Assembly: GCF_003258315.1 (NCBI RefSeq)
Contig: NZ_CP030032.1
Coordinates: forward strand, 410,001-474,000
Direction: 5' to 3'
From: Bradymonas sediminis
GTDB taxonomy: Bacteria; Myxococcota_A; Bradymonadia; Bradymonadales; Bradymonadaceae
DNA length: 64,000 nt
In this document: positions 1-64,000 of the stretch, one piece after another
Layout: every line of letters starts with the position of its first letter
Numbering within the stretch: the first letter of the stretch is position 1
Notes under the pieces: model-generated
Database searches by the model: none
The model's input: the letters and a program-made list of their open reading frames with translations, nothing else
Told to the model about the DNA's origin: nothing
Program-made: the position numbers and the translations under genes

Positions 1-989
1 AACTCCCATTGGGGCTCGCCGGTGGCGGTTGCCCGGCCGTTGCTCGCGTCGCCACCGTCGCAGGTCTTTGCGCCCGCGCGGTTGACCATCACGAACATCC
101 GGTTGTGCTCGGCCTCGTGCAGGGTCAGCGCGGAGGCCTGCGCCGAGATAAGCTCCAGCGTCTTCTGGGTGATCGACTCGACCAGCTCCTCGAGGTCGAC
201 CGCGGCGCTGAGCTCGCGCTCGACATCATAGAGCAGGTCGAGCTCGCGCACCTTATGCTGCAGCTCCATGCGCGCGCGCTCGAGCTTCGTATTTTGCTCG
301 AGCACCGACAGGTATAATTTGGAATTCTCGATGGCCACCGCGGTCTGGCTGGCGATGGCGCTGAGCAGGCTCTCGTCCTGGTCGCTAAACGAGCCCTCGG
401 CCCGGTTGAGCACCTGGACGACCCCGATGATCTCGCCCTCCTGGTTGCGCACCGGTTGGCAGAGCATATTGCGGGTGTCGAAGCCGGTTTGCAGGTCGAC
501 GCCGCGCTGGAAGCGCTCGTCATTATAGGCGTCGCGCACGTTGATGCTGGTGCCGGTCTGGGCGACCCAGCCGGCGAGCCCCTCGCCGGGTTGCAGCCGG
601 ATCTCGGTGTTGATGTCGCCCTGGGCGACCTTGCTCCAGAGCTCGCCGGTCTCCGGGTCGACCAGAAAGAGGGTGGCCCGCTCGGCGTCCATCAGGCGCA
701 CGATCTTGTCCATGATGAGCTGCAATAGCTCATCGAGGTGCATGGTCTGACCCAGCGCGCTGCCGATCTCCTGCATGCCCGTAAATTTGGTGACCTGGCG
801 ACGAAAGACCTCGCCGATCCCGCTCAACAGGCGGGTGATCTGTTCGGGCGACAAATCGCGCACCGCATCCGCGAGTTCATGCTCAGGCTGGTTCAGCCAG
901 GTGAGCAACACGTCGTGTGCATCCGGGCTAGAGGCCCGCAATGCGCTACGCTGCGTGATTGAATCGCTTGTGATGAGGTCCTCACTCAT
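1..989 (-). CDS. GAF-domain signalling protein (C-terminal part outside window)
   Basis: The reading frame is open from an ATG at 987-989 to the left edge (329 codons) and has no stop, so the gene is truncated by the window. Residues 1-70 are a variable leader. Residues about 72-222 form a typical GAF domain: ERATLFLVDPETGELWS early, then GEGLAGWVAQTG, and the closing run SLLSAIASQTAVAIENS. A short coiled coil (about 225-258) leads into what looks like a second GAF domain (LYDVERELSAAVDLEELVES). GAF domains bind small ligands and usually control an output domain such as a histidine kinase, GGDEF or PP2C phosphatase. That output lies beyond the edge, so the enzymatic role cannot be stated. The protein has no signal peptide and is probably cytoplasmic. 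Confidence 0.85.
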   Translation of the reverse strand, partial: MSEDLITSDSITQRSALRASSPDAHDVLLTWLNQPEHELADAVRDLSPEQITRLLSGIGEVFRRQVTKFTGMQEIGSALGQTMHLDELLQLIMDKIVRLMDAERATLFLVDPETGELWSKVAQGDINTEIRLQPGEGLAGWVAQTGTSINVRDAYNDERFQRGVDLQTGFDTRNMLCQPVRNQEGEIIGVVQVLNRAEGSFSDQDESLLSAIASQTAVAIENSKLYLSVLEQNTKLERARMELQHKVRELDLLYDVERELSAAVDLEELVESITQKTLELISAQASALTLHEAEHNRMFVMVNRAGAKTCDGGDASNGRATATGEPQWE

Positions 990-1130
990 GGTCTTCTCGG
1001 TCCATTGCGTTGGTGTCCAACAAAACCCAAACGTACCTGCCATTACACCTGCCAAAGTAGCACATAAATCGGCCAAGCGAAAAGCTGGACCTGTGCCGGG
1101 CGGCGGATGCGCTCTGGAGGTTCGATAAAC

Positions 1131-1192
1131 GCAAAAAGCCCGACTTCTGTCGAAGGGGGCGCCAATCGGCGAGGCCTTCGACAAAAGTCGGG
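1131..1192 (-). terminator. Rho-independent terminator downstream of rpmB
   Basis: The arms at 1139-1156 and 1175-1192 are an 18-bp inverted repeat with one mismatch. Read on the minus strand the stem is followed by TTTTT (1133-1137). It lies just past the rpmB stop and before the GAF gene start, so it should separate the two transcripts. Confidence 0.8.
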
Positions 1193-1255
1193 ATGCTGCG
1201 CCGAGTCGAGCGGCGCACTTTCAGAGACTGAAAGCCGGTGCTAGTGCGACCGCAA

Positions 1256-1498
1256 TTAAGCGATCACGTCCTTGAGGGTCAGGCCCTGGGACTTCAGGTA
1301 CGGCATCAGGCCTTTCTTGGAGACCGTGCGCAGCGCGCGGGTCGAAAGACGCAGACGGACCCAGCGATCCTGCTCCGGGATATAAATGCGCTTGAGCTGC
1401 AGGTTCGGCTGCTGACGCATTTTGGAGTGGTTCTTGGCGTGGGAGACTTTGTTGCCGACGAGCGGCTTTTTATTCGTAAGTTTGCAAGTGCGCGACAT
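1256..1498 (-). CDS. rpmB: 50S ribosomal protein L28
   Basis: This 80-residue basic protein matches bacterial L28 over its full length. It begins MSRTCKLTNKKPLVGNKVSH, continues with the SKMRQQPNLQLKRIYIPE stretch, and has the WVRLRLSTRALRTVSKKG segment typical of the family. L28 is a late-assembly component of the large ribosomal subunit. It sits alone here rather than beside rpmG. An AGGA ribosome-binding site precedes the ATG, a sigma-70-like promoter lies at 1565-1593, and a hairpin terminator follows, so it appears to be a monocistronic unit. Confidence 0.97.
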   Translation of the reverse strand: MSRTCKLTNKKPLVGNKVSHAKNHSKMRQQPNLQLKRIYIPEQDRWVRLRLSTRALRTVSKKGLMPYLKSQGLTLKDVIA

Positions 1499-1564
1499 GA
1501 TAGATCCTATTTGTTGCTCGACGAGAGTTAAATCGACGGGCTAAAAATTCAGCGATTCCCGTCG

Positions 1565-1593
1565 TATATAAAATAAGGGCGCGATCTTAACAA
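1565..1593 (-). promoter_or_regulatory. Sigma-70-type promoter of rpmB
   Basis: On the minus strand TTGTTA (1588-1593) and TATATA (1565-1570) are separated by exactly 17 bp, about 70 bp upstream of the rpmB ATG. The surrounding 1499-1620 stretch is distinctly AT-richer than the neighbouring genes. Nothing else was recognised in the non-coding stretch 1499-1798. Confidence 0.6.
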
Positions 1594-1798
1594 AAGGGCT
1601 AAAAGACTAGCTGATGTGCGCATGGCTCGATGACCGCCATTCGCGCCACCCTTCCCTAAGGCAGCGCAAACTGCCAGCTCATCCCGAATATGTCAAGAGA
1701 TCCCATATATATCCGCGAACACGCTGCGATTGGGTCGGGGGCAGGCGAGGCGAGGGGGCACAAAAATTTGCTTTTTTGGCCAGCAGCGCTAGCGTGGC

Positions 1799-2800
1799 GT
1801 GGCCATGCATCCACTTGTTACAAGAATACATCCGAGTTATCGCACCGCCTTTTTGGCCTGGTTTGTCACGCGCTCCGTCCTGTGGATCGCGGCGGCCCTG
1901 GCCGGGGTGTCACCCATGTTGGCCGCCGAGGACTTTTCGAGTTTTGCGGGCGGCTCGCCGGGCTGGAGCCTGCTGGTGCATACGGTGGGGCTCTGCGGCG
2001 ATTATGCGCCGCAGGTGCTCGCCGGGCTCGGTGAGCTGTCGCTATTGGCAGGGTGTGTCGCGGTCTATCGATTTGTGCGCCGCGACCAATTGCCCCAGAC
2101 CGCCGAGAGCGCGACCTGGCTGTGGGCGGCGTCGCCGGCGATGATCTTCACGATCCCCGCGGGGGATTGGACCTTCGCGATCGCCCTGGCCGCGGTGGCG
2201 CTGATGGCGCTGGGGGAGAGTCGGCATATCCTGGCCGGGATCACGCTGGCGGCGGCGATGTGGTTTCGCCCCGAGGCGATCTTATTGTGGCCAGGCGTGG
2301 CGTTCTTAGGGTGGCAATATTACCAGCCCTCAAAACACCACTCGATGAGCATCTGGGCGGCGACGCTCGGGCCATTGGTGGCGTTTATCTTGATGGTGCT
2401 CACGGCCATCGGGATGGCGGGGCGCTACGGCGTGTCGATCCGCACGTTGCAGGGGCCCAGTGAGTGGCGCCACGGGTTTGACTGGCAGAGCGCGCCGATG
2501 GAGATGATCGCGACGCATTCGGCCGATCTCTTTCTGCTCGCCGCGATCGTGGTCTGCCTGGTGATGGTGGTGGGGTATTTCCGACAGGTGCCTAAGAGTT
2601 GGCCGCTTTTGGCGCTGCCGTGTTTGGCCTGGCCGCTCCTATACCAACCACCGACCGCCGCGATCGCGATGATGCTCTTCGCGCTGCCATTCTTTGGGTA
2701 TCTGGCGCGCGCCGCCGCGGACCCGGTGGCCGAGCGCCCGCTGCTCACCGCATCGCTGGGGGCGCTGCTTCTGATGATGCTCAGCCGCGGCGTCTTCTGA
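1799..2800 (+). CDS. Polytopic membrane protein, glycosyltransferase-like (unidentified)
   Basis: This is a roughly 333-residue, strongly hydrophobic protein with about eight to ten predicted membrane spans and short loops. A large periplasmic-type loop early (AAEDFSSFAGGSPGWS) and the pattern of an early hydrophilic segment followed by AIALAAVALMALGESRHILAGITLAAAMWFRPEA resemble PIG-V or GT-C mannosyltransferase-like membrane proteins (long ladder of helices, FRPE near a membrane boundary), but no diagnostic motif is certain. The start may be GTG 1799 or ATG 1805; neither has a convincing Shine-Dalgarno. It stands alone between rpmB (divergent) and tRNA-Leu (convergent). The function remains unassigned. 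Confidence 0.7.
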   Translation: MAMHPLVTRIHPSYRTAFLAWFVTRSVLWIAAALAGVSPMLAAEDFSSFAGGSPGWSLLVHTVGLCGDYAPQVLAGLGELSLLAGCVAVYRFVRRDQLPQTAESATWLWAASPAMIFTIPAGDWTFAIALAAVALMALGESRHILAGITLAAAMWFRPEAILLWPGVAFLGWQYYQPSKHHSMSIWAATLGPLVAFILMVLTAIGMAGRYGVSIRTLQGPSEWRHGFDWQSAPMEMIATHSADLFLLAAIVVCLVMVVGYFRQVPKSWPLLALPCLAWPLLYQPPTAAIAMMLFALPFFGYLARAAADPVAERPLLTASLGALLLMMLSRGVF

Positions 2801-2850
2801 TGCGCGCATAAGGTGGATTAAATGAGCCGGCGCGTGATCGTCGGCGCACA

Positions 2851-2893
2851 AGAAAATAAAGAAGGCCGTCATTTCAAATGAATGACGGCCTTC
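2851..2893 (-). terminator. Terminator of the tRNA-Leu transcript
   Basis: A perfect 13-bp inverted repeat, GAAGGCCGTCATT (2861-2873) with its complement at 2881-2893, encloses a 7-nt loop. On the minus strand it runs into a T-rich tail from the A-rich 2851-2860 stretch. It lies 37 bp past the tRNA 3' end and may also stop convergent transcription from the membrane-protein gene. Confidence 0.85.
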
Positions 2894-2929
2894 ACGATAC
2901 TCACACTAATATTTTCTAAAAATACATAG

Positions 2930-3013
2930 TGCGGAAGAGAGGAATCGAACCTCCACGATGTTGCCACCACAGGCACCTGAAGCCTGCGCGTCTACCAGTT
3001 CCGCCACTTCCGC
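2930..3013 (-). tRNA. tRNA-Leu (anticodon CAG)
   Basis: The minus strand folds into an 84-nt class II tRNA. The acceptor stem is GCGGAAG/CTTCCGC with an A discriminator. The D-arm contains GGCGGAACTGGTAGACGC, the anticodon stem CAGGC/GCCTG encloses the loop TTCAGGT (anticodon CAG, decoding CTG), and there is a long variable arm and a T-arm with GGTTCGATTCC. CCA is not encoded. CTG is the codon expected to be heavily used in such GC-rich genes. Confidence 0.96.
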
Positions 3014-3078
3014 GTGGGCGAGTTGAGCCGCATCGTTGATGCTGGCGTCGGATGGGTTGAACCCGACTCGCGATGAAG

Positions 3079-3107
3079 GGTATACGTCCGGTTTTATTTG
3101 GTGTCAA
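3079..3107 (-). promoter_or_regulatory. Consensus sigma-70 promoter of tRNA-Leu
   Basis: The minus strand shows a perfect -35 TTGACA (3102-3107), a 17-bp spacer and a -10 TATACC (3079-3084), about 66 bp upstream of the mature tRNA 5' end. A very AT-rich run (3090-3145) lies around and upstream of it, resembling an UP element. The rest of 3014-3338 shows no further feature. Confidence 0.75.
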
Positions 3108-3338
3108 TAATAAATTTTGTTTTGTATCGAAATAAATTTCGGGCGCTGAATTCGGGTGGGCGAACTTCAAGAAGAGGTCGGTGCCGTGGGCATCTCAGGC
3201 ATGGTTAAGGCCGGGAGGTTGGCGGGGGCTTGTTGCCCGATCGCGCTCGTGGCAGGTATAGGTTTGAGTGCGGCGGTTAGGCGAAGCCGGCGCCGGTGAA
3301 GAGAGCTAAGAATTCGCGCCCTTGAATCGAGACTCAAG

Positions 3339-3842
3339 ATGTTGAATGCCCCGAATGTTAGCGCCCCGACGGACCCCTGGGAGAGGCTCTTGGAGACGAT
3401 CCGAGGGCAGGCAGCTTTACCCCCCGCCGAGCCCTATACGCCGACGCAGGGCGATCCCCTGGACCGCCTGATACGTCGGATGCGCGGAGAAGACGTGGAC
3501 GCGCTCGAATCGCCGGATTCGGCGAGCAACGCAGCCAGCGGGCCGCCGTGTGGCACCGCGGATATCGCCCAGGTGACCTGGTCGGGCGCGTCAAAACCCG
3601 GGCAGGCGCAGCCGCCGGCGCCGGCGCCGTCGGCGGGGGTTGAGGCCCAGCTCGGGCGCGAGGTCTTCGAGATGTTGCGCGCGTCGAACCTGCCCGGGCC
3701 GGCCAGGGCGGCGGCGGCGAATCTTCTGTGCGAGCAATTGCATTGGTTGGAGTCTTCGCCCGGCGCCGCCCCGTCGGCGGCCGAGATGGCCAACGGGTTG
3801 CGCAAGGTGCTGAGTATTCTTGTGACCACGCAATTCGAATAA
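3339..3842 (+). CDS. Hypothetical protein
   Basis: This is a 167-residue protein with no family I recognise. The N-terminal half is polar and Pro/Ala-rich with PWERLLETIRG and DPLDRLIRRMRGEDVD, two similar amphipathic helix-like segments. The middle is a low-complexity Pro/Ala linker. The C-terminal 65 residues look like a compact helical domain (REVFEMLRASNLPGPARAAAANLLCEQLHWL). There is no signal peptide or membrane span. No strong ribosome-binding site precedes the ATG. Codon composition is consistent with coding on this strand. It could be a small regulatory or adaptor protein, but no function is claimed. Confidence 0.5.
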   Translation: MLNAPNVSAPTDPWERLLETIRGQAALPPAEPYTPTQGDPLDRLIRRMRGEDVDALESPDSASNAASGPPCGTADIAQVTWSGASKPGQAQPPAPAPSAGVEAQLGREVFEMLRASNLPGPARAAAANLLCEQLHWLESSPGAAPSAAEMANGLRKVLSILVTTQFE

Positions 3843-4038
3843 CTCACGTGGATAATATGGGGGAGAGTCGAAGACGCGGTGATCTCGGGGGTGCGCTAAA
3901 CCTGACGGCGCGGGTGTTTAGGTTCATGGGGCGACGAATCGAATGGGCTTAGCCATCGATGCGGGCGGCCTCAAAGAGTGGCGCCGCCACCAGGCTCGCA
4001 GGGCTGGCCATTCACGACCTTCAACCGGAGTCGTTCTT

Positions 4039-4239
4039 ATGACGGGTGATATTTTTATCTCATTATTTATCGCCATCCCGATCGTGGGGCTGACCGCGGC
4101 CTTCGTCTTTGCCATGGAGCGGCGGCGCGAGGATATCGACGAAATGCGGCAACGCAAAGATGAAAACGCGCGCGCGACCCCGACCAACTCCGACTCGCCC
4201 ATGCCTCGCCGGGGTGTCCGAAAATATCACGCGCGCTAG
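4039..4239 (+). CDS. Small single-pass membrane protein
   Basis: The protein has 66 residues. The ATG at 4039 is preceded at good distance by GGAG, which favours it over an in-frame ATG at 3943 that would add an arginine-rich leader. Residues 4-26 (IFISLFIAIPIVGLTAAFVFAME) form one membrane helix containing a central Ile-Pro. The rest is charged (RRREDIDEMRQRKDE) and then disordered. The next small gene (4485-4598) encodes a related helix with the same LFIxIP core. Such miniproteins commonly modulate membrane complexes, but no partner is evident. Confidence 0.6.
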   Translation: MTGDIFISLFIAIPIVGLTAAFVFAMERRREDIDEMRQRKDENARATPTNSDSPMPRRGVRKYHAR

Positions 4240-4484
4240 CGCCTAATTTCGCCGGGCAACGCGCCGATAGTGGTGCTTCGATTGGCGAGAGAAACTTTAG
4301 TAATTACAGGGGCTTGACCTTCGTTTCCCGGTGCATAGCTTTGTCCTGCACGCGGGGACTTTCTCTGCGTGGGCGTTCGGGCTTCGGATAGTCAATGATA
4401 GCGAAAATCGAAAGATGGATGCTTTAGTTGCAGAGAGAAGCTGATGGACGCGTGGCGTTAACTCGGGGGTGATAGGAGGAAGTA

Positions 4485-4598
4485 ATGGATAATGTGATTC
4501 TTGGCTTATTCATCGGAATTCCATCATTGATGGCGATTGCATCTCTGGTGGCGTGGCTCCGGATGCGAACTGAGAGCTTCGAGACCGGTGGATCCTGA
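4485..4598 (+). CDS. 37-aa single-pass membrane miniprotein
   Basis: A strong ribosome-binding site (TAGGAGGAAGT) lies directly upstream of the ATG. The 37-residue product is almost entirely one membrane helix (VILGLFIGIPSLMAIASLVAW) followed by a short basic/acidic tail (RMRTES). The LFIGIP core matches the LFIAIP core of the 66-aa miniprotein 250 bp upstream, which suggests a duplicated pair. A hairpin terminator follows at 4683-4714. The function is unknown; the ribosome-binding site and paralogy argue that it is real despite its size. Confidence 0.6.
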   Translation: MDNVILGLFIGIPSLMAIASLVAWLRMRTESFETGGS

Positions 4599-4682
4599 CT
4601 CGGGATCGTCCATGGCTAAGCAGTCCATGGGCGGGCCGGGCTAATGCGGACGGAGAAATCCTTCCCCTTCCCCAATCGAATA

Positions 4683-4714
4683 AGGCACCCCGAGCGAGCT
4701 CGCGGTGCCTTTTT
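4683..4714 (+). terminator. Rho-independent terminator after the miniprotein gene
   Basis: AGGCACC (4683-4689) pairs with GGTGCCT (4704-4710), with an inner CGAG/CTCG stem and a T5 tail on the plus strand. It lies between the convergent miniprotein and hydrolase-lipoprotein genes and may act in both directions. Confidence 0.8.
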
Positions 4715-4738
4715 CTATGCGTTCAGTTTTCGATGCGC

Positions 4739-5923
4739 TCAGTCGCGGGTCTCGGACTGGGCGTCCAAGAAGTCGAGGACCTGCTGCTGAACCGCGTCAG
4801 AGACGCTGCTTGGGTCGGCCTCGACGTCAATATCAATCATAAAATGGGTGGTTTTGGGCAACTCGACGATGTCGACCGAGCCGGTTTCGGCATCCTCGGC
4901 GTTGGCCGGGCGCGTCTTTTCTTCGAAGGCGCGCGCGCTGCCGCGCGGGAGTACTCCGTCGTGGCTGCCGAAGATGGCCAGGATCGGGGCGCTCGTTTGG
5001 CTGAGTTGCGCGCTCGCCCGCTGATGCAGGGCGAAGAAGCCGGACCAGGTCTTCGCGGGGGCGCCGAGGAGCTCGTCTTGGTCGAAATCTCCGGCGCGAA
5101 GGGCCGCAAACCCCTCGCTTTGCAGGGTTTGGGTCTTTTGAAGTTCTTCGGTCTGTTGGGCCAGGAGCGTGCCTTCGGTCGTGTTGCCCGCCTTTTCTCG
5201 CTCCTTTTGCAGATGCTTGAGCGAGGTGTCGATCTGATGGGAGATGATCTGGTCGATCGGGTAGGGGCTCGGCGCGAGCAAGAGCAGGCCGGCGGGGTTA
5301 ACTTTGGGGGAGAGCGCCAGGGCGAGGTCGGCTCCCTGGCCGTGGCCGATGATGAAGATCTGGGTGGGATCGACGCGCGGGTCCGTGCGCAACTTCGCGA
5401 CGGCCGCCGCGGCGTCGGCTTCAAGCGCCTCGGCCAACTCCGAGCGATGGGATTCGACATAAGCGCGCGGGTAGGTGCACCAGGGCCGCCCGCCTTTGAC
5501 GCAGGTGCGCTTGTCAAAGCGCATCACCATATAGCCGTTTTTGACCAGGTGCTGGGCGATATCTTCGTAGACCGCGACTTCGACCGGAAGTTGGACGCCG
5601 AGGCCGGTCTTGAAATGCCCGCGCCGGTCGTGCGGGCCGGTGGCGTGCAGGATGAGCACGGCGGGGCCGGGGGCCTGGCGGGTGTCGGGGCGCTCGATGA
5701 CGCCCGAGAGCGTGTCGCCGAGCGACTCGAAGGTGATCGCCTCGGCGAGGATCTCGCGCACCGGGCGCTCGGGCTCTTCTTCGGGTTCGGGCTCCGCTTC
5801 GGGGGCTTCGGGGGCGGCCTGGAGCTGCGCGATGGGCTGCGAATCGACCTTTTCCTGGGCGTCAAAGACGCTGCAACCCGAGGCCAGGAGCAGGGCAGTA
5901 CAGGTCAGCAGCATCCGGGTCAT
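4739..5923 (-). CDS. Alpha/beta-hydrolase-fold lipoprotein lacking the nucleophile Ser
   Basis: The start is placed at ATG 5923 because this gives a clean lipoprotein signal (MTRMLLTCTALLLASGC); an in-frame ATG at 5968 would add 15 polar residues. The mature protein has a Glu/Pro-rich stalk (PEAEPEPEEEPE), then an alpha/beta-hydrolase domain: GPAVLILHATGPHDRRGHF strand/loop, YMVMRFDKRTCVKGG, the nucleophile-elbow region IFIIGHGQGADLAL, then an Asp (IFGSHDGV) and a His (PKTTHFMI) at the expected triad positions. The elbow normally reads GHSxG; here the Ser is Gly (residue 195 of this start), so classical hydrolysis is not expected. It lies downstream of the HD phosphohydrolase gene on the same strand, possibly co-transcribed. 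Confidence 0.8.
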   Translation of the reverse strand: MTRMLLTCTALLLASGCSVFDAQEKVDSQPIAQLQAAPEAPEAEPEPEEEPERPVREILAEAITFESLGDTLSGVIERPDTRQAPGPAVLILHATGPHDRRGHFKTGLGVQLPVEVAVYEDIAQHLVKNGYMVMRFDKRTCVKGGRPWCTYPRAYVESHRSELAEALEADAAAAVAKLRTDPRVDPTQIFIIGHGQGADLALALSPKVNPAGLLLLAPSPYPIDQIISHQIDTSLKHLQKEREKAGNTTEGTLLAQQTEELQKTQTLQSEGFAALRAGDFDQDELLGAPAKTWSGFFALHQRASAQLSQTSAPILAIFGSHDGVLPRGSARAFEEKTRPANAEDAETGSVDIVELPKTTHFMIDIDVEADPSSVSDAVQQQVLDFLDAQSETRD

Positions 5924-6010
5924 CTGGGCGGACCCGAAGGGGTTTCTAAAATCAGCACGCTCGATCATATCGCAGGCTCAGCATAAAAATAGAAGCAGAA
6001 GACCAAAATC

Positions 6011-7486
6011 TCAGGGGCGCAATATCTCATCGAGGAGCAATTCGTCGACCGGCGATTTCTCGCAGTCGCTGCGCGCTTCTTTTTGCAGGTCGGCGGCGAC
6101 GCTGGGCTCGACGAAGATGCGGATCTTTTTGACCACCATCATAAAGTCGTCCTGGATGCCGGCGACCACCCGCGACAATTCGTGCAGCGGGTAGTGTGTG
6201 CGCCCGCTGGCGCCGGGGTAGACGACCTCGATGGTTTCGAGCTTGTCTTTGTCGCGCGGGGGCGTGTCGATGATGATGTCGGCCGGGTGCAAGGGGCGCC
6301 CGACGCGCGCGCTCAGGCGCACGCGCAGGCGGTCGTTGAGCGCGTAGACGTCGGGCGCGTCCATCTCGTAGATGCGCGCGTAGGCCTCTTGTTTGCGTTC
6401 TTCGGAGTAGACGCGGCTGAAGGTGGCGATGCGCTTATAGAGGCGGCGCCGGTTGTGGGTCAGCCCGGCGGTGAGATAGCGCGTGGCGCTTCGCGCGGGG
6501 GTCTGCTCGCGGATCCAGTCGAGCAGGCGGTCGTCGTCGTGGCTGAGTAATTGGGTCAGGAACGCGTCTTTTGAGACCGCGCCGCGGCTGTGGAACGCGG
6601 CCATCGCCCCCTCGATCATCGCGCTTGCCGCGCGCACGGTGTGGTGCCAATAGGCTTCGCTAAACATGGTATAGCGCCCGAAGATGAACATCTCGGCGGG
6701 GACCTTTCCCTTGGCGTTGATCGCGATGCCGTCCTCGTTGTGATTGAGCGTGAGGCTCGAGAGCAGTCGCCCGCGGTCGTAATTTCGCCCGTAGGGCACG
6801 CCCATATGGTGGCTGTCGCGCTCGAGATAATCCATCTTATCGGCGTCGATAGACCCGGAGATGATCGAGCGCAGGATGCGGTCGGTGGGCGTTGCGTGCG
6901 GGCCAAGGTCGCCGGTGCACAGGTTGATAACGCGCTCGGGGTCGACGCCCCATTGCTGGCGCAGGATCGCGGCGATGGTCGGGCCCTTTTTACCATGTGG
7001 GGCGGCGCTAAACAGGTTGGCGAATTCCCCGCGAATAATGCGTCCGCCGACGTCCTCGTGGCGGGGCGTGTCGCGCCCCTTCAGGTGCAGCGCCTCCAGG
7101 CTGTGGGCGAAGGGGTAATGCCCGATATCGTGGAGCAGCCCGGCGGCCAGCACGGTGAGCAGGTCTTCTTCGGTGGTAGACTCGGCGAAGGCCGGCGTGC
7201 GCAGCAGGGCGCTCACGCACATGCGCACACAACTATAGACGCCCAGGCTATGCTCGAAGCGGGTGTGCACCGCGCCCGGGTAGACCAGGTGGGTCGGGCC
7301 GAGCTGGCGCACGCGCCGCAGGCGCTGAAAGGCCGGGTGGTCGACGACGTCCTGGACGCGCCGGCTCATCAGGATATTGCGAAACTCGGGCACGCGAATC
7401 GTGCCGTGGTGCTCGAAGCCGCCGCCGAGTTCGGGGAGTCGCGTCGCGGCGCCGTGGGGAATTTCCAGCGGAGTATCTTCGGGCAT
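6011..7486 (-). CDS. HD-domain phosphohydrolase (dNTPase/SAMHD1-like)
   Basis: This is a roughly 491-residue cytoplasmic protein. The N-terminal third carries the complete HD metal-binding signature of the YwfO/SAMHD1-like branch: VHTRFEHSLGVY, then LLHDIGHYPFAHSLE, and later the Asp in SIDADKMDYLERDS. HPAFQRLRRVRQLG is also characteristic. Relatives hydrolyse deoxynucleoside triphosphates or other phosphate esters, but the substrate cannot be read from the sequence. ATG 7486 (MPEDTPLEIPHG) is chosen; an upstream ATG at 7543 would add a Pro/Arg-rich extension. It is divergent from the giant lipoprotein gene and 87 bp upstream of the hydrolase-like lipoprotein. Confidence 0.88.
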   Translation of the reverse strand: MPEDTPLEIPHGAATRLPELGGGFEHHGTIRVPEFRNILMSRRVQDVVDHPAFQRLRRVRQLGPTHLVYPGAVHTRFEHSLGVYSCVRMCVSALLRTPAFAESTTEEDLLTVLAAGLLHDIGHYPFAHSLEALHLKGRDTPRHEDVGGRIIRGEFANLFSAAPHGKKGPTIAAILRQQWGVDPERVINLCTGDLGPHATPTDRILRSIISGSIDADKMDYLERDSHHMGVPYGRNYDRGRLLSSLTLNHNEDGIAINAKGKVPAEMFIFGRYTMFSEAYWHHTVRAASAMIEGAMAAFHSRGAVSKDAFLTQLLSHDDDRLLDWIREQTPARSATRYLTAGLTHNRRRLYKRIATFSRVYSEERKQEAYARIYEMDAPDVYALNDRLRVRLSARVGRPLHPADIIIDTPPRDKDKLETIEVVYPGASGRTHYPLHELSRVVAGIQDDFMMVVKKIRIFVEPSVAADLQKEARSDCEKSPVDELLLDEILRP

Positions 7487-7622
7487 GGGCGGGTATTTTC
7501 TGTTTAAGGATGGCGGGGCTTTGGGCGGAGGGCGCGAGCCCAACTCGTCCTACAACGCGACAGGGGGCGGTTTGTTGTGAAAGTAAAGAGGAATATGGTA
7601 GTGTGCGGCGTTATTCCTTTCG

Positions 7623-7640
7623 CCCTAATTTATATTAGGG
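7623..7640. promoter_or_regulatory. Perfect palindrome upstream of giant lipoprotein gene
   Basis: CCCTAAT (7623-7629), a TTAT spacer and ATTAGGG (7634-7640) form a perfect inverted repeat in an AT-rich tract 36 bp before the chosen ATG. There is no T-run after it, so an operator or an mRNA 5' hairpin is more likely than a terminator. Confidence 0.4.
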
Positions 7641-7675
7641 TGATTTATATATCAAACCACCTTGAAAGGTTTAAG

Positions 7676-10600
7676 ATGAGCCGTAGATTGCATTTAATGA
7701 GCGGGTTTCGATTTGCGAAGGCGCTTCTGTTGACCTCGCTTCTGGCTGCCGCGCTTTCTTTGAGCGCGTGTAGCGATAATGACGAATGCGTGGGCAGTGC
7801 GTGTGACCCTGAACCGGTTGATTGCACCAGCAATATAGACTGTGAACTCGGCACGTATTGCGGCCCAGACTTCGTGTGTATCGAAGACCCGTGCGACGAA
7901 AATACCTGTGAGCGCGGCACCTGTACCCGTGGCTCGACGGTCTGCCAGAGCAAGGCTTCTTGCGAAGAAGAAACCGCCGATGTCGATTGTGTATTTGGCG
8001 ATATTTGCCAGCTTGGCACCTGCATGAACGAGCAGACTTTCTGCGAAGCGCTCAATTGCAAACGCGGCGTCTGTAACTACGACGAGCAAAAGTGTGTCGC
8101 CGCAGAAAATTGCGATGGCGACTCCGATCTGTGCATGGAGGGGAGCTTTTGTAACGACATGGGACAATGCGCGCCGGATCTTTGCGTGGTCAATGAGGTC
8201 GAGTGCGCCGACGGTGGTGTCTGCGTTCCCTCGCTGGGCGAATGCGCCAACCCCGACACCTGTAGCTCGAATAATGATTGCCTGGACAATCATATCTGCG
8301 TGCTCGAGTCCGGCTCGCTGGGCTCGTGCCTGCTCAAAGACGCCGCGTGCGGCGACGGCCCGGGCGACGGCGGCTGCTACGGCAATAAGACCTGTGAATA
8401 CGACCCGATCTCGCAATTGGTCGCCTGCCAGGAGCAGTCGACCTGTGAGACCGCGCTCGATTGTAACGACGGTCGCGAGTGTATTTCGCGCCAATGCCAA
8501 CCCGCGACGGCCTGTGTGCCCGATGCTTTTGAGCCGAATAACACCGAAGCTGAGGCGACTGATTTCCTCGCCGAGGCCTCCGACTATCGTCTGGCCGCAA
8601 CGATGTGCGCCGCCGATAGCGATTATTTCCTGGTCGACGCGCTCAGCCTGAGCAACGGTTTGACCGAGGGCGCGCTGCTGATCGACGTGCAATATGAGCA
8701 GCGTGATATCGGGCTTGGTGGCGTTGAACTCGAGGTCTTCGACCCTGCCGGCGAGAGCCTGGCGGTCGAGAATAGCGGGCAATTCGGGGTCAACGGCTCG
8801 GTAGCTGCGCTGGTGCGCCTGAGCACCATCGCCTCGGGCAATTACCTCGTGCGCGTGAGCGCCGCCGACGACGTGGCCGAGGCCGGAATTAACTATACGA
8901 TGAGCGCGAGCTTCTCGACGGTGGAGACCCAGGAAGCGTGCATGAACGCGATTCCGCTGGTGCCGGGCTCCGCGCCGGTGTCCGGCAATACCTCGTCTGG
9001 GGCGAGCACGGCGATGGGTTCGCTTTGCGCGGGGACCGACAACCCGGCGCCTGAGGTTATCTATAGCTTCGAGATCGAAGAGCGCAGCGCGGTGAGCATC
9101 TATGTGATCCCGAACTCCTCTTCGACCAAATTGACCGCGAGCATCCGACGCGCGTGCGCCCTCGACAGCAGCGAAGTCGCCTGTCAGGCAGATGTCTCCA
9201 ATATGAGTGACTCGCTCTCGCCGCTGCTTGAGCCGGGCATCTATTATTTGATCGTTCAGGGCCTCAACGGTTCCTCGGGCGGCGGGTTTAAGGTGTCGAT
9301 GGGTATCGGCGGGGTCGTGTGTACGCCGGCGAGCAATGCCTGCATCGATGAGAACACCGCGAGCATTTGCTCGGACGCCGGGACGGTCCTTGAGGAAGTA
9401 TCGTGCGCTGCGGGTTGTGACCCGGAGACCAAGGATTGCCGTCGCGTCGAAGGCGACCTGTGCTCGCAGGCGATTGAGAAATCCGAACCCTTCACGGCGA
9501 CGATTAATTGGGCCGATTACCGCCCCGATATCAGCCTGAGCGCCAGCAGCAGCGCGTGTGTGCCCGCGCACGAAGGCCAGAATAACACCGGCGGAGCGGA
9601 GGCGGTCTGGGCCGTGACGATCCCGCCCGGAAAAGTGCTCGACGCCACGCTGACGCTGCCGAGCGGCGAGTTCGGGTCGATGTATATTATGAATAGTTGT
9701 ATTGACCCGTCGCTTTCCTGCGAGATCGGCGCGAACCGTGGAAACGTGAGCACCGAGCGAATTGGCTACGCCAACGACACCGCCGCGGACGAGACCGTGT
9801 ACCTGGTCGCCGACAGTAGCTCCTTTGTGACGATGACTTCGGCGACCCTGGACGTCCAATTCAACGATGTCGCCTGTGACCCGGCTGAGAAATCGCGCTG
9901 TGACCTCGACGGAAATATCGAGAAGTGTAATCCCTGGGGCACTCAATATGATGTCATCACCGACTGTAATTTCGGCTGCACCGACAGCCCCACGGGCGGC
10001 AACGCGAGCTGCTCGGGCCCGACAAATAATACCTGTAGCCAGCCGTTTGCGCTGACCAGCGGCGTGCCGGTGAGCGGTAATTTCAGCGACTACTCCCACG
10101 ACAATAAGCCTGCCAGTAGCTGCAGCTCCTCGACGGCCAACGGCCCCGAAGCCGTGTATGTCATCACGACGACCGTGCCGAATACCAAAGTGCACGCCGA
10201 GGTGGTGACCTCGAAGGACGCGGTTATCTATTCGAGCCAATCGTGCGCCATCGGAGATCCGGCAGAGCAAACCTGCGTGGCTTCGAGCGACATCCCCGAG
10301 TGGATCGAGTTTATGGCGCCGACCCCCGGCGACTATTATATCTTCGTGGACACCTGGAGCTCGATCACCACTGATGGGGACTTCACGGTCACCGCGACGC
10401 TGACCGAGCCGTCCTGCGTGCCGGGTGAGTCGCTGAGCTGCGCGAGCAATACGACCCTGGAGGTCTGTGATTCCGAGGGCTTCCCGACGGTGCAGCCGTG
10501 CCGCGCAGACTGCCTCAATGGTGAGTGTGTGATCGAGACCGGTGATACCTGCGAGGACCCGCTTGTGCTGACTCCGGGAACCACCGTGACCGGCGACACC

Positions 10601-13600
10601 GGCCAATTCTATCCGGACTATACGCTCTCCTCGAATAGCTGCACCGGCAAGAGCACGCGCGGCAATGATATGGTCTATCAGATTGAGACCACCCAGCCCG
10701 GCCAGATTATCGATGTGGAGTTGGTGCAGAGCAGCTTCAACGCAGCGCTTTACGTGACCCAAGAGTGCGTGAGCACTGGCGGCGAGCCCAGTTGCCTGAT
10801 TGGTCAGGACCTGGGAGCGTCCGAGAACGAGCATCTGACCTTCGTGGCGCACGACGCCGGCGTCTATTTTGTCCACGTGGGCGCGAGCAGCGTGTCCGCC
10901 TCGGGCACCTTCGAGATGAAGGCCGATGTGCGCACCCCGACCTGTACGCCGGGCGAGACCCTCGGTTGTGCTGGCGACGAGCTGGAGTTCTGCGGTCCGC
11001 TGGGCGAAGTCGTGAACTACGCCTGCAGCAGCACCTGCACCGCCGGCGCCTGCGATGCCCCCAGCGGGGACGTCTGTCAGGAGCCAGTGGTCGTGTTCCA
11101 CGGCGAGACCGTGGGCGGCAGCGTCAACGACACCGGCAGCACGAATAGCCTGGAGCTCAACAGCGGAAAGAATAACCAATGCCTCAACGGCACATCCAAG
11201 ACGATCGGTAAGGAGAATATCTACCGCATCGACCTGCTCGCCGGGGAGCTGCTCACGATTGAGATGGACGGCGAGAAGTCCTCGCTGGTCTCTTATATCT
11301 CGGAGTCCTGTGTCGCCGCCGCGCAGAAATGTCAGAGCGTCGACTCCAACGGTAAAGATGGTCTGCTGCAATATTACGCGCAGGCTGACGGCAGCGTGTT
11401 CCTTGTGGTCGACGCGAGTGATTCGCTCAAAGTCGACTATCAATTCACCGTCGACATCAGCAGCGGCAAGGCGTGCGAGCCCGGCGCCTATCGTTGCGTG
11501 GACGCCGATACGCTCGAAGTTTGTAGCGAAGACGGAAGCAGCGTGCTCGCCACGTATATCTGTGCCGAGGGTTGCTCCGCGGGCACCTGCCTGAAAGCCG
11601 CCGGTGGAAACACCTGCGATAACGCCACGAATATCGGCGGCGTTGAGCCCCCTAATGTCGGTGCTGGTATCTCGGTGGAAGGCAACTTCGCCGAGCTCAA
11701 TAACTCGGTGTCGGTCCCGGCCAACGGTTGCACCCGCGCCGAAGGCAAGGGCAGTGACCTGATCTACAAGGTCGACCTCGGAGTCAACGACGTCCTGGAG
11801 GCCACCGTGTACTCGCCGAGCGGCGAGGCGCCGATGGCCTATATCCTCACCGACTGCGCCGACACCGACAGCTGCCTGGCCGGTGGTCGCGCCCAAGACG
11901 GACTCAACACCAAGCAGAAGGCATATACCCGGTATATGTCCGACTCGGTCCAGACCGTGTACGTGGTCGCCGACAGCGCGAATAGCAACGCCAGCGGCCG
12001 CTTCCGCCTGGATATCGCCGTGTCACCTGCGCAGTGTACGCCTGGCGTCACCAGCTGCGTGGACGGCCAGAACGAGGAGTTCTGTGACCAGGGCCGCCTC
12101 AACGAGCAATTCTGCATGTACGGCTCCTGCTCCGGCGGCGGTTGTACCGGCGTCGCTCCGGATACCTGCGCAGACGCGCAGATTGTCCCCAACGACGGTC
12201 AGGTTCATACCTACCGCGGACTTATCGAAGACCTCAACGACTCGATCGACCTCGGCGAGCAGCTCTATGAGTGTATCGACCTCGGTCCGTCACCGGGCTT
12301 CGACGCGGTCTACGCGATTGACCTGAACGCGGGTGAATTCCTCGACGTGAAGGTCGACTCTCCGGCAGATACCATCATCTGGGTGTCTGAGAGCTGCGGC
12401 GCGGGCATGGAGAATGCCTGCTCGGGCGGTGTGGATGAGGCAGGCAAGGGCGGCAAGGAATCGCTGCTCTTCGATGTTCGCTACGCCGGCACCTATTATA
12501 TCATCGTCGACACGGCGAACGCCGACGTCTACGAGGGTGAGTACACCATCGATGTCCAGGTGCGCTCGAATGAGTGCACGTTTGGGGCCGAGGAGTGCGT
12601 CGACGGATTCACCAAGCGCCGCTGTAACCGCGACCGCTTGTGGGAGGAGACGGAGTGCTATTACGGCTGCGACGCCGGCGCCTGCATGGACGTTATTGGG
12701 GACACCTGTGATGACGCGATTCTGGTCCCGGATGACCGCCAACCGCATACCTTCCGGGGACGGATGGAGGATTATTCGGCGCAGAGCGACATCGCCGCTG
12801 GGGAGTCCAGCTGCACCAACGTCGGGACGATCTCCAATGGTCCGGAGGTCTTCTATGCGGTCGATATGAACGCCGGCGACATCGTCGAGGTCGCCTGGAC
12901 CTCGACCGAGGGTGGTCAGTTGTGGATCGCGACCTCCTGCGACGATTTGCTCGGCACCTGCGGAATGTGGGTTGATGAGCACCCATCTTATTCCAGCGAG
13001 AACACCGAGACGATGGTGTATCGCGCCGAGCAAGACGGTACCTATTATATCGTGGGTGATAACTACTACGGCGACACCGACCCAGGTGAGTTCGAGATGC
13101 AGATCCATGTGCGCGCACCGGATTGTGACGACGCGACATCTGTCGAAGTGTGTATTGATGCGGAGACCATTCAAGTCTGCAATAACGGGGTCTTCGTTGA
13201 GCAGTCGTGTAATTGCCAGGGAGACCGGTGTGTGTCGGGCTGCGACATGGCCGTCGATGTGACCGGCCAGGCGACGAGCGCCGCCGGCGCGACGTTTACC
13301 GGCAATTTCGGCATCAACGAAAGCGAGCATGCCGAGTATTGTGGCCAGAGTGCTTTCGACACCAGTGGAGATGAATTCTATTATAGCGTCGATCTCCAGG
13401 CGAACGAAACCGTCACGGTTACGGCGACGGCCGACGGCATTACGTATCCGGTGATTACCTTCTTGGATAGTTGTTCGGACATCGCCCTGGATCGCTGCCT
13501 GCAGCCGCCCGCGAATGACGAGAGTAGCAGTGTTACCTCTTCGTATACCGCGGCTGGCGCCGAAACGGTGATCATCATGATCGACAATGATTATCCTTCT

Positions 13601-13639
13601 GCCGGGCATGGATTCACCTTCGATATCAAGATCAACTAA
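7676..13639 (+). CDS. Giant repetitive Cys-rich surface lipoprotein
   Basis: The start at ATG 7676 has GAAAGG 6-12 bp upstream and gives a lipoprotein signal ending LLAAALSLSAC; an in-frame ATG at 7577 would add 33 residues before it. The mature protein of nearly 2000 residues opens with about 270 residues of disulfide-rich, EGF-like modules. It continues as about nine repeats, each a beta-rich PPC-like domain of 110-140 residues (pattern DVxYxIDLxxGExLxV ... GTYYIxVD) followed by a short Cys cluster such as CTPGxxxCxDxxTLEVC ... CxxGxC and then GDTCxxA. The first repeat starts at FEPNNTEAEATDF. The architecture suggests an outer-surface adhesion or polymer-binding protein; no enzymatic domain is visible. 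A strong bidirectional terminator follows. Confidence 0.88.
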   Translation: MSRRLHLMSGFRFAKALLLTSLLAAALSLSACSDNDECVGSACDPEPVDCTSNIDCELGTYCGPDFVCIEDPCDENTCERGTCTRGSTVCQSKASCEEETADVDCVFGDICQLGTCMNEQTFCEALNCKRGVCNYDEQKCVAAENCDGDSDLCMEGSFCNDMGQCAPDLCVVNEVECADGGVCVPSLGECANPDTCSSNNDCLDNHICVLESGSLGSCLLKDAACGDGPGDGGCYGNKTCEYDPISQLVACQEQSTCETALDCNDGRECISRQCQPATACVPDAFEPNNTEAEATDFLAEASDYRLAATMCAADSDYFLVDALSLSNGLTEGALLIDVQYEQRDIGLGGVELEVFDPAGESLAVENSGQFGVNGSVAALVRLSTIASGNYLVRVSAADDVAEAGINYTMSASFSTVETQEACMNAIPLVPGSAPVSGNTSSGASTAMGSLCAGTDNPAPEVIYSFEIEERSAVSIYVIPNSSSTKLTASIRRACALDSSEVACQADVSNMSDSLSPLLEPGIYYLIVQGLNGSSGGGFKVSMGIGGVVCTPASNACIDENTASICSDAGTVLEEVSCAAGCDPETKDCRRVEGDLCSQAIEKSEPFTATINWADYRPDISLSASSSACVPAHEGQNNTGGAEAVWAVTIPPGKVLDATLTLPSGEFGSMYIMNSCIDPSLSCEIGANRGNVSTERIGYANDTAADETVYLVADSSSFVTMTSATLDVQFNDVACDPAEKSRCDLDGNIEKCNPWGTQYDVITDCNFGCTDSPTGGNASCSGPTNNTCSQPFALTSGVPVSGNFSDYSHDNKPASSCSSSTANGPEAVYVITTTVPNTKVHAEVVTSKDAVIYSSQSCAIGDPAEQTCVASSDIPEWIEFMAPTPGDYYIFVDTWSSITTDGDFTVTATLTEPSCVPGESLSCASNTTLEVCDSEGFPTVQPCRADCLNGECVIETGDTCEDPLVLTPGTTVTGDTGQFYPDYTLSSNSCTGKSTRGNDMVYQIETTQPGQIIDVELVQSSFNAALYVTQECVSTGGEPSCLIGQDLGASENEHLTFVAHDAGVYFVHVGASSVSASGTFEMKADVRTPTCTPGETLGCAGDELEFCGPLGEVVNYACSSTCTAGACDAPSGDVCQEPVVVFHGETVGGSVNDTGSTNSLELNSGKNNQCLNGTSKTIGKENIYRIDLLAGELLTIEMDGEKSSLVSYISESCVAAAQKCQSVDSNGKDGLLQYYAQADGSVFLVVDASDSLKVDYQFTVDISSGKACEPGAYRCVDADTLEVCSEDGSSVLATYICAEGCSAGTCLKAAGGNTCDNATNIGGVEPPNVGAGISVEGNFAELNNSVSVPANGCTRAEGKGSDLIYKVDLGVNDVLEATVYSPSGEAPMAYILTDCADTDSCLAGGRAQDGLNTKQKAYTRYMSDSVQTVYVVADSANSNASGRFRLDIAVSPAQCTPGVTSCVDGQNEEFCDQGRLNEQFCMYGSCSGGGCTGVAPDTCADAQIVPNDGQVHTYRGLIEDLNDSIDLGEQLYECIDLGPSPGFDAVYAIDLNAGEFLDVKVDSPADTIIWVSESCGAGMENACSGGVDEAGKGGKESLLFDVRYAGTYYIIVDTANADVYEGEYTIDVQVRSNECTFGAEECVDGFTKRRCNRDRLWEETECYYGCDAGACMDVIGDTCDDAILVPDDRQPHTFRGRMEDYSAQSDIAAGESSCTNVGTISNGPEVFYAVDMNAGDIVEVAWTSTEGGQLWIATSCDDLLGTCGMWVDEHPSYSSENTETMVYRAEQDGTYYIVGDNYYGDTDPGEFEMQIHVRAPDCDDATSVEVCIDAETIQVCNNGVFVEQSCNCQGDRCVSGCDMAVDVTGQATSAAGATFTGNFGINESEHAEYCGQSAFDTSGDEFYYSVDLQANETVTVTATADGITYPVITFLDSCSDIALDRCLQPPANDESSSVTSSYTAAGAETVIIMIDNDYPSAGHGFTFDIKIN

Positions 13640-13676
13640 GCCGCTCGGGCTTCGCGGGAGACCGTGAGCCCCGGAC

Positions 13677-13716
13677 AAAAAAATCCCCCGCAATTTATAT
13701 TGCGGGGGATTTTTTT
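13677..13716. terminator. Bidirectional terminator between convergent genes
   Basis: A perfect 12-bp stem, ATCCCCCGCAAT (13683-13694) with its complement at 13699-13710 around a TTAT loop, is followed by T6 on the plus strand and preceded by an A-run that gives a T-tail on the minus strand. It separates the giant lipoprotein and the esterase genes. Confidence 0.92.
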
Positions 13717-13745
13717 ATGCCCGATATTCGCTGACCTCAGTCGAC

Positions 13746-14735
13746 TTACCCCAGGTGTTCGTCCAGAAATTCAAATTGGTCCTTCCAGCAGCGCTTGGCC
13801 TGCTCGCGCCAGACGAACGCGTGAAAGGCATGCACCTCGCCGGGGTAATAGCAGGTGCGATTCGCCACGCCCATCCGGGTCAGCGCGGCGCCCAGACGCC
13901 GCGTGTCGTCGAGCAGGATGTCACGGGTGCCGACCGGCAAGAAGAACGCCGGCAGAGGGCGCTGCGGGGCCTGGGCGCGCTCGAAAAAGACCAACGGGTC
14001 CGCGAAGTCCAGCGCCGGGTCGGCGGGCGGGTGTTCCGGGCGAAGATAGCCGCGGCTGACCTCCTGGAGGCGGTCCGCCAGAAAGCTGGGGACGCGCTCC
14101 TGGGTGGTGAAGCGCTCGATATTGCTGACCTGGTGGATGCCGCAGGCCGCCGCGCTCACCCGGGGCACAACCTCGGTGGCGTAGACCGCGCGCGCAAACG
14201 GCTCCTCGCGCTCATAGCAGGCGGCGATGGTCAGGCTGGTGACCAGGTTTGCGCCGGCGGACTCCCCCGCCACGATGACGCGGCTCAGGTCCCCGCCGAG
14301 GTCCTCGATATTCTCGCACATCCAGCAATACGCCTGGCAGCTATCCTGGAAAGCGGCCGGAAATGGCTGCTCTTCGGAGAGGCGATAGTTGATATTGACG
14401 ACCAGATACCCTTTGCGGGCAAATTGCATCGCCATGCCAAAATGGGTGTCTTTGGACAGGATGCGAAAGCCGCCGCCGTGGACGTAAAAAACCACCGGGT
14501 GGGGGCCCGGTGAGTCGGTGGGGATGAACAGGTCCAGGGTGTGGGCGGTGTTGCCGGTGCTGATATACGGGATATCTTGCAGGTGGCGCACGCCGTGCTT
14601 CTCGGGTTTGCTGCGCGGGTCCAGGCGGACCAGGGCGCCGAGGCCGGCGAAGAGGTTCTTGATCAGGGCCGAGCCTGCCTGCTTTCGCAGCTCGGGCGAG
14701 ATGATGGGGCGGCGCTTCTGGATGGCGTTTGTCAT
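13746..14735 (-). CDS. Alpha/beta-hydrolase esterase, HSL family
   Basis: This is a 329-residue protein of the hormone-sensitive-lipase-like carboxylesterase family. It has the oxyanion motif YVHGGGF, the nucleophile elbow AGESAGANL, the acid in VGTRDILLDDT and the His in GEVHAFHAF, so the catalytic triad is complete. The family hydrolyses short to medium acyl esters; the substrate here is unknown. No signal peptide is apparent, so it is probably cytoplasmic. It is the last gene of a tight minus-strand cluster, 24 bp after the TPR protein, which itself follows the Ser/Thr kinase gene by 18 bp, so the three are probably co-transcribed and end at the terminator at 13677-13716. Confidence 0.9.
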   Translation of the reverse strand: MTNAIQKRRPIISPELRKQAGSALIKNLFAGLGALVRLDPRSKPEKHGVRHLQDIPYISTGNTAHTLDLFIPTDSPGPHPVVFYVHGGGFRILSKDTHFGMAMQFARKGYLVVNINYRLSEEQPFPAAFQDSCQAYCWMCENIEDLGGDLSRVIVAGESAGANLVTSLTIAACYEREEPFARAVYATEVVPRVSAAACGIHQVSNIERFTTQERVPSFLADRLQEVSRGYLRPEHPPADPALDFADPLVFFERAQAPQRPLPAFFLPVGTRDILLDDTRRLGAALTRMGVANRTCYYPGEVHAFHAFVWREQAKRCWKDQFEFLDEHLG

Positions 14736-14759
14736 GAGTAGATGCCTCGAAACCGGGCG

Positions 14760-15614
14760 TTAATCGAATAGATATGTCAGGCGCACCGTGGCGCCGTCAC
14801 CGCCGGCCGACAGGTCGATCGAGGCGGTCTCTGCGCCGTCCTCGCTGAGCAAGTCGTAGCTGAGCAGGCCGAGCCCCACCGCGGTGAGGGCGGCGCCCGA
14901 GTAGAGCGTGACCAGGCCGACCGTTTGGCGCGCGGCGAGGTCGTCTTTATGGCGTTGATAGGCCTCGGGCGTCGGGGCGTAGGCGGCGGCCTTATAGGCC
15001 TCGATATCGTCGCCCATGGAGGCCTCCACATATCCCGCATAGCCCAGAAGGCCCAGGCCGGCCGCGCTCGCCGCGACTCCCGACCACCCGAGGGTCGACA
15101 GGGCCGGGCTGCTGGCTTTCTGGGGCTTGGGGATCGGCCGGACTTCATCGCCTGGCTCGACCTGGCTGACCGGCGTGGGTTGCTCCGGCGCGTTGATGTC
15201 GTCGACGACGGCGCGCGCCTGCAAGGCGCTTCCCCAGGCGCGAATGCGCGCCATATTGACCGGGACCGCACGCTCCGGCATGCCCTTGGAGCCCGCGGCG
15301 CGGAGCGCGGCGGCGTAGGCCTCGTCGATATTTCCCAGGCGTGAGTGCGCCACCGAAATATTATATTGGAGCATTGGATCGGGTTTGTGTTTATAGGCGC
15401 TCAGGAACTCGACGATCGCCAGAGCGTAGCGCTCTTCGGAGAAGTACTGGGCGCCCTTGGCGAAGTGCGCCTCGGCCTTTGCGCGCTCCTCTTCGGTGAT
15501 CGGCGCGTCTTCTTGCGCCGTCGCCGAGGCGGGGAGTGCGACCCCGGCCGCGCCGACAAAGAGGCAGAGTGCGCAGATGATGAGCATCGATTTTTGGGAG
15601 CGCCGCTTCGTCAT
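14760..15614 (-). CDS. Secreted TPR-repeat protein with C-terminal membrane segments
   Basis: The protein has 284 residues. It has an N-terminal signal peptide (LIICALCLFVGAAGVALPASATAQ), then a TPR-like region (residues about 40-110: AEAHFAKGAQYFSEERYALAIVEFLSAYKHKPDPMLQYNISVAHSRLG). A polar linker follows, then two hydrophobic segments (STLGWSGVAASAAGLGLLGYAGY and LVTLYSGAALTAVGLGLLSYDLL). This is a common layout in myxobacterial-type genomes, where such proteins often neighbour Ser/Thr kinases, as here. It is probably periplasmic or envelope-anchored. Its role, perhaps as a scaffold or sensor partner for the kinase, is inference from operon context. Confidence 0.8.
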   Translation of the reverse strand: MTKRRSQKSMLIICALCLFVGAAGVALPASATAQEDAPITEEERAKAEAHFAKGAQYFSEERYALAIVEFLSAYKHKPDPMLQYNISVAHSRLGNIDEAYAAALRAAGSKGMPERAVPVNMARIRAWGSALQARAVVDDINAPEQPTPVSQVEPGDEVRPIPKPQKASSPALSTLGWSGVAASAAGLGLLGYAGYVEASMGDDIEAYKAAAYAPTPEAYQRHKDDLAARQTVGLVTLYSGAALTAVGLGLLSYDLLSEDGAETASIDLSAGGDGATVRLTYLFD

Positions 15615-15632
15615 GATCGAGACCCTATGAGG

Positions 15633-17408
15633 TTAAATGCCGTCGAGGGCGGGAAAAGAAGAGGTCGAAGGCTGGTCCTTTTTAGGTGCCGGTTCGGCGG
15701 CCTTCTTGCGACTGGTTTTGCTCTCTTTTGGTTTGACCGTCGTCCGGGTGCGCTCGGTGCGCGCGCGCTTGGGAGCAGCCTTGGGGGCCTGGGGCTCCTT
15801 GGCCCGCGCGGGCGCCTCTTCGGCCGCGGTCGCGGTGGTCTCCGAAGCCTTATCGGCCTCGGCTCGGGCATCCTCCTCGGCCCGTTGAGCCTGTCGAGCT
15901 TGCTCGCTGGCGCCCAATTGGATGCCCAGGTTGACCACTTCAGCCGCTTCGTCCGGGGCACGCGCAGCCGCGACCTCGGGGATGTTCTGCTGCGGAGCCG
16001 TGGGTGCTTCGGGCACCGGGGGGGCGGTCTCGGTGATGGGGCGCAACTCGCGCGTGGGTGTGGTCACCACGGTGTCGCCTGAGCTTTGCGAGGCGCTATA
16101 GGCATAAAATAGCCCACCCGCGCCCAGCAGTACCAACAGGGTAATAATCACCAGGAGAGGCATGCGCGACTTGGGCTTGGCGGTCGCCATCGCCGGGATT
16201 GTCCCGGAGCTTGAAAACCCGTCGACCGGAGGGGCGGCGTTGGAGAACCCGGTGGTGTTTCGGGGCGACGTGGGCGTATAGACCGGAATGCCACCGGTAG
16301 GCGTGGGCGTGTAGGCCGGGACGCCGCCGGTAGGTGTGGGCGTATGCTGCGGTAGCGCGGGCATCCCCGGAGGGCGCTCGGTCTGGGGCAGCGCGGGCAT
16401 GCCCGCGGGCCGCTCGCCGGAGGGCGCCGGTGCGTCGAACATCTGGCTGTCAAACGACGGCGGGGGCATGCGCACCGTCGCCTTATAATCCTCTTCGGCC
16501 TCGGGCGCTGCGGGCGCGTTGACCTCGAAATCGGCCGGGTCCAGGGCGTCGAGCGCGCTCAGGATCTCGTTGGCGGTCTGGAAGCGGCGCTGCTCCGATT
16601 TGTGCAACATCCGATTGATGATCGCGCGAAAGCGCGGCGAGAACCCGAGATTGTCGGGCAGCTCAATGGGGTCGTCGGAGACCTGTCGGGTGATGATGCT
16701 GACCATCGAGTCCAGCTCGATGGCGCGCTGGCCGGTGAGCAACTCGTAAGCGACCAGCCCCAGGCTATAGATGTCGGTCTGCGGGCCCAGCGGAGTGCCG
16801 CGAAGTTGCTCCGGGGCCATATAGCGCGGGGTGCCGATGATCATGCCGGCCTGGGTGAGGTCGCGCCCGGCGCCGTCATCGTCGCCCAGCACGCTCTTGG
16901 CGATGCCGAAGTCGAGCACCTTCACCTGGTCGGTGCGCCCGATATGCTCGTAGACCATGATATTGGCGGGCTTGATATCCCGGTGCAGCACGCCCATGGC
17001 GTGGGCTTCCTGCAGGCTGGAGAGGCATTGGCGCAGGATCTTCGACGCGCGCTCGGCCGAGATGCGCCCTTCTTTTCGCACCAGGCCGCTCAGGGTAAGC
17101 CCGTCGATATACTCAAACACCATATAGAGCAGGGCGTCTTCGGTGCGCCCGTAATCGTACATGATGATGGTATGAGGGTCGCGCAAGGACGCGACCAACT
17201 TCGCCTCTCGGCGGAATCGCTCCGCGACCTCCTGGGCGTGCTTGTCGTCGCCGCGCAACCCGGGGCTTAACACCTTGAGCGCGACCTGGCGCCCGAGATC
17301 CATCTGCTCCGCAAGATAGATCTGGGCAAAGCCGCCTCGACCGATCACCGAATTGATGCGGTAGCGATTCTGAAATACCCCGCCCGCTTTGGGAAAACTA
17401 TCCCCCAT
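15633..17408 (-). CDS. Membrane-anchored Ser/Thr protein kinase (PknB-like)
   Basis: This 591-residue protein has a complete eukaryotic-type kinase domain at about 16-285: Gly loop IGRGGFAQIYLAE, catalytic Lys45 (VALKVL), HRDIKPAN catalytic loop, DFGIAKS, and GTPRYMAPEQ. A Pro-rich linker follows with internal repeats (two copies of a PxGMPALPQ unit, then three of TPTPTGGxPxY). One membrane helix (MPLLVIITLLVLLGAGGLFYAY, about residue 415-440) comes next, then an extracytoplasmic Ala/Lys-rich tail (AKEPQAPKAAPKRAR, TTVKPKESKTSRKKA). No PASTA domains are present, so the sensing mode is unclear. It leads a probable operon with the TPR protein and esterase. Confidence 0.93.
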   Translation of the reverse strand: MGDSFPKAGGVFQNRYRINSVIGRGGFAQIYLAEQMDLGRQVALKVLSPGLRGDDKHAQEVAERFRREAKLVASLRDPHTIIMYDYGRTEDALLYMVFEYIDGLTLSGLVRKEGRISAERASKILRQCLSSLQEAHAMGVLHRDIKPANIMVYEHIGRTDQVKVLDFGIAKSVLGDDDGAGRDLTQAGMIIGTPRYMAPEQLRGTPLGPQTDIYSLGLVAYELLTGQRAIELDSMVSIITRQVSDDPIELPDNLGFSPRFRAIINRMLHKSEQRRFQTANEILSALDALDPADFEVNAPAAPEAEEDYKATVRMPPPSFDSQMFDAPAPSGERPAGMPALPQTERPPGMPALPQHTPTPTGGVPAYTPTPTGGIPVYTPTSPRNTTGFSNAAPPVDGFSSSGTIPAMATAKPKSRMPLLVIITLLVLLGAGGLFYAYSASQSSGDTVVTTPTRELRPITETAPPVPEAPTAPQQNIPEVAAARAPDEAAEVVNLGIQLGASEQARQAQRAEEDARAEADKASETTATAAEEAPARAKEPQAPKAAPKRARTERTRTTVKPKESKTSRKKAAEPAPKKDQPSTSSFPALDGI

Positions 17409-17539
17409 TATGATTTGCTACCGGTCAAAAAGGGATGCATATATTAGCTCGAAAAGTCGAAATAAACCTAACAGGTAATCGGGGATGCGGCAACTTTGGC
17501 CTGCAAAACCGGGCGAATAAATCGATCGTTTAAGCCGTG

Positions 17540-18658
17540 TTAACTCAGTCGTTTTCCTTCAGGAAGCTGCGCCGGGTCAAGGTGCATCTTCGGGGCGCCA
17601 AACGAGGTGCCGACCGCCGCCGCCGCGAGCACGCCCATGGCGTCCGGCGGGACGGTGCGGGTGAGGTTCGCGACCTCTTCGAGCGCCACGCTGGTCATGC
17701 GCTGCTCCTGCAAGGCTACCATACGTCCGAACTCTTTGCGCGCGACCAGAGACGCGGCCATGGTGCCGAAGCTGGTCGCCAGCACCCGGTCATAGGCGGT
17801 GGGCGGGCCGCCGCGCTGGACATGCCCGAGCACCACGGTGCGGATCTCGCTGCTGATATGCTCGCTGAGCTCGGCCTTGAGCCAATTGGCCACGCCGCCC
17901 AGGCGCAGCGGGTCCGGGCTATTGTCGATGCGCTCGCGCACCACCATCTTGCCGTCTTCGGCGGTGGCGCCCTCGGCCACGCAGATGATGGTGAAGCGCT
18001 GGCGGTCCTCGCGCGCCTGGCAGACGCGCGCGACCTCTTCGACGGTGAAGGGAATCTCGGGCAGCAGGATCACGTCGGCGCCGCCGGCGATCCCGGCGTG
18101 CAAGGCGATCCAACCCGCGTAGCGGCCCATGGTCTCCAGGATCATCACCCGGCTGTGGCTCTGCCCGGTGGTCTGCAGGCGGTCGAGCGCGTCGGTGGCG
18201 ATGGTCACCGCGGTGTCGAAGCCGAAGGTGCGATCGGTCTGCATCAGGTCGTTGTCGATGGTCTTGGGCACCCCGACGATGTTGAGGCCCATCTGCTGCA
18301 GGCGGTGGCAGATCGACATCGTCCCGTCGCCGCCAAGCGCCACCACGCAGTCCAGCCCGAGCTCATCGCAATACCCCTTTACCTCCGCCGACACATCCTC
18401 GCCGTCTCGGCCAAAATACGCGAAGGGGTTCGCCTTATTATGGGTGCCAAGGATGGTCCCGCCGCGCGACAAGATTCCGCTGACATCCTTATAGCTCAGC
18501 TCCCGGGTGCGCCGCTCGATGAGCCCCAGGAAGCCGTCCTCGATTCCGATCACCGTCGCCCCACACTGGAGCATCAGGCTCTTGGCCACCGCGCGAATCA
18601 CTGCATTGAGGCCGGGGCAATCGCCGCCGCCAGTAAGAATTCCGACTTTCATATCCAC
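17540..18658 (-). CDS. pfkA: 6-phosphofructokinase
   Basis: This is a 372-residue phosphofructokinase. It begins MKVGILTGGGDCPGLNAVIR (nucleotide-binding loop), contains the GGDGTM motif, PKTIDNDLMQTDRTFGFDTA around the catalytic Asp, and METMGRYAGWIAL, GHVQRGGPPTAYDRVL toward the C-terminus. In this family Gly after GGD (GGDG) indicates ATP use and Asp indicates pyrophosphate use, while PK before TIDND is more usual in pyrophosphate or group III enzymes. The combination here fits an ATP-dependent group III enzyme. It phosphorylates fructose-6-phosphate in glycolysis. The gene lies 28 bp downstream of the GCS2-CBS gene on the same strand. Confidence 0.95.
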   Translation of the reverse strand: MDMKVGILTGGGDCPGLNAVIRAVAKSLMLQCGATVIGIEDGFLGLIERRTRELSYKDVSGILSRGGTILGTHNKANPFAYFGRDGEDVSAEVKGYCDELGLDCVVALGGDGTMSICHRLQQMGLNIVGVPKTIDNDLMQTDRTFGFDTAVTIATDALDRLQTTGQSHSRVMILETMGRYAGWIALHAGIAGGADVILLPEIPFTVEEVARVCQAREDRQRFTIICVAEGATAEDGKMVVRERIDNSPDPLRLGGVANWLKAELSEHISSEIRTVVLGHVQRGGPPTAYDRVLATSFGTMAASLVARKEFGRMVALQEQRMTSVALEEVANLTRTVPPDAMGVLAAAAVGTSFGAPKMHLDPAQLPEGKRLS

Positions 18659-18686
18659 TCTTATTTATGCGTAAAAATTAGTCATC

Positions 18687-20633
18687 TTAATGCGTGTCAG
18701 CGTCCTTTGGACAATCTTTGGGCGCCGAGGCCAGGCGCTCCTCGATGAGCCCCCGAGCAATATGCATAAAATCGCGCTCGGTGACCATCCCAACCAGATG
18801 CCCGTCCTCGACCACCGGAAGCCCCGAGATCTGGTGCTCGCGCATCAGCCGGATCGCCTCAAGCGTCGTGGTCTCCGGCGTGATGACGACCAGATCAGTC
18901 GTCATGATATCGCGCACCGGAATGGCGGTATCTTCGGAGATAATCCCGGTGGCCAGCAGGCGCAAAAACGCTCGCCGCGTCACCAGCCCGACCAGGCGGT
19001 GATTCGTATCCTCGACCGGCACATGGTGCACATGCTGCCATTGCATCACCGCCGCGACCATATCGACGATCTCGTCCTCGTTGACGGTGAAGAGATCGGT
19101 CGACATATATTGGCCGACGAATTGGTAATGGTCCTCCCAGGCGGTCTCCTCGGCGACCCGCGCCAGCGGCCACTCATGGGCCGGCTTTTCGCTGTGCTGC
19201 TGCTCAATCAGCGCTTGAGTGAGCGTGGTGAGGCGCTCAGCCAGGCTGTGTTTTTTCTTCATCCCATTAAAGGACTTGAGCATCCAGTCGGCGCCGGTTT
19301 GCTCGGCGCGCACCCGCTCCTCGATGATCCCCAGGTAGCGCCCGATGTCCTCAGAGTCGACGTTGCCGCGCTGCAACCCTGCCTCGGCCAGCGGTAAGAA
19401 CGTGTCCAAAATAAGCTCGGGGGTCGGCCGGCGCGCCCCGTCGGTCCAGGTCATCGCCCCCGCCAGGCCGTGGCGCGCCGCGCTGAAGAAGTTATCCTTG
19501 GCGTCGGTGAATTCGAGGTGCTTGCTGATATCGCTATATTTGTCGGACACCCCGCTCATCAGCCCGAACCAGAACGCCGCGTTGGCGGTTTCGTCGGCCG
19601 GCGTTGGCCCCGCCGGCAGCACCCGATTCTCGATGCGCAGGTGCGGCTTGCCCTCCGAGATGCCGTAGCACGCTCGGTTCCAGCGGTAGACCGTGCCGGT
19701 ATGCAGCCGAAGCGCCGACAGTTGCGGGGCGCGCCCGGCCTCCAGTGCGGCGAAGGGATCCTCGGCCTCGCCGCCGCTAAAGAGCAGGCGAAAGCGCGAG
19801 ATATCATCGCGGTAAATTTCGAGCACCGAGTCCTTGATCCAGCGCGACCCGAAGCTCACCCGCGGGTGCATCTCCCGGATGTGAGTGCCCGAGGAGCGGG
19901 TGTCGACCGACTGCTGAAATAGCGCGATGCGCGTCTCCTTCCACAGCCGCTTGCCGAAGAGCATCGGGGCGTTGGTCGCCACCGCCAACACCGGCGCCGC
20001 GACCGCCTGGGCGATATTATAGAGATGGGCGAACTCGTCGGGCGCGACCTGGAAATGCACCTGGAAGCTCGCGTTACACGCCTCCAACATCACATTATCG
20101 TGCTGGACGATAAACTCGTCGGTCCCCTTGATATGGAAGTCGTAGGCCTTGCCGCGCAGCGCCGTCATCGAGTCGTTCAGCGCCCGGTAGCGCGGCTGCG
20201 GGGTCATATTTTCAAGCCCGAGGTCCGACTTCTTCATCGTCGGCAAGATCCCCACCAGCGCGACGTCTGCCCCGTGGAGTTGCGCCGCCGCGCGCGAGCG
20301 CCGCACCGCCTGGGTAATCTGCGCGTCGAGGTCGCGCAGGCAACGCCCCCCGAACTCCGCGGGCAGCGCGTTGAACTCGATATTGAAGAGCCCAAGCTCC
20401 GTGGTGAATTGCGGGTCGTTTAGCTCCGCCAGGACCTGCGGCGAGCAGGTGGCGGCCCGAAATTTATCGTCCACCAGGAACATCTCCTGCTCGGCGCCGA
20501 TGCGCCGGATGCCGGTCTCAAAGACCCCGTCCTTGAGCATCTGCTCGAGCGCGCGCAGGTCGCGCAGCACGTGGCGCATGAAGTGGCGGCGGTCGTCCTC
20601 GCCTTTTCCTTCCTTGATATTCTGCTCACCCAT
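18687..20633 (-). CDS. Glutamate-cysteine-ligase-like enzyme fused to two CBS domains
   Basis: The protein has 648 residues. The N-terminal 500 or so match the GCS2 carboxylate-amine ligase family: RRIGAEQEMFLVD, FNIEFNALP, the central HDNVMLEACNASFQVHFQV and HLRIENRVLPAGPTPADETANAAFWFGLM. The C-terminal part is a CBS pair: first unit MSTDLFTVNEDEIVDMVAAVMQ ... HVPVEDTNHRLVGLVTRR, second IMTTDLVVITPETTTLEAIRLMREHQISGLPVVEDGHLVGMVTERD. Such enzymes ligate Glu to an amine, often Cys for glutathione-type thiols. CBS pairs bind adenosyl nucleotides and commonly regulate their partner. The lineage-specific substrate is not known. Confidence 0.88.
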   Translation of the reverse strand: MGEQNIKEGKGEDDRRHFMRHVLRDLRALEQMLKDGVFETGIRRIGAEQEMFLVDDKFRAATCSPQVLAELNDPQFTTELGLFNIEFNALPAEFGGRCLRDLDAQITQAVRRSRAAAQLHGADVALVGILPTMKKSDLGLENMTPQPRYRALNDSMTALRGKAYDFHIKGTDEFIVQHDNVMLEACNASFQVHFQVAPDEFAHLYNIAQAVAAPVLAVATNAPMLFGKRLWKETRIALFQQSVDTRSSGTHIREMHPRVSFGSRWIKDSVLEIYRDDISRFRLLFSGGEAEDPFAALEAGRAPQLSALRLHTGTVYRWNRACYGISEGKPHLRIENRVLPAGPTPADETANAAFWFGLMSGVSDKYSDISKHLEFTDAKDNFFSAARHGLAGAMTWTDGARRPTPELILDTFLPLAEAGLQRGNVDSEDIGRYLGIIEERVRAEQTGADWMLKSFNGMKKKHSLAERLTTLTQALIEQQHSEKPAHEWPLARVAEETAWEDHYQFVGQYMSTDLFTVNEDEIVDMVAAVMQWQHVHHVPVEDTNHRLVGLVTRRAFLRLLATGIISEDTAIPVRDIMTTDLVVITPETTTLEAIRLMREHQISGLPVVEDGHLVGMVTERDFMHIARGLIEERLASAPKDCPKDADTH

Positions 20634-20777
20634 GGTGATGCCTGGATCGAGGGATATATAAGTTGCAAGAGGGGGTTCGTGGGGATGAATGTAGCGCAGA
20701 ATGCGCAGGCGCGCGAATGGAATCTGCGCGCCGACAGCGAGGCGGCGGCGGCGGCGGGGGGGCGTGAGCGTCGGAAG

Positions 20778-22148
20778 TCAGCCCAGCAGCGCGAAGACGA
20801 TGGCGCCGATGATGAAGGTCGGGAGCAGGGCGAGGGCGACGTGCAGGCCGAGCTTTTTGGAGCCCAGCGTCGCGCACATCGTGATCTTGGCCAGCGCGTT
20901 GGCCAGGACCGCCAGGATGATCGCGCGGTTCACGATGAGCATCGTCGCCTCGCCGCTCTCCTGCATGCGCGCCAGGGCGATGCTGATCGCGTTGACGCCG
21001 GTGAACCCACTGATAAACGAGGCGATATAGGTACCCGACTGCCCGAAGAAGGTGCGGGCGAGGTGGACGACGCCGATGATGAGGATAAACACCAAGCCGA
21101 ATTTAATGGCCGGCACCAGCCGGAAGGGGTTCGTGATCCCGAGGCTCTCGGAGGTCTCATCCTCGCGGCGCGCCTCGGGGTCATCTTCGCGGGCGGACTC
21201 CGGAGTTTTCTGCAGCGAACCGTCAGATTGGCTCGCCTCCTCGGAGGCGGCGCGGCTCATTCTGGGCCAGACGATCGCGGCGATGATGACGCTCGGGGCG
21301 CAGATCGCCAGCAGCGGGAGCACCAGGGCGCTGGCCACCGAGAGGTTGACCACCGCGACCGCCAGCAGCAGGCGAATCGGGGTGATGGCGTTGGCGATGA
21401 CGATGGCAAAAATGGCGGGGACCCGGACCTCGGGGTTATCGTCGGCGGCTTTGACGCGCCCGGCCATCGACAGGGTAACCGCGGTGCTCGAGGCGAGCCC
21501 GCCGAGCGCACCGGTCAGCGCGATGCCCTGGCGTTTGCCCATAAAGCGAATGGCAAAATAACCCGCGAAGCTGATCGCGCTAATGAGCACCACCAGGTAG
21601 CCCAATTCGCGCGGGTTATAGATATTATCCGGCCCCATCGCCCGGTCAGGAAGCATCGGCAGCAAGACGACCAGGACGAGCAGAAACTTCATGGTCGCCA
21701 GGATCTCGACCTGGCTCAGCTTTTCGACCGCCCCGTGGGTATAGGTTTTAATCGAGAGGATCGCCGCGACGATGACGCCGAGCGCGGCGGCCAGCATCGG
21801 GTTCGAGGGAACCAGCGCGCCGAGCACGAAGACGATGAGCGCGGCGACCTCGGTGGTGATGCCGGGGATGCCGTCGTGCTCGCGAAATTGGAAGAAGAGG
21901 TAGGCTAAGATCATCAGAAAATAGCCGCCCCCGGTCAGATAGATGAGTCCGGGGAACCCGTTGGAGGACGCGACCGCCGAGACGGTTCCCAACAGGCTCG
22001 CCAGCGCAAAGGTGCGCACGCCGGTGGAGGAGCGCGAACTCCCCTCCACCCGGTGGCTCTGGCGCTCCAGGCCGACCACCGCGCCCAACGCCAATGAAAT
22101 CAAGATATTCTGGACGATTTGCCAGTCCAGCATTGTCGTTGGGTCCAC
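20778..22148 (-). CDS. MgtC/SapB-family membrane protein with DUF4010 domain
   Basis: This 456-residue integral membrane protein has an N-terminal MgtC-like domain (about 10-145: ISLALGAVVGLERQ, STGVRTFALASLLGTVSA, GGYFLMILAYLFF) and a C-terminal DUF4010 region (KRQGIALTGALGGLASSTAVTLSMAGR, VIANAITPIRLLLAVAVVN, SFISGFTGVNAISIALARM), with about 12 membrane spans in all. A charged cytoplasmic-type loop of about 45 residues (SRAASEEASQSDGSLQKTPES) splits the second half. The architecture is widespread in proteobacteria and suggests ion transport or Mg-related regulation; direct function is not established. It stands on the minus strand between the zinc-ribbon and GCS2-CBS genes. Confidence 0.9.
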   Translation of the reverse strand: MDPTTMLDWQIVQNILISLALGAVVGLERQSHRVEGSSRSSTGVRTFALASLLGTVSAVASSNGFPGLIYLTGGGYFLMILAYLFFQFREHDGIPGITTEVAALIVFVLGALVPSNPMLAAALGVIVAAILSIKTYTHGAVEKLSQVEILATMKFLLVLVVLLPMLPDRAMGPDNIYNPRELGYLVVLISAISFAGYFAIRFMGKRQGIALTGALGGLASSTAVTLSMAGRVKAADDNPEVRVPAIFAIVIANAITPIRLLLAVAVVNLSVASALVLPLLAICAPSVIIAAIVWPRMSRAASEEASQSDGSLQKTPESAREDDPEARREDETSESLGITNPFRLVPAIKFGLVFILIIGVVHLARTFFGQSGTYIASFISGFTGVNAISIALARMQESGEATMLIVNRAIILAVLANALAKITMCATLGSKKLGLHVALALLPTFIIGAIVFALLG

Positions 22149-22181
22149 GTGTCTTAAGGCTCCCTCATAAATGGTGGGTGA

Positions 22182-22772
22182 TTATTTTTTCTCGCGGCTC
22201 TTGCGGATAAACACGGCTGGGCCGACCTTTTCACGGCCTGCAAGGCGCTCGGGACTCGGGATTTCCTGCTCCTTAAAGCAGCGGCCGCATCGGTATTCTT
22301 CGTGCGGCTTGGGCTCGAATTTCAGGTAGTCCTCGCGGCCGCAATCGCAGCAACTAAAGCTCCATTCGGCCTGGCTCTCGGCGACCTTTTTCTCGCTGAT
22401 CTCGGCCCAGCGAGACTCCTCGCCGTGGGTCGCGCGCACGCAACCCGAGCATAAAATATCCTGCAAGGGGATGCCTTTGGGGACATAGTCCAGGGTTTCG
22501 TTTTTGCCGCATAGCGCGCATTGAATCGGCAGCATCACGCGCGTGCCGTGCTTGACGCGCGGCGCCTTGGACTCACGCCCCTTCTGAACCCCCTCGCGCT
22601 TAAACTTAAAGCACATGCCGCAGAATACATCCTGGTCGGGCTTGGGGCGAAAAGGGACCTTTGATTTATTGCCACACAATGTGCAGACGATTCGATAGGT
22701 CTTTTGCGTGGTTTCGATATCTTCTTTGCTGTCGGTTTTGTCCGTCATCCCTTCACTCGCCTTGCTATTCAC
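22182..22772 (-). CDS. Triple zinc-ribbon protein
   Basis: The protein has 196 residues with three similar CxxC...CxxC zinc-ribbon units: VCTLCGNKSKVPFRPKPDQD then FCGMCF; QCALCGKNETLDYVPKG then LCSGCV; and SCCDCGREDYLKFEPKPHE then RCGRCF. Each pair is spaced about 20 residues. Charged linkers separate the units and the tail is basic (VFIRKSREKK). The units resemble the probable zinc-ribbon domain seen in many delta-proteobacterial proteins as single copies. There is no catalytic domain. Nucleic-acid or protein binding is plausible but unproven. The start may also be the internal Met9. It is divergent from the DUF296-like gene. Confidence 0.75.
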   Translation of the reverse strand: MNSKASEGMTDKTDSKEDIETTQKTYRIVCTLCGNKSKVPFRPKPDQDVFCGMCFKFKREGVQKGRESKAPRVKHGTRVMLPIQCALCGKNETLDYVPKGIPLQDILCSGCVRATHGEESRWAEISEKKVAESQAEWSFSCCDCGREDYLKFEPKPHEEYRCGRCFKEQEIPSPERLAGREKVGPAVFIRKSREKK

Positions 22773-23228
22773 TTGTCAGATTACAAAATGTCTACGTGTT
22801 CGCGCTCCAATTGTGCGCGTGCGCCCGGGGCGCCCGGCCGGCCAAATGCTCTCATAAAGAGGGCTTTGGGGACAAACGCGCGGCCCCGGCTGTTTCTTCC
22901 CGCTGCATAGGTCAATACGCATCCATTAAGCAAGTGCGACGATGTGATTTACCGGGATCGTTTGCGGCCCACGCCCCGCGATCGCTCGCCGCGCTCTCAA
23001 ACGGGTTTATAGTCGGTGGAAGTCAGCGCATCGGCGTTTCGTGGCAGCGGGGAACAACTTTTCGAGATGGAAGTTGCCGATCTGCCGTGTTGTGTGCAAG
23101 TTTGCCGCGGACGCGATTTGCTTGTCGAGCGCGGGCGCGAGGGCTTGAAAATTAGCCCCAAAGCCCGATAGGAACCGAGCATCACATCGCCGAGTTTTTC
23201 ACTTCCACATCAACCCCCCGATAAGACT
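22773..23228. other. 456-bp intergenic region between divergent genes
   Basis: This region separates the zinc-ribbon and DUF296-like genes, so it must hold promoters for both. I see an AT-rich patch near 22773-22800 and no clear -35/-10 pair, hairpin, tRNA or conserved small ORF. No function is assigned. Confidence 0.3.
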
Positions 23229-24158
23229 TTGATTTTTCAGGAAACGACACGAACGCGCCGGCTGGTCGGGCGCATCGAAGAAGGCGAAGAGTTTGTCAGC
23301 GCGATCACCAAGCTATGCCAAGAGCATGATGTGGGCGCTGGGCGGATCGAGGCGATTGGCTCTTTTTCCCAGGTAGAGTTGGCACGCTTTGACCCGGTGA
23401 GCGCAACCTATAAGGCGACGTTGAGCGCCGAGGGTTGCTTTGAGTTAATCTCGTTGCAGGGCAATATTTCGAAATTAGGCGACGCCGTGGTGCCCCGCCT
23501 TGAATGCCTGCTCAGCGTCGAAGGGCCGGCTGGGGCGCAATTTGTGTCGGGGCAGTTGCGCTCGGCCAAGGCGATCTCCTGCGAGTTCGTGCTGGATATT
23601 TTTGAGGACCTGGCGATCGAGCGAAAGCTGGACCCGGAGACCGGGCGGCTGAAGATGCGCTCGATTACGCGCGTCGAGTTGCCCGCGCCCGCAGCGCCGG
23701 TGGCACCCGCGGCGGCGCCAGCGCGCGACGTTGCGCCGGCCGCCCCCGCGCCGCAAAAGGTCGCGCACAAGCCAGCGCCCCAGGCCGCGCCCGAGCCGGT
23801 GACGCAACCCGAGGCCACGCCCGCGCCCATCGCCGGCAAGGGATTGTCCTGGAAGGACGCGGTCGCCGAAACGGCAGCTCCGGAGCGCTCGAGCGCCCCG
23901 GGAGCCGGGGCCAAGCGCCCCAGCGCGACCGACCTCTACGCCGATGTCGACCTTGAAGAGCCGGCGATTCAGGCCGGTGATATCCTGGAGCATCCGAAGC
24001 TTGGGCGCTGCCGGGTCATCAAGATCGACGACGGTGAGTACGCCCATGTGCGTCTGCCGCGCGGCAGAATCCGTAAATTGTCGCTGGATATCGTGGATGT
24101 CGAGTTCGACCGCGATGAAGATGGCCGCAGCGTCTTCCGCGCGATCATCGGTCGGTGA
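23229..24158 (+). CDS. DUF296/PPC-domain protein with degenerate metal site and extra C-terminal domain
   Basis: The protein has 309 residues from a TTG start at 23229; no ATG lies close upstream in frame, and the domain begins within ten residues, so this start is reasonable. Residues 8-135 form a PPC/DUF296 fold (RRLVGRIEEGEEFVSAITKLC, VGAGRIEAIGSFSQVELA, FELISLQGNISK, AISCEFVLDIFEDLAIERKLD). The usual HxH and GGHL metal ligands are replaced by Arg90/Glu92 and Gln109. A long Ala/Pro linker (155-235) leads to an SH3-like C-terminal domain (GDILEHPKLGRCRVIKIDDGEYAHVRLPRGRIRKLSLDIVDVEF). The architecture suggests a DNA- or nucleotide-associated regulatory protein rather than a metal enzyme. 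Confidence 0.75.
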   Translation: MIFQETTRTRRLVGRIEEGEEFVSAITKLCQEHDVGAGRIEAIGSFSQVELARFDPVSATYKATLSAEGCFELISLQGNISKLGDAVVPRLECLLSVEGPAGAQFVSGQLRSAKAISCEFVLDIFEDLAIERKLDPETGRLKMRSITRVELPAPAAPVAPAAAPARDVAPAAPAPQKVAHKPAPQAAPEPVTQPEATPAPIAGKGLSWKDAVAETAAPERSSAPGAGAKRPSATDLYADVDLEEPAIQAGDILEHPKLGRCRVIKIDDGEYAHVRLPRGRIRKLSLDIVDVEFDRDEDGRSVFRAIIGR

Positions 24159-24193
24159 TTCATTCATGAGCTTATGATGGTTGCTTGAGCGCG

Positions 24194-24799
24194 ATGCCAA
24201 AGATCGATCTAAATCCCGAATTGATTCGCCAGAGGTTGCAGCGGCTGAACGAAGAGCCGCTGCGACGCTGGCGGGTTGATCGCGATTCGGAGGAGAAAAT
24301 CTTTTGGCAGTCCGCGGTGCTGGTGCCGCTTTGCGAGCGCGACGGCGAGCTTTATGTGCTCTTTACGGAGCGCTCCAAGCATCTTCGCAATCACGCCGGC
24401 GAGATCAGTTTTCCGGGAGGGCGCCGAGAGGAGGAAGACGCGACGTTGCTCCAGACGGCGCTGCGCGAGACCCACGAAGAGGTGGGGCTCGCGCCCAAAT
24501 GCGTTCAAGTTTACGGGGCGTTGGCGAGTTTGCCGACGTACTCCGGGTTTGAGATTACCGCCTTTGTCGCCGAGTTTGACGCGAGCCGGGAGCTCATCGC
24601 TGACCCTGGTGAGATTCATTCCATCTTTGAGGCGCCGCTGTCGGCGCTTCGCGACCCGGCCCGCCATCGCATCGAAAGTCGCGAATATCATGGGCGAGCG
24701 TACCCTCTTCATTTCTACGATTTTGAAGGGCATATTATCTGGGGCGCGACCGGGTTGCTGCTGCATACGCTCTTGGAGTTTTTGGAGTTGTCGGCATGA
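24194..24799 (+). CDS. CoA pyrophosphatase-type Nudix hydrolase
   Basis: This roughly 201-residue protein carries the Nudix-CoA signature VLFTERSKHLRNHAGEISF followed by PGG, which in NudL/NUDT7 enzymes precedes the Nudix box; the box here is GGRREEEDATLLQTALRETH then EEVGL. Family members cleave CoA and its derivatives to 3',5'-ADP and phosphopantetheine. ATG 24194 is chosen; a TTG at 24185 is in frame. The stop overlaps the coaBC start by 4 bp (24796-24799), so the CoA-cleaving enzyme is translationally coupled to a CoA-making enzyme. Confidence 0.9.
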   Translation: MPKIDLNPELIRQRLQRLNEEPLRRWRVDRDSEEKIFWQSAVLVPLCERDGELYVLFTERSKHLRNHAGEISFPGGRREEEDATLLQTALRETHEEVGLAPKCVQVYGALASLPTYSGFEITAFVAEFDASRELIADPGEIHSIFEAPLSALRDPARHRIESREYHGRAYPLHFYDFEGHIIWGATGLLLHTLLEFLELSA

Positions 24800-26034
24800 A
24801 TATTTTGTTGGGAGTTGGCGGGGGAATCGCGGCCTATAAGGCCTGTGAGATCGTGCGGGCGTTGCGAAAGCGCGGCGACTCGGTGCGCGTCATCATGACC
24901 CGCGGGGCCCAGGAATTTGTGCGCCCGCTGACGCTACAGGTCTTGTCCGAGAACCCGGTGGGCACCGAGATCTTCGACGCCACCTACGAGAGTGAGATCG
25001 GGCATATCGACCTGGCGCGCTGGGCCGATGTTGTCCTGGTGGCGCCGGCGACCGCGAATCTCATCGGCCGGTTGGCCGGCGGGCTGGCCGACGATCTTTT
25101 GAGCACGGTGATTCTGGCGACCCGCGCGCCCCTGGTGCTCGCGCCGTCGATGAATACCCAGATGTGGTTTCACCCCCTGGTGCAGCGAAATCTCGACATC
25201 TTGCGCGACACCGCCGGCTATCAGGTGATCACGCCGGACTCCGGCGAGCTTGCGTGCAAGGAGGTTGGGCCAGGGCGTTTGCCCGACGCGCCGGTGCTGC
25301 TGCAATATTTAGATCGTGCGGTCGCGCCGCAAATATTGGCCGGAAAGTCCGTGGTGATCAGCGCGGGGCCGACGCGCGAATATATCGACCCGGCCCGCTT
25401 TATCTCGAACCCGTCGAGCGGGCGCATGGGCTATGCCCTGGCGCGCGCGGCCTGGGTTGCGGGGGCCAAAGTTACGCTGGTGAGCGGCCCGACCGCTTTG
25501 TCGGTCCCACCGGGTGTGCGCGCCGTTCAGGTCACCAGCGCCCTGCAGATGCATCAAGCGGTGCTCGCCGAGGCGCCCGGCGCTGATTTTGTATGCATGT
25601 GCGCGGCCGTCGCGGATATCCGGCCGGCCGAGGCGTCGGCCCAAAAGCGCGCAAAATCCTCGCTGAATCTGACCCTCGAATTAGCCCAGAATCCCGATAT
25701 ACTCGCCGAACTTGGCGGGCTCTACGGAGCGTTGGCCAAGGGCTCGCAGGAGCCTGGCGGACCGTTTTTGATCGGCTTCGCGGCGGAGTCTCACGATGTG
25801 GTTGAGCGCGCTACAGCCAAGCGTCTGCGAAAGGGCGCGCATATGATCGTCGCCAATCAGATCGGCGGGGCGGCGTCGGCCTTTGGGGCGGAGTCCTCGA
25901 AGGTGACGATTATTTCGGCCGAAGACGCCCTTGATGTCGGCCCGGCTACCAAAGAAGAATTGGCCGTCGATATCTGGCGGGTCGCGGCGAATCTGGCGGG
26001 CGCACCGTCGAAGCTTGCAGTGGAAAAATCATGA
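24796..26034 (+). CDS. coaBC: Bifunctional phosphopantothenoylcysteine decarboxylase/synthase
   Basis: This is a full-length 412-residue CoaBC. The N-terminal flavoprotein decarboxylase half (CoaC) shows ILLGVGGGIAAYKACEIVR, the catalytic-His motif IGHIDLARWADVVLVAPATA, LAPSMNTQMW and the flexible flap ELACKEVGPGRLPD. The C-terminal CoaB half shows VVISAGPTREYIDPARFISN, SSGRMGYALARAA, FVCMCAAVADIRP and IGFAAES. It performs the second and third steps of CoA synthesis from 4'-phosphopantothenate. Start and stop codons overlap the neighbouring genes on both sides by 4 bp, which indicates a tightly coupled operon: Nudix - coaBC - UDG-like. Confidence 0.97.
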   Translation: MNILLGVGGGIAAYKACEIVRALRKRGDSVRVIMTRGAQEFVRPLTLQVLSENPVGTEIFDATYESEIGHIDLARWADVVLVAPATANLIGRLAGGLADDLLSTVILATRAPLVLAPSMNTQMWFHPLVQRNLDILRDTAGYQVITPDSGELACKEVGPGRLPDAPVLLQYLDRAVAPQILAGKSVVISAGPTREYIDPARFISNPSSGRMGYALARAAWVAGAKVTLVSGPTALSVPPGVRAVQVTSALQMHQAVLAEAPGADFVCMCAAVADIRPAEASAQKRAKSSLNLTLELAQNPDILAELGGLYGALAKGSQEPGGPFLIGFAAESHDVVERATAKRLRKGAHMIVANQIGGAASAFGAESSKVTIISAEDALDVGPATKEELAVDIWRVAANLAGAPSKLAVEKS

Positions 26035-27389
26035 CCGAAGATCTCAATATCAGCTCGATCAGCGCGCGCGGTGAGCTTCACCGCGTCACTCGCACGCTTA
26101 AGCAATATTTGAAGTGGCAGCGGGCGAACGGCGCGATCGGGAGCGTGCCGGCGCCGCCGGCCGAGCGCGCGGCGTTCGAGGCGACCCAAAAAGCGCGGGA
26201 GCAGGCGAAGCTCGACAAGCTCAAGGCGGGGCTTCGTGGTCCGCAGGCCAGCGCGCCGACGCAGCCTCCGTCTTATGCGCCGCCGGCGGCCCCGCCGCGT
26301 GCGCCGGCGGCGCCAGACGCGCCGACCTCTGCCCCGTCGCCCCCCGAGCAGGGCGAGCGCAGCACCGGCAGCCCGGTCCCCACCAGCCGTTTTGCCAAGA
26401 AAGAACCCTCGGCGGCTCAACCCGCCCCGGATATTCTCGGCTCCTCGACCGCGACGCCGTGGAAGACCCTCGGAAGCCGGCCGGCCAAGCGTTTTCAGGG
26501 CCACGCTGCGGCGCCCGAAGCATCTGCGCCGACCCAAACTTCGGCACCTACGCCCGAGCGCGCCGCGCCCTCGCGACCCACGCCTCAGCGCGCCGCGCCG
26601 GCGCAATCGGCGCCTAATCCCTCTCAGAGTGAGCCACAGAATATGTCCGCTGACGAAGATGATATTTATTTGATGGACGGCGATGAGAGCGAGCTGGAGA
26701 TGCCGTCGGATTATGACCCGGCGATGTTCTACGACGCGCCGCCGTCGCAGCCTGCGCCGCCCAAACCCGCGCCCGCGCTCCGCAAAGATCCAGCGAAGAT
26801 GTCGAAGCCCGAGAAGCTCGCGTTTTTGCAGAATTATATGGGCGATTGTCGACGCTGCGGGCTCTGCGAGGGGCGAAAGTCGATCGTCTTTGGCGCGGGG
26901 AACCCCGACGCGCGTCTGGTCTTTGTGGCCGATGCGCCGAGCGCCTCCGATGACCAGGCGGGCTCGCCATTTGCCCAGTCCAGCGTCGCCGGCACGCCGG
27001 ACGAATTGCTGGCGAAGATGGTCAAGGCGATGGGCTTAAGCCTCGACGACGTTTATCTATGCACCGTGCTTAAGTGCCGCCCGCCCGGCGACCGCCCGGG
27101 ACAGCTCGACGAGGTTAAGGAATGTCAGCCCTTCTTATTTAAGCAGCTCGGCGTGATTGAACCCGAGGTCATCGTCGCCCTGGGCGGCTTCGCGACCAAG
27201 GTCATGAGCTTGGTAGATCCCTCGATTAAGCCGGCGCGTGGCCAATGGCAGACCTGGCGCGGAACGCCCTTGATGCCGACCTATCATCCGCGTGAATTGG
27301 TCGCCTCACAGGGGCGCCAGCAGGTCGATATGAAGCGCACGACCTGGCAGGACCTGCAATCGGTGATGGCAAAATTAGGTTTGAAATAA
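26031..27389 (+). CDS. Uracil-DNA-glycosylase-superfamily protein with altered catalytic motif
   Basis: The protein has 452 residues. A short helical head (1-50) is followed by about 215 residues of Pro/Ala/Ser-rich, presumably disordered sequence with an acidic patch (DEDDIYLMDGDESELEMP). The C-terminal 190 residues match the Fe-S family 4 UDG fold: CRRCGLCEGRKSIVFGAG, CTVLKCRPPGDRPGQLDEVK then ECQPFL, ALGGFATKVM and TYHPRELV. All four cluster-ligand Cys are present. The catalytic loop that normally reads GEAPG is ADAPS (residues about 300-304), with Asp in place of the catalytic Glu. It may excise a different base or act as a non-catalytic DNA-damage sensor. It is coupled by a 4-bp overlap to coaBC. 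Confidence 0.85.
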   Translation: MTEDLNISSISARGELHRVTRTLKQYLKWQRANGAIGSVPAPPAERAAFEATQKAREQAKLDKLKAGLRGPQASAPTQPPSYAPPAAPPRAPAAPDAPTSAPSPPEQGERSTGSPVPTSRFAKKEPSAAQPAPDILGSSTATPWKTLGSRPAKRFQGHAAAPEASAPTQTSAPTPERAAPSRPTPQRAAPAQSAPNPSQSEPQNMSADEDDIYLMDGDESELEMPSDYDPAMFYDAPPSQPAPPKPAPALRKDPAKMSKPEKLAFLQNYMGDCRRCGLCEGRKSIVFGAGNPDARLVFVADAPSASDDQAGSPFAQSSVAGTPDELLAKMVKAMGLSLDDVYLCTVLKCRPPGDRPGQLDEVKECQPFLFKQLGVIEPEVIVALGGFATKVMSLVDPSIKPARGQWQTWRGTPLMPTYHPRELVASQGRQQVDMKRTTWQDLQSVMAKLGLK

Positions 27390-27416
27390 TTTAATAACTT
27401 CGTGAGAGACAAGCGC

Positions 27417-28460
27417 ATGGAATTTAAAAAAGGTGGGCATTTATACGGGTTGCATCGGGTCATCGAGCCGCAGGGTGTGCTGCCGCAGAGCTCGCTGAAG
27501 CTCGATAATAGCGCGCCGGCCTACGATAACGAGATCGTGGTCGAGGTGGAGACGCTCAATATCGACTCGGCGAGCTTCCACCAGATCATGGGCGAGGTTG
27601 GCCGCGATGAGGCCAAGGTCGCCGCGCGCATCGAGGAGATCGTCGCCCAGCGCGGGAAGATGCAAAATCCGGTCACCGGCAGTGGCGGAATGTTCATCGG
27701 CACGGTGCGCGGGCTCGGCCCGAATTATAAGGGCCCCGAGGGGCTTAAGGTCGGCGACCGCATCGCCTCTCTGGTGAGCCTGACCCTGACGCCGCTGCTG
27801 CTTGAGAGCGTCGACAAGGTCTACCTCGACGCCGACCAGGCCGACGTCACGGCCACTGCCTTCTTGTGGCCCAGCTCGCCGATCGTGCGCATGCCCGACG
27901 ATATGTCGGCGCGCCTGGCGCTCTCGGTGCTCGACGTGTGTGGAGCGCCGGCTCAGACCGTTCGCCTGGCCGAAGGCGCCTCGCGGATGTTGGTCCTCGG
28001 GATGGGGAAATCCGGCATGATCTGCGCCGCGGCGGCTCGCGACGCGATGGGGCCCGACGGCGTCATCTGCGGGTATGACCTGCGCGATGGGAACCTCAGC
28101 GTCATGAAAGAAGAGGGCATCATCAACGATTTCCGCACCGGAAACGCGAAGAATCCCGCCCAGGTCCTCGAGCAGGTCTCTGAGATGATCGACGGCGGCC
28201 TCTTCGACGTGGTGATCAACACCTGCAATGTGGCCGACACCGAGATGTCGGCGATTCTTGCGTGCAAGGATCGCGGTCGGGTCTATTTCTTCAATATGGC
28301 GACCGACTTCTCGAAGGCGGCGCTGGGGTGTGAGGGGGTTGGCAAGGACGTCGACCTGCTCATCGGCAACGGCTACGCCCACGGCCACGCGCAGATGGCG
28401 CTTGAGCTGATCCGCGACTACCCGGCGGTGCGCGCTCAGATTGAGAAGCTCTTCTGCTGA
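27417..28460 (+). CDS. kdd: L-erythro-3,5-diaminohexanoate dehydrogenase
   Basis: This 347-residue NAD(P)-dependent dehydrogenase matches the lysine-fermentation Kdd family closely: LYGLHRVIEPQGVLPQSS, VETLNIDSASFHQIM, KMQNPVTGSGGMFIGTV, LVSLTLTPLLLESV and the Rossmann segment MLVLGMGKSGMICAAAARDA. The enzyme oxidatively deaminates L-erythro-3,5-diaminohexanoate in the 2,3-aminomutase pathway of lysine catabolism. ATG 27417 is chosen, with GAGAG just upstream; a GTG at 27402 is also in frame. No other pathway genes (aminomutases, Kce, Kal) are within this window, so partners must lie elsewhere. Confidence 0.9.
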   Translation: MEFKKGGHLYGLHRVIEPQGVLPQSSLKLDNSAPAYDNEIVVEVETLNIDSASFHQIMGEVGRDEAKVAARIEEIVAQRGKMQNPVTGSGGMFIGTVRGLGPNYKGPEGLKVGDRIASLVSLTLTPLLLESVDKVYLDADQADVTATAFLWPSSPIVRMPDDMSARLALSVLDVCGAPAQTVRLAEGASRMLVLGMGKSGMICAAAARDAMGPDGVICGYDLRDGNLSVMKEEGIINDFRTGNAKNPAQVLEQVSEMIDGGLFDVVINTCNVADTEMSAILACKDRGRVYFFNMATDFSKAALGCEGVGKDVDLLIGNGYAHGHAQMALELIRDYPAVRAQIEKLFC

Positions 28461-28530
28461 GGGGGGATTTGATCGGTGGATGAGAGGCCACAGATTCGGC
28501 GCGACCGATGGGTTGCGCCGGGGCTGTGGC

Positions 28531-29796
28531 TCAGCTCAGAACCTTTGGGGTGTCCAGGGCGAGGTCGTTGACCAGCCCGTGGATTTGCTCGGGGTCGCGC
28601 GGCAGGCGCACGACAAAGCGTGACCCTTCGCCTTCGACGCTCTCGACGTGAATGCTGCCGGCGTGCATCTCCGCAAAGCGGCGCGCCACCGACAGCCCCA
28701 GCCCGATGCCGCGCTTGCCGAATTCGAAGCTGCCCGACGAGTGGTGCTTTGACTCGAAGGTGCTGAAAAACGAGTTGAAAATCTGGGAGACGTCTTCGTC
28801 CGAGATGCCGATGCCCTGGTCTTGGACCGAAAAAACGTAGGTCTCGGGCTCATCCGTGGCGGCCTCGACCGACAGGGTGATGGTCTGGCCATCGCGCGAG
28901 AATTTAATCGCGTTCATTAACAAATTCAGGAAGATATCGCTGAGCTTTTCGGGGTCCGCGTGGATCTGGGCGGGCTCCGAGGGCAGCGTCACCTTGAAGG
29001 TCTGATGACGCTTTTGCAAAAACGGCGAAATCTGCGTGTGTAATTCGTCGGCGAGGTCTTTGAGGGTCACCCATTCCAGGTTGAGGGTGGAGGTTGGGCC
29101 CTCGTCGGCCAGCATCTTGAAGATGCGGTTGGAGATGTTTTTAAGGCGCATCGCGCTGGTATCGATCCCCTCGATCGCCTTGCCCGTCAGGTCGCCACGC
29201 GCCCCGTCGAGCTCCTTTTTGAGCAAAAACACATAACCCAGAATGATCGCGATGGGGGTGTTAAGCTCGTGGCTGACGACCTCCATGAAGACATTCTTGA
29301 CGCGGTCGAGGGTCTTCAGCTCCTCGTTGGCGATGCTGAGCAAGTTGAGCTGCTTTTCCATGCGCTCGTTGGCGCTCTGCAGCTGCTTGATCAGCGAGCG
29401 GCGCTCCTGGCGGTCGACATAATAATCGAAGGCCTGAGCGACGAAGAGGCGCAACTCCGCCGGCTTCCACGGCTTACTGATATAGCGATAGACGTGGCCC
29501 TGATTAATCGCGTCGATCACGTGGTCGATATTGCTATAGCCGGTGAAGAGGACGCGCACGATATCAGGGTGGGTCTTGTGCAACTCTTCGAGCAGCTCGA
29601 TGCCCGACATGCTGGGCATGCGTTGGTCGCTCATGACGACCTGAATCGACTCACGCTGGACGATTTCAAGCGCCTCAGCCGCCGAGTTGGCGGTGAGGAC
29701 TCGGTATTCCTTTCGGAAGAGTCGTTCGATGGCGTCGAGGATATCGGGCTCATCATCGACGACCAAAAAGGTGCGTTCTGGTGCGTTGCTAGCCAT
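28531..29796 (-). CDS. REC-HisKA-HATPase hybrid sensor kinase
   Basis: The protein has 421 residues and no transmembrane segment. A receiver domain comes first (LVVDDEPDIL acidic pocket, Asp57 in MSDQRMP, KPWKPAEL with the conserved Lys), then a coiled coil (RSLIKQLQSANERMEKQLN). HisKA follows with the phospho-acceptor His176 in EVVSHELNTPIA, and then a HATPase domain (NLLMNAIKFSRDG, VQDQGIGISDEDV, GIGLGLSVARRFAEMHAG). Putting the receiver in front means that phosphorylation by another kinase probably gates this kinase. No output regulator is adjacent; the neighbours are kdd (convergent) and ligA. Confidence 0.93.
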   Translation of the reverse strand: MASNAPERTFLVVDDEPDILDAIERLFRKEYRVLTANSAAEALEIVQRESIQVVMSDQRMPSMSGIELLEELHKTHPDIVRVLFTGYSNIDHVIDAINQGHVYRYISKPWKPAELRLFVAQAFDYYVDRQERRSLIKQLQSANERMEKQLNLLSIANEELKTLDRVKNVFMEVVSHELNTPIAIILGYVFLLKKELDGARGDLTGKAIEGIDTSAMRLKNISNRIFKMLADEGPTSTLNLEWVTLKDLADELHTQISPFLQKRHQTFKVTLPSEPAQIHADPEKLSDIFLNLLMNAIKFSRDGQTITLSVEAATDEPETYVFSVQDQGIGISDEDVSQIFNSFFSTFESKHHSSGSFEFGKRGIGLGLSVARRFAEMHAGSIHVESVEGEGSRFVVRLPRDPEQIHGLVNDLALDTPKVLS

Positions 29797-30090
29797 ATAG
29801 GTTTAATGCTCTTTTCTTAACGTTATTGCTGAAGCCGCAAAGTTGATATCGCCTCAGGGTGACCGCTCGCCGTATTTTGACCGGCGCGCTTTTTATTCTT
29901 TTAACGACGAACCCCGCATCGTGAAGAAGTTAGGGGCGCCAATTAAATTGGAAATGCGCAAATTTAATATTCAGAACAGGCCGAAGCGTACCATAATTTA
30001 ATGCCGGTGCAAGATGAAAATCTCAAAAGTTCGGCAACGCTTTGGTGCTCGACGATTTGCCGCCATATCCTAAAGAATCAGCGCGCCAGC

Positions 30091-32112
30091 TTACGCGTCG
30101 GCCGCGTCGACTAAGGCTAAGAAATCGGTTTCTTTGATGATCGAGATGGCGCTGCCCTCGCTATTATAGCGCTCGGCCTTCTTTAGTTTTCCGCTGCGCC
30201 AGCCGCCCTCGAATTTCTCGTAATCGGCGTCGCCGATGACCAGATAGTCCAATGATTTGAGCACCGAAGAGGGCGTGTCACCGCTGAGCGCGCGCACTCG
30301 CTTTTGCGCCTCCGAGCGCGTCATTGACTCCAGGGTGCCGGTGAAGAGAAACGAGCGTCCGGCGACCGGCGAGTCGCTGGGCGCATCGGCATCTGATTCG
30401 GACTTGGGCTCGGGGAAGACCAATTCGATCTTGGAGCGCAGCGATTCGATAAGCTCCGCTTTTTGCGCCAAGCCCTTGGTGACGTGCTCGGCGATGACCT
30501 CACCGATCGTTGGGATGGCGACCAATTCCTCGACGGGCACCGCGAGGATCGCGTCGAGGGAGGGGTAGGTCTCGACCAATAACTCGGAGACGTGGCGGCC
30601 GAGTTCGTTGATCCCGAGGGCGCGCAGAAAATGCTCAGCGCGCACGCGCCGGCGTTGGTCGATGCGCTCGAGCAGGGTGTCGGCGGTCTTGGTGCCGACG
30701 CGCTCCAGGCTGGTTAGCTCCTCGCGGGTGAGCGTGTAGAAGTCACTCGGGTCGCTGACCAACCCGCTATCATAGAGCTGTTCGAGCAGCTTCGGCCCCA
30801 GGCCCTTGATCTCCATATGGCTGGCGAAATGCTCGAGCTGGCGCACGCGCTCGGCGCGGCATCCTGGCAGATGGTCGGCGCAGAGGACGTCGGCCTCGCG
30901 ATAGGTCGGGGCGCCGCATCCCGGGCATTCCGTCGGGATGGTCACCGGCTGCTCACCGGCTTCAATGATCTTCTCCAGATGCGGGATCACGCCGCCTCGC
31001 CGGGTCATCAGCACGCGCGAATTCAGGGTCAACCCTTGCTCGCCGCCCAAGGTCTCCATGATCGCCAGGTTATGCAGGCTCGCCCGGGTGACCACTGCGC
31101 CCGAGAGCGTCACCGGGTCGACGATGCCGACCGGGTTGATCGCGCCGGTGCGCGACACATTCCAATGAACCTCGCGCAGCGTGCTCTCGCCGAAGTCGCC
31201 CTGGAATTTATAGGCGATCGAATAGCGCGGGTGGTGGCCGGTATAGCCCAGGCGAAGTTGCTCTTCGCGCAGGTTGGCCCGGTAGACGACGCCGTCCATC
31301 TGGAAGTCTGCGTGCGCCTGAGAGGCGTCGATGCGCTCGAAATTCTGCTGCAATTCGTCTTTGGACACGATGGTAGAGCCGACCGGGTCGAACCCGAGCT
31401 CGGCGAGCCAGCGCATCTTCTCAAGCTCGGTGTCGAATTCAACGCCGAGCACATCATAGGCAAAAAAGCGGATGCCATAGGCCTTGGCGGCCTGGGCGTC
31501 CTTGAGCTTGAGCGCACCTGCGGTGAGGTTTCGCGGGTTGGCGTAGTCGGCCGCGAAGTCGGCGCGGAAGACCGACAGCGGCATATAGGCCTCGCCGCGC
31601 ACCTCGATGCCCGCGGCGTCGACCTTATGGGGCACCCCGCCAACCTGCTTGGCGTTCTCGGTGATGAGTTCCCCGACGCGCCCGCTGCCGCGGGTCGCGG
31701 CGAGCAGCAATTCGCCGTTGGCGCCGTAGCGCACGCACATGGCCACGCCGTCGACCTTGGGGCTGACCAGCACGTCGCCCTCGAACTTATCGAACCACTT
31801 GAGCAGCGTCTCTTCGTCGTAGCATTTGTCCAGCGAGAGCATCGGCGGGTTATGCAGCACCTGGTGGGCGTCGTGGAGTGCGTCGGCCTGGACCGCCGCC
31901 TCTTCGAGCCCCGCGCCGGCCGGGCCGATCGCGGTGAGGATCGGGCTGTCCGGGGATTTTTGGCGCAGCGCCTCGACCAGGCGATCGAATTCGGGGTCGC
32001 TGATCTCGGCGTTATTCTCCACCCAATAGAGTCGATTGTGGTGGGCGACGGCGTCCTCGAGCTCGGACACGCTCAATTTGTCCCAGGAAGAAGAGGGTGG
32101 CAATTTACTCAT
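30091..32112 (-). CDS. ligA: NAD-dependent DNA ligase
   Basis: This roughly 673-residue LigA has the adenylation-domain lysine motif SPKVDGVAM (KxDG), EVRGEAYMPL, NPRNLTAGALK and MDGVVYRANL. The OB-fold with SRTGAINPVGIVDPV comes next, then a Cys4 zinc finger (ECPGCGAPT ... CADHLPGC), HhH repeats (GIKGLGPKLLEQL, ERVGTKTADTLL) and a C-terminal BRCT domain (VAGRSFLFTGTLESMTRSEA). It seals nicks during replication and repair using NAD. ATG 32112 (MSKLPPSSS) is preferred; an upstream in-frame ATG at 32166 would add 18 residues. Its start faces the suf regulator, so the region between carries divergent promoters. Confidence 0.96.
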   Translation of the reverse strand: MSKLPPSSSWDKLSVSELEDAVAHHNRLYWVENNAEISDPEFDRLVEALRQKSPDSPILTAIGPAGAGLEEAAVQADALHDAHQVLHNPPMLSLDKCYDEETLLKWFDKFEGDVLVSPKVDGVAMCVRYGANGELLLAATRGSGRVGELITENAKQVGGVPHKVDAAGIEVRGEAYMPLSVFRADFAADYANPRNLTAGALKLKDAQAAKAYGIRFFAYDVLGVEFDTELEKMRWLAELGFDPVGSTIVSKDELQQNFERIDASQAHADFQMDGVVYRANLREEQLRLGYTGHHPRYSIAYKFQGDFGESTLREVHWNVSRTGAINPVGIVDPVTLSGAVVTRASLHNLAIMETLGGEQGLTLNSRVLMTRRGGVIPHLEKIIEAGEQPVTIPTECPGCGAPTYREADVLCADHLPGCRAERVRQLEHFASHMEIKGLGPKLLEQLYDSGLVSDPSDFYTLTREELTSLERVGTKTADTLLERIDQRRRVRAEHFLRALGINELGRHVSELLVETYPSLDAILAVPVEELVAIPTIGEVIAEHVTKGLAQKAELIESLRSKIELVFPEPKSESDADAPSDSPVAGRSFLFTGTLESMTRSEAQKRVRALSGDTPSSVLKSLDYLVIGDADYEKFEGGWRSGKLKKAERYNSEGSAISIIKETDFLALVDAADA

Positions 32113-32324
32113 GGTCGTCACATTGATCTTAAAAGGAATTTTTAGGGCTCCACTCGTGCGACCCATCTATAATATTTCGGCGCAGAGAAGCAATTAAATC
32201 TTGGCTCGCCTCGAACACGTCGTTTGGCTGATTTAGTCCGATAATCCGCGCTGGATGGGCGAAATAAGTGGGTTTAGGGGAAGAATAAGGGCGTCTGGTT
32301 GGTTAAGCCAGCGGGGCGGCGAAG

Positions 32325-32391
32325 TTGAAATTGTACAAAAAGGTATGATATTGCCCACGGGCTACTTGAAAGTCTACAAAATAGTATGCTA
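32325..32391. promoter_or_regulatory. Tandem candidate operator upstream of the suf regulator
   Basis: Two 26-bp boxes at 32325-32350 and 32366-32391 are identical at 21 of 26 positions and start exactly 41 bp apart (about four helical turns). Each begins TTGAAA, then after three bases TACAAAA, then after two bases GTATG and TA at the end. Inside each, TAC-N6-GTA forms an imperfect dyad. The second box ends 49 bp before the Rrf2 start. This is a plausible binding site for the Rrf2 protein and a promoter region for the suf operon and possibly divergent ligA. Confidence 0.55.
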
Positions 32392-32440
32392 AACGCCGCA
32401 GCGAGGTTGGTCCAAGGTCGGTCCACGATGAGGTTTAAGG

Positions 32441-32947
32441 ATGAAGATTACCGCAACTGAAGAGTATGGCCTGCGCTGTCTATTGCGCGTGGCGACCGCC
32501 ACGGAGGATGCGCCGATTTCTGCCCAGACCATCGCCGAGTTGGAAGGGCTGAGCTTGCCGCATACCCAGAAGATGCTGCGCATCCTGTCCCAGGGCGGGT
32601 TGGTCGACTCCAAGCGCGGCGCCCACGGCGGCTACTACGCCGCGCGCCCGGCCGAAGAGGTCTCGGTGGGCGACGTGATGCGTGTTCTTGGTGGCTTTCT
32701 TGAGGTTGAGGAACTATGCGGGCGTCATACCGGCGAGCTGCAGATCTGCCGCCACGCCTGTGATTGCACGATCCGCCCGGTCTGGTCGCATATCTCCGAG
32801 TATGTGATGTCGACGATGGACCGGTTGCCGCTGAGCCTGCTCACCCAGAACGAAAAAGCGGTGCGCGACCACCTGTCGAATTTGGACCCTGCCGATTTAG
32901 ATACAAAAGAGGATTCCACCATTTCATTCGTCGATATTCCGAGTTAG
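32441..32947 (+). CDS. Rrf2/IscR-family transcriptional regulator of suf operon
   Basis: The protein has 168 residues. The N-terminal winged-helix domain of the Rrf2 family shows ITATEEYGLRCLLRVA, ISAQTIAELEGLSLPHTQKM, GLVDSKRGAHGGYYAARP. A Cys cluster follows: Cys93, Cys103, Cys107, Cys109 (LCGRHTGELQICRHACDC), more crowded than the three-Cys pattern of IscR but suited to bind an Fe-S cluster. It opens the sufBCDSU-nfu operon, so it most likely senses Fe-S status and autoregulates via the two boxes upstream. Whether it represses or activates cannot be read from the sequence. Confidence 0.92.
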   Translation: MKITATEEYGLRCLLRVATATEDAPISAQTIAELEGLSLPHTQKMLRILSQGGLVDSKRGAHGGYYAARPAEEVSVGDVMRVLGGFLEVEELCGRHTGELQICRHACDCTIRPVWSHISEYVMSTMDRLPLSLLTQNEKAVRDHLSNLDPADLDTKEDSTISFVDIPS

Positions 32948-33025
32948 CGGGTCCAGTTGGACGCGTTTCCTTCGTGATTTTGACCAGTGAAGTCGATTTT
33001 ATAGCACGACCCAATGAGGCCCAAT

Positions 33026-34483
<1,458 letters not shown>

Positions 34484-34547
34484 TCCGCCCAGGTCCTCGA
34501 AACTTTATAAACTTAGAAAATTTCAACCTTTTCAAGGGGTTCATATT

Positions 34548-35303
34548 ATGTTGGAAGTCAAAAATCTACACGCTAGCGTTGAAGGCGTTCGCATCCTAAA
34601 GGGAATCAATTTCACGGTGAATCCGGGCGAGATCCACGCCATCATGGGACCCAACGGCAGCGGCAAGTCAACCTTCGCCAAGGTGCTCGCCGGGCACCCG
34701 GCCTATACCGTGACCAAGGGCGATATCCTCTATAAGGGCGAGTCGATCGTCGAAGAAGAGCCCGAAGACCGCGCGCGTCAGGGCATCTTCCTGGCGTTCC
34801 AATACCCGGTCGAGGTCCCGGGCGTGACCAACTCGGCGTTCCTTCGCCAGTCCTATAACTCGGTGGTCGAAGCCCGCGGCGGCGAGCGCATGGACCCGCT
34901 GGAGTTCGACGATTTCGTGCGTGAGAAGCTCAAAGTGGTCGATATGCCGGCCGCTAAGCTCGACCGTAGCGTCAACGTTGGCTTCTCGGGTGGTGAGAAA
35001 AAGCGTAACGAAATCCTGCAGATGGCGGTGCTTGACCCGTCGCTTGCGCTGCTCGACGAGACCGACTCCGGCCTGGATATCGACGCGCTTCGCACCGTCG
35101 CCAACGGCATCAACACGCTGCACCGCGAGGACAACGCCGTTGTCCTGGTCACCCACTATCAGCGCCTGCTCAACTATATCACGCCCGACTTCGTCCACGT
35201 CATGGTGAACGGTCAGATCGTGAAATCCGGCACCAAAGAGCTCGCCCTTGAGCTTGAGGAGCGCGGCTACGATTGGATTATCAACGAGTCCAAAGCCAGC
35301 TAA
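34548..35303 (+). CDS. sufC: Fe-S cluster assembly ATPase SufC
   Basis: This 251-residue ABC-type ATPase has Walker [15 protein letters not shown], signature [15 protein letters not shown] and Walker [16 protein letters not shown]. These match SufC specifically: FSGGEKKR rather than the transporter LSGGQ, and no membrane partner nearby. It provides ATP-driven conformational change for SufB-SufD. The ATG at 34548 has AAGGGG upstream. A longer in-frame extension back to 34428 overlaps sufB and is rejected. Confidence 0.97.
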
Positions 35304-35333
35304 ATCCACCTCCCTCGGGCGATAGGTAAAATT

Positions 35334-36665
35334 ATGTCAGTCATTGAAAAAGATAATATTTCCAGGGCCTTCGCCGACGCCGTGCTTGGCGCGGACGCGG
35401 TGAGCTCGGCCGATGCCGCGCAGGCTGCGTTCAAGCAGCAGGCGACGGATCGGCTCACTCAACTCAGACTTCCGAGCGTAAAAGACGAGGATTGGCGCTA
35501 CGTGCGGCTGAAGCCGCTGACCAATATCGACTTTGTGCCGGCCCACCAGGTCGAGGCGAAGATCACCGCCGAGACGGTCGCCGAATACGCGATCCCCGAG
35601 GCCGAAGGCCAGCGCCTGGTCTTCGTGAACGGGCAATACGCGCCGGAGTTCTCGGACGTATCCGTGCTCAGCACCCAGAAGGGCGTGCAGGGCGGTACGC
35701 TCAGCCAGGGCGGCGAGCTGCCGGCCGAGGTCGCCGAGAAGCTCGGCAACGTCGCGCATTATTATGAGGACGACTATTTCGCCAACCTCAACGGCGCCGG
35801 CTACGCCGACGGCGCGTATTTGGTCGTCGATAAAGAGACCTCGGTCGAGGGCGTGATTCAGCTGCTCTATCTGTCGAGCGAGTCGGCGCAGCCGTTCGCG
35901 GCGCACCCGCGCAACCTCATCGTCGTCGCCCAGGGCAGCAAGGCCACGGTCGTCGAGGATTATGTCGGCGCGCACCAGGGCGTGTATTTTAATAACGTCC
36001 TCAGCGAGATCTGCCTGGGCGAGAGCTCGACCTTGAACCACACGCGCGTGCAGCGTGACGGGCGCGCGGCCTATCATATCGCGCGCACCGCCATCGACCT
36101 GACGCGCGGGTCGACCTATAACTCGCAGAATATCTCGCTGGGCGCGCTCTTCTCGCGCTACGACGCCTACGGAAACGGCGACGCCGAGCAGATCAACTGC
36201 ACCTTCGACGGGCTGGCGCTCATCGACGGCAAGCAGGTCTCGGACACCCACACCGCGATGGACCACCGCAAGCCCCACGGCGAGAGTCATCAGCTGCATA
36301 AGATGATCGTCGACGACGACGCCCACGCGGTCTTTAACGGCAAAGTCTTCGTGCGCCCGCAGGCCCAGATCATCGACGCCTATCAGCTCAACCGCACACT
36401 GCTCCTGGCCCCCAAGGCCAAGGTTAACGCGAAGCCGCAGCTTGAGATTTTCGCCGACGACGTCAAATGCACCCACGGCGCGACCATCGGTCAGCTCGAC
36501 GAGGACCAGCTCTTCTATCTGAAGAGCCGCGGCCTGTCCGAAGCCGAAGCCCGCGACCTGCTGGTCTACGCGTTTGCCGCCGAGGTCATCGAGTTTATCC
36601 CGGTGGAATCGCTCAAGCACGCGCTCGAAGAGCAGGTTTCCCAGCGAACGTCGAAGAACGACTAG
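35334..36665 (+). CDS. sufD: Fe-S cluster assembly protein SufD
   Basis: The protein has 443 residues of the SufB/SufD beta-helix family: an N-terminal SufD-type helical leader (DRLTQLRLPSVKDEDWRYVRL), then VEDYVGAHQGVYFNNVLSEI, GRAAYHIARTAIDLTRGSTY and the hallmark ending FADDVKCTHGATIGQLDEDQ, LFYLKSRGLSEAEARDLLVY. It pairs with SufB in the SufBC2D complex. It follows sufC by 30 bp. Confidence 0.97.
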   Translation: MSVIEKDNISRAFADAVLGADAVSSADAAQAAFKQQATDRLTQLRLPSVKDEDWRYVRLKPLTNIDFVPAHQVEAKITAETVAEYAIPEAEGQRLVFVNGQYAPEFSDVSVLSTQKGVQGGTLSQGGELPAEVAEKLGNVAHYYEDDYFANLNGAGYADGAYLVVDKETSVEGVIQLLYLSSESAQPFAAHPRNLIVVAQGSKATVVEDYVGAHQGVYFNNVLSEICLGESSTLNHTRVQRDGRAAYHIARTAIDLTRGSTYNSQNISLGALFSRYDAYGNGDAEQINCTFDGLALIDGKQVSDTHTAMDHRKPHGESHQLHKMIVDDDAHAVFNGKVFVRPQAQIIDAYQLNRTLLLAPKAKVNAKPQLEIFADDVKCTHGATIGQLDEDQLFYLKSRGLSEAEARDLLVYAFAAEVIEFIPVESLKHALEEQVSQRTSKND

Positions 36666-36674
36666 GAAGTGGCC

Positions 36675-37931
36675 ATGACTGAGTCAAAAAGCAAGCCCGC
36701 GGTGGATCGCTCCAAGATGAGTTGGGAGGAGATTCGCGCCCAATTTCCGGTCCTGCATCAAAATGTGGGGGCGCATCCGCTGGCCTATTTGGACAACGCC
36801 GCGTCCAGCCAGATGCCTCAGTCGGCCATCGACCGGCTCATGGCGTATCAGACTGGCGAGCATTCGAACGTGCACCGCGGCGTGCATATGCTCAGCCAGC
36901 GGGCCACCGACGCGTTTGACGCGGCGCGCGAGAAGGTGCGCCGCTTCATCAACGCGGGCGAGTCCGACGAGTGCATCTTCACGCGCGGCGCCACCGAGAG
37001 CATCAACCTGGTGGCGTACGCGTGGGGGCGAAAATTCGTGGGCGAGGGCGATGAGATCATCGTCTCGGCGATGGAGCATCACGCCAATATCGTGCCCTGG
37101 CAGATTCTGTGTCAGGAGAAGGGCGCGCGCCTGCGCGTTTTGCCCATGACCGACCAGGGCGTGCTCATCGTCGACGCCCTCGACAAGTTGCTCAATGAGC
37201 GCACCAAATTGCTCGCCGTGACCCACGTGTCGAACGCGCTTGGTACCATTAATCCGATCGCGGAGATCATCGAAAAGGCCCACAAAAACAACACCTTGGT
37301 GATGGTCGACGGCTGCCAGGCGACCCCGCATATGAAGGTGGATGTGCAGGCTTTGGACGCCGATTTTTACGCCTTCTCGGGCCATAAAATGTGCGGCCCG
37401 ACCGGCGTCGGCGTGCTCTACGGGAAGCGCGCGCTGCTTGAGCGCATGAACCCGTTTTTGGCCGGTGGGGATATGATCCGCAGCGTGAGCTTTGAGAAGT
37501 CGACCTACGCGCCGATTCCGCATAAATTCGAGGCCGGCACGCCCGCGATTCTGGCGGTGGTGGGGCTGGGGGCGGCGATCGATTATCTGGAGAGCATCGG
37601 CATCGAGCGCATCGCGGCGCGCGAGCATGAGCTTTTGGAGTACGCGACGGCGAAATTCGCCGAGCTCGACGGCGTGCGCATCCTTGGCACCGCCGCGCAC
37701 AAGGCCGCGGTGATCTCATTTGAGGTCGAGGGCGTGCACCCGCATGATATCGGCACCATCTTGGACACCGAGGGCGTGGCGATTCGCGCGGGACACCACT
37801 GCGCGCAGCCGGTGATGACGCGCCTGGGGGTGCCCGCCACGGCGCGGGCGTCCTTCTCATTTTATAATAATCGACAAGATATCGACGCGCTGATCAGCGC
37901 TCTGGCGACCGTAAAGGAGATTTTTCACTGA
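36675..37931 (+). CDS. sufS: Cysteine desulfurase SufS
   Basis: This roughly 418-residue class V aminotransferase-fold PLP enzyme of the group II cysteine desulfurases has YLDNAASSQMP, HSNVHRGVHMLSQRAT, AMEHHANIVPW, the PLP lysine in SGHKMCGPTGVG, and the persulfide Cys in GHHCAQPVM. The Cys lies on a short RxGxHCA loop, the type that needs a partner for sulfur transfer, here SufU. ATG 36675 has AGGA upstream; a GTG at 36669 is in frame. The stop overlaps the sufU start by one base. Confidence 0.97.
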   Translation: MTESKSKPAVDRSKMSWEEIRAQFPVLHQNVGAHPLAYLDNAASSQMPQSAIDRLMAYQTGEHSNVHRGVHMLSQRATDAFDAAREKVRRFINAGESDECIFTRGATESINLVAYAWGRKFVGEGDEIIVSAMEHHANIVPWQILCQEKGARLRVLPMTDQGVLIVDALDKLLNERTKLLAVTHVSNALGTINPIAEIIEKAHKNNTLVMVDGCQATPHMKVDVQALDADFYAFSGHKMCGPTGVGVLYGKRALLERMNPFLAGGDMIRSVSFEKSTYAPIPHKFEAGTPAILAVVGLGAAIDYLESIGIERIAAREHELLEYATAKFAELDGVRILGTAAHKAAVISFEVEGVHPHDIGTILDTEGVAIRAGHHCAQPVMTRLGVPATARASFSFYNNRQDIDALISALATVKEIFH

Positions 37932-38410
37932 TGGCAGACCTTCGAAGTTTATATCAAGAGGTGATCCTCGACCATAATAAGAACCCGCGTAATTTCGGGG
38001 AGCTCGAGGGGGCCAGTCACCACGCGCACGGGGATAATCCGCTGTGCGGCGACTCCTACGATATCAGCGTGCTCCTGGGCGAAGACGGCACGATTGAGGA
38101 TATCCGTTTTAGCGGGTCGGGCTGCGCGATCTCGAAGTCTGCGGCGTCCATGATGACCCACCGGGTCAAGGGCAAAAAGGCCGAGTATGCCGAGGTGTTG
38201 GTCGATGAATTTCGGCAGATGCTCGTCGGTGAGCTCGACCCGGAGGCCGAGGATAATGAGCTCGGGCACCTGAAGGTCTTTCTCGGGGTCGCCGGGCGCC
38301 CCGAGCGCATCAAATGCGCGGTGCTCCCCTGGCACACGCTGCGCGCCGCGCTGCGCGGCAAAGAGGTCGTCTCGACCGAAGGCGACGCGGACCCGCTCGC
38401 CGAATCATAA
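37931..38410 (+). CDS. sufU: SufU sulfur-transfer protein
   Basis: This 159-residue SufU/IscU-fold protein has three conserved Cys (NPLCGDSYDI, GSGCAISKSAAS, RIKCAVLPWHT) and the GSGCAIS insertion segment of SufU. The zinc-bound form accepts persulfide from SufS. The start is coupled to the end of sufS by a one-base overlap, as in Gram-positive and many delta-proteobacterial suf operons. Confidence 0.95.
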   Translation: MADLRSLYQEVILDHNKNPRNFGELEGASHHAHGDNPLCGDSYDISVLLGEDGTIEDIRFSGSGCAISKSAASMMTHRVKGKKAEYAEVLVDEFRQMLVGELDPEAEDNELGHLKVFLGVAGRPERIKCAVLPWHTLRAALRGKEVVSTEGDADPLAES

Positions 38411-38498
38411 GGCCATAAAATAGAGCGAAAGCTCGAGCCGTCATTGGCAATATGCGATTCGACACGAACCGTATTTTCGCCCCCTAAGGAGGTACGAG

Positions 38499-39071
38499 AT
38501 GAAGATTGAAGAGATTGAATACACGCCGAACCCCAACGCGATGAAGTTCATCCTGGACCAGGCGCTGACGCTCAACGGACGCACGCGCTCCTTCACGGAT
38601 ATGGAGAGCACCGAGGGGGTGCCGCTGGCCGAGGCGATTATGCGCATCGACAGCGTAATTTCGGTCTTTTTTGCCGACCGCTGGCTGTCGGTGACCCAGG
38701 ATGGCACCGCCGACTGGCATCAACTGATGCGCGATATCGCCGACCCCATCCGGGCGGCCTCACTCGACGACGCGCGCCCCATCGACGAAGAGGTCGGCGG
38801 CGTGGAGGCCGGCGGCATCGACGACGCCGAGGCCGGGTTTGATGACCCGCGCATGGAGGCCATCGAGATGGTCATCAACGAGCAGATCATGCCGTATTTG
38901 CAGGGCGACGGCGGCGGCCTGCAGATCAAGGCGCTCATCGATACGCAGCTGATGATTCGCTACGAGGGCGCCTGCGGCACCTGCCCGTCGGCCATCGCCG
39001 GCACGCTTAAGGGCATCGAGAACCTGCTCAGAAGCCAGGTGGACCCCGACCTGACGGTCATCGCGGTCTGA
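38499..39071 (+). CDS. nfu: Nfu-type Fe-S carrier protein
   Basis: The protein has 190 residues with a textbook Shine-Dalgarno (TAAGGAGGT). The N-terminal Nfu_N domain (EYTPNPNAMKFILDQALTL, VFFADRWLSVTQD) is followed by a Glu-rich linker and the NifU-like C-terminal domain with the cluster-binding CxxC (ACGTCPSAI) and PYLQGDGGGLQIK. It carries 4Fe-4S clusters from the SufBCD scaffold to client proteins. The last roughly 230 coding bases plus the terminator recur about 5 kb downstream (see 43776-44146). Confidence 0.95.
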   Translation: MKIEEIEYTPNPNAMKFILDQALTLNGRTRSFTDMESTEGVPLAEAIMRIDSVISVFFADRWLSVTQDGTADWHQLMRDIADPIRAASLDDARPIDEEVGGVEAGGIDDAEAGFDDPRMEAIEMVINEQIMPYLQGDGGGLQIKALIDTQLMIRYEGACGTCPSAIAGTLKGIENLLRSQVDPDLTVIAV

Positions 39072-39133
39072 GCGACGACAAGCTTGCGCCGGGCCCAAAC
39101 GCCCCGCTTCACGCGTTGTGTGAGGCGGGGCGT
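38846..39133 (+). repeat. Direct repeat, copy 1 (nfu 3' end plus terminator)
   Basis: About 288 bp covering the last 75 codons of nfu and its terminator recur at an offset of exactly 5010 bp (43856-44143) with only about seven mismatches. No such repeat is seen elsewhere in the window. Confidence 0.9.
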
Positions 39134-39136
39134 TTT
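39097..39136 (+). terminator. Rho-independent terminator of the suf operon
   Basis: CGCCCCGC (39100-39107) and GCGGGGCG (39125-39132) with an extended inner stem are followed by TTTT. The same structure recurs at 44107-44146 as part of the nfu repeat. Confidence 0.88.
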
Positions 39137-39176
39137 CGTGTTCGCGAACCAATACTCATCAAGCCGTAGTATTGGC

Positions 39177-40811
39177 TCAATGGTAGGGCATGCACTCAAG
39201 CTCGATAAATTGGGTGGGGCCATAGGCATCTTTAGAGATATAAAAACCAACGACCCCGTCACCTGCCGTGGAGCAATGAATTGTTGTAAGTGGTCCCTCA
39301 GGCCTTGCTTGACCGATTTGTTGCGTCGCGTCTTCGTATTCATACTGAAAATGGTCGGGATCCACAGTCATGCCAGCGCGATAGGGCGTTGTCGCGCTAA
39401 GCTTTTCGAGACTCGTCGGTACGCGGCACGGATATTCTCTATAGTCGTCATGATCCGGGTCTAAGCATGGATTGAATTTGGGAGTGATTGGTTTTCGAAT
39501 ATCAACACATCGCAGCGCGGTGACGCCTACAATATAGTCCGAAGGGCCGGAACCGGTTGCCTGGACCTCAAGGCCACGCATGACAAAGCCGGGCGGACAC
39601 ATCTGAAATGGCATGGGGGCGATGCGGTCGACGGGGGTTCCATCTTCGAGTTTATCCTCGGTGGTTAAGCGCATGCTCGTGTTGAGGAAAGACAGGGGTT
39701 CACTCTTATAGGTATCCCAAAAATCGTCATCCCCGTACATATAAGTCAAACGTGTGAGCAGGTCGCGTCGATGATCCCGGCGCTCCACCCCGATGAAATC
39801 CCAATTCATCGACCACTCTCGCCGACTATGAGGCCCACAGATGATCCCAAAGCCGCCGAGGGCGGTGTCCGTTTTGCTCGCGAGATTCTTTTGTAGTGGC
39901 GCTCCCATCACACCGAGCCCCTGGACATCATGAACACGTGCGGGGTTGCCAGTTTTGGCGAGTTTGTTGTTTGTGCAGCTTAGATGCCGAACCTTTTTAG
40001 GATCCCGCGATGAGCCACAATTTGAACCGACACAACCTTCTTGGTTGCTGTCATGGTCGTCAAAGATCGGGGCGTCGGGGTCGTGGCAGTGATATTTCTC
40101 GCATCGCGTTTCGTTCGCGTGCTCAGGGTTCGCGCAATATACGACGCATTCGTCGTAACAAGAGTCTGGGTCCCCCTCGGTACATTCATCCGTGCCGGAG
40201 CGAAAAGGCTCCCCATGATTTCCCTGCGCGTTGTTGCGTGCATCCTGATGCTTGAGATCAAATCGATTGAAAAATGAGTTATAATCGGGTGAATCGAAAG
40301 GCACCTCTATGACTTCTGAGCAGCTATTGGAGACACCACCACAGCCGCTATAAATGCCCGCCCAATTTTGCCAGCTAGAGTCGAGCCCGCCGTCGAGGAA
40401 TAGGGCTGAACCGCTCGATCCGCCCCGCGCGTCCGTATTGGCGATAAACTCCAAAACATAATTGCGTGTCGTTCCATCAATTGCGGTGAGTTGTTGGGGG
40501 ACGGATACAAATTTTCTAAAAACGCCGTCGTAGCTCACGAGCGGCACGCGAAAGTCAGGGTTTGAACTTCCTATGGGTATATTATGCTGAATCTGTATTG
40601 CATGACCGTCTTTTTCAAACCAATCATCGGACAGAACAGCCGGCGGTTTAAAGTCAAAAAACATGCCCGGCCCTAATATCTGCCATTTTGGCAGCTGTCG
40701 AAGCTCTTCTATTAATTTGGGTTTGACTTTTATTAAGGCAATATCTTCGTCATCGCCCTCCCAGTTTTCAATTTCCTGCCATTGCCATTGTTCAAATAGA
40801 TTTTGATAATA
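39177..40811 (-). pseudogene. C-terminal fragment of trypsin-like protease gene cut by IS
   Basis: This is the 3' portion of a protease gene interrupted by the IS4-type element. In the rejoined gene the fragment starts at 40811 (codon 173, YYQNLFEQW) and supplies the catalytic Asp (DDEDIALIKV) and Ser (ARGGSSGSALFLDGG), then a long Cys-rich C-terminal extension (NHGEPFRSGTDECTEGDPDS, CEKYHCHDPDAPIFDDHD, MPFQMCPPGFVMRGLEVQAT) unlike a minimal S1 protease. It reads in the same phase as the N-terminal fragment at 42371-42886. Without a signal peptide or the His residue it cannot be an active exported enzyme on its own. A TTG at 40868 inside the IS could start a cytosolic remnant. Confidence 0.85.
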
Positions 40812-40822
40812 GGGTTGCCTTC
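40812..40822. repeat. 11-bp target site duplication, left copy
   Basis: GGGTTGCCTTC abuts the left end of the IS and is repeated at 42371-42381 at its right end, encoding the duplicated Arg-Gln-Pro codons in both protease fragments. An 11-bp duplication fits IS4-family elements. Confidence 0.9.
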
Positions 40823-42370
40823 TCATGATCATACACATCTCATAACCCCACTTGCCAGCGGACGCCAAATTTGATCGAATCCGGCGGGATCATCTGCTTT
40901 TCTAGAAAGGACCGCCATGCAGCAAGTGACCGAAATACTCGCCGATATTAGCTTGTCCGAAGAGGTCGCAGACGCCCCCTTGGGCGACGTGCGACGCAGT
41001 CAAAGGTTCGCCCGGATCATGGAGTCGCTCGGGCGCCAACCCGAGGCGAGCATCCCGGAGGCAATGGGGGGATCTAGCGCGTCTGGAGGCGTATTATCGG
41101 TTGATGCGAAACGAGGCGGTCGATCACTTCAAGTTGCTTGAACCTCACTTCGACGCGGCACGTCGGCGCACCGAAGATCTTGGGGCGGCGTTGGTGCTCC
41201 ATGACACCTGTGAGATCGCGTTTGACATCCACGATGAGCCGGCGCGAGAGCACCTCAGCAGGCTCAGCGCGAATCGCCAGGGCTTTTATTGGCACGCCTC
41301 TTTGGCCATTTCGGATGGCCCATTTCGTGCCCCGTTCGGTCTGGTTGCAAGCCGCCCATTTGTCCATGCCTCCGAGCTTGAAGACGACGAAACACGCGCA
41401 TTTTGGGAGCAAATCGACGGGGTGATGGACAACGAGCAGCGCCGCTGGATGGAGGCGGTCGAGCAGAGCGAGGCGCGCCTTGAAGATGTCCCCAAAATCA
41501 TCCACGTCATGGACCGCGAGGCGGACGATTATCTGACACTCTTTCCGATGGATATGTCCGGCTACAGCTTCGTGATTCGGATGACCTGGGATCGAAATGT
41601 GTGCGACGGTCCGAGGCGCTGCGACTTTCGCAAGCTAAGCGATGAACTCGATGAGGTTGCCTGGCGAGATGAGGCACGAACGACAACTTTATCGCCGCGG
41701 CCCAAACGCAAGGCGACTCTGGGGCACCCGGTGCGCCGCGCGCGGATGGCGCAGCTTAAAGTGCGCGCAAAGCAGGTCGAGATTCGCCGCCCAGACCGCA
41801 TTAAGGCCGCCTACGGGCCCGCAGGCCTCAAAGTAAATGTCGTTGAAGTTCTCGAGGTTGACCCGCCCGCAGATGAAGATCCGGTGCGATGGCTTCTGGT
41901 CACCGACCAGCCCATCGAGGCCGATGAGCAGGTGTGGCGAATCGTCGATTGGTACCGCGCGCGCTGGGTCATTGAGGAGTTTTTCAAAGCCCTGAAAACC
42001 GGCGCAGCCTACACCAAATTGCAACACAAACGCGCCGCGACACTGCTCGCCGCGCTCTCCGCCAAAGCTGTGGTCGCCTGGCACCTATTGGTGCTGCGCC
42101 ATCTCGGGCGCACCATGGGCGAGGCCGACCCGAGCCTTGTTGTTAATGCCCTGCAACTCGAAGTGCTGCGCGCCCTGAAGCCCAAAAAACTTGGGGCTCA
42201 CCCGACCGCCGCCGACGTGATGAGGACCATCGCTGAGCTTGGGGGGCACCTACCACAGAACGGTCCGCCGGGCTGGCTAGTGCTGGGGCGTGGATGGAAG
42301 CATATGCGTGAAATCGAGAAGGGATACCGGTTGGGATTTCAGCGGGGTAAAAAGATGTGATCAATCATGA
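40823..42370 (+). mobile_element. IS4-family insertion sequence, 1548 bp
   Basis: The terminal inverted repeats are TCATGATCATACACATCT at the left and, read inward, TCATGATTGATCACATCT at the right (14 of 18 identical). The element is flanked by an 11-bp direct target duplication. It contains one transposase gene occupying nearly the whole element, carrying the IS4 YREK signature. It is inserted in the protease gene, with its transposase on the opposite strand to the target gene. Confidence 0.92.
40917..42360 (+). pseudogene. IS4-family transposase with frameshift in a G6 tract
   Basis: The start at 40917 (MQQVTEILADISLSEEVADA) gives the usual IS4 N-terminus (LGDVRRSQRFARIMESLGRQPEASIPEAMG). 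At a run of six G (41066-41071) the frame must shift to continue as DLARLEAYYRLMRNEAVDHF; dropping one G restores a 480-residue protein. The second part has the DDE core: VLHDTCEIAFD, HVMDREADDYL, and the YREK motif in WYRARWVIEEFFKALK (Tyr-x2-Arg-x3-Glu-x6-Lys). Either the copy is inactivated, expression needs ribosomal slippage, or the run is a base-count error. Confidence 0.85.
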
Positions 42371-42381
42371 GGGTTGCCTTC
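42371..42381. repeat. 11-bp target site duplication, right copy
   Basis: GGGTTGCCTTC directly follows the right inverted repeat of the IS and matches 40812-40822 exactly. Confidence 0.9.
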
Positions 42382-42886
42382 GAAAGATTGCCCAGTCATC
42401 CAACCCCAGCGCTTTAAGCCTAAGATACATATACCAGTCGCTCTTCAGTGCTGCTAATCCGCCGTTAGAGTCCGGAGTCGACCAATCCATCTCGAAAGTA
42501 ATATATTGAGCCTCTATGGCTTCTGACGCTGGTAAGTGGGTTTGGTCATATATAACGTGGTCGGCAGAAAATAGAAGTCCTGCACTCGTTAATGTTGCGG
42601 AACCAAATAGCCGAGGTCCTGATTTATATTTTAGACGAACGTTTCCTGAGGTTTTGGATAGTGTCGCCAGTTGCCACCATTTATCCCTTTTCGAATCCGA
42701 ATTGATTTCCGTTTCGGCCCGATCGACAAGTTGATCCCGCTCCTCATAGTCGTCTCCAAAAATCACTTTTTGACTGACGATTCCTGTTGATAGAGTATTT
42801 TCTTCATTTGCACAGCCACTTGAATAACTTACAGAAATGAAAACTAAAATGAGAATGTGCGCGAACAAAATGTGTTTTGTTTTCAT
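42371..42886 (-). pseudogene. N-terminal fragment of trypsin-like protease lipoprotein
   Basis: This is the 5' portion of the interrupted gene. ATG 42886 overlaps the stop of the upstream lipoprotein gene (ATGA). The signal peptide ends in a lipobox (HILILVFISVSYSSGC). The mature part holds the strand before the active site (SGPRLFGSATLTSAGLLFSA) and the catalytic His110 in FSADHVIYD. The frame breaks at the IS end after RRQP and reaches a stop inside the element (42365-42367). Rejoined with the segment ending at 39177, the original protein would be about 716 residues with a complete His110/Asp195/Ser305 triad. Confidence 0.87.
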
Positions 42887-43701
42887 TGATTTTGCCGTGT
42901 CCAGTTGTCCTCGTTTGAAATAACACATCCTGTGACAAGTGGAGTGTAGAAATTAATCATGGCGTCTCCATAAATCGGGAATTCTGGCTCGGGATAATGA
43001 TAGGCGAGCGCTTTTTTTGATGGGAGTGATTCAAAGAGTATATCCACAACAGAAAATTGTTGAATGACTTCTTCCTTTTTGACGTTTGATACGCGGCCAC
43101 ACGTTTGGTCGAATATTTCAATGTGATGAAGAGCCGAGTCCGGATATCCGTTACCGATATCTGATCGAAAATGTGCGATCCCCAAATATCCTCCGATTTC
43201 AAAACGCCAAAACCAATAATACTCACTTTCATAAATCGCGTGACTATAGTCACAGCTTTCATTGGGTCTACGGACCTCAAATCGATGCCAAATCTCCGAG
43301 ACCCTCGGTAGGCGAATATAAATGTTGAAATTTGTACATGACTGCATAAATCCGGGTGTGCAATCGTTATTTTCGTTTGTTATTCGCCTATCCGTAATGA
43401 AGCCAACTCTTCCATAATACCCGAGCTCCCTGGGATCTTCGAAAATGTCGGTGGAGCATTCGGGTCGAAGTAGTAATTCAGAAGACCATTGGATTTGAAC
43501 CTCGTCGGCGGGGTGGTTAACCAGGCATACGGGCTGGGCGAATACATCGACATCCGGCAGGTCAACGTCGACAAGCGCCCCTTCGGGGCAGTGATTGGTA
43601 TTGAGTTCCCAAGCGCCGGGTTCATCGGAGGCGAGGGGTGCGCTACAGCCGGCTGAGAAGGATAGCAGCAGTATCGCTAACTTGATGGAATTGCTTCGCA
43701 T
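42883..43701 (-). CDS. Lipoprotein of unknown function, co-transcribed with the protease
   Basis: This roughly 272-residue protein starts at ATG 43701, which yields a lipoprotein signal (MRSNSIKLAILLLSFSAGC); an in-frame ATG at 43746 would add 15 residues. The mature part is beta-rich with many Cys and aromatic residues (NHCPEGALVDVDLPDVDVF, WHRFEVRRPNESCDYSHAIY, SEYYWFWRFEIGGYLGIAHF). No known domain is recognised. The stop codon overlaps the protease start (ATGA at 42883-42886), so the two surface proteins were made together. AT content is visibly higher than in neighbouring genes, in line with foreign origin. Confidence 0.7.
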   Translation of the reverse strand: MRSNSIKLAILLLSFSAGCSAPLASDEPGAWELNTNHCPEGALVDVDLPDVDVFAQPVCLVNHPADEVQIQWSSELLLRPECSTDIFEDPRELGYYGRVGFITDRRITNENNDCTPGFMQSCTNFNIYIRLPRVSEIWHRFEVRRPNESCDYSHAIYESEYYWFWRFEIGGYLGIAHFRSDIGNGYPDSALHHIEIFDQTCGRVSNVKKEEVIQQFSVVDILFESLPSKKALAYHYPEPEFPIYGDAMINFYTPLVTGCVISNEDNWTRQNQ

Positions 43702-43775
43702 GATTGGAAACCCCGGCTTTGTGTGAGTTGTTTTTGTTTTGTGCAACCAAGTTTGGATTGCTAGATGTGCGACGT

Positions 43776-44081
43776 CAACGCGCGCTGAGGTTCATCGTGG
43801 ATCACCGATATGGAGGGCACCAAAAGAGTGCCGCTGGCCGAGGGGGCTTTGACTACCCGCGCATGGAGGCCATCGAGATGGTCATCGCCGAGCAAATCAT
43901 GCCGTATTTGCAGGGCGACGGCGGCGGCCTGCAGATCAAGGCGCTCATCGATACGCAGCTGATGATTCGCTACGAGGGCTCCTGCGGCACCTGCCCGTCG
44001 GCCATCGCCGGCACGCTTAAGGGCATCGAGAACCTGCTCAGAAGCCAGGTGGACCCCGACCTGACGGTCATCGCGGTCTGA
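43776..44081 (+). pseudogene. Truncated, decayed second copy of nfu
   Basis: The 3' part from about 43856 is nearly identical to the end of nfu, with the CxxC-containing segment GSCGTCPSAIAGTLKGIENL and the same stop. Upstream, short collinear blocks match the N-terminal half (AGGTTCATCGTGGATCA, then CCGATATGGAG and GTGCCGCTGGCCGAG) but about 40 bp and about 215 bp between blocks are missing. It lacks a plausible start with ribosome-binding site, though ATG 43863 could give a 72-residue NifU-domain peptide. Its role is probably that of a leftover of a duplication or insertion event. Confidence 0.8.
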
Positions 44082-44143
44082 GCGACGACAAGCTTGCGCC
44101 GGGCCCAAACGCCCCGCCTCACACGTTGTGTGGGGCGGGGCGT
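43856..44143 (+). repeat. Direct repeat, copy 2 (nfu 3' end plus terminator)
   Basis: This is the partner of 38846-39133 at 5010-bp offset in the same orientation. Differences are a cluster of three near 43887-43895, one at 43980 and three in the terminator hairpin that largely keep base pairing. Confidence 0.9.
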
Positions 44144-44146
44144 TTC
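44107..44146 (+). terminator. Second copy of the nfu terminator
   Basis: The hairpin CGCCCCGC/GCGGGGCG followed by TTTCTTT matches the suf-operon terminator, with three substitutions that keep most pairing. Confidence 0.75.
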
Positions 44147-44254
44147 TTTGCGGTGGATAGGTGCTTCAGGCGATTTGTGCACCGTGCGCGCGATGTGCAG
44201 CAGCAATGCGAGGTGGCATAATCGACAGCGGCTTCAGCCTGGGTGTCGTGGAGT

Positions 44255-45433
44255 TCAAGGCGCTGGTTTGACGATCAACGTCCCCACCGAATTCGAGTCG
44301 AAGTGGGTCGGAAAGACCTGCGGTTCGTCGGGGCAATCCGTTGTATAGACCTCCGTCGAGGTCGAATTGATGATATAGACGCCCGGTTTCGTCGGGGCGT
44401 TAAAAGTCGTCCGGTGTTGCTTTGAGACGCTCGAGACGTCGTTGCTACCAAGGCATTGGGTGAAGACATTGTTCATGCCCACATACGCCTGCGCGTAACA
44501 ACCCATACAATAGGGGCGCCATTTTGTTTCAACCTCCAACGCGACCTCGGCACCCGGTGACACCGTGGCCACCCGGGCTTCCGTGTCATCTAAGCTAATG
44601 TGATTATAGACCAGGTTGTGCGCATCCAGCGACACGCGCAGGGGCATGTCGGCTAGGGTCGGCGGCCCAGACTCCGCGACGACCAACACGGCGAGCGAAT
44701 TATCGCGAAAGCTCGCGTCCGAGACGCTCCTGGTGAAATCACAGCGCTGGTCGCGGCGGGCGCGCAGGTTGATGACATAGGTCCCGGTTTCGTATGGGGC
44801 GTCGAATTCCCACGTTTCGTCGAATTCGTTTTCTGTCGGGCCGTACGAGAGGCAGGTCGAGGTCTGGTCGGCTATGCCCACATAAAACTGCGCGTTTCGT
44901 GCATCGCCTGGTTCTGTGGGCGACCAACTTCCTTTGATTCGAAGTTTCACGCTCGCACGAGGGGGAACCTGCGCGGTGGTGTTGGCGTTGTCATCCAACT
45001 CGACCAGGTCAAGCTTTAAGTTCAGCCCCTCTCCGGAATATTGAATGGGTCTCGGCAGCGTGCAATAGGCCGCGCTTGCGACCGGCGGCGGGCAGTCAAG
45101 GCTGCTGCCGTCACAAGTTTGGGCTTCGTCGCATAAGCCACCCGCGGACTCGCGGCACACGGTCCCCGCAGTGGCGGGGCTGAGAGCACATCGTCCTTGC
45201 TCACAGGTCGCGACGCTGCACGGGCCCGACGCGGCTGAGCACTGCGCGTCGTCGGCGCATGCCGAGCCGATGAGGTCGGGCTCGGAGGTATCCGGGCCGG
45301 CGTCGGCTTCAGGCGATGAATTGCCCGAGGTCCCATCGATGAGCGCGCAGCCGGGTCCCATTGCAAATATCAATAGGCACGCCCACAGCGCGCCAGCGCC
45401 TGTGCGCTGCGGACGGGAGAAATAATTCTTCAT
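44255..45433 (-). CDS. Cys-rich lipoprotein with two beta-sandwich domains
   Basis: This is a roughly 392-residue protein. ATG 45433 gives a lipoprotein signal (GALWACLLIFAMGPGC). A Ser/Asp linker leads to a Cys-rich module (CADDAQCSAASGPCSVATCE, CRESAGGLCDEAQTCDGSSL). Two similar beta domains follow: LKLDLVELDDNANTTAQVPP ... GTYVINLRARRDQRCDF and LVYNHISLDDTEARVATVSP ... GVYIINSTSTEVYTTDC. Both share a start LDDxxAxVxxVxPxA, a Cys around SxCLSYG/TQCLGSN and an ending GxYxIN, so they are internal duplicates. It is probably a surface-exposed binding protein; no enzymatic motif is seen. It lies directly after the nfu repeat. Confidence 0.75.
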   Translation of the reverse strand: MKNYFSRPQRTGAGALWACLLIFAMGPGCALIDGTSGNSSPEADAGPDTSEPDLIGSACADDAQCSAASGPCSVATCEQGRCALSPATAGTVCRESAGGLCDEAQTCDGSSLDCPPPVASAAYCTLPRPIQYSGEGLNLKLDLVELDDNANTTAQVPPRASVKLRIKGSWSPTEPGDARNAQFYVGIADQTSTCLSYGPTENEFDETWEFDAPYETGTYVINLRARRDQRCDFTRSVSDASFRDNSLAVLVVAESGPPTLADMPLRVSLDAHNLVYNHISLDDTEARVATVSPGAEVALEVETKWRPYCMGCYAQAYVGMNNVFTQCLGSNDVSSVSKQHRTTFNAPTKPGVYIINSTSTEVYTTDCPDEPQVFPTHFDSNSVGTLIVKPAP

Positions 45434-45664
45434 GCGTCGGCTAAGCCTTGGTTGCATCAGGGGGCTCCGAGTGAGGCGACTAGAAAATAAAAGTCCAATA
45501 TCAACCCGCGTAGTTAGTATAATTCGGGTCGCATCGCCAGTGTAGGCGCAGGAGAAATATGTTCAGCTTCTCTTCACATCGCATCGGGTGTGCATAGGTT
45601 CCGCCCGCGCATCAGGTCTGATGCTTTTGATGACTCACTGTTTTTTAACTCAAAGGGATACAAT

Positions 45665-46687
45665 ATGTCTGACTCAACCAACCGTCGCATCGTGCTCGCC
45701 AGTCGTCCGAAGGGAGAGCCGACGGCGGATAATTTTCGCATGGAGGAGCAGCAGATTCCCACGCCCGCAGACGGCGAGGTGTTGCTCAAGGTGAAGTATC
45801 TGTCGCTGGATCCCTATATGCGCGGGCGCATGAGCGCAGCCAAATCCTACGCTGCGCCGGTCGAGATCGGCGACACGATGGTCGGCGGTACCGTGGCCGA
45901 AGTCGTGGAGTCTCGCCACCCTAAATTTAAGGCCGGCCAGACCGTCTTGTCCTATTCGGGCTGGCAGGAATACGCGATTTCGAATGGGAAAGACCTGCAC
46001 GTCTTGGACCCGGACGCAGCGCCGCCGAGCACCGCGTTGGGCGTGATGGGGATGCCCGGATTTACGGCCTATGCGGGGCTTTTGACCATCGGGAAGCCGA
46101 AAAAAGGCGAGACGGTGGTGGTGGCCGCGGCGACCGGGCCGGTGGGCTCGGCGGTGGGGCAGATTGCGCAGATCAAGGGGGCGCGGGCGGTCGGCATCGC
46201 CGGGGGCCCCGAGAAGTGCAAGGCGTTGATCGAGGAGTTTGGCTTCGACGTGGCCCTGGACCATCGGGACCCGAATTTTGCGCAGAACCTCAAGGAGGCG
46301 GTGCCCGAGGGCATCGACGTCTATTTCGAGAATGTCGGCGGCGCAGTGTGGAAGGCGGTGCAGCCGCTGCTCAACGACTTCGCGCGCATCCCGGTATGCG
46401 GGCTGGTCGCCCATTATAATGAGGTCGCGCCGCCCGAAGGCCCGGACCGTCTGCCCGGGTTTATGGGGCAGATGCTCTCGAAACACCTGACCTTCCAGGG
46501 CTTTATTCAGAGCGATTTTATCGAGCAATATCCCGAGTTTCTCAAAGAGATGGGCGGCTGGTTGGCCCAGGGACGCGTGAAATACCGCGAGGATATTCGC
46601 GAAGGCCTCGAGAACGCCCCCGAGGCGTTTATCGGTATGCTCACCGGTGGCAATTTTGGCAAATTGATCGTCAAGGTCTCCGAATAA
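45665..46687 (+). CDS. NADP-dependent MDR-family oxidoreductase (CurA/prostaglandin-reductase type)
   Basis: The 340-residue zinc-free medium-chain reductase has RIVLASRPKGEPTADNFRME, EQQIPTPADGEVLLKVKYLS, LDPYMRGRMSAAKSY, the nucleotide-binding loop VVVAAATGPVGSAVGQIAQI, and FDVALDHRDPNF then GIDVYFENVGGAVW. Family members reduce the C=C bond of alpha,beta-unsaturated ketones and aldehydes with NADPH. ATG 45665 is chosen; an in-frame ATG at 45590 would add 25 residues without homology. It stands alone; nothing in its surroundings indicates a pathway. Confidence 0.92.
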   Translation: MSDSTNRRIVLASRPKGEPTADNFRMEEQQIPTPADGEVLLKVKYLSLDPYMRGRMSAAKSYAAPVEIGDTMVGGTVAEVVESRHPKFKAGQTVLSYSGWQEYAISNGKDLHVLDPDAAPPSTALGVMGMPGFTAYAGLLTIGKPKKGETVVVAAATGPVGSAVGQIAQIKGARAVGIAGGPEKCKALIEEFGFDVALDHRDPNFAQNLKEAVPEGIDVYFENVGGAVWKAVQPLLNDFARIPVCGLVAHYNEVAPPEGPDRLPGFMGQMLSKHLTFQGFIQSDFIEQYPEFLKEMGGWLAQGRVKYREDIREGLENAPEAFIGMLTGGNFGKLIVKVSE

Positions 46688-46790
46688 GCGCGGCACAAAT
46701 GGGGGGAGAAAGGGCGGGTTGTCGAACCGCGAATCGGGTTGCTAGGATGGCGCTAAGTTATAGGTCCATACTTCTTCGATCGGACGCGCT

Positions 46791-48488
46791 TTGGAATATC
46801 TTGAGACTGCCGGCAACCTGACCCTTAACCGACTGGCCGCGGGGCTTGGCGCCTCGATCTGGGTGGAGACCCACGAAGCGCTGGTCTTTGGCCGGCACTC
46901 CACCGCGGCGTTGCTCGTGCATTGGGCGAGCGCCGGCAATTGGTGGGAAGCGACGCGGCAACAGCTGGAGCTTCCCGAGCCTGTCGAATGCGCGGGGTGT
47001 GGACACCGGGCCTATCAGGGGAAAGCTACCTCCAGGATTGTAGCCCCGGGCGTCGGTCCGGTAGTCGTGAGTCTGTTATTGTTGGGGCACAATCACGCCG
47101 GTGCGGTCGGTCAGGAGGCCGCGCGCTCGATTTATCTGGTCGAGTCGATCAAATTGGCGAGGGACCACATCGAGCCGCAGCTCCTGGCGGAGTCGAGCGT
47201 GCGCTTTGCGCCCACGCTGGCGCCCTCTTCGGCGCATGAAATTGACGGAGAGGGCGACGACGCTTGCAACGAGCTCGACGCCTATCTGGGTTCGATGGGC
47301 CACAAATTGCGCACCCAGCTTGCGAGTCTTCTGGGCTATAGTGAGTTGTTGCTCGAGGAGGGGTTTGGGACGGACTCCTTTGGGCGGGATTCGCTTGAGC
47401 GCATCGAGCGCTCCGGGCGCGAGGTGTTGGATATCGTCGACGCCCTGGAGGTGCATCTGATGCGCCAGCAGGCCAAACGCAGGTTGGCCCAGACCCTGCA
47501 AAAGGTTTCGATGATGATGGCGAGCTCGCTGAACTTGAATGAGGTCATTCCAAAGATTCACGAGAGTATCGCGCAGCTGGTGAGCTTTGATCGCTCGCAA
47601 TTGTGGTGGGTGTATGACGGGTATCTGGAGTTGGCCGAGGCCTCCCCGGACGCGCCTACTCGCGTGAGCGTCGATGAAGAGCCCTACCGGCGGGTGTTTC
47701 AAGAGCTTCCGAATATTCAGTATATTCCGAAGATTGACCGCGAGCATATGTGCGACGCGCCGCATTGCCTGGGCCCCGAAGATCGGTCCTGGGTGTGCCT
47801 GCCATTGATGGGTGAGAAGCGCGCGTTGGCGCTGATCACCCTGGCTTCGGAATCCGCGCATGCGTATAGCGACCAGGACCTGGACCTGCTCACCGCCTTT
47901 GGGCACCACGCCTCATTGGCGCTGTGCAACGCGCGCCAATATAGCGAGTCGCGAAGGCTTAGCGATTATGATCCGCTCACTCAGGCCTTGAGTCGGCGAT
48001 ATTTTTTCGAGAGCGCGCAGAATAAGCTCGATGCTGCCCGGCGCGGCGGTGAGCCGCTGTCGCTGATGATGTTTGACGTCGACCATTTTAAGCAGGTCAA
48101 CGACACCTATGGGCATGGGGTGGGTGACGTCGCGCTGAAGCATGTGGTCGATAATTGTCAGCTCGCGCTTCGTCCGCTTGACCTGGTTGGGCGCTACGGT
48201 GGGGAGGAGTTTGTGGTGCTATTGCCCGGGGTTGAGCTGGCGATCGCGATGGAGATCGCGGACCGGGTGCGCCGGCGTATCGGTCTCTCGGAGGTCGAGA
48301 GCGAGGGGCGGCGATTCCGCATCACGATCAGCGCCGGGGTAGCGACCTTTCACCCCGAGATGGACACCAAGATTGAGGAGTTGATTAACCGCGCCGACGC
48401 GGCGCTTTATCGCGCCAAAGAGGGCGGCCGTGACCAAATGTGCGCCGAGGAGTGGGACCCGGTGACCGTGCGGATGATCTTAGAGTAG
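46791..48488 (+). CDS. GAF-GGDEF diguanylate cyclase with a HisKA-like segment
   Basis: This 565-residue protein starts at TTG 46791; no ATG is available in frame nearby. Residues 1-135 look like a degenerate GAF domain. Residues about 160-225 resemble a HisKA dimerisation helix including a His (GSMGHKLRTQLASLLGYSEL, His171), but no HATPase follows. A second GAF domain (about 240-375; FDRSQLWWVYDGYLELA) leads to a full GGDEF domain with RYGGEEFVVLLPG and the inhibitory I-site RPLD five residues ahead. It should make cyclic di-GMP with product inhibition. The stop overlaps the end of the convergent TlpA-like gene by 9 bp. Confidence 0.87.
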   Translation: MEYLETAGNLTLNRLAAGLGASIWVETHEALVFGRHSTAALLVHWASAGNWWEATRQQLELPEPVECAGCGHRAYQGKATSRIVAPGVGPVVVSLLLLGHNHAGAVGQEAARSIYLVESIKLARDHIEPQLLAESSVRFAPTLAPSSAHEIDGEGDDACNELDAYLGSMGHKLRTQLASLLGYSELLLEEGFGTDSFGRDSLERIERSGREVLDIVDALEVHLMRQQAKRRLAQTLQKVSMMMASSLNLNEVIPKIHESIAQLVSFDRSQLWWVYDGYLELAEASPDAPTRVSVDEEPYRRVFQELPNIQYIPKIDREHMCDAPHCLGPEDRSWVCLPLMGEKRALALITLASESAHAYSDQDLDLLTAFGHHASLALCNARQYSESRRLSDYDPLTQALSRRYFFESAQNKLDAARRGGEPLSLMMFDVDHFKQVNDTYGHGVGDVALKHVVDNCQLALRPLDLVGRYGGEEFVVLLPGVELAIAMEIADRVRRRIGLSEVESEGRRFRITISAGVATFHPEMDTKIEELINRADAALYRAKEGGRDQMCAEEWDPVTVRMILE

Positions 48489-49034
48489 CGCGCGCCACAA
48501 CATCCCAAGCGTGGTGGTATAGCCGACCACGGTATAGTCGATCGCGCCGTCTTCGTTGAGCACATAAAGGGTGGGGTAGGAGGAGATCTTATAATCTTGT
48601 TGGACCATGCGATTGCCCTTGAGCACGGGGTAATCGACATCTTGTTTGTCCATAAACTCCTGGATCTTCTCGTCTGATTGGTAGTCCAGGACGACCGAGA
48701 TCAGGTTGATGCGCTCGCCCATCCAGGACTTGATGCGGCTGACGTTGTCGGACTCCGCGCCGCACACCCCACACCAGGGGGCCCAGAAGACCACGAAGGT
48801 CTTCTTGCCCTGGTATTGCTGCAGCTCGTGCTCGTTGCCCTGCATATCGACCAGGGCGAACTGGGGGGCGGGGGCCCCCGATTTGACCAGCGCCCGGCTC
48901 TGCCACATCGTGATGGCGGTAAAAATCAGCGCGAAGATAGCCAGGTCACCGGCCCAGCGAAACCAGCGCTTCTGGCGTAATTGCTGCCAGCGGCTGAGCT
49001 GCTGGGAGGATATATCACTGCTCTCAGTGCTCAT
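48480..49034 (-). CDS. Membrane-anchored thioredoxin-like protein (TlpA type)
   Basis: The protein has 184 residues: a short basic N-terminus, one membrane anchor (GDLAIFALIFTAITMW), then a thioredoxin domain with WAPWCGVCGAESDNV (WCxxC) and the cis-Pro SSYPTLYVL. TlpA/ResA proteins reduce disulfides in the periplasm. It overlaps the end of the DsbD-like gene by 4 bp (ATGA), so it should receive electrons from that transporter. The C-terminus overlaps the convergent GGDEF gene. Confidence 0.93.
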   Translation of the reverse strand: MSTESSDISSQQLSRWQQLRQKRWFRWAGDLAIFALIFTAITMWQSRALVKSGAPAPQFALVDMQGNEHELQQYQGKKTFVVFWAPWCGVCGAESDNVSRIKSWMGERINLISVVLDYQSDEKIQEFMDKQDVDYPVLKGNRMVQQDYKISSYPTLYVLNEDGAIDYTVVGYTTTLGMLWRALL

Positions 49035-51388
49035 TGTGCGGCCTCTTTAAATGCGTCGACCAACATGGTGGGCGTCAGGACCTCGGGCATCGGTTTGCCC
49101 TTGGGCGACCCGTTGGGGGAGTAGATGAGGTAGAAGGGAACGCCGGCCTTGCCGTGCTCGGCGAGCTTCAGGCGGATCTTCTCATCCGGGTTGGTCCAGT
49201 CGGCGTAGAAGGGCGCGACGTTATATTTGACGATGGCCTCGCGCACCGGCGCGGTGTCGATGGCGGTCTTCATATTTGCCTGGCAGGTCAGGCACCAGTC
49301 GGCGCCGAAGTCCACAAAGACCGGGCGGCCCTCGGCGACGGCGGCCTGCACGGCCTCCTCGCTCCAATCCTGCCATTGAATCTCATCGACGGTCGAGGTC
49401 GCGGTGTTGGCCGCGCGCGCCTGGGTGCGCTCGATTTTAAGCGGGAAGCTATAATATCCCGCGACGCCAAGGATGCTCAGGGCCAGCGCGACGGTCATCG
49501 CTTTGCGCTTCGTCCAGGAAGCGAATTGCACCAGCCCGAAGAGCCAGGCCGCGATGCCCAGGGTGCCGGCGAACATCAGCACGGACGCCATGGCGTCGAC
49601 GCCCGCCTGGCGGCCGAGCAGCCAGATGATCCAGATGGCCGAGCCGAGCAGAGCGAAGCCCAAAAAGGTCTTGAGGTGGGCCATCCACATGCCGGGTTTG
49701 GGCAGGACTTTGGCCCAGCCGGGCATCAGCGTGAGGGCGACCATCGGGGCCGCAAGGCCAAGGCCGAGCGCGGCGAAGACCGCGATAATGGTCAGCGGAC
49801 CGCTGGCCAGCGCGAAGCCCACCGCGGTGCCCAAAAAGGGCGCGGAGCAGGGGGTCGCGAGGATCACGGCGAGCACACCTTCCCAGACGCTGCGCTTGAT
49901 GCCGCTGCTCTCCTGGGCCTTCTCATGGATATTCTGGGCGTTCATGCTTACTTCGAAGACGCCGAAGAGGTTGAGCGCGAAGAGCACCAGGATGACGATC
50001 AGGCCGGCCAGGAAATGCGGTTGCTGGAATTGGAAGCCCCAGCCGACCTGCGTGCCGGCCACGCGCAGCCCGATGACCACGCTCGCCAGCACCATCATGC
50101 TGCCGATGATGCCGCCGGTATAGGCCATGCCGTGGGTGACGATGCCGCGCTTGCTCTCGTGGACGATATTGGCAAAGGACGACACCTTCAGCGCGAGCAC
50201 GGGGAACACGCAGGGCATCAGGTTTAGGATGATGCCGCCGACAAACGCCAGCACGAGCACCCACGCCAGGCTAAGCGGCTCCTCGGAGTCGTCGGGCGTT
50301 GTAGCCGCGCCGGGCTCGGCGTTCTTTGGGTTCGAAAGCGCGGGCGTCGAGCCGACGCCGGGGATGCGCGCGTTATCCCAGGTGGGGACCGGCATCTCTT
50401 CGACCGGGTCGTCGGGCGCGCCGCGCTCAAACTCGTCGCGAATATAGACCGGGACGATGCTGCCGTCGGAGGCTTCGAATTCGAGCACGCCCGACAAGAT
50501 ATCGCGCGACTCTTCGGCGTCCGCCGGCAACTTCCCGTGGATATTGAGCAGCCAACCGTGGGCGGCATCGGGGTGCTTTTCTAACGCGGTGACGCGCACT
50601 TCGGGGATCGAGAAGATGTCCGGGATAAACGCGTGTTCGAGGTCATCGTAGCGCACCTTGAGGTCCAGGCAGGTGCTGGCCTTTTCCTGGCACTCGACAA
50701 GCTCGACCAGGACGTTGAACTCGTCGTTGGGGCGAAGCGGGGTCTGCGAATAGTGGAATTTGGTCTCAAGCCCGAGGTCCTCGGCCTTGCGCGGCACGCG
50801 CTTGCCGAATTTCGCGAAGTCCTGGATCAGGTTGGTGTCAGCCAGGATGGTCGAGTCGCCCACCGGGATGGTGCGGCTGAGGTTGGAGTGCCCGGGCATG
50901 CAGAGGTTGCTGCACGCCAGATAATCGACGTTGGCCTGCAGGGTGATCGAGCCGGTCGCGTCTTTGGCGACGGTGGCCTCGCTATAGAGGATGACCTCGT
51001 TATCGTAGCCATAGACGATCTGCTCGCCGTCCATCTCGGCGAAGACCTGCGGGGCGGCCCATTGCAGCTCGCCGAAGCTCATCTGGTCGGCCGACCACTC
51101 GATATGGGTCGGCACGCCGGCGTCTCCGGGGTATTTCCAATAGATATGCCACTCGCTGGCCAGCTTAAACGCCACGCCCACGCGGATGGTGTCGCCCGGG
51201 GCCACCTGGGTGGCGTCGACGATGAGGCGCGACTCGACGCTGACGTCGCCTTCGTGAATCGGTCCGGCGCCATACGCGGTTTCGGGGACCTGGTAGGCCT
51301 CGGCGCTCGCCGGTTGGACGGCGCTCAGGGCGCCGAAGAGCAGGCTGGCGCTCAGGAGTAATAAACGGAGGTATTTGGACGTAGTCAT
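49031..51388 (-). CDS. DsbD/ScsB-type thiol-disulfide transporter
   Basis: This protein of about 785 residues starts at ATG 51388, which gives the signal peptide LRLLLLSASLLFGALSAVQP; an upstream ATG at 51442 adds 18 residues. It has an extended N-terminal periplasmic DsbD-alpha-like domain (about 30-320) with the Cys pair in YLACSNLCMPGHSN, then an eight-helix DsbD core with the buried Cys pair NLMPCVFPVL and ATPCSAPFLG. The C-terminal thioredoxin domain contains VDFGADWCLTCQANM. It passes electrons from cytosolic thioredoxin to periplasmic thiols. The architecture matches ScsB-like forms. The gene is coupled to TlpA downstream and follows the ArsR-rhodanese regulator. Confidence 0.92.
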   Translation of the reverse strand: MTTSKYLRLLLLSASLLFGALSAVQPASAEAYQVPETAYGAGPIHEGDVSVESRLIVDATQVAPGDTIRVGVAFKLASEWHIYWKYPGDAGVPTHIEWSADQMSFGELQWAAPQVFAEMDGEQIVYGYDNEVILYSEATVAKDATGSITLQANVDYLACSNLCMPGHSNLSRTIPVGDSTILADTNLIQDFAKFGKRVPRKAEDLGLETKFHYSQTPLRPNDEFNVLVELVECQEKASTCLDLKVRYDDLEHAFIPDIFSIPEVRVTALEKHPDAAHGWLLNIHGKLPADAEESRDILSGVLEFEASDGSIVPVYIRDEFERGAPDDPVEEMPVPTWDNARIPGVGSTPALSNPKNAEPGAATTPDDSEEPLSLAWVLVLAFVGGIILNLMPCVFPVLALKVSSFANIVHESKRGIVTHGMAYTGGIIGSMMVLASVVIGLRVAGTQVGWGFQFQQPHFLAGLIVILVLFALNLFGVFEVSMNAQNIHEKAQESSGIKRSVWEGVLAVILATPCSAPFLGTAVGFALASGPLTIIAVFAALGLGLAAPMVALTLMPGWAKVLPKPGMWMAHLKTFLGFALLGSAIWIIWLLGRQAGVDAMASVLMFAGTLGIAAWLFGLVQFASWTKRKAMTVALALSILGVAGYYSFPLKIERTQARAANTATSTVDEIQWQDWSEEAVQAAVAEGRPVFVDFGADWCLTCQANMKTAIDTAPVREAIVKYNVAPFYADWTNPDEKIRLKLAEHGKAGVPFYLIYSPNGSPKGKPMPEVLTPTMLVDAFKEAAQ

Positions 51389-51438
51389 AGATATGGACCG
51401 TGAAGATTCAACGTCGGATCTAACCGAGTTCAATAAGC

Positions 51439-52110
51439 TCAAAGATTGGACTGCGTTTCAAGTGTTTTTCCCGCAGCCAGCCACTCGGCGATGCCGGGGG
51501 CCAGGCGCCGGGCGCTGATGCCTTGGGCGCGCATTTTGGCGACCGATTCGATCGCCGCGACGCAATAGGGGCCGCGGCAATAAGCGACGACTTCGCGGTC
51601 GCGCGGCAGCGTGTCGATGCGTTTGCTAAGTTCCGCGGAGGGTACCGATTGGGCACGCGGAAGATGCCCTGCTAAATATTCTTCCGCCGGGCGAAGATCC
51701 AAGAGGATGACTTCACCGCGCTCGACCTTATCGAGCAGCTGGGCGCCCTCAAAGTCGGGGATGACATCCGGGTCGCTGGCGTGAACGCGCATGGCCTCGC
51801 GCACCTCGGGCACCGACTCCAGCCCCATATCGCGCAGCGCGAGCCAGAGCTTAAGCGCCGGTTGACCCGACAGGCGATAAAAGACCCGGCGGCCGTCTCG
51901 GCGCGTGCTGACCATATGCGCGCGCTTGAGCACCCGCAGGTGCGCGCTGGTATTGGCCACGCTCTGGCCGAGCTTGCCGGCCAGGTCATCCACCGAGCGC
52001 TCCGATTGGGCCAGCAGGTTGAGCAGGCGCAGGCGGGAGTCGTTCGACAGCGCCTGCCCGATCGAGGCGAATTGGGTATAGAGTTGGCTGGGGAGTTCGT
52101 TGAGGCTCAT
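51439..52110 (-). CDS. ArsR-type HTH regulator fused to a rhodanese domain
   Basis: The protein has about 223 residues. The N-terminal ArsR winged helix (about 1-100) shows SNDSRLRLLNLLAQSERSVD, LGQSVANTSAHLRVLKRAHM, VSTRRDGRRVFYRLSG. The C-terminal rhodanese domain (about 115-215) shows VILLDLRPAEEYLAGHLPRA and the active-site loop VVAYCRGPYCVAA with Cys. Such fusions are known as thiol- or persulfide-linked regulators. ATG 52110 is preferred over an in-frame ATG at 52137. It leads the operon regulator - DsbD - TlpA, and a dyad at 52177-52196 upstream is a likely binding site. Confidence 0.88.
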   Translation of the reverse strand: MSLNELPSQLYTQFASIGQALSNDSRLRLLNLLAQSERSVDDLAGKLGQSVANTSAHLRVLKRAHMVSTRRDGRRVFYRLSGQPALKLWLALRDMGLESVPEVREAMRVHASDPDVIPDFEGAQLLDKVERGEVILLDLRPAEEYLAGHLPRAQSVPSAELSKRIDTLPRDREVVAYCRGPYCVAAIESVAKMRAQGISARRLAPGIAEWLAAGKTLETQSNL

Positions 52111-52176
52111 ATTTGGACATCCGCTAAATCGTTTCATTCACGCCTGGAGTGCGAGGCGGCGTGGCCATCGTCGCAT

Positions 52177-52196
52177 ATTCAAACGATCAATTGAAT
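52177..52196. promoter_or_regulatory. Candidate operator of the ArsR-rhodanese/DsbD operon
   Basis: ATTCAA and TTGAAT (52177-52182 and 52191-52196) form a perfect 6-bp inverted repeat with an 8-bp spacer, in an AT-rich tract 67-86 bp upstream of the regulator start. Size and position suit an ArsR-family dimer. Confidence 0.45.
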
Positions 52197-52235
52197 GGAT
52201 TATATTCCGGCGGATCGAACTATTTTAAGATAACC

Positions 52236-52260
52236 CAAAAGAGCGCCCCCGGGGGCGCTC
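52236..52260 (-). terminator. Terminator after the metal-binding lipoprotein
   Basis: The perfect 20-bp palindrome 52241-52260 (GAGCGCCCCC and its complement) runs into TTTT on the minus strand, 19 bp past the lipoprotein stop. Confidence 0.8.
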
Positions 52261-52278
52261 CAGGGGCGCATCGGCGCG

Positions 52279-52584
52279 TTATTCCGTGGCCTTTTTCTGC
52301 ACCAATTGCATATGGCAGACCGGGCAAACGCCGTCTTTTTTGTCGTGCGCGGCGTAGTGGCTCAGCTTGCTCATGTCGCACATCCACACCCCGTCGGGGA
52401 GCTGGGCGACCGCGACCGACGGGTCAAACTCGATGCCTTCTTTGGGGACTTCGACCTTGGGAAGTTGGTCCAGGTCGACCTCGGCGCCAAGTCCGGCGTT
52501 GTCGGCAGGGGCGTCTTTTTTGCAGCCCGAGAGCGCGAAGGCCGTCGAAAGGACGAGGAGCAGCAGGATGGTGAGGTTTTTCAT
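52279..52584 (-). CDS. Small lipoprotein with heavy-metal-binding-like motif
   Basis: The protein has 101 residues. The signal peptide ends in a lipobox (LLLLVLSTAFALSGC). The mature C-terminus contains WMCDMSKLSHYAAHDKKDGV then CPVCHMQL, resembling the heavy-metal-binding domain of copper-handling proteins (YxCPMHPxxxxxxxGxCPxCGMxL). The gene lies 60 bp downstream of ctaB on the same strand, so a role in copper or haem delivery to cytochrome oxidase is a reasonable inference. No oxidase genes lie nearby. Confidence 0.75.
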   Translation of the reverse strand: MKNLTILLLLVLSTAFALSGCKKDAPADNAGLGAEVDLDQLPKVEVPKEGIEFDPSVAVAQLPDGVWMCDMSKLSHYAAHDKKDGVCPVCHMQLVQKKATE

Positions 52585-52643
52585 GGCAGTGAGCTCATGC
52601 GATAGATGTTGGGGGGATGTTTGCTGGACAAAATCTTCATTTT

Positions 52644-53522
52644 TCAGGTCAAAAAGCGCTGCACAAACGCGGCAACGGCGAATAACGGCAATGAGACCAG
52701 GCTCGACAAGAAGACGCGTTTGCCCCAGAGGCTCACGTTCTTGTAGTCGACGGGGCGCACGATATAGGTCATCGGGCCGATGGTGCCGAGCAGCGTGATC
52801 AGCATAAAGGGCCAGCCCAGGCCGTCGATTAAGAGGGGCAGGGCCAGCACCGATGCCAGGGTGAGCAGCGAGATCACCCGCGCCCAGAAGACCGTGCGCT
52901 GGTAGCCACGGGGCGCCGGCGCGACTTGCAGCCGCGCGTTCTGATAGTCGGCGGCGCGGTAGAGCGCGATGCCCAAAAAATGCGGCATTTGCCACCAGAA
53001 GAGCACCGCGAAGAGCGCCAGGGCGCCGATATCGGGCGTCCCGGTGGCGGCGGTCCAACCAATCGCCGGCGGCATCGCCCCGGCGACGCCGCCCAGCGGC
53101 ACCGCCAGCGAGCTGCGCCGTTTTAGCGGCGTATAAACGCAGACATAGACCAGGGTCGCCAGTAATCCCAGGAACGCCGCCAGCGGGTTAACAAAGGCGG
53201 TGAGCAACCACATTCCCAAAAGAATCTCGACGGTGCCGATAATCGCGGCTTCGGCGATCGACATGCGCCCCGACGGCAGCGGGCGCACGGCCGTGCGTTT
53301 CATAAAGGCGTCGGTGTCGCGCTCAAAGATCTGGTTGAACGCGCCGCTGCCGGCGACCAGCAGGCCGGTGCCGCCGATGGCCGCGGCCGTCACGGGCAAG
53401 GACACGTTGATCGGCGCCAGCCAGAGCCCGGCGACCGCCGTCATCATATTCGTGATGACGATGCCGGGTTTGGCGAGCATGACCCAGTCACGAAGGCGCG
53501 ATGGTTTCTGTGGGGTTGGCAT
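52644..53522 (-). CDS. ctaB: Protoheme IX farnesyltransferase
   Basis: This 292-residue UbiA-type prenyltransferase has nine predicted helices and both Asp-rich substrate motifs: NQIFERDTDAFMKRTAVRPL (NxxxD) and the second-half YRAADYQNA segment. FWWQMPHFLGIALYRA is typical of CyoE/CtaB. It converts haem B to haem O for haem-copper oxidases. It begins 182 bp downstream of transketolase and is followed by the metal-binding lipoprotein. Confidence 0.95.
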   Translation of the reverse strand: MPTPQKPSRLRDWVMLAKPGIVITNMMTAVAGLWLAPINVSLPVTAAAIGGTGLLVAGSGAFNQIFERDTDAFMKRTAVRPLPSGRMSIAEAAIIGTVEILLGMWLLTAFVNPLAAFLGLLATLVYVCVYTPLKRRSSLAVPLGGVAGAMPPAIGWTAATGTPDIGALALFAVLFWWQMPHFLGIALYRAADYQNARLQVAPAPRGYQRTVFWARVISLLTLASVLALPLLIDGLGWPFMLITLLGTIGPMTYIVRPVDYKNVSLWGKRVFLSSLVSLPLFAVAAFVQRFLT

Positions 53523-53704
53523 TGATTCTCTCTGTGGCGCGCCCGGACAAGGTGGGTCTTCGATGGACCCGTGTTGCGGATGAACACCAGCGTGGTAGCG
53601 GTGCTGCGGGGATAGACACCGTCATGCGCGTTGCAAGGAATGGATTGAAGCATAGCGAAAAGTCGCCCGGGCACCATGGCCTGGCTGCCCGGGCTAAGTT
53701 CGCA

Positions 53705-55696
53705 TTAAAGCAGGGATTTTGCCAGTTTCGCGATATGGTCGCCGGTGAAGCCCATCTTCTCGAAGATGACCTCCGCCGGGGCCGATTTACCGAAGCCCGG
53801 GATGCTGTGGACGATGCCGTTGAGCCCGACATAGCGCTCCCAGCCGAAGCTGCAAGCGGCCTCGACGGCGACGCGGCGGCCGACATTTTTGGGCAGCACT
53901 TTCTCTTTCCAGGCGTCGTCCTGGGCCTCGAAGACCTCCCAGGACGGCATGCTGACGACGCGGACCGCGACGCCCTCGGCGCGCAGGATATCATAGGCGG
54001 CTATGCAGGTGCCGACCTCGCTGCCGGTGCCGATCAGAATGACGTCCGGGGTTTGCTCGCCGCCGGCCAGGATATAGGCGCCGCGGGTGGCGTCGCCGAT
54101 GCTTCCCAGCGCGTCGCGGTCATAGGTGGCGACCGCCTGGCGGGTCAGCGCGAAGGCCGACGGACCGGTGGTATTCTCGATGGCGACCTTCCAGCACTCG
54201 CGGGTCTCATTGGCGTCGGCCGGGCGAAGCACCGTCATATTGGGCATCGCGCGCAGCGAGGCGAGCTGTTCGATGGGCTGGTGGGTCGGGCCGTCCTCGC
54301 CCAGGCCGATCGAGTCGTGGGTGAATACGCCGATGGTCGGCGTCTTCATCAGGGCGGCCAGGCGAAGCGCCGGGCGCATATAATCCGAAAAGATCAGGAA
54401 GGTCGCGCCGAATCCGCGCACCCCGCCGTGCAGGTTCATGCCGTTTGCTGCGGCGCCCATGGCGTGCTCGCGCACACCGAAGTGGATATTCTGGGCGTCG
54501 CGCGTCTCGCGGCTGAAGACGCCGTAATCGGGGAAGAGCGTCAGGTTCGAGCCGGCCAGGTCGGCCGAGCCGCCGCTGAACTCGGGCAGGGCTGCGTAGA
54601 TGCGCTCGACGACTTTGCCGCTGGCCTTGCGCGTGGCCATGCCCTTGGCGTCGGGGGCAAATTGCGGCAGGTCGGCGTCCCAATTCTCGGGCAACTCACC
54701 GGCCAGCCGGCGGGTTAATTCGGCGTATTTTTCGGGGTTCTCGGCGGCGTATTTCTCCATCCGGTCGGCCCACTCGCTCTCGAGCTTGTGGCCCTGGTCG
54801 GCGGCGGCGCCCATATGCTCGAGGACTTCTTCGGGGATGAAGAACGGCTCTTTGGACGGCCATCCGAGCGCCTCTTTGGTGCGCGCGATTTCTTCGTCGC
54901 CCAGCGGCGAGCCGTGGGAGCTCGAGGTGCCGGCTTTTGCCGGCGAGCCGTAGCCGATGACCGTGCGCAGCGCGATGATGCTGGGCTTGTCGGTGGCCTC
55001 TTTGGCCTCCTCGATGGCCGCGTCGATCGCGTCGAGGTCGGTGCCGTCGGAGACGCGCTGGACATGCCAGCCGTAGGACTCAAAACGCGCGCAGACATCT
55101 TCGGTGAAGCTGATATCGGTGCCGCCGTCGATGGTGATATTATTGTCGTCATAGATATAGACGAGCTTGCCCAGGCCCAGGTGGCCGGCCAGCGAGGCGG
55201 CCTCGTGGGAGATGCCCTCCATAAGGTCGCCGTCGGAGCAAATCACATAGGTGAAGTGGTCGACCACGCCGTCGAAGCGCGCGTTGAGCTGCGCCTCGGC
55301 GATGGCCATCCCCACGGCGGTCGCGAAGCCCTGGCCCAGCGGCCCGGTGGCCATCTCGACGCCTTCGGTCTCGAAATTCTCGGGATGCCCGGGGGTCACG
55401 CTTCCCCATTGGCGGAAGTTCTTAATTTCTTCGAGGGTCATCTGCTCGTAGCCGGTCAGATGGAGCAGCGAGTAGAGCAGCATCGAGGCGTGGCCGGCCG
55501 ACAAAATGAAGCGGTCGCGGTTATCCCAGCGCGGGTTTTTGGGGTTGTGGCGCAGGTGGTTTTGCCAGAGCACATAGGCCGCCGGGGCCAGGCCCATGGG
55601 CGCGCCCGGATGTCCGCTATTGGCTTTTTGAACCGCGTCCATGGCCAGCGTGCGAATCGTGTTGACGCTCAACTCTTCGATGCGTTGCTCACTCAT
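53705..55696 (-). CDS. tkt: Transketolase
   Basis: This full-length 663-residue transketolase has [38 protein letters not shown], the thiamine-diphosphate motif [30 protein letters not shown] and the second-domain [20 protein letters not shown]. It transfers two-carbon ketol units between sugar phosphates in the pentose phosphate pathway. A 23-bp inverted repeat at 55757-55779 lies 61 bp upstream of the ATG and may control it. Confidence 0.97.
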
Positions 55697-55756
55697 CTAG
55701 GGTCCCTTTTATTCGTAGGAAAATGGTGCGTAGAAATATATTCTTGCGAAAAATTT

Positions 55757-55779
55757 GATTATCCTATGTGCGGATAATC
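55757..55779. promoter_or_regulatory. Inverted repeat upstream of transketolase
   Basis: GATTATCC (55757-55764) and GGATAATC (55772-55779) are perfect 8-bp complements around a 7-bp spacer in an AT-rich region. No T-run follows, so an operator is more likely than a terminator. Nothing else was recognised in 55697-55923. Confidence 0.45.
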
Positions 55780-55923
55780 GAAGATAAAATTTTGTATCTC
55801 AGTCGCTTAAGCGTACCCGGCATTCATGCCGCTTTAGGCGGGTTGTGTCAATCCGAACTCCCCGCGGATATACGCGCGGGCGTGGCGGCAAAATGGTGCG
55901 CACGGGCGCCGAAAAGGCGAGCG

Positions 55924-56868
55924 CTATTTGATGATTAATTCAAGGCGCGGGCCGGTCTCCAACAGCACTCGCCCGTTGTCGGCGATATGCATGTCCCCGT
56001 CGATGGTATAGCCGATGGGCTGCTCCGAGATAAATTCCGCGCTGTGCGTGACCGCCGAGCGGATCTTATCCTCGGGGACCGGCAGACCCAGGCGGATGCG
56101 CGGCAATTGCATCGCCGTGGTGACCGCGCCCGAGGTGATGCCGAGCATATGGAAGGTTGCGGGGGCTTCTTCGCTGCGAATAAAGGGGCGGAATCCAAGG
56201 CCGATCTGGTCGACCGTGGAGGCGACCACCGAGATATAATCGCGCTCGGTCCAGACCTCGTCGTCGAGCTCGATGCGCGCGCGGAAGGGGCGGAAGAGCT
56301 GCTTGGTTAAATCGCTATTAAAAAAGGTGCCGACCGCGGCCTGTCCCAGCAGGCGCGCGGCGATGGCCGGGCTGGGGTCGCCGGTGGCGTAATACGCCTC
56401 CAGGAAGTTGGCGACCATGCCGTTGCCAAAGATAAAGCCGTACCGGCTTCCGGTGGCGTCCGTGACTTTTAATAGGTCGCGCTCAGTGGTCTCAAATGGT
56501 TGATTTGTATAGTATTTCTCAACCAGGTTGGCCAACAGGCGAGAGGGCGTCCCCTTGACTCCGACGGCATTGGACACAGTGTTCATGGTGCCTCCCCGTA
56601 AGAGCGCGATTTTCGGCAGCGGTTTGTCGCCCCAGACCTCGATGAATTTGGTCAGGGTGACATGATTGGTGCCATCCCCGCCGTTGAGCGCGAGGATATC
56701 GATATCGTTCTCTTTGAATTGCTGGGCCGCCTCGCCGACGTCCTCGATGCGGTTGGTCAATTCATGATTGTCATCCTGGCCCAGGATATAGGCCAGGCGA
56801 CGCATCTGTTCGGGGTGACGCCGATTGCGGCGGCTATGTGGGTTGCTGATGATTCCAATACCAGGCAT
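55924..56868 (-). CDS. Diacylglycerol-kinase-like lipid kinase (YegS/DagK family)
   Basis: The protein has 314 residues and begins MPGIGIISNPHSRRNRRHPE (nucleotide-binding fold of the family), followed by the catalytic loop DILALNGGDGTNHVTLTKF and LLRGGTMNTVSNAVG. The C-terminal beta-sandwich ends YTIDGDMHIADNGRVLLE. Members phosphorylate diacylglycerol or related lipids; the exact lipid is unknown. It is divergent from glgP with 104 bp between. Confidence 0.88.
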   Translation of the reverse strand: MPGIGIISNPHSRRNRRHPEQMRRLAYILGQDDNHELTNRIEDVGEAAQQFKENDIDILALNGGDGTNHVTLTKFIEVWGDKPLPKIALLRGGTMNTVSNAVGVKGTPSRLLANLVEKYYTNQPFETTERDLLKVTDATGSRYGFIFGNGMVANFLEAYYATGDPSPAIAARLLGQAAVGTFFNSDLTKQLFRPFRARIELDDEVWTERDYISVVASTVDQIGLGFRPFIRSEEAPATFHMLGITSGAVTTAMQLPRIRLGLPVPEDKIRSAVTHSAEFISEQPIGYTIDGDMHIADNGRVLLETGPRLELIIK

Positions 56869-56972
56869 GCGCGCGACTCCTTGAAATGTCCGCCGTTGAA
56901 TAGCAAAGTGCGCTTTCCCGCGGCAAGTGTCCGGTATTTAATTAATACCCGTCTAATATTCCGAGACCTTTT

Positions 56973-59111
56973 ATGACGACCAAGACTAAATATCCACTGG
57001 TGCGAAAGCTCGAGGCGCTTGCGCACAACCTGCGATGGTGTTGGCAGCCGGATGGCTGGCGGGTCTTTCGAGACCTCGACGCGCAGCTATGGCATAAGTG
57101 CAGCCACAATCCTATTGCCTTTTTGGAAGAATGGGAGCCCGCGGAGCTCGAGGCGCGCGCGCAGCGCACGGGTCTGGCGGGGCGGATTCATAACGGACAC
57201 CAGAAATTGGTCGACTATCTGGCCCGGCGCGGGCCCGAGGCGCGCATGAGCGCGGGGCCGCTGCACACCCGGCCGGTGGCGTATTTTTGCGCTGAGTTTG
57301 GCATTCACGAATCCCTGCCGATCTATTCGGGCGGGCTGGGCATTCTTGCCGGCGACCATATGAAGGCGGCCAGTGATTTGAGCATCCCGCTGGTGGGCGT
57401 GGGGCTCTTTTATCCGCTGGGGTATTTTCAGCAATCGATCGATGAGGACGGCTGGCAGCAGGAGCATTACGGGCGCACCGACGTCGCCAAGCTCCCGCTG
57501 ACCAAGGTCGTCGACGCCGACGGGGCGCCGCTTGAGATCGAGATCGACATGGGGAGCGAGCGCATCAAGGCCTATGTGTGGCGCGCGCCGGTCGGGCGAA
57601 ATGAGTTGCTGATGCTCGACTCCGACGTGCCGGGCAATAACCCCGACGACCGCCTGCTCACCAGCCAACTCTACGGCGGCGACCGGCGCATGCGCATTCG
57701 CCAGGAGATTTTGCTCGGCGTGGGCGGTGTGCGGGCGCTGGCCGCGCTGGGCATCGACCCGGCGGTCTATCATCTCAACGAGGGCCACAGCGCGTTTGCC
57801 ACCTTTGAGCTGGCCGCGCGCTATATGGAGCGCGAGGGCATCTTTTTTGAGGAGGCCCGCGACAAGGTCGCGCGCCAGACCGTCTTCACCACGCATACGC
57901 CGGTGCCGGCCGGGCACGACCGCTTTCATATCGAGCTCTTCGAGGAGATGCTCGGTTGGATGCGCCCGCGCCTGGGCATCGACCACCGCGAGTTCCACGG
58001 ATTCGGGCGCATCGACCTCAATAATCCGAACGAATCGTTTTGCATGACCGTGCTGGCGCTCAAGATGAGCCGGTATCGCAACGGCGTGAGTAATCTGCAC
58101 GGCGAGGTCAGCCGGCAGATGTGGCGCGACCTGTGGCCGCATGGCGAGCTCAAAGATGTGCCGATCGGGCATATCACCAACGGCGTGCATGTGCCGTCGT
58201 TTTTAGCCCCGGAGATGCGCACCCTCTACGATAAATATCTGGAGCCGGGGTGGGAGCATCATCAGGAGAAGCCGGAGGCCTGGGCGGGGCTCGCCAACCT
58301 GGAGCCCGGCGAGTTGTGGGAGACCCACCAACTGCTCAAGGCGAAGCTCATCGAGTTTATCAACGACCGCGTCGCGACCCAGACCGCGCCCAAAGGAGAG
58401 GGCGAGGGGCAGGTCGTGCCGGGCTCGGGTTTTGCCCCCGAGACGCTCACCATTGGTTTTGCGCGCCGCTTCGCGACCTATAAACGTGCCGATCTCATCA
58501 TGGATGACCTCGAGCGTTTTAAGCGCCTGATCCGCGACGCAGACCGCCCGATTCAGATCATCTACGCCGGCAAGGCTCACCCGGCCGACGAATACGGCAA
58601 GGCGCTTATCCAGAAGATCGTGCAGGTCACGACCGACCCGGAGTTTGAGGGGCGCGTCGTCTTCTTGGCCGACTACGAGATGAACGTCGCTCGCCATATG
58701 CTCCACGGCGTCGACATCTGGCTGAATAATCCGCGACGCCCGCAGGAAGCCTGCGGCACCAGCGGGCAAAAGGTCGTGCTCAATGGGGCGCTCAACTGCT
58801 CCATCCTCGACGGCTGGTGGGCCGAGGCCTACGACGGGCGCAATGGCTTTGCCATCGGCGACACCTCCGAATATGCCGACCCGGGCCAGCAGGACGTGCA
58901 CGACGCGCGCGCCCTCTACGATGTCCTCGAGAACGAGGTCATCCCCCTGTATTATGACACCGACGCGAGCGGCCTGCCGATTGAGTGGATCGAGCGGGTC
59001 AAGTGGAGCATCATCAGCCTGGGCTGGCGATTTAACGCCAGCCGGATGTTGCTCGATTATCTCAACCTCGCCTATTTGCCGGCGGCGGGGGCGACCAGCG
59101 CGCAAATGTGA
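56973..59111 (+). CDS. glgP: Alpha-glucan phosphorylase
   Basis: This 712-residue phosphorylase is of the shorter alpha-glucan phosphorylase branch: a N-terminal DUF3417-like head (LEALAHNLRWCWQPDGWRVF), AYFCAEFGIHESLPIYSGGL, GILAGDHMKAASDL, YHLNEGHSAFATFEL, and the PLP-lysine segment ACGTSGQKVVLNGALNCSIL. It releases glucose-1-phosphate from glycogen or maltodextrin. GTSGQK replaces the more usual GTSGMK, keeping the Lys. A fragment resembling its REFHGFGRIDLNN segment recurs about 2.1 kb downstream. Confidence 0.94.
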   Translation: MTTKTKYPLVRKLEALAHNLRWCWQPDGWRVFRDLDAQLWHKCSHNPIAFLEEWEPAELEARAQRTGLAGRIHNGHQKLVDYLARRGPEARMSAGPLHTRPVAYFCAEFGIHESLPIYSGGLGILAGDHMKAASDLSIPLVGVGLFYPLGYFQQSIDEDGWQQEHYGRTDVAKLPLTKVVDADGAPLEIEIDMGSERIKAYVWRAPVGRNELLMLDSDVPGNNPDDRLLTSQLYGGDRRMRIRQEILLGVGGVRALAALGIDPAVYHLNEGHSAFATFELAARYMEREGIFFEEARDKVARQTVFTTHTPVPAGHDRFHIELFEEMLGWMRPRLGIDHREFHGFGRIDLNNPNESFCMTVLALKMSRYRNGVSNLHGEVSRQMWRDLWPHGELKDVPIGHITNGVHVPSFLAPEMRTLYDKYLEPGWEHHQEKPEAWAGLANLEPGELWETHQLLKAKLIEFINDRVATQTAPKGEGEGQVVPGSGFAPETLTIGFARRFATYKRADLIMDDLERFKRLIRDADRPIQIIYAGKAHPADEYGKALIQKIVQVTTDPEFEGRVVFLADYEMNVARHMLHGVDIWLNNPRRPQEACGTSGQKVVLNGALNCSILDGWWAEAYDGRNGFAIGDTSEYADPGQQDVHDARALYDVLENEVIPLYYDTDASGLPIEWIERVKWSIISLGWRFNASRMLLDYLNLAYLPAAGATSAQM

Positions 59112-59457
59112 GCGATGGAATCGGAGCCGACCTTCAAGTCCAAGAGCGCCAGCGCATCGGCCCGCCCCGACCCCAGGATGATTCGCGTCGCCAAAGACCG
59201 CGACGTCGGGGTGGTTCCTCGGGCAACGCTAAACTCTTGGGAGCGCTCACCTCCATAAACTATTCATCAGATCTGCGCCTGTGAAACAACTGCCGTGTTG
59301 CTTCTCGATGTTGAAACCTTATACAAGCTGGGGATGCGCTGCCCTCCGCCGACAAAATCGGCGTGGGTGACGCCAGCGTTGTCGGTGCCACGAATGTCCA
59401 ACGGCAGTATGGCGCTAGTCGCCTAGTGACCGTACTGAGAAGGAGCTGTGCGAACCC
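59112..59457. other. 346-bp region between glgP and the TRIC-type gene
   Basis: A 47-codon ORF (59115-59258, beginning MESEPTFKSKSASASARPDP) follows the glgP stop by three bases. It has no Shine-Dalgarno of its own and no recognisable family, so it is probably spurious or a relic. The rest shows no hairpin, RNA or repeat. Confidence 0.3.
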
Positions 59458-60072
59458 ATGATTCGTCTATTGCTGATATTATTGGACCTTGGTGGCACGT
59501 TTGTGTTCGCGCTCAGCGGCGCGATGGCGGCAGGCAAGCATCGCCTCGACATTTTCGGCATCATGGTACTGGCCTTCGCGGCGGGCAATGCTGGCGGCAT
59601 CCTGCGCGACCTTTTGATCGGCGCGACACCGCCGTCCGCCATCGAGCATTTGAGTTATCTGGGCGTGTCGCTCTTGGCTGGTTTCATCGTCTTTTTTTGG
59701 GACCCATTGGTTAACCGGCATAACCCATTGATACTGTGGTTCGACGCCCTTGGCCTGGCGTTCTTCGCGGTCGCGGGGGCAGAAAAGGCGCTGGCTTTCG
59801 GGCTCAATCCGGTCATGGCCGCCCTGCTGGGCATGGTGACGGGCGTGGGTGGCGGAATGTTGCGAGACCTGCTGGTGATGCAAATCCCGACGGTGCTGCG
59901 CGCCGACCTCTACGCCTCGGCCGCGCTCACCGGCGCCACGATCGTGGTCCTCGGCCATATGCTGCACATTACCTCGGTTGGGAGCATCTTGGTGGGCGGG
60001 CTCGCCTGCTTTTTCCTGCGCTATATGGCCATTCGCCATGGCTGGCATCTGCCCCACGCCCGAGCCTCTTAG
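59458..60072 (+). CDS. TRIC-type cation channel family protein (UPF0126/YicG-like)
   Basis: The protein has 204 residues and about seven membrane spans arranged as two homologous halves: GTFVFALSGAMAAGKHRLDI with NAGGILRDLLIGATPP, then FFAVAGAEKALAFGLNPVMA with GVGGGMLRDLLVMQIP. The twin GGxLRDLL motifs are diagnostic of prokaryotic TRIC channels. AAGGAG precedes the ATG at good distance. It probably forms a K+-conducting trimer; the physiological role is unknown. Confidence 0.92.
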   Translation: MIRLLLILLDLGGTFVFALSGAMAAGKHRLDIFGIMVLAFAAGNAGGILRDLLIGATPPSAIEHLSYLGVSLLAGFIVFFWDPLVNRHNPLILWFDALGLAFFAVAGAEKALAFGLNPVMAALLGMVTGVGGGMLRDLLVMQIPTVLRADLYASAALTGATIVVLGHMLHITSVGSILVGGLACFFLRYMAIRHGWHLPHARAS

Positions 60073-60090
60073 AACATTTCATGAGTTCAT

Positions 60091-60201
60091 GCGTCGAGTC
60101 CGCGAGTTCCACGGCTTCGGGCGCGTCGACCTCAACAACAATTCGCCGGTTAAAAGAGTACGCAAAAGCCCCGGGCGCCGCGTTGAGCGGCGCCCGGGGC
60201 T
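60091..60201 (+). pseudogene. Relic of a glycogen phosphorylase-like gene
   Basis: Positions 60101-60139 match 57987-58025 of glgP at 35 of 39 bases. Three of the four differences are synonymous in the glgP frame and the other is Ile to Val, encoding REFHGFGRVDLNN against REFHGFGRIDLNN. The frame opens at ATG 60091 and closes within the terminator, so this is a fragment, not a gene. It suggests a former second glgP copy or a recombination scar. Confidence 0.5.
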
Positions 60202-60203
60202 TT
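60165..60203. terminator. Convergent-gene terminator
   Basis: The perfect 17-bp stem AAAGCCCCGGGCGCCGC (60165-60181) with its complement at 60187-60203 encloses a 5-nt loop. The T-run is better on the minus strand (TTTT). It separates the TRIC-type gene from the 902-aa lipoprotein gene. Confidence 0.8.
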
Positions 60204-60240
60204 GAGTTAGGGGCAGTGATATTTGACTATGCCTGTAGGA

Positions 60241-62949
60241 TTATAGCGCGTCGATCCGGTACACCATGCCGTAGGCCGGGTTGGCGGCGTTGCGGCGCAG
60301 CTTCAGGTAATAGTCTCCAGCGAGCAGGTTCTCCAGCTGAAGTTGACCGTAGAAGGGCGCGGATGTCACGACATTTTCTCCCGCGTCGAGCAGCTCAATT
60401 TGGCCATATTGGAAGGTATATGGACCGAATTGTTCGAGCTCGAGGGTGATGATGTCGCCGCTATTCATATCGGCGGCCAGGGTGAAGGAGAAATAGTCGA
60501 CATCGACGTCGCTCGGCAATTCCCCGTAGATGCTGGTCCCCGCCTGCAGCTCACTGAGGTCAAAGGAGGTCGCGCTGGCGGCGGCGTTGTTGGGCTCCGC
60601 TTCCAACATCCCCATATCGGTGGCCGCGCTGAGCTTATAGGTCAGCGGCGAGGTCGGGTGCTGGCGGGTGGCCTCGATATGCAGGAAGTAGGTCTCCGAG
60701 GCCTGCAGTCCCGTGGCCATCGTCACGCAACCATTATAGAGCGCGTGGGGGTTATTGACGCCCACCAGATCGCCGTTCTGGTCGCTCAACGTGCAGCGGA
60801 AGGACGCGCTGGCGGAGTCGAGCGGGTCGACGATCAACGAGAAGACCTCGTCGGCGGCCATGTCGGCCGGGATGGTGAAGGTATAATAATCGTCATCCAG
60901 GCTTCCCGGGACCGAGCCGTACAGCGCGGAGCTGATATCGAAGGGGTTCGCCAGCAGCGGACCGTTGTTGGGCTCGACCTCCAATTGCTGCGCCGGGTCG
61001 ACGTTCAACTCCAGGCTATAGCCGGCGTGGGCCTGGTTGGTGGCCGTGACCTTGAGCAGAGTGGTGCCCGGGGCGAGCAGGGTTTCGTGGAATGTCAGGG
61101 TGCCGTTCTGGAAGCCGCGGTTGGCCAGGGTCGTGTTGTCTTCGGCCAAGAAGTACAGGCCGATTTGCTTGCTGGCCTCTCCGTCGATCTCGCCCGAGAT
61201 CACCACCGCGTCGGTGTTGCTGACCAGGTAGAAATCGGATGCCCAGGCGTCCAGTTGATCGCTCTGAGTGTGCGCCACGGTATCACCGCTGGCGACCTCA
61301 CCCAGATCCACGGGCGTGCTGGTGGTGATGGTCGTCACCAGGTTCTCCAGGTCGAAGGAGTTCCCCGGGCGAATCTCGAGTCGGTAGCTGCCGCCGTGGG
61401 CGCTATAGGCATAGGAATAGCGCCCCTGCGGGACGTTCTCGTAGGCGTAGCCGTAGTCGGGGGCCGGCACCATATGGTCGCCCGACATATCGGTCAGCCT
61501 GATCTGCGTCGGGGCGAAGGCGGTGTCATTGGCGAATTTAAGCTCGATAAGCTGGCCGGCCTCGACCTCAAAGGTATAGGCGACGCTCTCGCCGTCGGGC
61601 ACGTCGACCGGGGCGCTGGAGATCGCGTCGTCGGCCCCGATGGAGCCCAGGCCCTGGGTGTCACTGGAGACCGCGGCGCTGATCTCAAAGGCGGTAGCCA
61701 GCCCTTCGACCGTCAACCAATCCGCGACCACCTGGAGCTCGCCGGAGGCTGGCGCGAGCAATTGCAGCGTGTCGCCCTGGGCGATCTGATGTGAGCCAAT
61801 ATAGGCGCCGTCGGCCCAGATCTGCAGGACGCCGCGCGCGCTGGGCTGGCTGGTCTCGACCTGCAGGGTGACGTCATCGCCCGCGCTCAGGCCGGTGAGG
61901 TTGAAGAAGTTGTCGCCCAGGGTGCTGTACTCTCCGCTGAGCGAGCCGCCGTTGGCGTCCACGTCGACGGGCGTGGGCGCGTCGATCTCTTCGATGGTGC
62001 CGACATAGCCCCAATCGTCGCCGCCGTAGGGGCCCGCGACGCTGCTGCCCGACACAATCGCCGCGGCATAGGCCGCCGGCATCACCGTCACGGTATAGGT
62101 GCCGTCGACCGGGATCAGGATTTGGCGCGCGGTGTCGGCGCCGCCAAGCTGCGGGCTCAAGCGCTGGAATCCATTGGGGCCTTCGACCAAAAACGCCGGT
62201 GAGGGGATGCCGGTGGACTGCACCGACAGCTGCAGCAATTGTCCGGCCACCGCCTCGAAGTGGAAGATATCCAGGTCCTGGTCGACTTCGCCGTCGCCGC
62301 TTAAATCGCTCGGCGCATCGATCTTGCCGGTGAAGACCGTGCGCTCGCCGATGCTCTTGAGGGTCAACGCGTTGGTCTGGCCGCCGTGGGCCGGGTCGTT
62401 ATTCTCGACCTCTTCGACGTCTGCTTGGGCGGCCAACTCCTGGGCCGGGCTCACGCAGATTCCGCCCAGGAGCACATCGCCGACCTGGCAGGCGTCGGGC
62501 AGGCAGAGGCCGGACGCCTCGTCGAAGACCGTGCCGCTGTCGCAGACATCGGCCGTGGGGACGCATTCGCCCGAGCCGCTGTCCAGGGCCGTTCCCTGGC
62601 CACATTCGGGGCCGCCGGCGGCCACGCACTCGCCGCTGTTGGGGTCGAGGTTCTCCCCCGCCTGACAGGCGTCCGCCGCGATTACGCATTGGCCATCTTG
62701 CAGCGTTGTCTTGGGGCCACAGGCGGTCTCGGCGCCGTCGGGCACGCAGGCGCCGTCTTGCTCGACGGTGCCCGCCCCGCACTCAAGCTCGTCACCGGGT
62801 TGCTCACCGATGGTCTGGTCCGCCACGCATTGCTCGCCTTTTTGGACCGTCCCCGGCCCGCATTCGGTGCTGTCGCCACAGCCAGCGCTAGGCAGCGCCA
62901 ATAGAACGGCGGCTGCGAGGATGAGATATAGATTCGTTTTCGACTGCAT
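60241..62949 (-). CDS. 902-aa repetitive Cys-rich surface lipoprotein
   Basis: The lipoprotein signal ends ALPSAGC. Residues 30-170 hold seven short Cys modules of 16-22 residues with the pattern ECGPGTVQKGEQCVAD, ECGAGTVEQDGACVPD, ACGPKTTLQDGQCVIA and so on. Then come at least five beta-rich PPC-like domains, several introduced by EVENNDPA, EVEPNNGP or EAEPNNAA and containing DxDYxxFTxxA cores. The last ends NLLAGDYYLKLRRNAANPAY. This is the same class as the giant lipoprotein at 7676, with a different Cys module. It probably acts on the outer surface; no catalytic motif is seen. Confidence 0.85.
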   Translation of the reverse strand: MQSKTNLYLILAAAVLLALPSAGCGDSTECGPGTVQKGEQCVADQTIGEQPGDELECGAGTVEQDGACVPDGAETACGPKTTLQDGQCVIAADACQAGENLDPNSGECVAAGGPECGQGTALDSGSGECVPTADVCDSGTVFDEASGLCLPDACQVGDVLLGGICVSPAQELAAQADVEEVENNDPAHGGQTNALTLKSIGERTVFTGKIDAPSDLSGDGEVDQDLDIFHFEAVAGQLLQLSVQSTGIPSPAFLVEGPNGFQRLSPQLGGADTARQILIPVDGTYTVTVMPAAYAAAIVSGSSVAGPYGGDDWGYVGTIEEIDAPTPVDVDANGGSLSGEYSTLGDNFFNLTGLSAGDDVTLQVETSQPSARGVLQIWADGAYIGSHQIAQGDTLQLLAPASGELQVVADWLTVEGLATAFEISAAVSSDTQGLGSIGADDAISSAPVDVPDGESVAYTFEVEAGQLIELKFANDTAFAPTQIRLTDMSGDHMVPAPDYGYAYENVPQGRYSYAYSAHGGSYRLEIRPGNSFDLENLVTTITTSTPVDLGEVASGDTVAHTQSDQLDAWASDFYLVSNTDAVVISGEIDGEASKQIGLYFLAEDNTTLANRGFQNGTLTFHETLLAPGTTLLKVTATNQAHAGYSLELNVDPAQQLEVEPNNGPLLANPFDISSALYGSVPGSLDDDYYTFTIPADMAADEVFSLIVDPLDSASASFRCTLSDQNGDLVGVNNPHALYNGCVTMATGLQASETYFLHIEATRQHPTSPLTYKLSAATDMGMLEAEPNNAAASATSFDLSELQAGTSIYGELPSDVDVDYFSFTLAADMNSGDIITLELEQFGPYTFQYGQIELLDAGENVVTSAPFYGQLQLENLLAGDYYLKLRRNAANPAYGMVYRIDAL

Positions 62950-63220
62950 TGTTGTTCTCCAATAGAGGGAAATAATAATCAGCGCGAAGGTCTGACTGAG
63001 CGGATACTACGGATTATCGAATGCAGTATCAGCGCAACGTCGGCGCAATTCTGGCGCAATTATTTTGGCGCTTGATTTCCCCCCCAAATCGGGCCGCTGG
63101 GGCGCTCGAAGGTCGGCGAAAAGGGGCGAGGGATAATCGGCGTTTCGGATTGAATAAACCCATCGTGATTGATAGCTTGAGCGCCCCAATGGGTCCCCTG
63201 CACTGCAAAGAAGTAAGGTT

Positions 63221-64000
63221 ATGAGTCAATCGGCACCGGATATTCTGGCGCGCGAGGTGCCCTATCTCGGGCAGGACATCTCCAGAGCAGCCATCGAGTC
63301 CATGATCGTCAGTGAGCGCACGCGCCAGCGGCGCGACCTCGCGGCGCTGGAGAAGCTGCGCGAGCATAACGCCGAGATCCAGCAGACGCTTGTCGGCGAG
63401 GTTGAGAAATTGCGCCAGATCAGCGGCCAGCTCAGCAAGGAGCGCGAGCGCGGCGAGTTCTCGCGCAGCCTGCGTAACTTCCTGGCGAAGTTGCCCTGGG
63501 TGGGCGGGCAGGTGTTGACGCACCGCTCCATCGAGGAGATTTTGCGCGAGCAATACGAGCTCAGCGCGCGCCGGGCGAAGGAGGCCGCCGAGTTCGTGGA
63601 CCGGCTCGAGGCCGCCAAGGTGGGGCTATGGGATGAGATCGACCGCCTCAATCAAAAGATCGTCGAGTCTGCCAAAAACGAGGAGCTCGCCGTGGCGCAT
63701 ATTCGCCAGCTTGAGGCGCTCAAGAGCCGCCTGGAGGTCGAGCGCGCGGCGGTGGAGCTCAGCAGCGCCGACGGCCGCCAGGCCCAGGCGCTCTTGGACC
63801 GCACCCATCGCGCGCTCTCCGAGCACGCCACCAAATTAAAGCTCTACGCCACCGCCGAGAACCGCCTGGCGAAGCTGCAGGAGAATACCCGCCAACTGGC
63901 TGAAACCATTGGGCATTTGCAGTCAGATATCGTTGTCTATGTGACCGCGGCGACCGAGAAGCTCGACCTGATCTCCGGGCAAATTCAGGCCATCGGCGTG
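63221..64000 (+). CDS. Coiled-coil protein (C-terminal part outside window)
   Basis: The frame is open from ATG 63221 (AAGGTT upstream) to the right edge, 260 codons. The sequence is almost entirely heptad-like: EKLREHNAEIQQTLVGEVEK, ELSARRAKEAAEFVDRLEAA, AHIRQLEALKSRLEVERAAV, KLQENTRQLAETIGHLQSDI, with one hydrophobic interruption (LRNFLAKLPWVGGQVL). It resembles the helical part of TelA-like or other filament-forming proteins, but no family is certain. The upstream region has three GGCGC-containing 9-mers (63042-63075). Confidence 0.75.
   Translation, partial: MSQSAPDILAREVPYLGQDISRAAIESMIVSERTRQRRDLAALEKLREHNAEIQQTLVGEVEKLRQISGQLSKERERGEFSRSLRNFLAKLPWVGGQVLTHRSIEEILREQYELSARRAKEAAEFVDRLEAAKVGLWDEIDRLNQKIVESAKNEELAVAHIRQLEALKSRLEVERAAVELSSADGRQAQALLDRTHRALSEHATKLKLYATAENRLAKLQENTRQLAETIGHLQSDIVVYVTAATEKLDLISGQIQAIGV

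Follow-up and report, generated by a model that had tools for sequence, protein, structure and literature searches.

In the genome of Bradymonas sediminis, a member of the Bradymonadales, a group that has been described as predatory, the 3′ end of nfu and the terminator behind it recur downstream in the same orientation, and the two copies enclose a short operon and an insertion sequence (IS). Some genomic islands insert at a gene’s 3′ end and, in doing so, rebuild it. The locus thus poses the question of whether the repeat was left by such an element or goes back to a duplication of nfu itself. The sequence analyzed here, referred to as the window, is a stretch of 64,000 nucleotides corresponding to positions 410001–474000 of a single-contig genome of 5,045,683 bases; unless otherwise stated, coordinates are those of the window. 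The two nfu copies and the repeat that they share are positioned as follows.

38499..39071, plus strand: nfu, intact; at the end of the sufBCDSU-nfu cluster, with Pfam domains Nfu_N and NifU, found in the same place in relatives
38838..39134, plus strand: repeat copy 1 (nfu 3′ end and terminator), 9 of 297 positions mismatched against copy 2
39097..39135, no strand: symmetric terminator hairpin behind nfu, between the convergent nfu and peptidase-like genes (inverted-repeat listing and sequence)
43848..44144, plus strand: repeat copy 2 (3′ end and terminator of a decayed nfu copy), from DNA self-comparison

A repeat search of the window returned a direct repeat of 300 nt at 97% identity with a start-to-start distance of 5010, and the ungapped alignment of 38838–39134 with 43848–44144 contains 9 mismatches over 297 nt. 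Seven of the nine lie within 38846–39133, in agreement with the initial annotation, which had described a repeat with about seven mismatches in 288 bp, 5010 bp apart. Whole-genome DNA searches place the repeat sequence at these two positions, with no third site found, and also reveal that the two terminators match one another on the opposite strand. The upstream copy was correctly described as a complete gene: it encodes a full 190-aa Nfu with Pfam matches to Nfu_N (2.2e-20) and NifU (1.3e-15). The downstream copy retains the NifU domain alone (Pfam), in an open frame of 125 aa that starts from TTG (43704–44081). In the terminator hairpin, the three differences between 39108–39123 and 44118–44133, as judged by eye, all seem to be wobble changes that leave the stem paired.

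Homology of the downstream copy to nfu extends beyond the 3′ end.

43782..43843, plus strand: 5′-half remnants of the decayed nfu copy, in two scraps

The first scrap, 43782–43801, corresponds to nfu 38538–38557 (17 of 20 positions identical), and the second, 43802–43843, to nfu 38593–38634 (36 of 42). The two match nfu in order, which bears out the earlier description of a remnant with collinear deletions. The scrap region scores 54, a value reached in none of 2000 shuffles (shuffle maximum 30). The first scrap taken alone is marginal: its score of 27 is reached in 0 of 2000 shuffles (maximum 25) and by 1 of 639 other window stretches. Relative to the intact gene, the downstream copy lacks the start, one internal stretch of 35 nt, and another of 198 bp. 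The larger of these, which would lie between the second scrap and the 3′ block, is bounded by the octamer GCCGAGGC; nfu contains this octamer at 38628 and 38826, 198 bp apart, and nowhere else. Slippage between short repeats leaves such a pattern; among arbitrary nfu junctions, 63 of 72,500 share at least 8 bases. The ends of the first deletion share 4 bases, no more than chance. A deletion bounded by the GCCGAGGC pair would be unexpected had the 3′ end alone been duplicated. The downstream copy is derived from nfu sequence beyond the 3′ end as well.

These remnants bear on the reading in which an integrative element used the 3′ end of nfu as its target and restored that end, leaving boundaries of the attL/attR type. 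The direct repetition of a gene 3′ end and terminator on either side of an operon of foreign composition speaks for such an element, but the distal copy contains 5′ scraps, the 297-nt repeat carries mosaic mismatches where a short exact core would be expected, and no recombinase besides the IS transposase was matched among the island proteins. An element of this class has a site-specific recombinase of its own and a distal repeat confined to the 3′ end, neither of which was found here. No tRNA attachment site is present, the sole tRNA of the window lying at 2929–3013. With 5′ remnants in order at 43782–43843, the largest deletion on an 8-bp repeat, and no integrase match, we set aside the suggestion in the initial annotation that an element had rebuilt the nfu 3′ end and regard it as highly improbable.

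The differences between the copies were compared with those between functional genes. Of the 15 coding differences, 8, 2, and 5 affect the first, second, and third codon positions, respectively, whereas in three functional nfu pairs of one other genus the third position accounts for 44 of 51, 49 of 51, and 40 of 45 differences (Fisher 1.5e-4, 8e-7, and 7e-5, respectively, for the third-position excess of these pairs over the window copies); against more distant relatives (seven chosen from 18), the third-position share is 47%. In terms of codon positions, the differences between the window copies look as expected without selection, i.e. neutral. Residue 158 is Ala in 18/18 relatives and Ser in the downstream copy, and residue 116 is Asp in 16/18 and Tyr in the downstream copy. 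At residue 127, the Asn of the intact copy is common to the nearest relative only, and the Ala of the downstream copy occurs in none. The codon-position pattern and the changes at conserved residues together mark the downstream copy as the derived, unconstrained one.

Could the downstream copy nonetheless be a functional short Nfu that consists of the C-terminal NifU domain only? Its open frame and complete NifU domain would allow this, but on its 5′ side the sequence is pieced together in shifted frames and no ribosome site stands out, two of its three residue changes affect positions conserved in relatives, and the good domain match is explained by the homogenized tract described below. We consider a short functional protein very unlikely. 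A second functional nfu paralogue is likewise disfavored by the residue changes and the neutral codon-position pattern.

The mismatches between the copies are unevenly distributed.

38886..39107, plus strand: homogenized tract, putative gene conversion, from mismatch counts, shuffles, and Fisher test

This tract contains a single difference among its 222 sites, as against 17 among the 137 other aligned sites (Fisher 4.8e-7). When all 359 aligned sites are shuffled, 222 consecutive sites with no more than one mismatch appear in 0 of 20,000 shuffles, and within the 297-nt block alone the same tract length is reached in 14 of 20,000; both figures assume mutability equal along the gene. The pattern is consistent with the notion that the tract was homogenized by gene conversion, which we consider probable. 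Since conserved Nfu residues are present in the tract, the intact gene was most likely the donor and the pseudogene the recipient. On the conversion reading, the repeats would have recombined without loss of the island, and on sequence grounds excision by crossover across them would be plausible. Literature listings on gene conversion between repeats contained nothing on this locus.

Between the copies lie two genes on the minus strand, one of which is in two pieces.

39177..40812, minus strand: C-terminal part of a putative secreted serine-peptidase-like lipoprotein gene, with Asp and Ser motifs by eye and relatives in the same class
42381..42886, minus strand: N-terminal part of the same peptidase-like gene, with a lipoprotein-type signal and a His motif by eye; the N-terminus of one relative matches at 4e-5
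42883..43701, minus strand: small lipoprotein gene, 272 aa from ATG, first in the operon (ORF list), without a Pfam match
44255..45457, minus strand: next gene outside, encoding another lipoprotein, convergent onto the second terminator (ORF list, Pfam)

The ATG of the peptidase-like gene overlaps the stop of the small lipoprotein gene (ATGA). The DNA between the copies has a GC content of 0.523, or 0.486 minus the IS, and is AT-richer, as the initial annotation had it. In terms of third-position GC (GC3), the small lipoprotein gene (0.47) and the C- and N-terminal peptidase-like pieces (0.40/0.535) are outliers relative to 29 other long window ORFs (0.80 ± 0.055, minimum 0.645), whereas the nfu fragment has a GC3 of 0.92. 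This composition makes it probable that the two-gene operon is of foreign origin. Searches of 95 genomes returned one weak relative of the small lipoprotein besides itself, and matches to the C-terminal peptidase-like piece in four genomes, own included. A profile of three full-length relatives matched 9 of 39 genomes, own included, in a patchy distribution over 8 of 27 genera. Neither the C-terminal peptidase-like piece nor the lipoprotein, the two of three operon pieces queried, has a plasmid match. PADLOC assigned none of four proteins of the region to a defense system, and no RNA family was matched in 38000–46000.

Conserved His, Asp, and Ser motifs are visible, by eye only, in the alignment of the peptidase-like family, and on these the protein may be called serine-peptidase-like. 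A significant family or fold match of the kind that marks a trypsin-like serine peptidase was not obtained: neither the window pieces nor the relatives’ profile matched a peptidase family in Pfam, NCBIfam, or PDB sequences, and the family has no Pfam or NCBIfam match above cut-off. The product of 39177–42886 and its five compared relatives look like secreted lipoprotein-type proteins and have a C-terminal domain with conserved Cys. For the lipoprotein encoded at 44255–45457, a disintegrin-like match stays below threshold (4.2e-6; 27.9 bits, cut-off 35.1).

The composition of the operon also bears on a Campbell-type capture, in which a circle carrying the operon and a related, divergent nfu recombined into the resident nfu and the homogenized tract is the crossover region. 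Such a capture has the appeal that a single event would account at once for the flanking repeats and for an identical tract with divergent sequence on each side. A functional donor gene should, however, contribute third-position differences, and no excess of these is present, the differences resembling decay; the operon GC3 of 0.40–0.535 against 0.92 in the nfu fragment makes a common donor unlikely; and the two operon proteins queried are without a plasmid match. We regard this alternative as quite unlikely and retain duplication of nfu as the preferred reading.

The peptidase-like gene is interrupted by the IS, which splits its coding sequence in two.

40813..40821, no strand: left target-site duplication (TSD), GGTTGCCTT, from sequence
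40822..42371, plus strand: Tn5-type IS4-family IS, 1550 bp, with the transposase in two frames, 40917–41141 and 41101–42360
42372..42380, no strand: right TSD, GGTTGCCTT, from sequence

The transposase matches Tnp_DNA_bind (1.6e-11) in Pfam and NF033590 (3.6e-65) and NF049926 (1.2e-7) in NCBIfam, and its N-terminal part matches the NCBIfam model IS4_FS_Nterm. Together with the 9-bp TSD and inverted ends of 19 bp, alike at 15 of 19 positions, the family transposase places the element in the Tn5/IS50 group of the IS4 family. Its frame shifts at a G run in 41060–41080, which may reflect decay or a programmed frameshift. At the DNA level the IS has a single copy in the genome, which rules out a composite transposon, where two copies would flank the interval.

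The nfu locus was compared in relatives, all of which belong to genera other than that of the window genome; among named public contigs, those with the closest nfu genes come from Lujinxingia vulgaris, a Lujinxingiaceae MAG, and MAGs labelled Myxococcales. Wherever the nfu region was compared (18 of 18 relatives), nfu is single and follows the suf genes, and the expectation of the initial annotation that relatives carry one nfu and no island holds in every one of them. A second close nfu was found in none of 38 other genomes searched; in one of these (G014), nfu is split over two contig ends. Neither an empty site nor an intermediate stage was seen among these other genera. The family members lack the island and have a downstream neighbor of nfu different from that in the window: in 11 of 18, icmF follows nfu directly on the same strand. 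Among the other seven, four have no icmF within ~5–10 kb downstream and three have sequence that ends within 2.6 kb. The icmF of the window genome lies at 3,701,537–3,704,776 of the genome, 3.25 Mb from nfu, and 19 kb around it compared with the window gave no clear nfu remnant, only short, weak matches (E 0.02–0.08). The site behind nfu is a lineage-specific synteny break.

The gap between nfu and icmF, measured by hand, is 143–539 bp in 8 of the 11 relatives; the remaining three have gaps of ~1.2, 2.7, and 4.5 kb. In G010 (L043 ~5192–6328), the gap contains a tandem repeat block that is open in several frames. In G005, the 4.5-kb gap encodes a 777-aa protein of the peptidase-like family, of which no other member was found in this genome; its gene runs opposite to nfu. 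The initial annotation had named relatives with the same protease operon but no nfu repeat as an observation that would count against it, and G005 comes partway: a distant peptidase homologue is present and nfu is not repeated in the gap, but the homologue has ~26% local identity to the window protein and no match to the lipoprotein partner accompanies it. The window peptidase piece matches a protein of G001 better than it does the G005 member. Neither nfu nor icmF was found near the other compared loci of the family, most of which are a few kb long. The genes downstream in the window (lipoprotein, oxidoreductase, GGDEF, and thioredoxin-like) likewise had no counterpart near nfu in the relatives compared, and paralogues overwhelmed a search of the genomes with the GGDEF protein. 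The two peptidase-like members beside nfu may reflect chance or a weak hotspot. A stronger version holds that, in this bacterial family, DNA has repeatedly landed behind nfu and that the nfu duplicate could be a by-product of repeated recombination there; the three longer gaps and the presence of a peptidase-like member beside nfu in two genera, the sole one found per genome, are the basis for this idea, which we consider rather unlikely.

Taken together, the data are probably best rationalized by duplication, decay, and conversion of nfu, with foreign insertion between the copies. All or nearly all of nfu would have been duplicated with its terminator in direct orientation; the suf-linked copy would have stayed functional, and the other would have become a pseudogene, losing its start, 35 nt, and, by slippage between the two GCCGAGGC octamers, 198 bp. 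Collinear homology to the parent gene beyond the retained domain, no sign of selection in the codon positions, and single-copy outgroups are consistent with this origin. A putatively foreign two-gene operon, encoding a lipoprotein and a secreted serine-peptidase-like lipoprotein, would have come to lie between the copies and then been broken by the Tn5-type IS, and later recombination would have overwritten ~220 nt of the pseudogene with sequence of the intact gene while the island was kept. On this reading the locus would reflect routine wear of the genome rather than an element that excises itself. The alternative offered in the initial annotation, in which foreign genes came to fill a tandem duplication, stands in its outline of a duplication, given the collinear 5′ scraps and decay; as to which came first, either order of duplication and insertion would fit.

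The locus is a warning that a duplicated gene 3′ end around foreign DNA need not mean an integrative element; 5′ scraps, codon-position counts, and the mismatch pattern separate a decayed and converted duplicate from a 3′-end-restoring insertion. It also points to a break in synteny after the suf cluster and to a family of putative secreted proteins that is patchily distributed and lacks annotation. In terms of known systems, the locus resembles 3′-end-restoring islands in the direct duplication of a gene 3′ end around foreign-looking DNA, whereas it has no integrase, no exact short core, and 5′ sequence in the distal copy. The IS resembles Tn5/IS50-like IS4-family elements in its DNA-binding and DDE transposase parts, 19-bp ends, and 9-bp TSD, and differs in its transposase frame, broken or frameshifted at the G run, and in its single genome copy. 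The closest likeness is to a decayed duplicate with partial gene conversion, with direct copies, one constrained and one apparently decaying neutrally, and a homogenized tract; unlike a plain decayed duplicate, the copies here are 5 kb apart and hold an operon of foreign composition and an IS between them.
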